NCBI GenBank assembly: GCA_019239415.1
Contig: JAFAZW010000068.1
Coordinates: 1 to 36,510, forward strand
DNA length: 36,510 nucleotides
Direction of reading: 5' to 3'
From: Alphaproteobacteria bacterium
GTDB lineage: Bacteria; Pseudomonadota; Alphaproteobacteria; Sphingomonadales; Sphingomonadaceae
Shown here: one piece after another, positions 1-36,510 of the stretch
How the letters are laid out: each line of letters starts with the position of its first letter
Numbering within the stretch: the stretch's first letter is position 1
Position numbers and translations under genes: made by a program
The notes under the pieces: generated by a model
Databases searched by the model: none
What the model was told of the DNA's origin: nothing
What the model saw: the letters and a program-made list of their open reading frames with translations, nothing else

Positions 1-1024
1 CCACTTCGGCGGGCGTGTCGACCAGCTCGAACATCGCCTCCATATCGATCAGGCCCTGGCGGATCGTCCGGTAGACCCAGCCGAGCATGTCGAGCGGCCG
101 GAAGAGCTGGGCGAGGAAGGTGTTGACGAAGACCACGTCGCCGGTGGTGAACTGGCCGCGGCTCCAGCCCCACACCGTATAGGCCATGGCCCCCGCCATC
201 ATCAGGTTGGTGATCAACGACTGGCCGATGTTGAGCCATGCGAGCGAGACCTCGTTGCGCACGGCGGCATCCGCGAAGGCCCGCATCGCCTGGCCGTAGC
301 GCGCGGCCTCGCGGTCTTCGGCGCCGAAATATTTCACCGTCTCGTAGTTGAGCAGCGAATCGACGGCGCGGGCGATCGCCTGGTTGTCGACCTCGTTCAT
401 CCGCCGCTGGAGGTGCGTTCGCCATTCCGTGACGACCCGCGTGAAGGCGATGTACGCGACGACCATCGCGAGCGTCGCGACGACCAGGCCGGGGCCGAAC
501 TTGACGCCGAAGATGATGCAGACCGCCGCCAGCTCGATCACCGTCGGGGCGATGTTGAAGAGGAGGAAGTAGAGCATCATGTCGATGCTCTTGGTGCCCC
601 GCTCGACGATCTTGGTGAGCGCGCCGGTGCGCCGCTCGAGGTGGAAGCGCAACGACAGATCGTGGATGTGGCGGAACACCGTCTCGGCGAGGCGGCGGGC
701 GGCGTCCTGGCCGACCCGCTCGAAGATGGCGTTCCTCAGATTCTCGAACAGGACGCCGCCGAAACGGGCGCCGGCATATGCGGCGACCAGCGCGACGGCG
801 AGCCCGGCGGCGGCGGTGACGCCGTGCGACATCCGGTCGATCGCGGCCTTGTAGGCGAACGGCATGACGAGGGTCGCCGCCTTCGCCGCGAGCACGAGCA
901 GCACCGCCACGATCACCCGCGCCCTGAGCGCCGGGGCATGGGCGGGCCACAGATAAGGCAGGAAGCGCCGCAGCGCCTTCCAGCCGGCGCGGGGGGTGGT
1001 GTCGGGATTCTCGAGCGGCCGCAT
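1..1024 (-). CDS. ATM1/HMT1-type ABC exporter, N-terminal part (runs off left edge)
   Basis: About 341 residues of the membrane half of an ABC half-transporter are visible; the nucleotide-binding domain lies beyond base 1. The ATG at 1022-1024 starts MRPLENPDTTPRAGWK. The region after the first membrane segments (VGQDAARRLAETVFRHIHDL, then LSLRFHLERRTGALTKIVER and GTKSID) is the hallmark stretch of the ABCB7/ATM1/HMT1 branch, which exports glutathione- or persulfide-linked compounds and supports Fe-S or metal homeostasis. This is a plasma-membrane homodimeric exporter in bacteria. Several hydrophobic helices follow the expected TMD layout (around residues 35-55, 70-90, 150-190 and 265-290). 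The assignment to the ATM1 branch rests on the conserved intracellular loop. The exact substrate cannot be told. Confidence 0.9.
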   Translation of the reverse strand, partial: MRPLENPDTTPRAGWKALRRFLPYLWPAHAPALRARVIVAVLLVLAAKAATLVMPFAYKAAIDRMSHGVTAAAGLAVALVAAYAGARFGGVLFENLRNAIFERVGQDAARRLAETVFRHIHDLSLRFHLERRTGALTKIVERGTKSIDMMLYFLLFNIAPTVIELAAVCIIFGVKFGPGLVVATLAMVVAYIAFTRVVTEWRTHLQRRMNEVDNQAIARAVDSLLNYETVKYFGAEDREAARYGQAMRAFADAAVRNEVSLAWLNIGQSLITNLMMAGAMAYTVWGWSRGQFTTGDVVFVNTFLAQLFRPLDMLGWVYRTIRQGLIDMEAMFELVDTPAEV

Positions 1025-1115
1025 CGTCGCCCTACGTAGGGATGCGGAGGACGGTTCCCAAGGAACGGCTGCGAAACGGCGGGAACAGGGGGACTTAACG
1101 GAGGTTTAGCTGGTC

Positions 1116-1388
1116 ATGGGACCGGGCATCTTCCTGATCGCGATCATGGGCTGCGGCGAAGGACACGCGCCGTGCCAGACGGTGCGGACCCTCGAAACGC
1201 GCTACGAGACCCGCGCCGCCTGCACCGCCGCGACCGAAGCCGCGCTTTCAAGCGCGACCGACGTCGACGCGCCGGTGGTGGTGGCGCAGTGCGTCGCGGC
1301 CGGCGCCAGGCCGAACGTCGGTGCCGCCGACGTCAGGCTCCCCGCACCCGGACGCGCCAGCCTGCGCGTGAGCCCCTTGAGGAGCTGA
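1116..1388 (+). CDS. Small exported/anchored hypothetical protein (90 aa)
   Basis: No named family is recognised. The protein starts with a short hydrophobic stretch (GPGIFLIAIMGCGEG), then has regularly spaced Cys residues (GCGEG, APCQTV, RAACTA, VAQCV) that suggest a small periplasmic, disulfide-bonded protein. A GGAGG lies about 13 bases before the ATG. Proteins with the same start and Cys spacing are familiar as conserved hypotheticals in sphingomonads (from memory, not checked). The tail after about residue 65 (ARPNVGAADVRLPAPGRAS) looks less constrained. The gene shares its frame with the HNH-like fragment that follows, the two being separated by a single TGA at 1386-1388. Confidence 0.6.
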   Translation: MGPGIFLIAIMGCGEGHAPCQTVRTLETRYETRAACTAATEAALSSATDVDAPVVVAQCVAAGARPNVGAADVRLPAPGRASLRVSPLRS

Positions 1389-1676
1389 GCCGCGCGCGGC
1401 GAAGCCGAGCGATCCTGCTTCCTGTGCGGCCGGCCGCTCGGCGCGCGCGTCGAGTGGCACCACCCCGTCCCGAAGAGCCGCGGCGGCCGGGAGACGGCGC
1501 CGGTCCATCCGATATGCCACCGTGCGATCCACCGCGCCCTGCCGAACGCTGCGCTGGCGAAGGATTTCGCGACCGCGGCGGCGCTGCGCATCCAGCCCGA
1601 ACTCGCCCGGTTCATCGCCTGGGTCGCCGACAAGCCGCCGGACTTCCACGCGCCGACCCGCCGGCCGAGGCGCTGA
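1389..1676 (+). pseudogene. HNH-nuclease-like fragment lacking a usable start codon
   Basis: The frame after the TGA at 1386-1388 reads AARGEAERSCFLCGRPLG, then WHHPVPKSRGGRE, HPICHRAIH, and ends KPPDFHAPTRRPRR at a TGA (1674-1676). The CxxC pair, the WHH-PKSRGG block and the HxxCHxxxH block are those of small HNH-type zinc proteins common in sphingomonads. No ATG, GTG or TTG exists in frame between the TGA and the conserved core. A GTG (1368) and a TTG (1377) sit in frame just before the TGA, so the most likely reading is an HNH gene broken by one early nonsense codon; a non-canonical CTG start is the alternative. The catalytic core looks undamaged. Confidence 0.6.
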
Positions 1677-1683
1677 TCTCGAC

Positions 1684-3624
1684 TCAGCCGGCGGGATTGT
1701 ATTTCTTCAGGAAGGCCTCGAGGCGGTCGAAATAATCCTGGAGGTGGACGGGGTCATCAAGCCCGTGGCCTTCATTGTCGTACGCCACATATTCGAAGGG
1801 CTTGCCGGCTGCGGCGAGCGCCTTCGCATAGAGGGCCGACTGCTTGATGGGCACCCGCGTGTCCTCCTTGCCGTGGGCGAGGAAGATCGGGACCTTGAGC
1901 TTCTCGACCTGCGCGAGCGGCGAGATGTCCGCGGCGCCGGCATCGCCCTGCACCCGCTGCTTCCAATCCCGGGCCGCCTTGGCGCTGTGGAAGGAGTCCG
2001 CCGAGTAGCGCAGCTGGCGGCCGACGTCGCTGATCCCGGCGAGGCTCGCGGCGCAGCGATAGCGCTCCGGGTTGCGGGTGGCCGCCCACAACGCCGCATA
2101 GCCCCCGTAGGAGGCGCCGACCATGCAGACGCGCTTGGCATCGGCGATACCTTCTTTGGCCAGCCAGTCCATGCCGTCGTCGAGATCGTCCTGCATGGCC
2201 CGGCCCCACTGGCCGTTGCCCTTCTCCTCGAACACGCGGCCATAGCTCTCCGAGCCGCGATAATTGGGCTGCAGCACCGCATAGCCGCGATTGGCGAGGA
2301 ACTGGACGTAAGGGTCGTAATCGCCGTTGTCGCGGACGCCGAACGGGCCACCGTGCGGCATGATCACCAACGGCAGCCCCTTCGGCGTCCGGCCAGGGGG
2401 CAGCGTCAGGTAGCCATGGATGATGAGGCCGTCGCGCGCCTGGTAGGAGACGGGCCTGGTCGCCGCCAGCACCTTGCCCTTCAGCCGGTCGTTGATGCCG
2501 GCCATCTTGTGCATCACGCCCTCGGCCGGGCTGAAATAATAATAAGCGCCGGGATCGTTGGCACCGGTGACGAGCACGATCAGCAGCGAATCGTCGCGGG
2601 TGCGCGAAACGATCCACGCCTCGCGGGGGCTGATCGCCTTGTCGAGCGCCGCCTGGATTTCCTTCATCTTCGGGTCGAACCATTCGACCCGGTCGCGCTC
2701 GTCCGTGTAGGTGACCGCCTCGACCTTGCTGCCGTCGGCGGACAGGAAATAGTCGCTGACGTCGTTGGTCTTGCTCTCGAAAACGAGGTCGCCGAGTGCC
2801 AAGGTCGCATAGTTGAACCGGTAGAGCGCGTCGCGGCCGGTCTTCTCGTCGGAAAGGATATAGCCCTCGTCCCCGTCCAGTGCGAAGCGGAGCAGGCCGA
2901 GCGAGGCCTTGCGATCGTCGTAGCGGGCACTGCCGGCGCGCCGGAAGCTCTCGCCTTCGCTGCGGCGGTAGACGAGCGACCATTTGCGGTCGCTATAGCC
3001 GACGCCGGCGCGGACCACGCCGCGGCCGTCGGCATACCAGTCCCAAACGTCGTCGCGCTGGTGGACGACCTCCTTCATCGCGCGGGTGGCGAGATCGACG
3101 CGGAAGACGGACGGGTAATCGTAGATCGTCCGCTGGATGGCGAGCAGCATCCAGGCGCCGTCGGGGTCGACGTAGAGGATGTCGTCGCCCTTGGCGCCCT
3201 CGTCGCGGTCGCCGACGAACCCGACCGTCTTCGTGGCCGCATCGAGCAGCATCAGGCGGGTGACGTAGATCTCGCCGCCTTCCCAGGGCTGGGTCTTGCC
3301 GATGCTGATCAGTGCCCGCGTCGGCCCGGCCCAGCGGAAGGAGACCAGCTCGGTATCCTTCGGCAGCGCGAACAGCTTGACGCCCTTTTCCCCGGTCGGG
3401 ACCAGCGCCAGTGCCAGGCGCCCCGCGGCGGTGGTCCTCGCGAGGACCCACTTGCCGTCCGGCGAGAGCTTCGGACGCGAGAGCAGCGGCCGCGCCGCAA
3501 AATCGGCGCTGGGGATGAGCGGCACCGCCGCCTCGGCCTCGGGCGCCGCGACGGGAACGGGCGCCTGCGCGGCGGCCGCCGTTCCCGCGGCGCAACCGAG
3601 CGCCGCCGCTATCCAGTATCGCAT
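1684..3624 (-). CDS. Secreted S9-family (prolyl oligopeptidase-type) peptidase
   Basis: A 646-aa serine peptidase of the alpha/beta-hydrolase fold. The signal peptide is MRYWIAAALGCAAGTAAAAQ. A beta-propeller-like N-terminal half (residues about 50-370, with SPDGKWVLA-type blades) is followed by the catalytic domain. The nucleophile is in GASYGGYAAL (about residue 510), the acid in HGKEDTRVP (about 595) and the histidine in NEGHGL (about 630). These enzymes cut short peptides, probably in the periplasm. It ends close to the HNH-like fragment in convergent orientation and stands alone. The long plus-strand frames over it are shadows. Confidence 0.93.
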   Translation of the reverse strand: MRYWIAAALGCAAGTAAAAQAPVPVAAPEAEAAVPLIPSADFAARPLLSRPKLSPDGKWVLARTTAAGRLALALVPTGEKGVKLFALPKDTELVSFRWAGPTRALISIGKTQPWEGGEIYVTRLMLLDAATKTVGFVGDRDEGAKGDDILYVDPDGAWMLLAIQRTIYDYPSVFRVDLATRAMKEVVHQRDDVWDWYADGRGVVRAGVGYSDRKWSLVYRRSEGESFRRAGSARYDDRKASLGLLRFALDGDEGYILSDEKTGRDALYRFNYATLALGDLVFESKTNDVSDYFLSADGSKVEAVTYTDERDRVEWFDPKMKEIQAALDKAISPREAWIVSRTRDDSLLIVLVTGANDPGAYYYFSPAEGVMHKMAGINDRLKGKVLAATRPVSYQARDGLIIHGYLTLPPGRTPKGLPLVIMPHGGPFGVRDNGDYDPYVQFLANRGYAVLQPNYRGSESYGRVFEEKGNGQWGRAMQDDLDDGMDWLAKEGIADAKRVCMVGASYGGYAALWAATRNPERYRCAASLAGISDVGRQLRYSADSFHSAKAARDWKQRVQGDAGAADISPLAQVEKLKVPIFLAHGKEDTRVPIKQSALYAKALAAAGKPFEYVAYDNEGHGLDDPVHLQDYFDRLEAFLKKYNPAG

Positions 3625-3694
3625 ATCCCGTGCCCCCGCGGCTGGCCTGTTTCCCGCCGCTCAGGATACAGCGAAGTTACGCCCTGCCAAGGCT

Positions 3695-4252
3695 TTAGAC
3701 GAGACGGAGAGCGTTCACGGCGACAATGGCGGCGGTCGCCAGAAAGAGTGAGGCCGCGAGGATCCGCAGCGCCGTCATCGGCACCGCGCGGACGAATGCG
3801 TCGCCCCCGCCGGCGGCCGGGACGACCACCACGAGGGTACCGGCGAACGCTGCCGCGGCCACGGGAAACGCGGTGTCGTAATAGGCCGCCAGGGCGGCGA
3901 CGACATATTGCGTCTTGTCGCCCCAGCCGGCGCGGGCGAACGCGACCAGCGAAGTGAGGAAGCCTCCGCCGCGCGGCTTGGGCGGCTTCGGCGCCTCCCC
4001 GATCAGGCCCGCCACTCCGGCAAAGCCGAGCGCGACGGCGAGAAGCAAGGCGGCGGCGCCTGCCGTCACCTCGCGCCGCAGCGCCATACCGGCATAGGCG
4101 GCGACGAGGCTGTTCGCTGCCGCCGTGAGCGCGAGGGCGCTAAGGATCGTGACGGTGCCGTAACGCTCGCGCAGCATCGCTCCGACCCGCTGGCTCTTGT
4201 CGGCCCAGCCGCCGAGCAGGGCGGCGGCGAAGGCGGTGACGAGCGGCTCCAA
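3695..4252 (-). CDS. GDT1/TMEM165-like (UPF0016) transporter with altered motifs
   Basis: A 185-aa polytopic membrane protein with the internal two-fold repeat of the GDT1/TMEM165 cation transporter family (Mn2+/Ca2+ export). The two signature motifs appear as GGWADKSQ (near residue 15) and AGWGDKTQ (near residue 110). In the family each motif normally begins with a Glu (E-x-G-D-K-T/S), and here both are Gly. The TTG start (4250-4252) follows the TGA of the upstream gene directly (TGAGTTG), implying translational coupling. An ATG-initiated longer frame would run into the 106-aa gene and is rejected. Family assignment is good; activity is doubtful given the lost acidic residues. Confidence 0.8.
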   Translation of the reverse strand: MEPLVTAFAAALLGGWADKSQRVGAMLRERYGTVTILSALALTAAANSLVAAYAGMALRREVTAGAAALLLAVALGFAGVAGLIGEAPKPPKPRGGGFLTSLVAFARAGWGDKTQYVVAALAAYYDTAFPVAAAAFAGTLVVVVPAAGGGDAFVRAVPMTALRILAASLFLATAAIVAVNALRLV

Positions 4253-4253
4253 C

Positions 4254-4574
4254 TCAGCCGCAGAGGCGAACGGAGACCGAGGCGAGCATCGCCTGCGTCG
4301 CCTCCTCGTCGAGCCGCTCGCAGCCGATCGCATCCCGCAGCCGGGCGAGGTAGAGCGAAGGCGGGCAGGCGCCGGCGTCGCGGGCGGCGCGGCCAAGCGC
4401 CTCGGCAAGCCGCGCGACCGGGGTCAGGCCGTACGCGGCGGCCAGGGTGCGGATCGTCTCCGCCTGGTCCTGCATCGCGGCGGCGCCGCAGCGGTGGATG
4501 CAGTCCTGCAGGGTGGCGAGCCGCTCGCACAGCTCCGCCCGCACCAGCAACATTCCCTCGTCCGCCGGCTGCAT
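4254..4574 (-). CDS. Conserved hypothetical helical protein (106 aa)
   Basis: No family is recognised. The protein is predicted all-helical, with a Cys/His-containing segment (QDCIHRCGAAAMQDQ) and two Cys near the C-terminal half (DAGACPPS, DAIGCERL). The start chosen is the ATG at 4572-4574 (MQPADEGM), with GGAGA about 8 bases upstream. The longer frame to 4685 adds an Arg-rich leader that overlaps the rpmG upstream region and looks spurious. The gene is followed by the GDT1-like gene with a 1-base gap, so the two are probably one operon. Confidence 0.65.
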   Translation of the reverse strand: MQPADEGMLLVRAELCERLATLQDCIHRCGAAAMQDQAETIRTLAAAYGLTPVARLAEALGRAARDAGACPPSLYLARLRDAIGCERLDEEATQAMLASVSVRLCG

Positions 4575-4645
4575 CGGCCGTCTCCTCGCTTTGCGGAAGC
4601 GACGATGCGCGCTTATGGTTACCGAAGCGTTAAACCGGCGCCGCC

Positions 4646-4674
4646 TTGACAGGGCGGGCCTTTCACGGCACAGG
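4646..4674 (+). promoter_or_regulatory. Possible rpmG promoter
   Basis: A perfect TTGACA (4646-4651) is followed, after 17 bases, by a poor -10 match (CACAGG). It lies about 70 bases before the rpmG gene. The -35 element is exact; the -10 is weak, so the call is tentative. Confidence 0.3.
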
Positions 4675-4744
4675 CGGCGGCGCATGACGGGCGGCGGATG
4701 GCCGCCCTTACTTTTTGCAACACCCCAGTTTTTGAGAGGCTGTC

Positions 4745-4912
4745 ATGGCCAAGCCGACCACCGTCAAGATCAAGCTCGTCAGCACCGCCGACACCGGCTT
4801 CTTCTACGTGACCAAGAAGAATCCGCGGAACATCACCGAGAAGATGACCTTCCGCAAGTACGATCCCGTGGCGCGCAAGCACGTCGACTTCAAGGAAGCC
4901 AAGATCAAGTAA
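4745..4912 (+). CDS. rpmG: 50S ribosomal protein L33
   Basis: A 55-aa protein, [20 protein letters not shown] then YVTKKNPRN and [18 protein letters not shown]: full-length L33 of the large ribosomal subunit. It lacks the CxxC pairs of zinc-binding L33, so it is the zinc-free (C-) type. It is monocistronic, with a strong terminator downstream. Nearness to the divK-type gene matches what I recall of sphingomonad gene order. Confidence 0.97.
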
Positions 4913-4953
4913 GGCGTCGCGGCTCCGGCCGCGTGCCGCTTCGGCCTCCCTGC

Positions 4954-4985
4954 AAGCGCCCCGCCGCGAGGTTGGGGCGCTTTTT
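4954..4985 (+). terminator. Rho-independent terminator of rpmG
   Basis: A perfect 9-bp stem AAGCGCCCC / GGGGCGCTT (4954-4962 with 4974-4982) is capped by an 11-base loop and followed by a T run (TTTTT, 4981-4985). It lies 42 bases after the rpmG stop. Confidence 0.88.
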
Positions 4986-5000
4986 GGCGTGCGCCGAATT

Positions 5001-5026
5001 TCCCTCTCCCCTTGAGGGGGAGGGAG
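5001..5026. repeat. CT/GA-rich hairpin repeat
   Basis: TCCCTCTCCCC-TTGA-GGGGGAGGGA forms a compact hairpin between the convergent rpmG and gst genes. Related sequence occurs at 13402-13510 and 26551-26600. It may also act as a terminator for gst on the minus strand. Confidence 0.6.
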
Positions 5027-5027
5027 T

Positions 5028-5681
5028 CTAGGCAGGCGCGTTCGCCGCGAACGGACGCAGCTGGTCGGCCAGCGCCTTCTGGAAGGCCGGACGCGATTCG
5101 CAGCGCGCCACGTAGGCGGAGAGCGTCGGACGGCCCTCGATCAGGCCGCACGTGTCGCCGATGCGCAGCACGCTGGTCATCATGAGGTCGCCGACGGTGA
5201 AGCCGCCTTCCTCGAGGAACGGCTTCTCGCCGAGCCGCTCGGCGAGCTGATCCAGCCGTCGCTCGGCCATTTCCAGCGCGCTCGGCCGACGCAGCTTCGC
5301 CCATTCCTCGTCCTTGTAGAAGCCGAGGATGAGGGCGATCTGCTGGACGTGGGGCTCGATGCTGTTCAGCGCCGCGAACACCCACTGCACCGCCTTCGCC
5401 CGGGCCGCGCCGTCATGCGGCATCAGCGTCTCGGACCGTGCCGCGATGCGCAGCACGATGGCCCCGGATTCGAACAGCCGGAGCCCGTCTTCCTCATAAG
5501 CCGGCACCTGTCCGAACGGCTGGATCTCCCGATACTGCGCGCTCGCCTGGTCCTCGCCGAGGCCGATCAGCACCTCCTCGTAGGGCTGCCCCGCTTCCTC
5601 GAGCGCCCAGCGCACCCTGAGGTCGCGCACCAGCCCCTGCGCGAAGGGCGGCACCCATTTGAAAGCGTAGACGCGGATCAT
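5028..5681 (-). CDS. Glutathione S-transferase family protein
   Basis: A 217-aa soluble GST-fold protein. The thioredoxin-like N-terminal domain (residues 1-85) has the Val-cis-Pro element GQVPAYEEDG and the following FESGAIV, which holds the glutathione gamma-Glu contact (E-S). The helical C-terminal domain runs about 95-210 and contains TVGDLMMTS (the N-capping box region). The start is the ATG at 5679-5681, which overlaps the TGA of the DivK-SRPBCC gene (ATGA), so the two are translationally coupled. The longer frame to 6062 is antisense-type noise inside the upstream gene. The substrate is unknown. Confidence 0.9.
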   Translation of the reverse strand: MIRVYAFKWVPPFAQGLVRDLRVRWALEEAGQPYEEVLIGLGEDQASAQYREIQPFGQVPAYEEDGLRLFESGAIVLRIAARSETLMPHDGAARAKAVQWVFAALNSIEPHVQQIALILGFYKDEEWAKLRRPSALEMAERRLDQLAERLGEKPFLEEGGFTVGDLMMTSVLRIGDTCGLIEGRPTLSAYVARCESRPAFQKALADQLRPFAANAPA

Positions 5682-6517
5682 CGCTGCTCCTCCCCTCCCT
5701 GCTCCAGCCGGTCGGCAAGCGCATCGAGCAGGGCCGCCCAGCCGCGTGCGATCTGCTCCGCGCTGACCGGGGCATCCGGCGCGCGGGTTTGCGTCAGCGT
5801 GAGCGTGCAGCCCTCCTCGGCCGCCGCCACGGCCACGGTGACCCGCTCCTCGCGCTCGGAATAGAGCGGTACGGCGAGGGTGAAGACGAGCCGCTCCGGC
5901 CGCTCGATCGCCTCGTAACGGCCGGTGTGGAGCACCTCCTCCTCGCCGCGCCGTTCGACGATTTCGTAACGGCCCCCGACATCGGGGTGGACCTCGCTGC
6001 GGATCAGCGCGCCCTCCGCCGTGCGAAACAGCCAGTCCCCGACCGTCGCCGGATCGAGCCACGCGTCGAAGACGGCTTCGGCGGGGGCGGCGAAGCGGCG
6101 CGTGACGCGCACCTCGGCCTCGTCCTCGGTCTCAGGCTCCACCGGACGCGGCGCGGCGAGCAAGGCGCGCACGGCCTCGACGAAGCGAACGACCGAGATC
6201 GGCTTCGATACGTAGCCCTCCGCGCCGGCCTCGCGGATGCGCTCCTCGTCGCCTTTGGCGGCATAGGCGGTCACCGCCATGATGGGCACGCCGCGCAGCT
6301 CGGCGTCGGCCTTCAGCTGCTCGATCAGCTCAAGCCCGCTGATATGCGGCATCTGGATGTCCATGACGATGAGGTCCGGCCCGAAGGCACGGGCGCGCGC
6401 GACCGCCTCGCGGCCGTCGCGGACCGGCTCCGCCTCGTAGCGGTGGGCGCGGAGCAGGTCGCAGAACAGCTTCAGGTTGAGCTCGTTGTCCTCGACAACC
6501 AGGATTTTTTGTCCCAC
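5678..6517 (-). CDS. DivK-like receiver fused to an SRPBCC/AHSA1 domain
   Basis: A 279-aa two-domain protein. Residues 1-120 are an almost canonical DivK response regulator: start GQKILVVEDNELNLKLF, acidic pocket E9/D10, phospho-acceptor D53 in LIVMDIQMP, T83 in MAVTAYA, K105 in SKPIS, and the DivK-typical KGDEERIREAG. A short acidic linker (about 123-135, ETEDEAE) leads into an SRPBCC/AHSA1 lipid- or ligand-binding domain (about 136-279: VRVTRRFAAPAEAVFDAWLD, DVGGRYEIV, GRYEAIERPERLVFT, LTLTQTR). DivK proteins are normally about 120-130 aa and single-domain. DivK controls cell-cycle kinases (DivJ/PleC/DivL). The fusion is seen directly in one open frame; its role is unknown. It is coupled to gst by ATGA and divergent from the DUF3572 gene. 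Confidence 0.9.
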   Translation of the reverse strand: MGQKILVVEDNELNLKLFCDLLRAHRYEAEPVRDGREAVARARAFGPDLIVMDIQMPHISGLELIEQLKADAELRGVPIMAVTAYAAKGDEERIREAGAEGYVSKPISVVRFVEAVRALLAAPRPVEPETEDEAEVRVTRRFAAPAEAVFDAWLDPATVGDWLFRTAEGALIRSEVHPDVGGRYEIVERRGEEEVLHTGRYEAIERPERLVFTLAVPLYSEREERVTVAVAAAEEGCTLTLTQTRAPDAPVSAEQIARGWAALLDALADRLEQGGEEQR

Positions 6518-6534
6518 CGGCGCTCCTCTAGAAG

Positions 6535-6807
6535 ATGCTCAAGGATCGCACAAACCGCCCCGACCCGGAAGCACTCGCGCTGTCGGCGCTCGGCTGGGTG
6601 CTGGCCGACGACGGCCGCGCGCAGCGCCTGCTCGCGCTGACCGGCCTCACCCCCGACGACCTGCGGGGGCGACTGGCGCAGGCGAGCGTGCAGGCGGCGA
6701 TCCTCGGCTTCCTCGAAGCGCACGAGCCGGACCTCGTCGCCTGCGCCGAAGCGCTGGACGTCGCGCCGTCGCAGCTGGTCGACGCGCGACGGGAGCTGGA
6801 GCGGTGA
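6535..6807 (+). CDS. DUF3572 family protein
   Basis: A 90-aa helical protein matching the DUF3572 pattern (ALALSALGWVLADDGRAQRL, then GLTPDDLR, ILGFLEAHEPDLVA). The family is restricted mainly to Alphaproteobacteria and sits next to divK in many genomes; its function is unknown. It is divergent from the DivK-type gene with only 17 bases between starts, so promoters must overlap. The stop overlaps the GTG of the next gene (GTGA). Confidence 0.88.
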   Translation: MLKDRTNRPDPEALALSALGWVLADDGRAQRLLALTGLTPDDLRGRLAQASVQAAILGFLEAHEPDLVACAEALDVAPSQLVDARRELER

Positions 6808-7430
6808 GCCGCCCATTGCTCATTACCGATTGCGACGAGGTGCTGCTGCACATGATCTCGCATTTCGCCGACTGGGTGGCGGAGGCGCACGATCTGTCCT
6901 TCGACCTCACCGCGCCGGGCTTCCGCAACGCTTTGCTGACGAAGCAGGGCGAGCCGGTGCCGGCGGAGCAGGTCTGGCCGCTGCTCGACGGCTTCCTGGT
7001 GACCGAGATGCACCGGCAGAACGTCGTCCCAGGGGCCGTCGAGGCGCTGCGCAGGATCGGCGAGGTCGCCGAAATCGTCATCCTCACCAACATCGGCGAC
7101 GAATTCGAGGCGGCGCGGGTCGAGCAGCTCGAGCGCTTCGAGATCCGCCACCGCGTGCTCTGCAACCGCGGCGGCAAGGGCCCGCCGGTCGCCGAGCTGG
7201 TGGCCGAGATGCGCCCGTCGGCGACGGTGTTCGTCGACGACCTGCCGGTGCACCATGAATCGGTGGCGGGGCACGCGCCGGACGTGTGGCGCCTGCACAT
7301 GATCGCCGAGCCGCGCCTCGCCGCCCACACCCCGCCCGCGCCCCACGCCCACGCGCGGATCGACATGTGGGACGAGGCGGTGCCGTGGGTCTTGGCGCGG
7401 CTCGGGCAGGGCCCGGCGCCGCGAGGCTGA
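6804..7430 (+). CDS. HAD-superfamily hydrolase
   Basis: A 208-aa protein beginning at a GTG that overlaps the previous TGA. HAD motifs: I, LLITDCDEVLL (catalytic Asp pair D-x-D); II, VILTNIG; a Lys in NRGGKGP (motif III); IV, TVFVDDLPVHHES. A helical cap lies between motifs I and II. These are phosphatases or dehalogenase-like enzymes; no substrate can be named. It is operonic with DUF3572 and probably with the next gene. Confidence 0.85.
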   Translation: MSRPLLITDCDEVLLHMISHFADWVAEAHDLSFDLTAPGFRNALLTKQGEPVPAEQVWPLLDGFLVTEMHRQNVVPGAVEALRRIGEVAEIVILTNIGDEFEAARVEQLERFEIRHRVLCNRGGKGPPVAELVAEMRPSATVFVDDLPVHHESVAGHAPDVWRLHMIAEPRLAAHTPPAPHAHARIDMWDEAVPWVLARLGQGPAPRG

Positions 7431-7432
7431 CG

Positions 7433-7885
7433 ATGCGGCTCACCTTCACCAAGCGCGGCGGCAAGCATGACGATCTCGCGATCAATCGGGAGGGGCAAAC
7501 GATCGAGACGATCCGCTGCCCCAAGCAGGGCATCATCCCGCACGACATGATCCATTATGCGGTGGAGAGCAGCCTCGCCCACCGCGGTTTCTTCACCTTG
7601 ATCGCCGAAGGGAAAGGCGCAGGCTATGCGACCAAGGGCGGCGACAGCGAGGAAGCGATCGAACGGCTGGTCGAGACCTTCCAGGCCGAGATGTGGGGAG
7701 GCCGGGTTCCCGCCGCCGAGCTCCTCGCCACCTACGAGCATGCCTGCGGCGCCCGGGGCCATGGCGCCGTCCCGATCTCGCCCGCGGACGTCGAGGCGGT
7801 GCGCGCGCGGCTGGACGAGCTCACCGAACGCTGGTCGAAGGTCCCGCTGAACGGCTCCCTCACCCTCAAGCTTCGAGGCGCTTGA
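7433..7885 (+). CDS. Conserved hypothetical protein (150 aa)
   Basis: No named family is recognised. The ATG at 7433 is 2 bases after the HAD stop. The N-terminal half looks like a small beta domain (MRLTFTKRGGKHDDLAI, then IRCPKQGIIPHDMIHYAVES), the C-terminal half is helical (PADVEAVRARLDELTERW). The IRCPKQGIIPHDMIHY segment is compact and probably conserved. No signal peptide or membrane segment. Likely last gene of the DUF3572 operon. Confidence 0.75.
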   Translation: MRLTFTKRGGKHDDLAINREGQTIETIRCPKQGIIPHDMIHYAVESSLAHRGFFTLIAEGKGAGYATKGGDSEEAIERLVETFQAEMWGGRVPAAELLATYEHACGARGHGAVPISPADVEAVRARLDELTERWSKVPLNGSLTLKLRGA

Positions 7886-7943
7886 CCGGCGGCCCCGGCC
7901 GCTGCACCGGCGGCGGCGCGAACCTAGCGGACGGAGGGGCGAG

Positions 7944-10181
7944 ATGAAGAAGGGCTGGCGGATCGGAGCGGCGGCGGCGCTGCTGGCGGGCAGTGCGGCG
8001 CAGGCGGCGCTGCCGCAGGACCAGAAGGCGCACGAGGCCGCGCTCGACGCCGGCATCAGCAGCGCCGACCAGATGGCCTGGCTGAAGACGATGACGTCGG
8101 CGCCGAACAATGTCGGCTCGCCTCACGACAAGGCCAATGCCGAGTTCATCCTCGCCCGCTTCCGGGAATTCGGCTGGGACGCCCATCTCGAAAGCTTCCA
8201 GGTCCTCTACCCGACGCCGATCTCGACGACCGTCGAGATGGTGGCGCCGGAGCGGGTACGGCTCGGCGGGCAGGAGCCGCCGGTGCCGGGCGACGCCACG
8301 TCGTCGAACACCGCCACCGCCCTCCCGCCTTACGTCGCCTATCAGGGCGACGGCGACGTCACGGCGCCATTGGTCTACGTCAATTACGGCATGCCGGCCG
8401 ACTATGACGCGCTCGCCCGTCGCGGCATCGACGTCAAAGGCAAGATCGTCATCGCCCGCTACGGCGTCGGCTGGCGCGGGCTCAAGCCCAAGCTCGCGCA
8501 GGATCACGGCGCGATCGGCTGCATCATCTATTCCGACCCCGCCGACGACGGCTACGGCTCCGGCGATCCCTATCCCAAGGGCCCGACCCGGCCCCCCCGG
8601 GGAGTCCAGCGGGGATCCGTCCAGGAACTGCCGATCCGCCCGGGGGACCCGCTGACACCGGACGTCGGGGCGACGGCGGATGCCAGGCGGCTGACCCGCG
8701 CCGAGGCCGAGACGATCCTGAGAATCCCCGTGTTACCAATGAGTTACGGCGACGCTCAGCAGCTCCTCGCCCGGCTGGACGGGCCGGTGGCGCCGGGCAG
8801 CTGGCGCGGCGGACTCCCGATCACCTACCATTTCGGCGGGACCGGGGCGGTCCGGGTCCACCTCGCCGTCAAGTCAGACTGGTCGATGAAGACCATCTAC
8901 GACGTCATCGCCATGCTGCCGGGCAGCCGCTACCCCGACCAATGGGTGATCCGCGGCAACCACCATGACGGCTGGGTGTTCGGCGCCGAGGACCCGCTCT
9001 CCGGCAACGTCGCCATGCTGTCCGAAGCGAAGGGCCTGGGCGCGCTCTACAAGTCCGGCTGGCGGCCGGCGCGGACCATCGTCTACGCGAGCTGGGACGG
9101 CGAGGAGCCGGGCCTGCTCGGCTCGACCGAATGGGCCGAGGCGCACCAGGCCGAATTGAAGCGCAAGGCCGTCATCTACATCAACACCGACGGCAACGGC
9201 CGCGGCAATCTCGAGGCGCAGGGCAGCCACGCCTTCCAGCACCTCGTCAACGCCGTCGCCGGCGACGTGCGCGATCCGGAAAGCGGCGCGACCGGCGCCC
9301 AGCGGCTCCGCGCCAAGGTGCTGAGCCGCGCCTACGAATATGGCGACCGGGACGAGGAAGTGGGGGCCGCGGAAGGCGGCCAGGACGTGCCGATCGGCCC
9401 GCTCGGGTCGGGCTCCGACTATACCGCCTTCATGCACCATCTCGGCATCCCCTCGCTCAACATCGGCTATGGCGGCGAGGCGGAGAGCGGCGGCGTCTAT
9501 CACTCGATCTACGACAGCTACGACCATTTCACCCGCTTCGACGATCCGGGGCTGAAATACGGCGCCGCGCTGGCGCAGACGGTGGGGCGGCTCGTCCTCA
9601 GGATCGCCGACGCCGACACCGTGCCCTATCGCTTCGCCGACTTCGCCAACACCGTCGACCGCTACCTGCACGAGGTGAAGACGCTCGCGGAGAATCGCCG
9701 CACCCAGGATCGCCTCCGCGAGCGGATGATGCGCGCCGGAGACTTCAAGGTCGCGATGGACCCCCTGAAGCCGGTCGGTCCGCCCGAGGCGGTCGCTCCG
9801 ACTCCCTATGTGGAGCTGGCCGTTCTGGAGAACGCCGTCGACCGGCTGAAGGCGAGCGCCAACGCCTATGACGCGGCTTATGCCGACAAATCGTCGGGTC
9901 TGACGGCGGAGCGGCGCGACCGGCTGAACGGGATGCTGCGCGACATCGACCAGCTGCTGCTGGCGCCGCAGGGCCTGCCCTTCCGCCCCTGGTACCGCAA
10001 CCTCGTCACCGCGCCGGGCCGCTTCACCGGCTATGGCGCCAAGACCTTGCCGGGCGTGCGCGAGGCGATCGAGGAGCGCCGCTTCGCCGACGCGGCGACC
10101 TACGCCAAGCTCACCGCCGCCGCGCTTGACGCCTATTCCGCCCGCCTCGACGCGGCGCGGCGCCTGCTGGAGGAAAAATGA
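7944..10181 (+). CDS. Secreted M28 metallopeptidase, glutamate carboxypeptidase II-like
   Basis: A 745-aa exported zinc peptidase. Signal peptide in residues 1-22 (AAAALLAGSAAQAA). A PA-domain insert (about 120-290, KGKIVIARYG, GAIGCIIYSDP) lies in the peptidase domain. Zinc and catalytic residues: GNHHDGWVFGAEDP (His and bridging Asp), the SWDGEEPGLLGSTEW pair of Glu, NTDGN (Asp) and VYHSIYD (His). A C-terminal TfR-like dimerisation domain follows (about 600-745). This is the full GCPII/NAALADase architecture. The last codons overlap the start of the SDR gene (ATGA). Confidence 0.95.
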   Translation: MKKGWRIGAAAALLAGSAAQAALPQDQKAHEAALDAGISSADQMAWLKTMTSAPNNVGSPHDKANAEFILARFREFGWDAHLESFQVLYPTPISTTVEMVAPERVRLGGQEPPVPGDATSSNTATALPPYVAYQGDGDVTAPLVYVNYGMPADYDALARRGIDVKGKIVIARYGVGWRGLKPKLAQDHGAIGCIIYSDPADDGYGSGDPYPKGPTRPPRGVQRGSVQELPIRPGDPLTPDVGATADARRLTRAEAETILRIPVLPMSYGDAQQLLARLDGPVAPGSWRGGLPITYHFGGTGAVRVHLAVKSDWSMKTIYDVIAMLPGSRYPDQWVIRGNHHDGWVFGAEDPLSGNVAMLSEAKGLGALYKSGWRPARTIVYASWDGEEPGLLGSTEWAEAHQAELKRKAVIYINTDGNGRGNLEAQGSHAFQHLVNAVAGDVRDPESGATGAQRLRAKVLSRAYEYGDRDEEVGAAEGGQDVPIGPLGSGSDYTAFMHHLGIPSLNIGYGGEAESGGVYHSIYDSYDHFTRFDDPGLKYGAALAQTVGRLVLRIADADTVPYRFADFANTVDRYLHEVKTLAENRRTQDRLRERMMRAGDFKVAMDPLKPVGPPEAVAPTPYVELAVLENAVDRLKASANAYDAAYADKSSGLTAERRDRLNGMLRDIDQLLLAPQGLPFRPWYRNLVTAPGRFTGYGAKTLPGVREAIEERRFADAATYAKLTAAALDAYSARLDAARRLLEEK

Positions 10182-10930
10182 CGCAGAAGACCGTCTTCAT
10201 CACCGGCGCCACCGCCGGCATCGGCGCCGCGACCGCCCGCCGCTTCGCCCGGGAGGGATGGAAGGTGATCGGCACCGGGCGTCGGAGCGAACGGCTGGAG
10301 GGACTCGCCGGCGAATTGGTCGGGGCCTTCCATCCGGTCCGGCTGGACATGCGCAGCGTCCCGGACATCGCGGCGGCGGTGAACGGCCTGCCGGAGGGCT
10401 TTCGGGACGTCGACCTGCTCATCAACAATGCCGGCCTGGCGCCGCCGCTCGACACGGTCCAGGACTCGGCGCTCGAGCCGTCGCTGCAGGCGATCGAGAC
10501 CAACGTCACCGGCCTCGTCGCGCTGACCCGCAAGCTCCTCCCCGGTCTCATCGAACGGCGCGGCGCGGTGATCAACCTGAGCTCGGTCGCGGCGAGCTAT
10601 CCCTATCGCGGCGGCGCGGTCTACGGCGGCACCAAGGCCTTCGTCCGTCAATTCTCGCTGGACCTGCGGGCCGACCTCCACGGCACCGGCGTCCGCGTCA
10701 CCTCGATCGAGCCGGGGATGATCGAGACCGAATTCACCCTCGTCCGCAACGGCGGCGACCAAGCGGCGTCCGACGCCCTCTACGCCGGCATGAACCCGAT
10801 GACGGCGGAGGACACCGCCGACATCCTCTACTGGGTCGCCACCCTCCCCCCCCACGTCAATGTGAATGCGCTGGAGCTGATGCCCACCAACCAGAGCTTC
10901 GCCGGCTTCGCGGTGGCGCGGGAGGGGTAG
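10178..10930 (+). CDS. SDR-family NAD(P)-dependent oxidoreductase (YdfG-like)
   Basis: A 250-aa classical short-chain dehydrogenase. The cofactor motif is FITGATAGIGAATAR (residues 6-20), the structural motif LLINNAGLAPP, and the catalytic Ser and Tyr-Lys are in INLSSVAASYPY and VYGGTKAF. The nearby NTGR-like Arg cluster (GTGRRSERL) suggests NADP(H). The overall pattern (SIEPGMIETEFTLVR) is that of YdfG-type 3-hydroxy acid/serine dehydrogenases. Translationally coupled to the M28 peptidase gene by an ATGA overlap. Confidence 0.93.
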   Translation: MTQKTVFITGATAGIGAATARRFAREGWKVIGTGRRSERLEGLAGELVGAFHPVRLDMRSVPDIAAAVNGLPEGFRDVDLLINNAGLAPPLDTVQDSALEPSLQAIETNVTGLVALTRKLLPGLIERRGAVINLSSVAASYPYRGGAVYGGTKAFVRQFSLDLRADLHGTGVRVTSIEPGMIETEFTLVRNGGDQAASDALYAGMNPMTAEDTADILYWVATLPPHVNVNALELMPTNQSFAGFAVAREG

Positions 10931-10938
10931 GAAGGCCG

Positions 10939-11001
10939 GGGACACGTACTTCCACCCGCCGGCGCGAATGATCGGGCTTCGGCGCGTGAAAGTACGTGTC
11001 A
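10939..11001. repeat. REP-like inverted repeat with GACACGTAC ends
   Basis: The arms GACACGTACTTCCAC (10941-10955) and GTGAAAGTACGTGTC (10986-11000) are inverted copies with one mismatch. The centre holds CCGGCGCGAAT. A second member in opposite orientation lies at 35895-35961 with the same ends and the same CCGGCGCGAAT core. This look is typical of REP elements mobilised by TnpA-REP (RAYT) transposases, though no such gene is in the window. Confidence 0.7.
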
Positions 11002-11050
11002 CCTCGCCCCGCCTTGACCCGCACCGCTCCCCGGTGCTTAGCGCCACCCC

Positions 11051-11509
11051 ATGACCTCCATCGACTCCCGCCTCGCCGAGCTCGGCATCGTGCTTCCCGA
11101 AGCCGCCGCGCCGGTCGCCGCTTATGTGCCGACCGTGCAGGCCGGCAACCTCCTCCACGTCTCCGGCCAGGTGTCGATGGAGAATGGCGAGCGGATGACC
11201 GGCCGGCTCGGCGAGGACCGCGATCTCGACTATGGCAAGCGGGCGGCGCGGGCGTGCGGGCTGATGATCCTCGCCCAGCTCAGGAAGGCGCTCGGCAGCC
11301 TCGACCGGGTCGAGCGGATCGTGAAGCTCGGCGTGTTCGTGAACAGCGCCCCTTCCTTCACCGAGCAGCCGCAGGTCGCCAACGGGGCGTCGGAGCTGAT
11401 GGTCGAGGTATTCGGCGAGGCCGGCCGCCACGCCAGGAGCGCGGTCGGCGTGCCGGTCCTTCCGCTCGGCGTCGCCGTCGAGATCGATGCCGTCGTCGCC
11501 ATCAAATGA
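11051..11509 (+). CDS. RidA/YjgF-family protein (cytoplasmic)
   Basis: A 152-aa protein of the RidA (YjgF/YER057c/UK114) family, which hydrolyses reactive enamine/imine intermediates. The pattern AYVPTVQAGNLLHVSGQV, then NALGSL-type (KALGSLDRVERIVKL) and the C-terminal GVPVLPLGVAVEIDAVV fits the longer YjgH-like subgroup. It has no signal peptide, unlike the second RidA at 17735-18217. A hairpin begins 2 bases after its stop. Confidence 0.9.
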   Translation: MTSIDSRLAELGIVLPEAAAPVAAYVPTVQAGNLLHVSGQVSMENGERMTGRLGEDRDLDYGKRAARACGLMILAQLRKALGSLDRVERIVKLGVFVNSAPSFTEQPQVANGASELMVEVFGEAGRHARSAVGVPVLPLGVAVEIDAVVAIK

Positions 11510-11510
11510 T

Positions 11511-11535
11511 CCCACGAAAGTGGTACTTTCGTGGG
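11511..11535. promoter_or_regulatory. Perfect 11-bp hairpin covering the start of the GDPD gene
   Basis: CCCACGAAAGT (11511-11521) and ACTTTCGTGGG (11525-11535) pair perfectly around a GGT loop. There is no T tract, so it is a poor intrinsic terminator. The right arm includes the GTG start (11531) of the next gene and occupies its ribosome-binding region. Confidence 0.65.
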
Positions 11536-12250
11536 TACCCTGAAGCAGGCTGAGCTCAAGGCGCTCGGCGCCCGGCCCTTCGCCCACCGCGGCCTCCATG
11601 GAGGCGGCATCGCCGAGAACAGCCTCGCCGCGTTTCGCGCGGCTGTGGCGGCCGGGTTCGGCGTCGAGCTCGACGTCCAGCTGAGCCGTGACGGCGAGGC
11701 GATCGTGTTCCACGATGACGAGCTGGACCGGCTTACCGAGGCCACGGGCGCTGTGGCGGAGCGAAGCGCTGCCGAGCTCGGCCGGATCCGCCTGCGCGGC
11801 AGCGACGAGGCGATACCGACGCTGACCGACGCGCTGGGCGTCATCGCCGGCGCGCCCCTGCTCATCGAGCTGAAGGCGCCGGACCGGCATGTGCGGCCTT
11901 TGTGCGGGGCTGTCGCGCGCGCGCTCGCTCCCTACATCGGCGAGGTGGGCGTGATGTCGTTCAATCCGGAGGTGGCCCGCCGGTTTCGCGGCGCCGGGCG
12001 GCTGCGCGGCCTCATCGTCAGCGAGCAGGGCAAGGGCAAGTGGCGCGGGCGGATCGAACGCAACCTCGCGCTGTGGCGGGCGCGACCGGACTTCCTCGCC
12101 TACGACATTCGCGACCTCCCCTCGGACACCGCCGCGCTCGCCCGCTTCGGGGGCAAGGCCGTCTACACCTGGACGGTCCGCACCACGGAGGAGCGCGCCC
12201 GCGCCGCCGAGCATGCCGACCAGATCATCTTCGAGGCGATGCCGGCGTGA
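11531..12250 (+). CDS. Glycerophosphodiester phosphodiesterase
   Basis: A 239-aa GDPD-family TIM-barrel enzyme that cuts glycerophosphodiesters to glycerol-3-phosphate and alcohol. Motifs: FAHRGLHGGGIAENSLAAF (catalytic His and Glu), VELDVQLSRDGEAIVFHDD (metal ligands, second His), LLIELKAP, and the C-terminal YTWTVRT. The only plausible start is the GTG at 11531, which lies inside a perfect hairpin and has no visible Shine-Dalgarno. The stop overlaps the next GTG. Confidence 0.92.
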   Translation: MGTLKQAELKALGARPFAHRGLHGGGIAENSLAAFRAAVAAGFGVELDVQLSRDGEAIVFHDDELDRLTEATGAVAERSAAELGRIRLRGSDEAIPTLTDALGVIAGAPLLIELKAPDRHVRPLCGAVARALAPYIGEVGVMSFNPEVARRFRGAGRLRGLIVSEQGKGKWRGRIERNLALWRARPDFLAYDIRDLPSDTAALARFGGKAVYTWTVRTTEERARAAEHADQIIFEAMPA

Positions 12251-13377
12251 GCGAGCTGGTCGCGCGCATTGCGAGGGGCGTCGCCGCCTTCGAAGCGGCC
12301 GAATGGGACGCCTGCGCCGGCCTCGACAATCCCTTCACCACCCACGCCTTTCTCTCGGCGCTGGAGGAATCGGGGAGCGCCACCGCCCGCGCCGGCTGGC
12401 AGCCGGTGCCGATCGCCATCGACGGGCCGGACGGCCGCCCCGCCGCCGTCATGGCCGCCTACGTGAAAAGCCACAGCCAGGGCGAATATGTCTTCGACCA
12501 TGGCTGGGCGGCGGCGTGGGAGCGGGCCGGCGGCGATTATTATCCCAAGCTCCAGATCGCGGTGCCGTTCACGCCGGTGCCGGGGCGGCGGCTCCTCACC
12601 GATCGTCCGGAGCTGGCGCTCGGCCTGCTCCGCGCCGCCGAGGCAGTCGTCGCGCAGAACGGCCTCTCCTCGGCGCACGCCACGTTCGTCGCGCCGGAGG
12701 AGGTGCCGCTGTTCGAGCGCGCCGGCTGGCTGATCCGCGCCGACAACCAGTTCCACTGGCACAATGACGGCTACGAAGGCTTCGACGACTTCCTCGCCGC
12801 CCTCTCTTCGCGCAAGCGCAAGACGATCCGCAAGGAACGGGCGTCGGCGCTGGAGGGACTGACGGTCGAGCACGTCACCGGCGACGCCATCACCGAGGCG
12901 CATTGGGATGCCTTCTGGGCCTTCTACCAGGACACCGGCGCGCGCAAATGGGGCCGGCCCTACCTCACCCGCCGCTTCTTCTCGCTGCTCGGCGAGCGGA
13001 TGGCGAAGCGGGTGCTGCTGATCTTCGCGCTTCACGACGGTCGCCCGATCGCCGGCGCGCTCAACATGATCGGCGCCGACACCCTCTACGGCCGCTACTG
13101 GGGCGCGGTTGCCGAGGTGCCGCACCTCCATTTCGAGATCTGCTACTACCAGGCGATCGAAGCCGCGATCGCCCGCGGCCTCGCCCGGGTCGAAGCCGGG
13201 GCGCAGGGCGCGCACAAGCTGGCGCGCGGCTACCGGCCGGTGCCGACCTTCTCCGCCCACCACATCCCCGATCCGAACTTCCGCCGCGCCGTCGCCGACT
13301 TCCTCGCCCGCGAGCGCGAGGCCGTGGTGGACGAGATCGAAGCGCTCGACGCCATGACGCCGTTCCGCAAGGGGTAG
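12247..13377 (+). CDS. GNAT-like acyltransferase of the COG3146 (DUF482) type
   Basis: A 376-aa protein starting at a GTG that overlaps the GDPD stop (GTGA). It shows NPFTTHAFLSALEESGS, YVKSHSQGEYVFDHGWA, the KRKTIRKERA box, and the C-terminal RVEAGAQGAHKLARGYRPVP. This order is typical of the DUF482/COG3146 family, distant relatives of FemAB/GNAT acyltransferases annotated as peptidogalycan biosynthesis proteins. The substrate is unknown. Coupled with the GDPD gene. Confidence 0.88.
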   Translation: MSELVARIARGVAAFEAAEWDACAGLDNPFTTHAFLSALEESGSATARAGWQPVPIAIDGPDGRPAAVMAAYVKSHSQGEYVFDHGWAAAWERAGGDYYPKLQIAVPFTPVPGRRLLTDRPELALGLLRAAEAVVAQNGLSSAHATFVAPEEVPLFERAGWLIRADNQFHWHNDGYEGFDDFLAALSSRKRKTIRKERASALEGLTVEHVTGDAITEAHWDAFWAFYQDTGARKWGRPYLTRRFFSLLGERMAKRVLLIFALHDGRPIAGALNMIGADTLYGRYWGAVAEVPHLHFEICYYQAIEAAIARGLARVEAGAQGAHKLARGYRPVPTFSAHHIPDPNFRRAVADFLAREREAVVDEIEALDAMTPFRKG

Positions 13378-13401
13378 GCGGACGGGGAGCCGCGTCTCCT
13401 C

Positions 13402-13510
13402 AACCCTGTCCCCAGCGGGGAGAAGTCAGGGAGAGGGGGCCCAGCGTCAGAGGCTGCGCACCGACTCAGAACCCCCTCACCCTAACCCTCTCCCCCTCGG
13501 GGAGAAGGGA
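13402..13510. repeat. Paired CCCTCTCCCC-type REP elements
   Basis: Two elements face each other in the 211-base gap between genes. The left one reads ACCCTGTCCCCAGCGGGGAG and continues to GAGGGGGCCCAGCGTC. The right one has CCCCCTCACCCTAACCCTCT and ends CCCCTCGGGGAGAAGGG. The left unit closely resembles the one at 26551-26600, including the GAGGGGGC-CAGCGTC tail. Confidence 0.65.
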
Positions 13511-13588
13511 TGTGGATGGCGACCGCCAAACGGCTTCACCTGCCCGAAAGCTTCCCATAAGAGGTCTCCGAACCAGGGAGGTCTCGCG

Positions 13589-15670
13589 ATGCTGAAGCAG
13601 GTCTGCGCCGGATTGCTGGCGGTTTTCGCCTTCTCGGCCGCTCCCGCCGCCGCCCCAACCGGCCCGTCGCGCAGCTTCGAGGCGCGGGACCTGTTCAGCC
13701 TCGAGGCGGCGGCGGACCCCGAGATCAGCCCCGACGGCAGCCGCATCGCCTATGTCCGGCGCTCCGGCGACATCATGACCGACCGGATGCGGCCGACCAT
13801 CTGGATCGTCGACACGCGCACCGGCGAGCAGGCGCCGCTCGTCGCCGGTCCCGGCGCGCACTCGCAGCCGCGCTGGTCGCCGGACGGCAGGCGGCTCGCC
13901 TACATCTCGACCGGCGAGGGCGGCGGCGCCCAGCTGTTCGTCAAATGGCTGGAGACGGGCCAGTCGGTGCGGATCACCGGCCTGCCGACGACGCCGGAGG
14001 ATGTCGCTTGGTCGCCGGATGGCCGGCAGATCGCCTATGTCATGCACGTGCCGGGCGAGGCGCTGCGGCTCGGCTCGCTGCCGGACCGGCCCGAAGGCGC
14101 CCAATGGGCGCCGCCGCTCGAGGTGCACAGCGCCGTCACCTACCGTACCGACGAGGAAGGCTATCTGAAGCCCGGCTTCAGCCACATCTTCCTCGTCCCC
14201 GCCGACGGCGGGCCGCCGCGGCAGCTGAGCTTCGGCGCCGTCAACGACAACGGTCCGCTGAGCTGGACTCCCGACGGGCGGACCATCGTCTTCTCCGCCA
14301 ACCGCAACGCGGACTGGGAGCGCAACCCCGTCAACAGCGAGGTCTATGCGCTCGACGTCGCGAGCGGCACGATCGCGGCGCTGACGACGCGGCAGGGGCC
14401 GGACGCCGAGCCCAAGGTGTCGCCGGACGGACGCCTCATCGCCTTCACCGGCTTCGACGACCGGCAGCTCGGCTATCAGAACGCCTTGCTCTACGTGATG
14501 GACCGCGACGGGAAGAACCGCCGTACCCTCACCGGCTCGCTCGACCGCAGCGTCTCGAGCCCCGTCTGGGCCGCCGACGGCCGCGCGATCTTCGTCAACT
14601 ATGACGATCACGGGGTCCGCAAGGTGGCGCGGGTCGGCCTCGACGGCACGATCCGCACCGTCGCGGAGAACCTCGCCGGCGCCGGCCTCGACCGGCCTTA
14701 TACCGGCGGCAGCTTCACCGTGGCGCGGGACGGCAGCGTCGCGGCCGCGGTCGGGGCGTGGAACCGCCCGCCGGACGTGGCGCTCGCCCGCGCCGGCGCC
14801 ACCCGCCTGTTGACCCACCTCAACGCCGACCTGCTCGACAACAAGGCGCTGGGCAGCGTGCGGAAGATCGCCGTCACCGCGTTCGACCAGCGGCCGATCG
14901 ACGCCTGGCTCACCCTGCCGCCCGGGTGGCGCGAGGGGCAAAGGGTGCCGCTCATCCTCGAAATCCATGGCGGCCCCTTTTCCGCCTATGGGCCGTGGTT
15001 CTCGACCGACAACCAGCTTTACGCCGCCGCCGGCTTCGCCGTGCTCTCGACCAATCCGCGGGGCTCGACCTCCTACGGCGAGGATTTCGCGAACCAGATC
15101 CACCACGCCTATCCCGGGCGCGACTATGACGACCTGATGGCGGCCGTCGATGCGGCGATCGCGCAAGGATTCGCCGATCCCAACCGGCTGTTCGTCACCG
15201 GCGGCTCGGGCGGCGGCGTGCTGACCGCCTGGATCGTCGGCAAGACCGACCGGTTCAAGGCCGCCGCGGCGCAGAAGCCGGTGATCGACTGGGCGAGCTT
15301 CGCCCTCACGTCCGACGCGCCGGGGTTCTTCTCGCGCTACTGGTTCGGCAAATATCCTTGGGAAGATCCGCAGGCCTATTGGGCGCGCTCGCCGCTGTCG
15401 CTGGTGGGGAACGTGAAGACGCCGACCCTGGTGGTGGTGGGCTCGGAGGATTACCGCACGCCGGTCAGCGAGGCCGAGCAATATTATACCGCGCTGCAGA
15501 TCCGCGGCGTGCCGACGGCTCTGGTCAAGGTGCCGGGCGCCAGCCACGGCGGCATTGCGGCGCGGCCGAGCCAGGCGGGCGCGAAGGCCGGCGCGATCGT
15601 CGCCTGGTTCCGGAAATATGAGAACGGGCTGCCGGCGGCGGGGCCGATGGCTGGAATTCCGGGAAATTGA
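13589..15670 (+). CDS. Secreted S9-family peptidase (acylaminoacyl/dipeptidyl-peptidase type)
   Basis: A 693-aa enzyme with signal peptide (LLAVFAFSAAPAAA). A WD40-like beta-propeller with repeated SPDG blades (PEISPDGSRIAYV, PRWSPDGRRLAYI, AWSPDGRQIAYV, LSWTPDGRTIVF, PKVSPDGRLIAF) spans about 40-430. In the catalytic domain the nucleophile is in VTGGSGGGVLT, the Asp in VGSEDYRTPV and the His in PGASHGGI. Probably a periplasmic oligopeptide-processing enzyme. It is a monocistron bounded by REP elements on both sides. Confidence 0.94.
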   Translation: MLKQVCAGLLAVFAFSAAPAAAPTGPSRSFEARDLFSLEAAADPEISPDGSRIAYVRRSGDIMTDRMRPTIWIVDTRTGEQAPLVAGPGAHSQPRWSPDGRRLAYISTGEGGGAQLFVKWLETGQSVRITGLPTTPEDVAWSPDGRQIAYVMHVPGEALRLGSLPDRPEGAQWAPPLEVHSAVTYRTDEEGYLKPGFSHIFLVPADGGPPRQLSFGAVNDNGPLSWTPDGRTIVFSANRNADWERNPVNSEVYALDVASGTIAALTTRQGPDAEPKVSPDGRLIAFTGFDDRQLGYQNALLYVMDRDGKNRRTLTGSLDRSVSSPVWAADGRAIFVNYDDHGVRKVARVGLDGTIRTVAENLAGAGLDRPYTGGSFTVARDGSVAAAVGAWNRPPDVALARAGATRLLTHLNADLLDNKALGSVRKIAVTAFDQRPIDAWLTLPPGWREGQRVPLILEIHGGPFSAYGPWFSTDNQLYAAAGFAVLSTNPRGSTSYGEDFANQIHHAYPGRDYDDLMAAVDAAIAQGFADPNRLFVTGGSGGGVLTAWIVGKTDRFKAAAAQKPVIDWASFALTSDAPGFFSRYWFGKYPWEDPQAYWARSPLSLVGNVKTPTLVVVGSEDYRTPVSEAEQYYTALQIRGVPTALVKVPGASHGGIAARPSQAGAKAGAIVAWFRKYENGLPAAGPMAGIPGN

Positions 15671-15671
15671 T

Positions 15672-15755
15672 CGTCATCCCGGCGGAAGCCGGGATCTCCA
15701 CGAGACCCGCGCCGAGCCCTTCCGAGGAGAGATCCCGGCTTTCGCCGGGATGACG
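15672..15755. repeat. Inverted pair of CGTCATCCCGGC REP elements
   Basis: Two 27-base arms (15672-15698 and 15729-15755) are inverted copies with one mismatch. Each also forms its own hairpin (CCCGGC-GGAA-GCCGGG). They lie between convergent genes, where such elements commonly sit. Confidence 0.75.
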
Positions 15756-15771
15756 GAGGCGGTCGCCGTGC

Positions 15772-16071
15772 TTACGCCGCGCGTCGCATCCCCGTCTCGG
15801 CGAGCCACGCCCGCGCCTGGCGCTGGGCTTCGGCGATCTCGCGGGCGCTCATTTCCTCGGCGATCTCGGCCCGGCACATCTGACCGGGCGCGCTGCCGTT
15901 GAGCGCGGCGAGGTTGAACCATTTGTGCGCCTCGACGAGATCGACCTCCATGCCGTGGGTGCCGGTCGAATAGGCGATGCCGAGCTCGTAGAGCGCGTTG
16001 GCGTCGCCCGCGGCGGCGTCCATGAGATAGCTTTCCAGCAGGAAAGCGGCGGATTTCAGGCTGTTCCCCAT
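15772..16071 (-). CDS. Short Sel1-repeat-like protein
   Basis: A 99-aa protein. It contains one recognisable Sel1-type helical repeat (ALYELGIAYSTGTHGMEVDL then VEAHKWFNLAALNGS), followed by a helical tail with conserved EMSAREIAEAQRQARAWLA. Sel1 repeats mediate protein contacts. The start chosen is the ATG at 16069-16071 (MGNSLKSAAF), preceded by AGGGGC; the longer frame to 16131 adds an unlikely leader. It has no signal peptide, so it is presumably cytosolic. Confidence 0.8.
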   Translation of the reverse strand: MGNSLKSAAFLLESYLMDAAAGDANALYELGIAYSTGTHGMEVDLVEAHKWFNLAALNGSAPGQMCRAEIAEEMSAREIAEAQRQARAWLAETGMRRAA

Positions 16072-16162
16072 GTCACGTGCCCCTGTTGAGGACCTTCGAT
16101 GGGGAGAGATTGCGGCGGCGGTTCCCAACAAATGGTTAACGCCGCGGTGACCATCTTCTTCG

Positions 16163-17731
16163 TCAGGCCGCCACGGGCTTGCGCTCCGCCGCCATCGCCG
16201 CCAGCAGCTTCAGCGCCTCATGGGCGGACAGGGCGGCGCCTTCCTGCCACAGGCCGACATAGGAAAGGTGCTCGCCGGCGAAGACGATCGGCCCCTCCGG
16301 TTTCAGCAGCTCGGCGTAGCGCGCGCCGCGCTTCACGTCCCATTCCGGACCGACGGCGCCGACCCCTTCGGACCAGGGGGTGAGGCCCCAGGCGACGGTG
16401 ACCGGCTTGGTGAGCAGCTGCGACCGGCCGGGGTGCAGCGCCTCGATCGAATCGCGGCTGATGCGGATCCGCTCCTCGTGGCTCAAGGCGGCGAAGCGCT
16501 GCGGATTGTCCGGGTGGGTCCAGCCTGCCACATAGGCGGCGACGAGGACGCCGGTCGGGGCGTGGAAGCCGCCGGACGGATAGAGGACGTTCTCGTTCAA
16601 TCGGTCGGTCCAGGCGACGCCGCCGTAGAGGAAGTCGTCCGTCTCCCAGAAACGCGGCGCCTCGAAGCCGACCTTGACGCTGGGAAGGTAGGGCACGTCC
16701 TTCATCGCGGCCTTCTTGGCGGCCGAGAAATCGGCGTCGACCCTGGAAAGCAGCGGCAGCGGCAGGGTGCAGACGCAATAATCCGCCTCCAGCGCCTGCC
16801 GGTCGGCGCCGTGGACGACCCGCACCCGCTCCCCGACGCGGCGGACCGAGACGACCGGCCGGCCGAGGCGCACGCTCGGGCGCACTTCGCGGTAGAGGGC
16901 GCGGGCGATGCCGTCCATGCCGCCGACCGGCTGCAGCATCGGCGCCTGCATGTCGGAGATCTGCTCGAACAGGTACGGCAGGACGATCGCGCGCGAGGGG
17001 ACCAGCGCGCCGAAGCCGAGCGCCCTGGCCGGCACCGGCGCATGGGTGTAGCCGCCCGGCTCCTCGGCGAAGCCGGAGCGGCCGTCGGGCTCGTACCGGC
17101 CCTTCTCGTCGAGGGCGCCGTAGGCACCGAGGAACCCCCGCAAGGTCGCCAGCTCGTCCTTCGGCATCTCCTGGTCGAGCGCGCGGGCGTCGATCGCCTT
17201 GGCGAGCAGCTCCGAGATGCGCCCGCGCATGTCGTTGACCGCCTGCCGCTCGGCGATCACCCGGCCACCGAAATCCCAGCCCGCGCTACGGTTGCAGTTG
17301 ACCATCACCTCCATCGGCACGCCGAGGCGGCGGGCGTAGGACAGGATCAGGCGATGGGTGGAGGGGATGCGCGCGGCGCCGGCGTTGAGATAATTGCCGG
17401 GCGCGAACTCGGCGCGCTGGTCGGGCCGGCCCGTCTGCACGATCCGGTCGCCGCCGCGCACCGTCCAGACCCGGCCGCCGATGCGGTCCCGCGCCTCGAG
17501 GACGGTGACGGTCCACCCTGCCTTGCGGAGCTCATAGGCGGCGACGAGGCCGGCGATGCCCGCGCCGAGGATGACGACCGAGCGCCCCTGGCCGCTGCCG
17601 GGAGGAAGCGCGAAGCGCGCCGCCCTGGCCGGCGTCACCGTGGCGAGGCCGAGCGTCTCCATCGCCATCCACACCGCACTGGCGCCGCCGAGCGCCCCCA
17701 GCTGCGTCAGCACGTCGCGGCGTGTCGGCAT
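16163..17731 (-). CDS. Tat-exported flavin monoamine oxidase family protein
   Basis: A 522-aa FAD amine oxidase. A twin-arginine leader (PTRRDVLTQLGALGG) comes first. The dinucleotide-binding motif VVILGAGIAGLVAAYELRKA follows at about residue 50, then VLEARDRIGGRVWT, which is the amine-oxidase signature. The C-terminal FAD block is FAGEHLSYVGLWQEGA. Related enzymes oxidise amines or L-amino acids to imines, releasing H2O2. The gene starts 4 bases after the stop of an exported RidA, whose family hydrolyses imines, so the pair probably acts together outside the cytoplasm. Confidence 0.92.
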   Translation of the reverse strand: MPTRRDVLTQLGALGGASAVWMAMETLGLATVTPARAARFALPPGSGQGRSVVILGAGIAGLVAAYELRKAGWTVTVLEARDRIGGRVWTVRGGDRIVQTGRPDQRAEFAPGNYLNAGAARIPSTHRLILSYARRLGVPMEVMVNCNRSAGWDFGGRVIAERQAVNDMRGRISELLAKAIDARALDQEMPKDELATLRGFLGAYGALDEKGRYEPDGRSGFAEEPGGYTHAPVPARALGFGALVPSRAIVLPYLFEQISDMQAPMLQPVGGMDGIARALYREVRPSVRLGRPVVSVRRVGERVRVVHGADRQALEADYCVCTLPLPLLSRVDADFSAAKKAAMKDVPYLPSVKVGFEAPRFWETDDFLYGGVAWTDRLNENVLYPSGGFHAPTGVLVAAYVAGWTHPDNPQRFAALSHEERIRISRDSIEALHPGRSQLLTKPVTVAWGLTPWSEGVGAVGPEWDVKRGARYAELLKPEGPIVFAGEHLSYVGLWQEGAALSAHEALKLLAAMAAERKPVAA

Positions 17732-17734
17732 TCC

Positions 17735-18217
17735 CTACTTCTCCTGCTTGCGCGCCGCGGTGACCTCGATCTCGACCAGCCAGCCCGGGTCGACCAGACC
17801 CGCGACCTGCATCGTGGCGCGCGCAGGCCTGGCGGGCTGGGCGGCGGTGCCGAACTTTTCCGAATAGGCCTTCATCATGCCGGCGAAGTCCATCCGCGCC
17901 TGGCCCGGCGGCGCGACGAGGTAGACGCGCATCATCACCACGTCGCCCATGCCGAGGCCGAGGCCGGCGAGCTGCTTCTCGATCTTGGCGAGGATGGAGC
18001 GGGTCTGGGCGGCGGTGTCGCCGTAGCGCGCCACGCTGCCTGCCGGCGCCGCCGGATCGGCGACGTCGGGGACGTTGCCGCTCAGATAGACGGTGCGGGC
18101 GCCGGCCGGGACGTCCACGGCGGCGGCGATCGGCGCCTCGGCGGGGCCGACATGACGGACGGCCTGGGCCCCGGCCGCGCCGGAGACGAGCAGGGACAGC
18201 AACAGGATTGCGCGCAT
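17735..18217 (-). CDS. Exported RidA-family protein
   Basis: A 160-aa RidA-like protein with a clear signal peptide (MRAILLLSLLVSGAAGAQA). Family features: TVYLSGNVPD, DTAAQTRSILAKIEKQLAGL, GMGDVVMMRVYL and the C-terminal RATMQVAGLVDPGWLVEIEV. The Arg of RATMQVAGL aligns with the active-site Arg of RidA. The ATG at 18215-18217 has GGGGTGAG just upstream and is preferred over the GTG at 18226. It is the promoter-proximal partner of the amine oxidase. Confidence 0.9.
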   Translation of the reverse strand: MRAILLLSLLVSGAAGAQAVRHVGPAEAPIAAAVDVPAGARTVYLSGNVPDVADPAAPAGSVARYGDTAAQTRSILAKIEKQLAGLGLGMGDVVMMRVYLVAPPGQARMDFAGMMKAYSEKFGTAAQPARPARATMQVAGLVDPGWLVEIEVTAARKQEK

Positions 18218-18241
18218 GCGACTCACCCCCCGCTTGCGTCG

Positions 18242-18810
18242 TTACACCGAAGCAACGGGGGCGGCCACCCCTCGGGCGGCGGCCCGCACCCGCCCGCGCG
18301 CGAAGCCGACGACGAAGCCGCGCAACGCCTCGTAATCGGTGAGGTCGTAATCGCGGCGCGGGTCGAGCTCCAGCCCGCACTTGCGCGCAATCCTTCATCA
18401 GCTGGCGCGTCACGAAGCCGTAGCGGGTGAAGGCGAAGGCGCCGCCGGCATGATGCACGGCGGCGGGGGTCCACCCCGTCGGGGCTTCGAAGCGCGCGAC
18501 GCAGTCCCTGAGGCCTTCCCAATCGTCGTGGTCGTGCCCCGCGGCGGAGAGGGAGACCGAGACGAACGCCGCCGGCCGCTCGCCGAGCGCCGTGCGAGGG
18601 GGTGCGGACGTAGTCGATCACCGCGGCCTGATAATGTCCCGCATGGAGCGAGGCGGCGACGATGACGGCTTCGAAGCCGGCCGGCGGCGGCGCGGCCGCG
18701 GCCGGCGCCGTCATGACGTCGTGCCCCTCGCCGCGAAGGGCCTGGGCCGCATCATGGGCGAGCGCGGCGGTGTGGCCGTCCGTGGTCCCGTAGACGATGA
18801 GCATGGGCAT
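18242..18810 (-). pseudogene. Flavodoxin/HemG-like protein broken by two frameshifts
   Basis: The gene starts normally at 18810 (GGAGGGAG before the ATG) with the FMN-binding motif MLIVYGTTDGHTAALAHD, then VIVAASLHAGHYQAAVIDYV. At the C5/G5 run (18598-18602) the frame is lost. Removing one base restores ALGERPAAFVSVSLSAAG, HDDWEGLRDCVARFEAPTG and FAFTRYGFVTRQLMKDCA. At a GC run near 18380-18386 it shifts again, and a 2-bp restoration gives KCGLELDPRRDYDLTDYEAL and the stop at 18242-18244. The rebuilt protein is a HemG/flavodoxin-domain protein of about 190 aa. Both lesions are in slippage-prone runs, so sequencing error cannot be excluded. Confidence 0.82.
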
Positions 18811-18872
18811 GTCCGTCTCCCTCCGCCGAAGCGATAGGGCCGCGCGCCGGCCACCGCGCTCCGTAAGGGTCC

Positions 18873-19718
18873 CTAGGCGGGCTGGACGGGGAGGTTGTCG
18901 ATGAGGCGGGTGGCGCCGAGCTTCGCCGCCGCGAGCAGCCGCGCAGCGCGGTCCAGCGCTGCAAGCGGCGCCAGCATCTCCGCGTCGCGCAGCTCGACAT
19001 AGTCGATCGGGTCGAAGCCGGCGCCCGCCAGCTTCTCGCGCGCCGCGGCGAGGGCGGCGGCGACGCCTTGCCCCTCGACGATCGCCTGCGCCGCCTCGCC
19101 GAGCGCCCGCGGCAGGGCGCGGGCGGCGCGCCGTTCCTCCTCGGTGAGATAGATGTTGCGCGAGGAGAGGGCGAGGCCGTCGGCGTCGCGCTGGGTCGGC
19201 ACGCCGACGATCTCCACCGGCAGCTCCAGCGACCGGACCATGTGCCGGACCACCAGGAGCTGCTGGTAATCCTTCTCGCCGAACAGGGCGACGTCGGGCC
19301 GCACCTGGTCGAACAGGCGCGCCACCACGGTCGCGACGCCGTCGAAATGGCCCGGCCTCGCCGCCCCGTCGAGCTCCGCGCCGAGCGGGCCGGCCTGGAC
19401 GGTGATCTCCGGCCCGTTCGGATACATCGCCGCGACATCGGGCGCCCACAGCAGGGCCACGCCGGCGCCGTCGAGCATCTGGGCATCGCCCGCCTCGCGC
19501 CGCGGGTAGCGGGACAGGTCCTCGCTCGGGCCGAACTGGGTCGGGTTGACGAAGATCGAGGCGACGACCTGGTCCGCCCGCCGCCGCGCCTCCGCGACGA
19601 GCGCCATGTGGCCGGCATGGAGAGCCCCCATGGTCGGCACGAAGGCGACGCACCCGCCGTCCGCCCGCAGCGCCGTCAGCGCCCGGCGCAGCGTCTCGAG
19701 GTCACGGACGATTTGCAC
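18873..19718 (-). CDS. panC: Pantoate--beta-alanine ligase
   Basis: A 281-aa pantothenate synthetase, joining pantoate and beta-alanine with ATP in vitamin B5/CoA synthesis (cytosol). Motifs: FVPTMGALHAGHMALV (HxGH nucleotide site), SIFVNPTQFGPSEDL, ALFGEKDYQQLLVVRHMV and ALSSRNIYLTEEER. The length is typical. The start is a GTG at 19716-19718 with AGAAGG nearby. It is divergent from mipZ with an 80-base gap that must hold both promoters. Confidence 0.97.
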   Translation of the reverse strand: MQIVRDLETLRRALTALRADGGCVAFVPTMGALHAGHMALVAEARRRADQVVASIFVNPTQFGPSEDLSRYPRREAGDAQMLDGAGVALLWAPDVAAMYPNGPEITVQAGPLGAELDGAARPGHFDGVATVVARLFDQVRPDVALFGEKDYQQLLVVRHMVRSLELPVEIVGVPTQRDADGLALSSRNIYLTEEERRAARALPRALGEAAQAIVEGQGVAAALAAAREKLAGAGFDPIDYVELRDAEMLAPLAALDRAARLLAAAKLGATRLIDNLPVQPA

Positions 19719-19798
19719 CCTTCTTCCGCCTCCGATAGAGCCTCGTGCGGTCGCCCTTGCGGGGCGGCGCGGGCGGAATCAAGAGCGGGAAGGACTTC

Positions 19799-20599
19799 AT
19801 GGCCGGGGCGCATTTCATCGTCTTCGCCAACGAGAAGGGCGGCACGGGCAAGTCGACGACGGCGGTGCACGCCGCGGTCGCCCTGACCGCCGCGGGCCGC
19901 CGCGTCGCCGCGCTCGACCTCGACACGCGCCAGCGCACCCTCGGCCGCTATCTCGACAATCGCGCCGAGACGGTGAAGCGCCTGGGCGTCGAGCTGCCGA
20001 TGCCCGCCTACGACACGTTCGATCCCGCCAAGGCCGAGACGATCGACGCGGCGCTGGACCGCCTTGCCGCGGACGCCGAGATCGTCGTCGTCGACACGCC
20101 CGGCCGTGACGATCCGGACGCACGGCTGGCGATGCTGCGCGCCGACACGCTCGTCACGCCGATCAACGACAGCTTCGTCGACCTCGACCTGATCGGCCAG
20201 GTGGACCCCGAGACCTACCGGGTCCGGCGCCCGAGCTTTTACGCGGAGCTGGTCTGGAACAGCCGCACCCAGCGGGCGAAGACGCACGGCGCCAGCGTCG
20301 ATTGGGTGGTGCTGAGGAACCGCATGCAGCATATCGAGGCGCGCAACATGCGCCGGGTCGGCGATGCGCTGAACGAGCTCTCCAAGCGGGTCGGCTTCCG
20401 CGTCATCCCGGGTCTCGGCGAACGCGTCATCTACCGCGAGCTGTTTCCCAAGGGTATCACCCTGCTCGACCTCGCGCAGATGGGCGACGTCGGCATCGGC
20501 CACATCGCCGCCCGCCAGGAATTGCGCGAGATGATCGCCGCTCTGGCCTTGCCGCAGCCCGGAGAGGCGGCCCCGCCGCGCGCCGCCGCCGCGGGCTGA
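19799..20599 (+). CDS. mipZ: Division-plane positioning ATPase MipZ
   Basis: A 266-aa ParA/MinD-type P-loop ATPase. The deviant Walker A is NEKGGTGKSTTAVH (residues 11-24), then LDLDTRQRTLGRYLDNR and VVVDTPGRDDPDARL, which are MipZ-specific. The family forms a bipolar gradient via ParB and inhibits FtsZ, placing the division site at midcell in Caulobacter and relatives. The ATG at 19799 has GGAAGG upstream; the track-length extension upstream is not needed. The stop overlaps the ATG of the next gene. Confidence 0.96.
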   Translation: MAGAHFIVFANEKGGTGKSTTAVHAAVALTAAGRRVAALDLDTRQRTLGRYLDNRAETVKRLGVELPMPAYDTFDPAKAETIDAALDRLAADAEIVVVDTPGRDDPDARLAMLRADTLVTPINDSFVDLDLIGQVDPETYRVRRPSFYAELVWNSRTQRAKTHGASVDWVVLRNRMQHIEARNMRRVGDALNELSKRVGFRVIPGLGERVIYRELFPKGITLLDLAQMGDVGIGHIAARQELREMIAALALPQPGEAAPPRAAAAG

Positions 20600-21021
20600 T
20601 GGGCCTGTTCGTCCTGCTCGCCGCGGCGAGCCTCGTCGTCGCCTGGTGGACGGGCCGGCTCAAGTCGCTCACGCAGGACGACATCGTCGCCGCGCTCCTG
20701 TTCCTGCTCGGCTTTGAGCTGCTGATGAAGGGCAACCTGCTCCCCGGGGCGGCGCTGATGGCGTCGAGCCTGCTGTGGGCCGCGTGGCGGAGGAAACCGC
20801 GCGCGGCGGCGGCGCCGCCGGCGATGGCGCCCGAGGAGGCGCGCCGCCTGCTCGGCCTGCCGGAGCAGGCGAGCCTCGCCGAGATCCGCGACGCGCATCG
20901 CCGCCTCATCGCCCGCGTCCACCCCGACGCCGGCGGCTCGGCGGAGCTCGCCACCCGCGTCAACGCGGCGCGGGACGCGCTCGTCGCCGAAATGAACCGC
21001 CGCCCGCCTCGGGCGTCTTGA
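20599..21021 (+). CDS. Membrane-anchored J-domain protein
   Basis: A 140-aa protein with two N-terminal hydrophobic helices (GLFVLLAAASLVVAWW and IVAALLFLLGFELLM, plus LLPGAALMASSLLWAAW) and a C-terminal J-like domain (residues 78-140: EARRLLGLPEQASLAEIRDA, HRRLIARVHPDAGGS). The HPD tripeptide that activates DnaK is present, and the arrangement resembles TIM14/DjlA-type J proteins. Its start overlaps the mipZ stop, so the two are co-translated. Confidence 0.87.
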   Translation: MGLFVLLAAASLVVAWWTGRLKSLTQDDIVAALLFLLGFELLMKGNLLPGAALMASSLLWAAWRRKPRAAAAPPAMAPEEARRLLGLPEQASLAEIRDAHRRLIARVHPDAGGSAELATRVNAARDALVAEMNRRPPRAS

Positions 21022-21050
21022 ACCTCGATTCCGACTCGATGGAGAAGCCG

Positions 21051-22433
21051 ATGAGCCACCGTTTCCACCCGACTTCCTTGCGCGAATACGACATCCGGGG
21101 AGTCGTCGGGGAGACGCTGGGGCCGGACGACGCCGAGGCGGTCGGCCGCACCTTCGGCACCTTCGTCCGCCGCGCCGGCGGCCGCCGCGTCGCCGTCGGC
21201 CGCGATGGGCGCGAAAGCTCGCCCGCATTCGAGGCGCGGCTGGTCGAGGGGCTCGCGAAGAGCGGCTGCGACGTGGTGCGGATCGGCCTCGGGCCGACCG
21301 CCATGCTCTATTTCGCCGAGGCCGAGTTCGGCGTCGACGGCGGCATCCAGATCACCGGCAGCCACAATCCGGCCGACTATAACGGCTTCAAGATGGTCCT
21401 GCGGCACGCCGCCTTCTTCGGCGAACGCATCCAGGAGCTGGGCAGCGTCTCGGCCGCGGGGGACTGGGAGACCGGCCAGGGCTCGGTCACCGACGAACCG
21501 GCGATGGACCGCTATGTCGAGCGGCTCCTCCAGGACTTTTCCGGGCCGGCCTTCCGGATCGGCTGGGACGCGGGCAACGGCGCCGGCGGGCCGGTGGTCG
21601 AGCGGCTGGTGAAGCGGCTGCCCGGCGAGCACCACGTTCTCTATGCCGATGTCGACGGCCGCTTTCCGAACCATCACCCGGACCCTACGGTCGAGGCCAA
21701 TCTCGAGGATTTGAAGCGGCTCGTCCGCGACCAGGGCCTCGACTTCGGCATCGCGCTGGACGGCGACGCGGACCGCATCGGCGCGGTCGACGGCGAGGGC
21801 CGGGTGGTGTGGGGCGACCAGCTCCTCGCCATCCTCGCCGAGCCGGTGCTCGAGGCGCTTCCCGGCTCGACCATCATCGCCGACGTGAAAGCGAGCCAGG
21901 CGCTGTTCGATCGGGTCGCGGAGCTGGGCGGCCGGCCGGTGATGTGGAAGACCGGTCACAGCCTCATCAAGTCGAAGATGAAGGAGACCGGCGCCCCCCT
22001 CGCGGGGGAGATGTCCGGCCACGTCTTCTTCGCCCACCGCTGGTACGGCTTCGACGACGGCATCTACGCGGGCCTGCGGCTGATCGAGGCGGTGGGACGG
22101 CTCGGCGGCTCGCTCACCCGCCTGAAGGACGCCATGCCCGCCATGGTCAACACGCCGGAGCTGCGCTTCCAGGTCGACGAGAGCCGCAAGTTCGCGGTCG
22201 TCGGCGAAGTGCTCGACCGGCTGGAGAAGAAAGGCGCGAAGGTCGACCGCACCGACGGCGCCCGCGTCACCACCGACGACGGCTGGTGGCTGCTGCGCGC
22301 CTCCAACACCCAGGACGTGCTGGTCGCCCGCGCCGAGGGGAGAGACGGAGCGGCGGTCGAGCGCCTCCTCGACCAGATCGACGCGCAGCTGGCGGCGTCC
22401 GGCATCGTCCGCGGGCCGCAGGCGGCGCACTGA
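21051..22433 (+). CDS. pgmG: Phosphomannomutase/phosphoglucomutase
   Basis: A 460-aa alpha-D-phosphohexomutase. The four domains show: N-terminal SLREYDIRGVVGETL; the active-site phosphoserine loop ITGSHNPADYNGFKM; the metal loop ALDGDADRIGAVD; the sugar-binding loop GEMSGHVFFAHRWYGFDDGI; and the C-terminal phosphate-binding RASNTQDVLVARAEG. It interconverts hexose 1- and 6-phosphates for exopolysaccharide and LPS precursors (PgmG in sphingan producers). ATG 21051 has GGAGAA upstream. The symbol follows the sphingomonad homolog. Confidence 0.95.
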   Translation: MSHRFHPTSLREYDIRGVVGETLGPDDAEAVGRTFGTFVRRAGGRRVAVGRDGRESSPAFEARLVEGLAKSGCDVVRIGLGPTAMLYFAEAEFGVDGGIQITGSHNPADYNGFKMVLRHAAFFGERIQELGSVSAAGDWETGQGSVTDEPAMDRYVERLLQDFSGPAFRIGWDAGNGAGGPVVERLVKRLPGEHHVLYADVDGRFPNHHPDPTVEANLEDLKRLVRDQGLDFGIALDGDADRIGAVDGEGRVVWGDQLLAILAEPVLEALPGSTIIADVKASQALFDRVAELGGRPVMWKTGHSLIKSKMKETGAPLAGEMSGHVFFAHRWYGFDDGIYAGLRLIEAVGRLGGSLTRLKDAMPAMVNTPELRFQVDESRKFAVVGEVLDRLEKKGAKVDRTDGARVTTDDGWWLLRASNTQDVLVARAEGRDGAAVERLLDQIDAQLAASGIVRGPQAAH

Positions 22434-22434
22434 G

Positions 22435-22683
22435 GTGCCGAGGCTCTACCCCGAGGCGTTGCTCTTCTGCATCCTCTGGGCCGCCCTCGCCGTCGCCGGC
22501 TTCGCGCTGATCGGCTGGCAGGCCGGCGCGCTGCTCTCGGTTGGCCTGTTCATGCTCATCATGCCGTCGAGCGCCCTCATCCTCACCCGCACCGGCAATT
22601 TCGCCGCCGAGCGCATCGTCCGCTGGGGCATCCTCGCGGCAGCCGCGATCGTCACGGCGTCCGTCGCGGATCTGCTGCGCTGA
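22435..22683 (+). CDS. Small three-helix membrane protein (82 aa)
   Basis: Starts at a GTG directly after the pgmG stop. Three hydrophobic helices: about 8-28 (ALLFCILWAALAVAGFALIG), 30-50 (AGALLSVGLFMLIMPSSALI) and 63-80 (RWGILAAAAIVTASVADLL). No named family is recognised. Its position suggests co-transcription with pgmG. Confidence 0.65.
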   Translation: MPRLYPEALLFCILWAALAVAGFALIGWQAGALLSVGLFMLIMPSSALILTRTGNFAAERIVRWGILAAAAIVTASVADLLR

Positions 22684-22707
22684 GATTTACGACTGGATTG
22701 CGGAAAC

Positions 22708-22794
22708 ACCGTTCGGGCTGAGCCTGTCGAAGCCCTGTCCTTCTTGTGATGCAGGGGAGAAAGGCAGGGCTTCGACAAGCTCAGCCCAACCGGT
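22708..22794. repeat. Inverted pair of TTCGACA-GCTCAG REP elements
   Basis: The arms 22708-22742 and 22761-22794 are near-perfect inverted copies built on GGGCTGAGCCTGTCGAAGCC. They lie between two convergent genes. A solitary half-element of the same family (CCCTTCGACAGGCTCAGG) is inserted at about 29203-29220 inside the decayed XRE copy. Confidence 0.75.
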
Positions 22795-22821
22795 ATTGGG
22801 AAGCTAGGATCGGAGGTGCGC

Positions 22822-23823
22822 CTAATCGTCCTCATCCTCCCGTCCCACCAGGTTGAGCTCTCGAGCCTTGATCTGGCGGGTCATGCACCAGTGCATCAGC
22901 GCGTCCTCGCGGCCGTGGGTGATCCACACCTCGCGCGGCCGGAGCTCCGATATGGTCGTCGTCAGCTCGTCCCAGTCGGCGTGGTCGGAGACGATCAGGG
23001 GCAACTCGACGTTGCGCTGGCGGGCGCGCTGGCGGATGCGCATCCAGCCTGACGCCATGGCGGTAATCGGGTCGGGGAGGCGCCGCGACCAGCGGTCGTT
23101 CAGCGCGCCCGGCGGCGCGACGACGATCTTGCCCCTGAGCGCGTCCTTGGCCGCGCCGGTCGCCGGACGCAGCTCGCCCAGGTCGACGCCGTGGTCGCGG
23201 TAGAGGTCGCACAGGCGCTGCAGCGCGCCGTGGACGTAGATCGGGTCCTCATAGCCCCGCCGCCTGAGCTCCGCCATCAGCCGCTGCGCCTTGCCGAGCG
23301 CATAGGCGCCGACCAGCACGCACCGCTCCGGATTCTCGTGCAGCCTCGCGAGCAGCCGGTCGATCTCGGCGCGGGTGTCGGGGTGGCGGAAGACGGGGAG
23401 GCCGAAGGTCGCCTCGGTGACGAAGATGTCGCAGGGCACCGGCTCGAACGGCAGACACGTCGGGTCCTCGCGGCGCTTATAGTCGCCTGAGACGACTATC
23501 CGCTCGCCGGCATGTTCGAGCACGATCTGCGCCGAGCCGAGCACATGACCGGCGGGGACGAAGCTGACGTCGACTTCGCCGACGCGGATCACCTCGCCAT
23601 ATTGCACCGGGCAGCCGCCCGGCTGCGGCCCGTAGCGGCAGGCCATGATCGCCAGCGTCTCCGGCGTCGCCCACACCGTCTCATGGCCGCCACGCGCGTG
23701 ATCGGAATGGCCGTGGGTGACGAGCGCCCGCGCCTTGGGCTGCGACGGGTCGACCCACGCGTCGGCGGGCTTCACATAAATGCCTTCGGGAAAAGGCTCG
23801 ATCCAGGAACCGAGGCGGGCCAT
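22822..23823 (-). CDS. Ligase-associated DNA damage response exonuclease (MBL fold)
   Basis: A 333-aa metallo-beta-lactamase-fold nuclease. The metal site is in LVTHGHSDHARGGH (HxHxDH), followed by PAGHVLGSAQI and VSGDYKRREDPT. The C-terminal beta-CASP-like half includes VGAYALGKAQRLM and LIVSDHADWDEL. The pattern is that of the exonuclease usually encoded next to an ATP-dependent DNA ligase and a ligase-associated helicase in a bacterial damage-response locus. The helicase is 300 bases away on the opposite strand, but the ligase is not between them. Confidence 0.92.
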   Translation of the reverse strand: MARLGSWIEPFPEGIYVKPADAWVDPSQPKARALVTHGHSDHARGGHETVWATPETLAIMACRYGPQPGGCPVQYGEVIRVGEVDVSFVPAGHVLGSAQIVLEHAGERIVVSGDYKRREDPTCLPFEPVPCDIFVTEATFGLPVFRHPDTRAEIDRLLARLHENPERCVLVGAYALGKAQRLMAELRRRGYEDPIYVHGALQRLCDLYRDHGVDLGELRPATGAAKDALRGKIVVAPPGALNDRWSRRLPDPITAMASGWMRIRQRARQRNVELPLIVSDHADWDELTTTISELRPREVWITHGREDALMHWCMTRQIKARELNLVGREDEDD

Positions 23824-23894
23824 CGGGAGCTATACGCGTGAACCCGCGCGGCGGCGTCAAGACGCGCCGCGCGCCGAACGAAGGAGCGCGAGCG

Positions 23895-24083
23895 ATGGAC
23901 CTGGGCGCCGCAGGCTGGGGGCTTCAGACGATTGTCGGCGGGCTCTTGCTCGTCGCCGTCCTGCTGTGGGCTGTGCTGAGGAACCGCAGCTCGAAGACCC
24001 CGCTCGACCGCAGCGAGCGCGGCGCACGGCGCGTCTACGACGAGAGCGAGGAGGTGCGGCGTAGCGGCGACGACGACGCCTGA
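23895..24083 (+). CDS. Small single-pass membrane protein (62 aa)
   Basis: An N-terminal helix (LQTIVGGLLLVAVLLWAVLR, about residues 10-29) is followed by a charged cytosolic tail (DRSERGARRVYDESEEVRR). The ATG at 23895 has AGGAG upstream. No family is recognised. It lies between the divergent exonuclease and helicase genes and is probably transcribed with the helicase. Confidence 0.7.
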   Translation: MDLGAAGWGLQTIVGGLLLVAVLLWAVLRNRSSKTPLDRSERGARRVYDESEEVRRSGDDDA

Positions 24084-24123
24084 GCGCTTGCGCCGGGGCC
24101 GTCCCGAGCCCCATCTCCGGAGC

Positions 24124-26544
24124 ATGGACGATGCGCCGGCCCTCCCATCCGCAGTCACCGACTGGTTCGCGTCGAAGGGCTGGGCGCCGCGGCGGCACCA
24201 GCTCGAGATGCTCGCCGCCGCGCGGGACGGCCGCAACGCTCTCCTCGTCGCGCCGACCGGCGCGGGCAAGACGCTCGCCGGCTTCCTCCCCAGCATCGTC
24301 GAGCTCGCCGAGGCGCCGAGCGAGGGGCTCCACACCCTCTACATCTCGCCCTTGAAGGCCCTCGCCGTCGACGTGCAGCGCAACCTGCTCACGCCAATCG
24401 AGGAGATGGGCCTCCCCATCCGCGTCGAGACCCGCACCGGCGACACCCCCTCCGACCGCAAGGCCCGCCAGCGCGTCCGCCCGCCGCAGATCCTGCTGAC
24501 CACCCCCGAATCCTTGAGCCTCCTGCTCAGCCACGAGGACGGCGCCCTCCTCTTCGCCAACCTGTCCACCGTGGTGATCGACGAGATCCACGCCTTCGCC
24601 ACCGGCAAGCGCGGCGACCTGCTCAGCCTCGCCCTCGCCCGGCTCCAGCGCCTCGCGCCGAACCTCCGCCGCGTCGGCCTCTCCGCCACCGTCTCCGATC
24701 CCGAGGCCTTCCAGGGCTGGCTCGCCCCCCATGGCGACGCCGAGACGGTGGAGCTGGTCCAGGGCGATCCCGGCGCTCCCGCCCAGCTCGCCATCATGCT
24801 CCCGGACGAGGACAGGATCCCCTGGGCCGGCCATAGCGGCCGCTGGGCGGCGCAGAGCGTCATGCGCGAGATCGCGGCGCATCGGACCACCCTCATCTTC
24901 TGCAACACCCGCTCCCTCGCCGAGCTCATCTTCCAGGACCTGTGGGCGGTGAACGAGGACCACTTGCCCATCGGCATCCACCACGGCTCGCTTGCCCTGG
25001 AAGCCCGCCGCAAGGTCGAGAATGCCGTCGCCGACGGGCGCCTGCGCGCCCTCGTCTGCACCGCCAGCCTCGACCTCGGCGTCGACTGGGGCGACGTCGA
25101 CCTCGTCGTCCAGATGGGCGCGCCCAAGGGCTCGTCGCGCCTGATGCAGCGGATCGGCCGCGCCAACCACCGCCTCGACGAGCCGTCGCAGGCGATCATC
25201 GTCCCCGGCAACCGCTTCGAATATCTCGAAGCCCGCGCCGCCCTCGACGCCATCGAGGAAGGCGCCCTCGACACCGAATATTTCCGCCCCGGCACCCTCG
25301 ACGTCCTTGCCCAGCACATCATGGCGATCGCCTGCGCCGGCCCCTTCCGCGAGGACGAGCTGCTCGAAGAAATCCGCTCCGCCGCGCCCTATGCGGGCCT
25401 CCGGGAGGACATCTTCCGCGCCGTCCTCTCCTTCATCGAAAGCGGGGGCTACAGCCTCCGCGCGTACGACAAGTTCCGCCGCATCGCGCAGGACCCGGAC
25501 GGCACCTGGCGCGTCGCCCACCCCCGCTTCATCCAGCAGCACCGGATGAACGCCGGCATCATCGTCGACACGCCCCTCTATTACGTCCGCTTCAGGAACG
25601 GCCGCCTGCTCGGCACGGTCGAGGACAATTTCGCGGAGACCCTGTCGCCCGGCGACACCTTCTTCTTCTCCGGCCTGGTGCTCGAGGTGGACCGGATCGA
25701 CGGCGTCGACCTCGTCGTCCACGCCACTTCCAAATCCGCCCGCATCCCCACCTACATGGGCGCCCGCATCGCCATCTCGACCAACCTCGCCGACCGCGTC
25801 CGCGCCTTCCTCCACGACCGCGCCGAGTGGCCCCGCTTCCCCGACCCGGTGCGCGAGTGGCTCGCCACGCAGGACTATCGCTCGGCGATCCCCGCCCCCG
25901 ACCAGCTCCTCGTCGAGACCTTCCCGCACGAGCATGTCCACTACATGGTCGCCTACAGCTTCGAGGGCTGGAACGCGAACCAGTCGCTCGGCATGCTCAT
26001 CACGCGGCGCATGGAAGCGGCCGGCCTCAAGCCGCTCGGCTTCGTCGCCAACGACTATGCCCTCGCCTGCTACGGCCTCGAGCCGATCGAGGAGCCCGCC
26101 CCCCTCTTCTCCGCCGACATCCTCGAAAAGGAGTTCGTCGACTGGGTCGAAAACTCCCACCTCCTGAAGCGCGCCTTCCGCGAGGTCGCCGTCATCGGCG
26201 GCCTCGTCGAACGCGCCCATCCCGGCAAGCGCAAGACCGGCAAGCAGGTCACCTTCTCCACCGACCTCATCTACGACGTGCTGCGCCGCTACGAACCCGA
26301 CCACCTCCTCCTGAAGGCCGCCTGGGCCGACGCCCGCGAAAAGATGACCGATGTCGGCCGCCTCGCCCGCCTCCTCGACCGCGCCCAGGCGACCATGCTC
26401 CACGTCGAGCTGGAGCGCGTCTCCCCGATGGCGGTGCCGGTCCTCACCATCATCGGCCGGGAGCGGATGGCCCAGGGCACGGCCGACGACCAGCTGCTGA
26501 TCGAGGCGGAGAGTTTGGCCGAGGTGGCGATGCGGCGGGATTGA
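24124..26544 (+). CDS. Ligase-associated DNA damage response DEXH-box helicase (Lhr type)
   Basis: An 806-aa SF2 helicase. Motifs: I, APTGAGKTLAGFLPS; Ia, TLYISPLKALAVDVQ; Ib, LLTTPESLSLLLS; II, VVIDEIHAFATGKRG; III, GLSATVSDP; IV-VI, TLIFCNTRSLAE, CTASLDLGVDWGDVDLVVQM, MQRIGRANHR. A long C-terminal domain follows, as in the Lhr-like helicase of the ligase-associated repair locus. The ATG at 24124 has CCGGAG upstream. The last 144 bases recur in truncated form at 30568-30711. Confidence 0.95.
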   Translation: MDDAPALPSAVTDWFASKGWAPRRHQLEMLAAARDGRNALLVAPTGAGKTLAGFLPSIVELAEAPSEGLHTLYISPLKALAVDVQRNLLTPIEEMGLPIRVETRTGDTPSDRKARQRVRPPQILLTTPESLSLLLSHEDGALLFANLSTVVIDEIHAFATGKRGDLLSLALARLQRLAPNLRRVGLSATVSDPEAFQGWLAPHGDAETVELVQGDPGAPAQLAIMLPDEDRIPWAGHSGRWAAQSVMREIAAHRTTLIFCNTRSLAELIFQDLWAVNEDHLPIGIHHGSLALEARRKVENAVADGRLRALVCTASLDLGVDWGDVDLVVQMGAPKGSSRLMQRIGRANHRLDEPSQAIIVPGNRFEYLEARAALDAIEEGALDTEYFRPGTLDVLAQHIMAIACAGPFREDELLEEIRSAAPYAGLREDIFRAVLSFIESGGYSLRAYDKFRRIAQDPDGTWRVAHPRFIQQHRMNAGIIVDTPLYYVRFRNGRLLGTVEDNFAETLSPGDTFFFSGLVLEVDRIDGVDLVVHATSKSARIPTYMGARIAISTNLADRVRAFLHDRAEWPRFPDPVREWLATQDYRSAIPAPDQLLVETFPHEHVHYMVAYSFEGWNANQSLGMLITRRMEAAGLKPLGFVANDYALACYGLEPIEEPAPLFSADILEKEFVDWVENSHLLKRAFREVAVIGGLVERAHPGKRKTGKQVTFSTDLIYDVLRRYEPDHLLLKAAWADAREKMTDVGRLARLLDRAQATMLHVELERVSPMAVPVLTIIGRERMAQGTADDQLLIEAESLAEVAMRRD

Positions 26545-26550
26545 CCCATC

Positions 26551-26600
26551 CTCCCTCTCCCCCGCGGGGAGGGGGTCGGGGTGAGGGGGCGCAGCGTCGT
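26551..26600. repeat. CCCTCTCCCC-type REP element
   Basis: CCTCTCCCCCGCGGGGAGGG followed by GTGAGGGGGCGCAGCGTC, the same unit as at 13402. It sits 6 bases after the helicase stop. Confidence 0.6.
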
Positions 26601-26621
26601 AGAAGGCTCACATGGGCCGCC

Positions 26622-26650
26622 CTCGTCATGCCGGACTTGATCCGGCATCC
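26622..26650. repeat. CGTCATGCCGGA hairpin repeat
   Basis: ATGCCGGA-CTTGA-TCCGGCAT (26628-26648) is a perfect 8-bp hairpin, of the CGTCATCCCGGACTTGATCC repeat type frequent in sphingomonads. Confidence 0.6.
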
Positions 26651-27006
26651 ACCTTCGTCTGTCCTCCGGGGTCAGGTACGCACCCGACACCGCCCCGACC
26701 CTGCCAGTTCTAGCGATCAGGCCTGTTGCTTCAAACACCCGTCGCTAGATGGATTGAGAGCGAAAGCTTCACTTAGAAATCTGGTCCGCTTCCTATCGAG
26801 CTCCCCACGTGCAATGAAGTTGCCCGACGGTCGGGCTCGCCTCGCTTCCCACGGCGTAGATGACCAGCCGGAGTAATCCCGCGTCCGGGCTGGGCTCAAA
26901 GCTGCCGCAGCACCAAGGGGCGTGTGCAGATGACACGAAACTAGGACCGGCTTCGCGCTTGCGCCAGCTCAATGGAGCCACCCCCGCGCGAAGTGCGGCC
27001 GCCTGG
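26651..27006. other. Gap without a recognisable gene
   Basis: No frame here carries a familiar motif on either strand, and base composition is less GC-rich than the core genes. An 8-bp inverted repeat TCTAGCGA / TCGCTAGA lies at 26709-26716 and 26742-26749. The stretch is probably decayed foreign DNA left of the IS element. Confidence 0.5.
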
Positions 27007-27012
27007 GCTAGC

Positions 27013-28057
27013 TGTGATGTTTCCATAGGTTGTTCATCCGGTCCTGGCCGAGCAGACTGAGGTTGCGAAGCTTCAGGCTCTCAGGAGGATCGGATGAACA
27101 TTCACAAGAATGCCAGATTGACGCCGCGCAGTCGAGGCGAGCTGGTGCGGCGCGTGCTCATAGAGCGCCAGTCGCCCATGTCGGTCGCGACCGACATGGG
27201 CGTGTCGGTCCGGACGGTGGCGAAGTGGGTGGCGCGCTACCGGGCCGAGGGTGAGGCCGGCCTCGCCGACCGCTCGTCGCGCCCTCACCGACTGCGCCGG
27301 CCGACGCCGCCGGCGACGGTGGAGCGGATCGAGGCGCTGCGCCGCCAGCGCTGGACCGGCAAGCGGATCGCCCTGGCCGTCGGCCTGTCCAGGGCCACCG
27401 TCAGCCGGGTGCTGCGCAGGCTCGGCCTCAGCCGCATCAGGGACCTTGAACCCGCCGAGCCCGTGCGCCGCTACGAGCGTGAGCACCCCGGCGAGCTCAT
27501 CCATATCGACATCAAGAAGCTCGGCCGCTTCGAGAGGATCGGCCATCGCATCACCGGCGATCGCGCCCACCGCAGCGACGAGAGTGGACGAAGCAGGAGA
27601 GCCGGCTGGGACTATGTCCACGTCTGCATCGACGATGCCTCGCGCATCGCCTTCAGCCAGATCCTGTCCGACGAGAGGAAGGAAAGCGCCGTCCCCTTCC
27701 TGGAGGCCGCCATCGCCTACTATGCCGGCCTCGGCGTCACCGTCGCCCGGGTCATGACCGACAATGGCAGCTGCTATAGAAGCCGCGCCTTCCGCCAGGC
27801 CTGCAAGGCCCTCAACCTCAGGCACATCCAAACTAGGCCCTACACCCCCAGGACCAACGGCAAGGCCGAACGCTTCATCCAAACCAGCCTGCGCGAATGG
27901 GCCTACGCACAAGCCTACCCGACCTCGCAACACCGCAAGGCCGAGCTGCCAAGATGGCTCCACCAATATAACTGGCACCGCCCACACGGCAGCCTACAAG
28001 CCCAAACACCCATCAGCCAACTCGGCCTGGACGTGAACAACCTGTTGAGGCTCCACA
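27013..28057 (+). mobile_element. IS481-family insertion sequence (1045 bp)
   Basis: The ends TGTGATGTTTCCATAGGTTG (left, 27013 on) and TGTGGAGCCTCAACAGGTTG (right end, complement from 28057) form imperfect terminal inverted repeats over 24 bases, both finishing in TTGTTCA. The element is flanked by GCTAG on both sides (27007-27011 and 28058-28062), matching the NCTAGN target known for IS481. A single transposase gene fills it. The element looks intact. Confidence 0.88.
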
Positions 28058-28062
28058 GCTAG
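27094..28062 (+). CDS. IS481-family transposase
   Basis: A 322-aa DDE transposase. An N-terminal helix-turn-helix (MSVATDMGVSVRTVAKWVAR) and a second one (IALAVGLSRATVSRVLRRL) are followed by the rve catalytic core: first Asp in IHIDIKKLGRF, second in VMTDNGSCYRS, and Glu in PRTNGKAERFIQT. AGGAGG precedes the ATG. The coding frame runs through the right terminal repeat, and its TAG stop (28060-28062) is supplied by the CTAG target duplication, not by the element. Confidence 0.95.
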   Translation: MNIHKNARLTPRSRGELVRRVLIERQSPMSVATDMGVSVRTVAKWVARYRAEGEAGLADRSSRPHRLRRPTPPATVERIEALRRQRWTGKRIALAVGLSRATVSRVLRRLGLSRIRDLEPAEPVRRYEREHPGELIHIDIKKLGRFERIGHRITGDRAHRSDESGRSRRAGWDYVHVCIDDASRIAFSQILSDERKESAVPFLEAAIAYYAGLGVTVARVMTDNGSCYRSRAFRQACKALNLRHIQTRPYTPRTNGKAERFIQTSLREWAYAQAYPTSQHRKAELPRWLHQYNWHRPHGSLQAQTPISQLGLDVNNLLRLHS

Positions 28063-28391
28063 ATCAGCATCCGCCCGCCCCACGCCGACAGGACGGCAAA
28101 CAGGCCCAGGAAGGCGAGCACGCACCCCGCCGCCGCCAGGAGCGGCCAGGCCTTCCCCGACCGTGCCGCTCGCCAGGCGAACCACGCCCCCGCCGCGAGC
28201 GGCAACGGCATCGCGACCAGGGCGGCGGCGCTGAATTGCGCCGGCGGCCGCAAGTCGAGCCACCCGAATCCCACGTAGACCAACGGCACGGCCGGGACGA
28301 GCGCGAGCGCGCACAGGCCGCAGATCAGCATCGCCGCCGCCCTCGCCGCTAATCGACCCCTGTTCCGGTGCTTCGGCGCAGCATTCGCCAT
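28059..28391 (-). CDS. Small polytopic membrane protein (110 aa)
   Basis: Three hydrophobic helices (about 21-43 MLICGLCALALVPAVPLVYV, 55-73 and 82-103). Starts MANAAPKHRNRGRL with a basic cytosolic N-terminus. No family is recognised. Its stop TAG is the complement of the same CTAG that ends the transposase, so the two convergent genes share a palindromic stop and overlap by 4 bases. The C-terminus is not truncated by the insertion, since the flanking CTAG would have given the same stop before it. Confidence 0.7.
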   Translation of the reverse strand: MANAAPKHRNRGRLAARAAAMLICGLCALALVPAVPLVYVGFGWLDLRPPAQFSAAALVAMPLPLAAGAWFAWRAARSGKAWPLLAAAGCVLAFLGLFAVLSAWGGRMLI

Positions 28392-28405
28392 GGTCCGCGC
28401 CGGCG

Positions 28406-28867
28406 CTATTTCGCGGGCTTGAAGTGGCAGCAGGCGCGGAGCCGTTCGGCGCCGGTGTCGGCCGGCCGCTCGGCGAGCTCGGAGCGCATTTCGAGCCGCA
28501 TCATGACGCCGGTGCGGCTCGTGCCCATGATCTCGAAATAATGCGGCGGGCCGCTGTCGACGATGGTGAAGTAGGCCTCGACCGAACCCTGGCGGGAGAG
28601 GAAGGGCCAGTCCACCTCGATGAGGTGGTTGCCCGGCGCGACATGGAGGGCGGTGAATTGCTTCTGCGCGAGGCCCGCCACCTTGCGCCCGTCGACCTTC
28701 ACGCTGGGCGTGAAGATGAGCGGCTCGGCGTGGTCGCGGTAGACGTAGAGGTTGGCATCGGCGGGCGGCGCCGCGGCGGCCGCGGCGGCGGCGGGTGGAG
28801 CGCTCGCCGCCGGACCGGGCGCCGGCGCCGGCGCCACCATGAGCAGTAGCGCAACGGACATGCTCAT
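28406..28867 (-). CDS. DUF2846-like exported protein
   Basis: A 153-aa protein with a short hydrophobic start (MSMSVALLLMVAPAPA), an Ala/Pro-rich linker (to about residue 38), then a compact beta domain: ANLYVYRDHAEPLIF, VKVDGRKVAGLAQKQFTAL, VAPGNHLIEVDWP. This matches DUF2846, a small periplasmic/lipoprotein-like domain of unknown role. The ATG at 28865-28867 has GGGGAAG upstream. It lies 14 bases before the start of the small membrane gene on the same strand, so the two probably form an operon. Confidence 0.75.
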   Translation of the reverse strand: MSMSVALLLMVAPAPAPGPAASAPPAAAAAAAAPPADANLYVYRDHAEPLIFTPSVKVDGRKVAGLAQKQFTALHVAPGNHLIEVDWPFLSRQGSVEAYFTIVDSGPPHYFEIMGTSRTGVMMRLEMRSELAERPADTGAERLRACCHFKPAK

Positions 28868-28964
28868 TTCTTCCCCCTGTCCCCCAGCCCCGCGGGCCGC
28901 CCCTCCGGCGCCGCATCGCTGTGCGCCCGGCCCCATGGCTAACCGGTTTCGGCCCGCGCGCCAA

Positions 28965-29194
28965 CCGATGCCCTCGGATCGGCTGTCGACGTTGTGGTGC
29001 GTGATCCTGACACGGGAGAGGAAGTTCTGGTTGACCTGTCCTCACTGCCTTTCTCGACGCGCCTTCAGAAGATTGCGGCACATGCGAAGGCAACAGGCCG
29101 CCGCGCGCGGCTGGTCGTCCGCTGGCTGCGCAGCACCTCAATCCTCCCGCACCAGCTCCACATGGCTCACGCCGAGCCCCGGGCGATGACGTAG
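28965..29194 (+). pseudogene. Decayed copy of the GIY-YIG-like gene 3' end
   Basis: Starting abruptly at CCGATGCCCTCGGATCGGCT, this stretch matches 33272 onward with about 20 differences over 240 bases. It encodes only the last ~53 residues (TGEEVLVDLSSLP, TRLQKIAAHAKATGR, ARLVVR). The native TGA is changed (CGCTGGCTG in place of CGGTGACTG), so the frame runs on to 29194. The catalytic N-terminal part is absent. Confidence 0.85.
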
Positions 29195-29325
29195 AGCGTC
29201 CCCTTCGACAGGCTCAGGATCATGGGCGGCGGGTTGCGCTTACCCTTCTCGAGCCCGCGTGCGCATTGCTGACCGACGCCGCACCGCTCCGCCAGCTGCT
29301 CCTGCGTCAGGCCGCTCACCGCGCA
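29170..29325 (-). pseudogene. Decayed copy of the XRE-family regulator gene
   Basis: Homologous to the intact gene at 33445-33654 but lacking its 5' end. It keeps SGLTQEQLAERCGVGQQCAR and GLEKGKRNPP, then an inserted REP half-element (CCCTTCGACAGGCTCAGG) replaces part of helix 4-5 with MILSLSKGTL. The homology ends at about 29325, where the MarR promoter begins. Confidence 0.82.
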
Positions 29326-29333
29326 GCGCCGAT

Positions 29334-29350
29334 CCTTCGTTTTGACGAAA
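29334..29350. promoter_or_regulatory. Probable MarR operator
   Basis: TTCGT-TTTG-ACGAA (29336-29349) is a perfect inverted repeat, 27 bases before the MarR-type start, in AT-rich sequence. MarR repressors usually bind such palindromes in their own promoter. Confidence 0.45.
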
Positions 29351-29376
29351 GATTTTTCGCCGCCCAGACTCGCCGC

Positions 29377-29829
29377 ATGGTGGATGAAGACGCCTTCGAA
29401 ATCCTGCGGGCCTACCCGCAAATCTATCTGGCCTGCCATGTCGAGCACCGGACGCGCCGCTCCTCGGCGAGCGGGCTGACCTCGCGCGAGGCGAGCTTTC
29501 TCGCCCATCTCGCGGACATGGGGGAGGCGGGACCGGCCGCGCTCGCGCGCCACCTCGGCATCGGCCCGTCCACCCTGTCGGCGGCCCTGTCCCGGCTCTG
29601 TGGCAAGGGGCTGATCGAATCGGACCCCGATCCGCACGACGCCAGGCGGCGCCGGCTGCGGCTGACCGACGCCGGGCGCGCCGCCATCGTCGAGGATTCG
29701 GTCCTCGATGCGGACCGCCTCGCCGCCTTGCTGTCGCTGTTGGCGCCGGAGGAGCGGCGCGCGGCGGTGGCGGGGCTGAAGATCCTCGCCGCCGCGGCGC
29801 GGCGCTTTCGCAACGGGGAGGGGGAATGA
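29377..29829 (+). CDS. MarR-family transcriptional regulator
   Basis: A 150-aa winged-helix regulator. The start MVDEDAFEILRAYPQIYLAC is chosen because the frame upstream (from 29266) crosses the decayed XRE copy. DNA-binding region: LTSREASFLAHLADMG, ARHLGIGPSTLSAALSRLCG (recognition helix) and the wing DPHDARRRRLRLTDAG. Followed after 1 base by an SRPBCC gene, so it probably controls that operon in response to a hydrophobic ligand. Confidence 0.88.
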   Translation: MVDEDAFEILRAYPQIYLACHVEHRTRRSSASGLTSREASFLAHLADMGEAGPAALARHLGIGPSTLSAALSRLCGKGLIESDPDPHDARRRRLRLTDAGRAAIVEDSVLDADRLAALLSLLAPEERRAAVAGLKILAAAARRFRNGEGE

Positions 29830-29830
29830 C

Positions 29831-30376
29831 ATGCTGAAATGGGTGCTGCTGATCGCTGCCGTCCCGATCGCGCTCGGCCTCATCGTCTACGCCGTCGGCG
29901 CGTTGCTGCCGGCGGACCATCGCGCGGCGGGAGAGGCGAGGGTCGCGGCGGCGCCGGAGCGGGTGGCGGCGATCGTCCGCGATCTCGCGGCGCAGCCCCG
30001 CTGGCGCAAGGGCGTCTCCCGCATCGAGATTGTGAAACGCGACGCCGGCGGCACCCATTATGTCGAGCATTCCTCCGACGGCCGCATCGCCTTCCGCTTC
30101 CGCGAGGAGGAGCCGGGCGCGCGCTTCCGCGCGACGATCGACGACCCGGACCTGCCGTTCGGCGGCACCTGGACCATCCGCCTCCGCCCCGACGGAACGG
30201 GCACCCAAGTCGCCATCGAGGAACGGGGGACCGTCCGCAGCCCCGTCTACCGCTTCTTCTCGCGGTTCGTTTTCGGGCAGGACCGCACGCTCAGGGCCTA
30301 TCTGCGCGACCTCCAGGCGGCCGCCGGATCCCGTCAGCCCCTGGAGGCGAGCGGCGCGAGCCGGTCGGGTCCGTAA
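29831..30376 (+). CDS. Membrane-anchored SRPBCC/polyketide-cyclase-like protein
   Basis: A 181-aa protein. An N-terminal helix (LLIAAVPIALGLIVYAVGAL) anchors an SRPBCC domain (about 35-170: GEARVAAAPERVAAIVRDLA, WRKGVSRIEIVKRD, FRATIDDPDLPFGGTWTIRL). These domains bind lipids or other hydrophobic ligands. Cotranscribed with the MarR gene. The last ~14 residues (PLEASGASRSGP) are encoded antisense to the 3' end of the yihY remnant, so the natural C-terminus may be shorter. Confidence 0.82.
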   Translation: MLKWVLLIAAVPIALGLIVYAVGALLPADHRAAGEARVAAAPERVAAIVRDLAAQPRWRKGVSRIEIVKRDAGGTHYVEHSSDGRIAFRFREEEPGARFRATIDDPDLPFGGTWTIRLRPDGTGTQVAIEERGTVRSPVYRFFSRFVFGQDRTLRAYLRDLQAAAGSRQPLEASGASRSGP

Positions 30377-30567
30377 CGGGTGCCGTGGGCCGGAGGCTTG
30401 CGCCGCCTGCGCCACATCGGGACGCCGAGCGCCGCCGCGACGAACGCCGCTCGGGCGAGCGGCGCTTTCGACGGGCATGGGCCGGCGCGGCCTCCGCTTC
30501 ACGCGTCGGTTCGGCAGCGGTCGCCGGGACGGCGGGAGCACCCCGGCGCCTGTTCCTTCTCGATCTC
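30334..30567 (-). pseudogene. Truncated, diverged copy of the yihY 3' end
   Basis: The minus strand reads RRKAPLARAAFVAAALGVPM, then WRRRRKPPAHGTRYGPDRLA and PLASRG with a TGA at 30334-30336. The intact gene's end is KAPLAGAALIAAALGIRFWR... GTHYGPERIAPLASRA. Nucleotide identity is only about two thirds and there are internal gaps. The copy stops at about 30567, where it is fused to the helicase remnant. Confidence 0.8.
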
Positions 30568-30711
30568 AACGTCGAACTGGAGTGCGTCTCCCCGATGGCA
30601 GTGCCCGTCCCCACCATCATCGGCCGGGAGCGGATGGCCCAGGGCACGGCCGACGACCAGCTGCTGATCGAGGCGGAGAGTTTGGCCCAGGTGGCGATGC
30701 GGCGGGATTGA
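30568..30711 (+). pseudogene. Truncated copy of the DEXH helicase 3' end (144 bp)
   Basis: Matches 26401-26544 with 7 differences in 144 bases, including the stop. The encoded end is SPMAVPVPTIIGRERMAQGT through AESLAQVAMRRD. There is no start and no ATPase motif. The junction with the yihY remnant contains CTC (30565-30567), which both parent genes also have at their break points (26398-26400 and 35013-35015). Confidence 0.92.
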
Positions 30712-30745
30712 CGGGGCCACCCCTACCCGACCCCCCCACCAGGAT

Positions 30746-32257
30746 TCATCCCTTCCCCGCTTCCTGCTGCATCCTATCGTTGAGTTCGTCCAAGCCTGAA
30801 AGGACGTTCGACTCAGTATTTAGGTACGACGGATACCCCGTTGTGAAGATCGGGAAGGCGTCGGTTGGATTCCATCGGTCGGCTACATCCTGATTGTTCT
30901 TTCGCCGCGCTTTCTCGAAAACTTTGCGAAAGCCGTTCGGTGTCACTCCCACGAAGGGCCGAAATCGTACCCTGTTCGGCAGTGACTCGTCGATCGCCAC
31001 AGAGTCTTCATAGAGCTCCCGCACAAGGCTCTTGTAGTAGGGCTGTAGGTACTGGACTTCCTTGATACCCGCTGCGACGACCAGCTTTGTGCACATGTGG
31101 CAGGGCATTGTCGTACAGAAGAGAGTGCCGTCCTTTGTAGCACGCCCGAACCGAGCAGCATCCGTGATGGCGTTCATCTCGGCGTGAACCATCCTACCGT
31201 ACTCGATGACGTCTGCTATCATTGCCCGTGCAAGCGGCCCCTGCTCCTCATCGTCCCGAAGCGCTTCGGTCGCCAGCTCTTCCGGAGATTTCGCTGCGTA
31301 GTCTTCGCTTAGCCATCCCTCTCGGAGGCGACCGAGCAAATCACGTATCATGTCGGCGCGAATTCGAGCGTTTGAGTCGTAGCCGAGTTGGAAGTCTCGC
31401 GCGTCCGGTCGGTGGTCGAGCCAATACGTACCGCCTCCATAGGCAGGCACCTCATTACAGCCGAGGGAAACGATTTCCCTGTTGGCGCCGAAGATAGCGG
31501 CACCGACTTGTCGAGACAGGTCCGACGATCTCAGGGAGGCCGTTTGCGCCAAGTACATTCCGTGCTCGTCCCGCGTCGGGCTAACGAAAGGATGACCGAA
31601 AAAGCATTCGATGAAGCGGGAGACCGAAGAGCGGATCGTAGTCGGGTCTGTACAATCGATTATAAAGTCTGCATGTGGGTAGGCATCAAGAAAGCGCTGG
31701 CCATCCTTTTCGTCCTTTTGGTTCTCGTCTATGCCGATGATCTTCAACGCTTGAGCCTCTAGCTCATTAGCATCAGTACCCCGCTCAGATTTCAGCAGGA
31801 TAGAAACAAGGTTGCGCACTCTGGAACGCTTCGGGGAGTAACAGCCAATGAACAATATGTTGCTGCCATAGACTTCTCGGAGAGTTTTTACCTCCTCAAC
31901 CCGCTTCAATTGCCTAAAAATGTAAGCAGCGCCTGCTGCGATCACGTTCGGACGATCCTCTTGATCTCTGTAGATCTGCGCAATACCGGTCACGGCAAGC
32001 GCATCCCGTCGTTTCGAAACCCGGCAAAATCTATTTCCGGCTTGAATAAACTTCTCGTACCGCTGAAACTCTGTTTCGAACCGAAGGTCAAACCACTCCG
32101 GATGTTCGCGCAAGAAGTCCGTGAGCTTTATCAGCTTAGGGGTGAAGGACACTCGGCGGAGCCCCTCGGAAAGCTCCGATTGCACTAGGTCGAGATCGAC
32201 GCCAATGGGTGAAATGAGGCCGAAAAATACCTCCGGCCGTATTCGAATTTTATCCAC
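30746..32257 (-). CDS. Anti-phage dCTP/dCMP deaminase (AvcD/DcdV type)
   Basis: A 503-aa two-domain protein. The N-terminal part (about 10-220) is a kinase-like domain (VFFGLISPIGVDLDLVQSEL, NILFIGCYSPKRSRVRNLVS, ADFIIDCTD). The C-terminal part is a zinc cytidine deaminase: VHAEMNAITDA (H358-A-E360) and TTMPCHMCTKLV (C386, C389), preceded by SLGCNEVPAYGGGTYW. This layout and length is that of the bacterial anti-phage deaminases (DcdV/AvcD), which deplete dCTP/dCMP during infection. In Vibrio the enzyme is held by an RNA partner (AvcI) encoded next to it. The GTG at 32255-32257 (GGAG upstream) is preferred; a TTG at 32305 adds 16 residues. Base composition is less GC-rich than neighbours. Confidence 0.88.
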   Translation of the reverse strand: MDKIRIRPEVFFGLISPIGVDLDLVQSELSEGLRRVSFTPKLIKLTDFLREHPEWFDLRFETEFQRYEKFIQAGNRFCRVSKRRDALAVTGIAQIYRDQEDRPNVIAAGAAYIFRQLKRVEEVKTLREVYGSNILFIGCYSPKRSRVRNLVSILLKSERGTDANELEAQALKIIGIDENQKDEKDGQRFLDAYPHADFIIDCTDPTTIRSSVSRFIECFFGHPFVSPTRDEHGMYLAQTASLRSSDLSRQVGAAIFGANREIVSLGCNEVPAYGGGTYWLDHRPDARDFQLGYDSNARIRADMIRDLLGRLREGWLSEDYAAKSPEELATEALRDDEEQGPLARAMIADVIEYGRMVHAEMNAITDAARFGRATKDGTLFCTTMPCHMCTKLVVAAGIKEVQYLQPYYKSLVRELYEDSVAIDESLPNRVRFRPFVGVTPNGFRKVFEKARRKNNQDVADRWNPTDAFPIFTTGYPSYLNTESNVLSGLDELNDRMQQEAGKG

Positions 32258-32318
32258 ACCCCTGCTCCAAGCGCCTGTGGAAAACTTCAGAAAATGGTGG
32301 ACCAACAGCTCCCGACTG

Positions 32319-32324
32319 TGTCAA
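32319..32324 (-). promoter_or_regulatory. Possible -35 element for the deaminase gene
   Basis: TTGACA on the minus strand, 62 bases before the GTG start. The -10 position (TCCACC) is poor, so the promoter is tentative. Confidence 0.3.
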
Positions 32325-32359
32325 GCACTGTTTCGCTCAGCCCGCAGGGAGTTCCTACC

Positions 32360-32533
32360 ATGACAAAAACCGCACCAGACAGTGGATGGTTGAGTCAGGT
32401 GATCGAGCGTTCAAAAAATGCCGCAAATTCAGGCCCTAAGCCCATGCAGAGTGGGCAGCTCCCCCACCTTGATGCTCGATCCGGAGGCCGCGCCGCGCCG
32501 AGCTCCTCGGGGAACGAGAGCTGCACGTACTGA
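32360..32533 (+). CDS. Small ORF in the deaminase upstream region (57 aa)
   Basis: An ATG with AGGGAG about 10 bases upstream begins MTKTAPDSGWLSQVIERSKN and ends NESCTY. The first 30 residues look like a short amphipathic helix; the rest is Ser/Gly/Pro-rich. It is divergent from the deaminase. No family is recognised, and the second half overlaps RNA hairpins (GCCCA-TGCAGAG-TGGGC; AGCT-C-CTCG/CGAG-AGCT), so it may instead be part of a non-coding RNA. Confidence 0.4.
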   Translation: MTKTAPDSGWLSQVIERSKNAANSGPKPMQSGQLPHLDARSGGRAAPSSSGNESCTY

Positions 32534-32787
32534 GAGATTCGTCCACAGGAACCTTGTGGATAACCGCCTAGGATGGTTGTGGATAACCTACTAAGCAGCG
32601 GGTGCTGAAGAGATTTGCGCGCCGACAGATAGGACGCCTCTTCCAAGTTCAGTCGCCGGCAGAGTCCGAATCCACCGGGATTTCCTCGCTGAGGTCCACT
32701 CCTCACGTCGATCCAGGCAGTCGCGCCTGCGCTCTGCGGTCGCTAGCCAAGCTCTTCGGACGCTGCGAGATCTGACTGAGGTACTCC

Positions 32788-33432
32788 ATGAGGGGATTCA
32801 CCCGCTACTATCGCGATCCCGAATTCAGGCGGCAGGTGGACGAGCAATTCGCCCTCACCGATGCAGTGAGCCAGCGCGGGATATGGATCACCTACGCGAT
32901 TCACGATCCGACGCGAATGGACCCGTTCGAGGGCCGACCGCAGGGCTTGATCGTCTACGTGGGGCAATCAAGGCAATTCAGCACGCGCGTGCGCAACCGG
33001 ATGAGCACCGCTGGTCGTGCTGTCAAACGACCGACCGACAAGATCGACGGCCTCTTGTATGACATCATGGCCCGCGGGCCTGCACCTCGCTGGAGCGTCC
33101 TGGAGGAGGTGACCTCGGCGATAGAGTCGCTCGTTTCAGAGACAAACTGGACAATCCGGCTACGCGCCAAAGGCTATCCTCTCGTCAACCAGTGGGCCGA
33201 ACACAAGCTCGGCACCCTGGAAATTGACGGATATACCGTCGACCATAAGCGCCTTTGGCCAATCACTGCGGCCGATGCCCTCGGATCGGCTATCGACGTT
33301 GTGGTGCGTGATCCTGGCACGGGGGAGGAAGTTCTGGTTGACTTGTCCTCACTGCCTCCCTCGACGCGCCTTCAGAAGATTGCGGCACATGCGAAGGCAA
33401 CAGGCCGCTGGGCGCGGCTGGTCGTCCGGTGA
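32788..33432 (+). CDS. GIY-YIG-like nuclease-fold protein
   Basis: A 214-aa protein. Residues 31-135 follow the GIY-YIG order: GIWITYAIHD (Tyr36 as the GIY element), GLIVYVGQSRQFSTRVRNRM (Y57-V-G59 as YIG, R67), then SETNWTIRLRAKGYPLVNQW (E118, N134). A C-terminal domain of about 80 residues (DGYTVDHKRLW, TGEEVLVDLSSLP, TRLQKIAAHAKATGR) is unfamiliar. ATG 32788 has GAGG nearby. It is convergent with the XRE gene 12 bases away. Not matched to a named family; restriction, repair or mobile-element roles are all possible. Confidence 0.65.
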   Translation: MRGFTRYYRDPEFRRQVDEQFALTDAVSQRGIWITYAIHDPTRMDPFEGRPQGLIVYVGQSRQFSTRVRNRMSTAGRAVKRPTDKIDGLLYDIMARGPAPRWSVLEEVTSAIESLVSETNWTIRLRAKGYPLVNQWAEHKLGTLEIDGYTVDHKRLWPITAADALGSAIDVVVRDPGTGEEVLVDLSSLPPSTRLQKIAAHAKATGRWARLVVR

Positions 33433-33444
33433 CTGCGTAACGCG

Positions 33445-33654
33445 TCAATCCTCCCGCACCAGCTCCACATGGCTCACCCCGAGCCCCTGGGCGATGTGGT
33501 AGAGCGTCACGATCGTCGGGTTCCTTTTCCCCTTCTCGAGCCCGCTTATGTACTGCTGGCTCACCCCGCACCTTTCCGCCAGCTGCTCCTGCGTCAGGCC
33601 GCTCGCCGCGCGGAGGCGGGCGAAGTTGCGGCCGACGAGCTGGCGCATGTCCAT
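33445..33654 (-). CDS. Small XRE-family helix-turn-helix regulator
   Basis: A 69-aa single-domain Cro/C1-type protein: RNFARLRAASGLTQEQLAER, CGVSQQYISGLEKGKRNP, TIVTLYHIAQGLGVSHVELV, all five helices present. Such proteins regulate restriction-modification, toxin or prophage genes. It is convergent with the GIY-YIG-like gene, and the pair occurs again as a decayed copy at 28965-29325. Confidence 0.9.
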   Translation of the reverse strand: MDMRQLVGRNFARLRAASGLTQEQLAERCGVSQQYISGLEKGKRNPTIVTLYHIAQGLGVSHVELVRED

Positions 33655-33738
33655 GCACGAAGAGATGGCGCTCGCGCCGGCACAAGTTTATCAACTATAA
33701 TATGTGTGAGTCGCCACCCTCTCCCCGTTTTCCAGTGA

Positions 33739-34053
33739 ATGGCTGAGCCCGCCGCGCCTCCGACGGCCTCCGAGCTGCGCACCGCGGCGGCGCGGCTCGC
33801 GGCCGAGATGGACCGGGCGCGGCTGTTCCAGGCGGCCGCCTATGCGGCGATGGCGGCGGACGCGGCGGGGCGGGCGCGGCTCGGCGAGGAGGCGATGCGC
33901 ACCGACGTCGACCTCGACTTCCGCGTCGACGAATATGACCGCGTCTGGATCATCCGGGAAGGCGACTGCCAGATCATCGGCCGCCGCCACGCCGTCTGCG
34001 CGGAGATGACCAGGTTCCTCGCCTCCGGGGTGCTGCAGGAGGGAGCGGGATGA
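33739..34053 (+). CDS. Hypothetical protein (104 aa)
   Basis: No family is recognised. An Ala-rich amphipathic helix (residues 10-55: TASELRTAAARLAAEMDRAR) is followed by a small beta part (DVDLDFRVDEYDRVWIIREG, CQIIGRRHAVCAEM). No signal or membrane segment. It starts 84 bases after the XRE start in divergent orientation, so the two may share a regulatory region. Confidence 0.6.
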   Translation: MAEPAAPPTASELRTAAARLAAEMDRARLFQAAAYAAMAADAAGRARLGEEAMRTDVDLDFRVDEYDRVWIIREGDCQIIGRRHAVCAEMTRFLASGVLQEGAG

Positions 34054-34095
34054 CGTAGGGTGCCCTCGCTCGCTTCAACGCCTGCGGCCGCCCCC

Positions 34096-34362
34096 TCAAT
34101 AATGGTACCGGCATGCCAGCACCTCGAGTGCCTGCGCCTCTCCCTTTCCCGTCACACGATAGACCAGGCGGTGTTCGCCCGTGATCCGCCGCGACCACCA
34201 GCCCGTGAGGTTGCGTCGGAGCGGTTCGGGCTTGCCGGTGCCGCGGAACGGGTCGCGCAGACATTCGCCGATGAGCAGGTTGATGCGATCGGCGACCTTG
34301 GCGTCCTCGGCCCGCCAGCCGACATATTCGATCCAGGCCTCCCGGTCGAAGACGACCTTCAC
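34096..34362 (-). CDS. yoeB: YoeB-family toxin (Txe/YoeB)
   Basis: An 88-aa mRNA interferase of the RelE superfamily acting at the ribosome. It has the family sequence WIEYVGWRAEDAKVADRINL, the PFRGTGKPEPLRRNLTGWWS segment, SRRITGEHRLVYRV and the terminal CRYHY with the catalytic His/Tyr. Its start overlaps the antitoxin stop (4 bases), the usual operon order. Confidence 0.95.
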   Translation of the reverse strand: MKVVFDREAWIEYVGWRAEDAKVADRINLLIGECLRDPFRGTGKPEPLRRNLTGWWSRRITGEHRLVYRVTGKGEAQALEVLACRYHY

Positions 34363-34613
34363 GGCCGGATCAGCTCGTGCTCCTCGCCTTCACCCGCGGC
34401 GAGCCGGGCGATACCTTCCATCAGCCGCTTCGCATTGGTCGGAGACGACAGGAGGTGAAGCGTCTCCTCCATTCCCGCCCATTCCTCGGCAGAGATGAGA
34501 ACGACGTTTTCGCCACGCTGGCGCGTGATCAGGATCGGGGCGCGGTCCGCTGCCGCCTTGTCCATCACCTTCTTCAGGTTCTCGCGCGCTTCGGAGTAGC
34601 TGACAGTCTGCAT
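34359..34613 (-). CDS. yefM: Phd/YefM-family antitoxin
   Basis: An 84-aa antitoxin: MQTVSYSEARENLKKVMDKA (DNA-binding N-terminal domain), ILITRQRGENVVLISAEEWA, and a C-terminal toxin-binding tail (LMEGIARLAAGEGEEHELIR). The start ATG at 34611-34613 is chosen because the longer frame runs through the operator. Confidence 0.93.
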   Translation of the reverse strand: MQTVSYSEARENLKKVMDKAAADRAPILITRQRGENVVLISAEEWAGMEETLHLLSSPTNAKRLMEGIARLAAGEGEEHELIRP

Positions 34614-34623
34614 GGCGCAACTA

Positions 34624-34649
34624 TGGACAGAAGATTGTCCAAAAGTCAA
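34624..34649 (-). promoter_or_regulatory. YefM-YoeB operator and promoter
   Basis: TGGACA-N6-TGTCCA (34624-34641) is a perfect palindrome just upstream of yefM. A TTGACT -35-like hexamer precedes it on the minus strand (34644-34649), so bound YefM would cover the promoter, giving the usual autoregulation. Confidence 0.6.
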
Positions 34650-34730
34650 TGCTGCCGTACCCACGGGGGGTGGCGGACCTGCGCCTGAACCGGATTCGAC
34701 GGTGACGCCCGTGCGGGGAGTCCTCCCGGG

Positions 34731-35846
34731 CTAGGCCCGCGAGGCGAGCGGCGCGATGCGCTCCGGCCCGTAGTGCGTGCCCGCCGGCACGGACCGCCTC
34801 GCCCGGCGCCAGAAGCGGATCCCGAGCGCCGCCGCGATCAATGCCGCGCCGGCCAGGGGCGCCTTCGACGGTGCGTGGGCCGGCGCGGGCTGCGCCTCCC
34901 GCGCCGGCTCCCGCTCCGCGCGGGCGGGAGCAGTAGCCGCCCCCGCCGCCTTCGCCTGCGCCACCGGACCGCGCGCCCTCCCGGCCGCCTCCGCGGCCTG
35001 TTCCTTCTCCAGCTCCGAGTTCAATTCGCCGCCCATCAGGACGATGTAGCCGGTGAGGTAGAGCCAGGTGAGGAAGACGACGACGCCGCCCAGCGAGCCG
35101 TAGGTCTTGTTGTAGCTGCCGAAGTGGCTGACGTAGAGGCCGAAGGCGGCGGTGCCGACGAGCCACAGCAAGGTGGCGGCGGCGGAGCCGGGGCTCACCC
35201 ACATCCACGGCGCCTCGGGGCGGTTGGGGGCGAAGCGGTAGACGGCGGCGAGGCCGACCGCGACGGCCGCCACGGCGACGGCCCAGGCGAGGGCCTGGAC
35301 GAGGAAGTGGACGACCGGCGAGGAGAAGGGAAGGAGGTGCTCGACGAAGGCGCTGACCGAGATGGCGCCGACCGCGAGGAGGATGACGAGGAGGCCGCCG
35401 ACCGTCATCGCCAGGGTGAGGAGCGTCGTCTTCACGAAGCCGCGGTCCTCCTTCAGCTCATAGGCGATGTTGAGGGCCGTGACGACGCCGCCGGCGCCCT
35501 TGCTGGCCCCGTAGAGGGCAAGCGCGAGGGCGACGACGAGGCTGATGCCCTTCGAGGATTGCGGGCTCGAGGTGAGGCTCTTGAGCTGGTCGGCGATCAG
35601 CGCGGCCGCATCCCTCGGCAAGGTGGCGAACAATTTGCCGATATGCTCGGCGACGGTCTGCGGATCTGCCGCCAGGCCGTAGACGAGCACCACGGCCGCC
35701 AGCAAAGGAACGAAGGCGAGGAACGCGTAAAAGGCGATGCCGGCGGCGAGGAAGCCGACATTGTCGTCGCCCGCTTCCTTCCAGGTGCGGGTGAGCACGG
35801 CGCGCCACTCGGCGGCTGCGGGCCAGCGGACGGGTTCGATTGCCAT
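34731..35846 (-). CDS. YihY/BrkB (UPF0761) family inner-membrane protein
   Basis: A 371-aa polytopic protein. Six hydrophobic helices in about residues 30-275, with family blocks DDNVGFLAAGIAFYAFLAFV, LALYGASKGAGGVVTALNIA, YKF-type RFAPNRPEAPW, and YGSLGGVVVFLTWLYLTGYI. The charged, Ala-rich C-terminal tail (about 290-371) is variable. Function is unknown (once proposed as ribonuclease BN, now rejected). The ATG at 35846 is used; the one at 35894 lies inside a REP element. Its 3' end is present in a diverged copy at 30334-30567. Confidence 0.92.
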   Translation of the reverse strand: MAIEPVRWPAAAEWRAVLTRTWKEAGDDNVGFLAAGIAFYAFLAFVPLLAAVVLVYGLAADPQTVAEHIGKLFATLPRDAAALIADQLKSLTSSPQSSKGISLVVALALALYGASKGAGGVVTALNIAYELKEDRGFVKTTLLTLAMTVGGLLVILLAVGAISVSAFVEHLLPFSSPVVHFLVQALAWAVAVAAVAVGLAAVYRFAPNRPEAPWMWVSPGSAAATLLWLVGTAAFGLYVSHFGSYNKTYGSLGGVVVFLTWLYLTGYIVLMGGELNSELEKEQAAEAAGRARGPVAQAKAAGAATAPARAEREPAREAQPAPAHAPSKAPLAGAALIAAALGIRFWRRARRSVPAGTHYGPERIAPLASRA

Positions 35847-35894
35847 GCGGCGCAGAACCGGCGCGGGGCTCGGGGGGTTCCGAGGGACGCGCAT

Positions 35895-35961
35895 GGGGAC
35901 ACGCACCGACCGCACCCGCCCCGCAATATTCGCGCCGGCCCGCGGATTCGGTACGTGTCCC
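35895..35961. repeat. REP-like inverted repeat, second GACACGTAC member
   Basis: GGGGACACGCACCGA and TTCGGTACGTGTCCC face each other. The inner core is ATTCGCGCCGG, the inverse of the core at 10939-11001. Lies upstream of yihY. Confidence 0.7.
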
Positions 35962-35996
35962 TTTTCGTCGGCCTTGGGCGGTCGGTGACTGTCCCT

Positions 35997-36510
35997 TCAC
36001 ACCATCGCTTTGGGGTTCGAGAAGACCCGCATCACTTCCGGCTCGAAGCTCTCCAGCGGGTCGACCTCGAAATCGGGGTCGAAGGCCGGCGCATCCCACT
36101 CGTCCACCAGCTTCTCCGCAAAGCCGTACCAGCTCTCGCCCGCGAACCGCTTGCGCCCCTCCGGATCCTTGCCGAGGTGCTGAAAATAATAGCGGCCCTG
36201 GAACTCCTGGTGCCAATAGACGGCGTGGTAGATGTCCTCCGACACGTAGGGCTTGAGCATCTCCGCGGCGATCGCGCCGTGATTGGGGATCGAGAACAGC
36301 TTGCCGAGGTCGTGGCACAGCGCCGCGACGACCTCCTCGTCGCGCGCGCCGGCGCGGCGGGCGAGGGTCCCGGCCATCAGCGAATGGGTGAGCTGGTCGG
36401 CGGCGAAGCCGACCTCGATCGCCTCGAGCCGCTTCAGGCTCTCCAGGATCTGGCGTGCGGCGGCGCTCTTCTGGTGCCGGCCGTGCTCGGCGGCGATGTG
36501 CGCCCAGTCG
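35997..36510 (-). CDS. HD-domain protein, PhnZ/MIOX-like (runs off right edge)
   Basis: About 171 C-terminal residues are visible. Metal ligands in LTHSLMAGTLARRAG and VAALCHDLGKLFSIPNHG (the HD pair), then DIYHAVYWHQEFQGRYYFQH and WDAPAFDPDFEVDPLESFEP. The spacing and the WDAPAFDPD block resemble the HD-type oxygenase/phosphonate family (PhnZ, MIOX-like) more than dNTPase or ppGpp hydrolases. The start lies beyond base 36510. Confidence 0.8.
   Translation of the reverse strand, partial: DWAHIAAEHGRHQKSAAARQILESLKRLEAIEVGFAADQLTHSLMAGTLARRAGARDEEVVAALCHDLGKLFSIPNHGAIAAEMLKPYVSEDIYHAVYWHQEFQGRYYFQHLGKDPEGRKRFAGESWYGFAEKLVDEWDAPAFDPDFEVDPLESFEPEVMRVFSNPKAMV

Follow-up and report, generated by a model that had tools for sequence, protein, structure and literature searches.

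The window, that is, the whole stretch of 36,510 nucleotides analysed, belongs to the draft genome of a sphingomonad-type bacterium and carries an intact gene for a ligase-associated helicase and an intact yihY gene, which converge with the helicase on the forward strand and yihY on the reverse strand. As listed in Table 1, two different added gene sets (cargo 1 and cargo 2) lie side by side between these two resident genes and are joined by the leftovers of the same genes. Because the resident genes are convergent, both truncated pieces are 3' ends. The helicase was identified with TIGR04121 (1078.7 bits, cutoff 850) and was matched closely over a long stretch in 24 of the 25 congeners, at 73-83% identity, while G022 had a distant helicase only. 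Among the genomes compared, G007 had the closest relative of yihY.

Table 1 Features between the helicase gene and yihY (H, X and Y, repeated anchors; strand + or -).
Feature	Position	Strand	Basis or remark
DEXH-box helicase, ligase-associated, intact	24088..26544	+	last 147 nt form anchor H1
Anchor H1, intact helicase 3' end	26398..26545	+	141/148 identical to 30565-30712
IS481-family insertion sequence	27007..28065 (limits approximate)	+	transposase gene at 27094-28062; each end has CTAG
Small membrane-protein-like ORF	28059..28391	-	within ORF 28059-29141; weak Pfam match DUF6524, E 0.0027
DUF2846 protein	28406..28936	-	PF11008 34.1 bits, slightly under cutoff 34.3
Anchor X1, GIY-YIG gene 3' end (+) and broken XRE (-)	28965..29331		84% to 33272-33611
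MarR-family regulator	29266..29829	+	PF12802 45.6 bits; ORF as called begins inside X1
SRPBCC/polyketide-cyclase-like protein	29831..30376	+	PF10604 50.1 bits; frame continues into Y1
Anchor Y1, truncated frame-broken yihY 3' end	30334..30567	-	76% to 34733-34910; translations and alignment
Junction Y1-H2	30565..30567		both parents have the CTC (3 nt)
Anchor H2, truncated decayed helicase 3' end	30565..30712	+	differences against relatives' bases
Anti-phage dCTP deaminase, AvcD-like (predicted)	30746..32305	-	NF041025 402.5 bits, cutoff 400
Small ORF divergent from deaminase gene	32360..32533	+	related ORF at same position of L205
GIY-YIG-type nuclease-like protein, intact	32788..33432	+	invariant motif positions in 7 sequences
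Anchor X2, GIY/XRE tail-to-tail segment within intact genes	33272..33618		repeat and BLASTN matches
XRE regulator, intact	33445..33654	-	PF01381 67.5 bits
104-aa ORF	33739..34053	+	103-aa relative adjoins XRE paralog on contig C74
YoeB toxin	34096..34362	-	TIGR02116 94.8 bits, cutoff 51.8
YefM antitoxin	34359..34664	-	PF02604 84.7 bits, cutoff 29.8
yihY (BrkB family), intact	34731..35915	-	PF03631 208.5 bits; 3' end is anchor Y2 (34733-35015)

The DNA downstream of the helicase was read in 19 of the 25 relatives (about 10 kb fetched, yihY identified by tblastn at E <= 1e-15); G002, G016, G019, G022, G023 and G024 were left out, and the stretch was shortened by contig ends in G004 and G021. For G022, the yihY locus alone was fetched, and the helicase was absent from its 12 kb. 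The results showed a single yihY match in 8 of the 19 relatives and none within about 10 kb in 11. The helicase and yihY were adjacent tail to tail in seven relatives; six of these had gaps of -4, 11, 15, 35, 37 and 119 nt, and G004 carried one extra, RTX-like gene. In G017, the interval held bactofilin-like and MntR-like genes (named by eye), and its yihY is of another clade. The near-zero gap in the six relatives represents the empty site, and the 8.2 kb in the window is therefore an addition. A second helicase or a second yihY was found at the site in none of the 19. Together with the six near-touching pairs, this makes deletion from an older state with a second copy, the alternative raised in the preliminary description, unlikely. 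The same description had proposed a hotspot for accessory genes, a term that fits only weakly: of the seven relatives of this arrangement, G004 has an added gene and the other six are empty.

In cargo 1, the IS481 transposase was assigned by NF033577 (331.3 bits, cutoff 224), and the limits of the element were taken from plasmid matches; it was also the only match when plasmids were searched with the region. The other genes of cargo 1 had no clear ortholog in the 25 congeners. Apart from the copies in this genome itself, the 26 genus genomes gave a single weak match to the DUF2846 protein, in G004, and none to the SRPBCC/polyketide-cyclase-like protein, while the MarR-family regulator gave general family matches only (27-48%) in congeners. 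The true start of this regulator is probably near 29378.

The deaminase gene of cargo 2 scored above its family cutoff and is predicted to encode an AvcD-like anti-phage dCTP deaminase, with further matches to PADLOC dCTPase (E 7e-141) and the deaminase domain PF00383 (64.2 bits). Matches to it were found in 24 of 397 family genomes, its own included, the closest other at 69%. The divergent small ORF was recognised by its counterpart in L205 (tblastn 2e-7) and by its codon-position pattern. The GIY-YIG superfamily is marked by a GIY-YIG-type motif and conserved R, E and N. In the intact protein of cargo 2, Y36, Y57-V58-G59, R67, E118 and N134 were invariant in seven sequences, placing it in this superfamily as judged by motif. 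Its structure model had a pLDDT of 89; the best PDB fold match was PD-T4-3 (E 0.011), I-TevI came fourth (E 0.55), and none reached E <= 0.001. No PADLOC family, and no Pfam family above cutoff, matched the protein, and a plasmid search with it gave one partial match only. A stretch paralogous to the XRE gene, 83% identical, is present on contig C74 of the same genome. The 104-aa ORF had no Pfam or PHROG match, and YefM scored 106.1 bits with NF008499, under the cutoff of 121. The G+C content dipped to 53-61% in the deaminase-GIY part of cargo 2, compared with about 70% around it.

We then aligned 26398-30567 with 30565-35015 by BLASTN, and a separate repeat search gave the same families. Three collinear direct matches were obtained, all far beyond chance, which bears out the earlier statement that three anchors occur twice in the same order and orientation. 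The helicase ends were 95% identical (E 2e-64), the GIY/XRE segments matched in 304 of 361 columns (28965-29324 and 33272-33611; 22 gap columns, E 2e-114), and the yihY ends in 137 of 181 columns (30336-30512 and 34733-34910; E 7e-26). A further match of the yihY ends (30548-30567 and 34996-35015; 18 of 20 bp) was not significant alone (E 0.05). The offsets between the copies were 4167, 4307 and 4397 for helicase, GIY/XRE and yihY, respectively. Of the identities proposed before (about 95, 92 and two-thirds), the first was reproduced, the second applies only to the first 219 bp of the GIY/XRE match (93%, against 79% in another 112 bp within the XRE part), and the third became 76%. The truncated yihY meets the truncated helicase in the sequence ...TTCTCGATCTC|AACGTCGAA..., confirming the junction with its common CTC. 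The copies have the same orientation and the end of one is joined to the start of the next, as in a tandem duplication; the CTC is compatible with one illegitimate join at microhomology, and 3 nt can also arise by chance. Outside X, BLASTN found no significant cargo homology between the two copies, in line with the earlier observation of differing cargo, and the full unit is thus not repeated. The site is loaded in the window, with two loaded versions in tandem and one illegitimate junction.

Such a join could also come from assembly or binning, if two strain alleles of the interval had been stitched into one contig. The genome is a draft of 103 contigs with 3.02% contamination, and the window is an entire contig. 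However, neither piece at the join is an intact allele, each being truncated and decayed, and the 3 nt in common would be too short for a k-mer overlap, so we regard an artefact as very unlikely. In some integrative elements, repeated 3' gene ends of about 150 bp flank the cargo, and ends of this kind flank the cargo here, which would suit an element whose att sites lie at the 3' end of the helicase or of yihY. Against this, no site-specific recombinase was found among the main gene products scanned, the sole recombinase being the IS481 transposase inside cargo 1, and the window has no tRNA. This explanation was rejected as extremely improbable.

The helicase ends were compared with those of 18 relatives (gapped ones aside). 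At all seven sites where H1 and H2 differ, H1 has the commonest base and H2 is derived, and four of the seven H2 differences change an amino acid. No change is private to H1, and the two helicase ends thus bear no trace of a diverged donor. H2 is therefore the lineage's own helicase end in decayed form, and on this side the tandem looks local. Six of the seven differences fall within the first 50 bp (Fisher p 0.006), which hints at conversion, a process that would blur ages. The derived state of H2 and the junction geometry both favour an in-situ tandem duplication of one loaded segment with later loss and replacement of cargo, where anchor divergence would reflect unequal constraint only. The GIY/XRE remnant common to both copies in the same order fits as well, whereas the lack of significant homology between the cargoes outside X does not.

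The GIY/XRE segments gave a different picture. Of the GIY gene, X1 retains just the final 54 codons, which lie outside the motif positions conserved in the full gene (the last of these being residue 134), and the XRE part of X1 is broken by a 21-bp insertion and a 1-bp deletion. With the C74 paralog as outgroup, X1 had 11 non-synonymous and 2 synonymous changes, and X2 had 2 non-synonymous, 9 synonymous and 1 outside the gene, with 2 sites left unresolved; the two were thus nearly symmetrical, 13 to 12. Tested binomially against a 3:1 expectation, this count gave p 0.01, or 0.002 when the GIY part was included, but these values were not relied on because the balance became 16 against 10 once 11 outgroups were used: the 16 X1-derived sites fall at every codon position, and the 10 X2-derived sites are confined to first and third positions. 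The GIY end alone split evenly, with 4 X1-derived, 4 X2-derived and 5 unresolved sites, which counts against the import reading favoured below. Overall, the pattern suggested that X1 decays like a pseudogene while X2 gathers its own, mostly synonymous changes, and the latter speaks against an in-situ duplication. X also bears on a further scenario, in which an empty junction of about 380 bp was duplicated first, both sites were loaded independently, and X1 is a separately captured fragment. Nothing significant apart from X is common to the cargoes, the empty state is frequent in relatives, and both the own genome, at other places, and G011 have XRE relatives, all of which would agree with it. 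However, X has the same order and a similar position in both copies, the GIY end included, and relatives of the GIY protein are rare (9 of 397 family genomes, the own included), making this course of events unlikely.

Compared end to end, Y1 and Y2 were 79% identical over 228 aligned sites, with 47 differing and 60 gap columns. From the decay of H2 and X1, 34-43 differences would be expected, and this excess is a further point against in-situ duplication. The preliminary description had read the unequal divergence of the anchors as a possible sign of exchange with other strains. As direct proof this is not safe, because constraint acts on the parental helicase end while the yihY tail changes rapidly; between the sisters G014 and G015, identity is likewise unequal, at 89.8% for the helicase segment and 75.4% for the yihY segment. 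A single in-situ duplication of one age gave p 0.0038-0.19 across six rate settings, using 16+4 (or +9) X1 changes over 337 sites and, for X2, 11 synonymous changes among synonymous sites estimated at 95, and it was not rejected in three of the six (p 0.08-0.19). In a second test, p ranged from below 0.0001 to 0.31 across nine settings, and four of the nine did not reject it (p 0.07-0.31), namely those with X2 about fixed and the yihY tail at no less than the neutral rate. Exchange is thus partly supported by the synonymous changes of X2 and the divergence of the Y tails, but the strength of this evidence hinges on the assumed rates; we consider a single duplication possible, at a clearly lower likelihood than an even chance. 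The gene trees of helicase and yihY also disagree. The yihY tree groups the window with G007 (86/90; this branch carries no star), and trees that put the window outside G007, G004, G011 and G021 are not rejected by the yihY data (p 0.09), whereas the helicase data reject the grouping with G007 (p-AU 0.0005).

We favour, at about even chances, a reading in which two loaded versions of the site came to lie in tandem through one illegitimate join, probably by way of a fragment imported from a related strain. The discordant gene trees and the G+C dip in cargo 2 agree with this reading. Among the genomes compared, none of them conspecific, there was neither a donor nor an intermediate state. Unlike H2, the GIY/XRE and yihY fragments resemble diverged alleles more than decayed copies. 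The imported fragment would have carried its own loaded interval, from helicase end through cargo to yihY end; its ends would have been joined end to end, and it would have been taken up by a single crossover in the helicase end, with no integrase required. Decay would later have set in where the helicase end had been displaced, yihY truncated and GIY/XRE broken, whereas deaminase, GIY-YIG, XRE and YefM-YoeB, as the main genes of cargo 2, have retained open frames. A wider idea, which we hold only as a speculation of rather low probability, is that the helicase/yihY junction acts as an integrase-free ratchet, where repeated uptake of incoming interval alleles by a single crossover in a gene end stacks defence cargo of related species and leaves truncated end pairs as datable scars.

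The scar is unusually legible, since relatives show the empty state, the exact junction can be read and the decayed pieces lend themselves to polarisation. It could therefore be used to test how accessory and anti-phage genes come to lie between resident genes when no integrase is involved. As a gene-gain scar it is of an ordinary kind, and existing knowledge of such mechanisms is unchanged.

Several known systems resemble this locus. In E. coli, single-crossover integration of circularised linear DNA partly duplicated the anchor gene, by 109-950 bp in 14 sequenced clones (PMC3240628). Single-crossover integration and homology-facilitated illegitimate recombination (HFIR) share with the window one homologous anchor and one illegitimate join, and an anchor gene end part-duplicated beside foreign DNA (148 bp here). 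Unlike in those experiments, the event in the window is read from a scar, and both insert ends are homologous to the site. AvcD is described as paired with an AvcI RNA antitoxin (PMC10511110); the window protein is alike in its family score just above cutoff and its deaminase domain. The window differs in having a divergent small ORF beside the deaminase gene. A scan of 24000-36510 with Rfam, which may not include AvcI, gave no match and hence no AvcI-like RNA. A literature search at record level returned no comparable convergent-gene hotspot. The locus resembles defence hotspots between core genes in that its cargo, anti-phage genes included, is flanked by resident genes, but only one of seven relatives of the same type has other cargo at this site. 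Displaced immunity-gene arrays have been described for Vibrio type VI secretion clusters, with an HFIR-like mechanism proposed by the authors (PMC5361080). In these arrays, as here, new cargo lies beside a conserved gene and older tail pieces are pushed downstream, although the leftovers described there are immunity genes, whereas those in the window are decayed ends of resident genes.

Downstream of the helicase, 19 of the 25 relatives in a genus-wide search of 26 genomes (own included) were examined, and yihY was present there in eight; no yihY was found within the ~10 kb fetched in the remaining 11. In six relatives the stop-to-stop gap between the two genes was -4, 11, 15, 35, 37, and 119 nt, and therefore the arrangement in this group is two convergent, nearly touching genes. 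The site is thus empty in these relatives, and the simplest reading of the ~8.2 kb between intact helicase and intact yihY in the window is that it was added. The gap was 1288 nt in G004, which carries a single RTX-like gene there, and 3708 nt in G017, which was left out of the same-site count because its yihY belongs to another clade. With cargo in one of seven same-type relatives, the earlier proposal of a hotspot for accessory genes is weak.

Features in and around the helicase-yihY interval
Feature	Positions	Strand	Evidence
Ligase-associated DEXH helicase, intact	24088-26544	+	profile match
Short repeat 3' of helicase	26621-26670		
GIY/XRE tail-to-tail segment, first copy (X1)	28965-29331		304/361 columns identical to X2
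yihY 3' end, truncated copy	30334-30567		137/181 columns identical, plus 18/20 bp at junction end
Helicase 3' end, truncated copy (H2)	30565-30712		141/148 identical
Deaminase (AvcD-like)	30746-32305	-	NF041025, PADLOC
~55-aa ORF, divergent from deaminase gene	32360-32533	+	
GIY-YIG-type protein	32788-33432	+	
GIY/XRE segment, second copy (X2)	33272-33618		
yihY, intact	34731-35915	-	profile match

The preliminary description had reported repeated anchors and a tandem-type junction, and both held on alignment. Three segments each occurred twice, among them the final 148 bp of the helicase region, with offsets between copies of 4167 (helicase), 4307 (GIY/XRE), and 4397 (yihY), and truncated yihY abuts truncated helicase with 3 nt in common. 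The short repeat has near-identical copies elsewhere in the genome, 34 among the 46 matches listed (40 of 848 initial candidates scored). The window spans all of contig C46, one of 103 in a draft genome; its last 26 bp (36485-36510) are identical to the opening 26 bp of C39, another contig of this genome, which may therefore continue it.

H2 is a degraded duplicate of the helicase end native to this lineage, because the end of the intact gene (H1) has the relatives' commonest base at all seven differing sites (18 rows, some gapped). The H2 base was not seen in relatives at five of these sites, and was seen in 1/16 at one and 5/18 at another. Four of the seven differences change the amino acid, and six cluster in the initial 50 bp (p 0.006, Fisher test); over the aligned part, no other relative exceeded 81% identity. 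Among congeners, the window's helicase sits on one of the longer terminal branches (0.24 vs median 0.11; three others 0.26-0.28), mostly owing to some middle and C-terminal segments.

With the genome's own paralog on contig C74 as outgroup, X1-specific changes were 11 non-synonymous and 2 synonymous, whereas of the X2-specific changes 2 were non-synonymous, 9 were synonymous, and 1 lay outside the gene; 2 sites were assigned to neither. Under majority rule with 11 outgroups, 16 sites were X1-derived (7, 6, and 3 by codon position) and 10 X2-derived (3, 0, and 7). When G344 served as outgroup for the GIY end, 4 sites were X1-derived (all non-synonymous), 4 X2-derived (2 synonymous), and 5 fell to neither. 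X1 has decayed, whereas X2 has changed under constraint, perhaps over a longer time than the decay of X1. In the XRE tree X1, X2, and the C74 copy formed one group (91/96) with no settled branching order. The yihY ends differed at 47/228 aligned sites, with 60 gap columns, and many replacements in their translations were conservative.

Unequal anchor divergence, previously taken to suggest complementary loss or repeated exchange of cargo with other strains, is by itself weak evidence for exchange, because the ends of sister species G014 and G015 differ likewise (helicase 89.8%, yihY 75.4% identical). Single-age models gave p <0.0001 to 0.31 over nine settings and 0.0038 to 0.19 over six, values that hinge mainly on the rates allowed for the yihY tail and X2. 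The yihY tree joined the window with G007 (86/90), which the helicase data reject (p-AU 0.0005), and the yihY data reject the window joined to G003/G014/G015 (p 0.019). This conflict fits exchange around the site. Exchange is likely, but with moderate support, because the clades were chosen after the trees had been seen, the yihY data are compatible with the window outside G007/G004/G011/G021 (p 0.09), and the window joining all seven fell just short of rejection by the helicase data (p 0.058). Plain local duplication followed by loss keeps some likelihood, and local duplication with one side later overwritten would give an identical picture.

In the second copy, the deaminase scored 402.5 bits against NF041025 (cutoff 400) and matched PADLOC dCTPase, indicating an anti-phage dCTP deaminase. 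This cargo also holds the GIY-YIG-type protein, YefM-YoeB, and an XRE gene accompanied by a 104-aa ORF; its G+C drops to 53-61% across the deaminase-GIY part vs ~70% around, and is 65-70% in the remainder. The distribution is patchy: the deaminase matched in 24/397 sampled family genomes (closest other 69%) and the GIY protein in 9/397 (closest other 67%), own included in both. Neither PADLOC nor Pfam (above cutoff) offered a family for the GIY protein; its motif positions are retained in seven sequences, and its predicted structure (pLDDT 89) gave weak fold matches to PD-T4-3 (E 0.011) and I-TevI (E 0.55). Functionally, the intact part of the insert is ordinary small defence-type cargo. At L195 449-2145, the closest GIY relative (G344, 67%) directly follows the 3' end of an N6/N4 DNA methylase gene, with a DUF5681 gene nearby, a neighbourhood that resembles a restriction-modification setting; no methylase gene stands beside the GIY gene of the window.

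The ~55-aa ORF is related to L205 3054-3218 (tblastn 2e-7), and three further deaminase loci (L206, L207, L209) have mutually similar ORFs at the corresponding place; none was recognised at the remaining 10 of 15 deaminase loci read. Differences were least at codon position 2 and greatest at position 3 in 4/4 ORF pairs compared (e.g. 24/15/31), which reads as a coding pattern, and the ORF is possibly a protein partner of sphingomonad AvcD. The first copy carries an IS481 element with CTAG at each end, a small membrane-like ORF, a DUF2846 protein (just below cutoff), a MarR regulator, and an SRPBCC protein. Among the 26 genus genomes, the SRPBCC gene occurs in the own genome only and the DUF2846 gene there plus one weak match; in the other genomes, the MarR regulator has matches at the level of the general family (27-48% identity).

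We infer import, donor, and order of events as follows. The simplest event giving this structure with different alleles would combine one illegitimate join with one homologous crossover: a loaded fragment of a related strain would circularise, its yihY end joining its helicase end, and integrate by one crossover within the latter. Amarir-Bouhram and colleagues observed such events in E. coli, producing partial anchor-gene duplications of 109-950 bp (PMC3240628), and for displaced Vibrio immunity genes Kirchberger and colleagues propose a process resembling homology-facilitated illegitimate recombination (PMC5361080).
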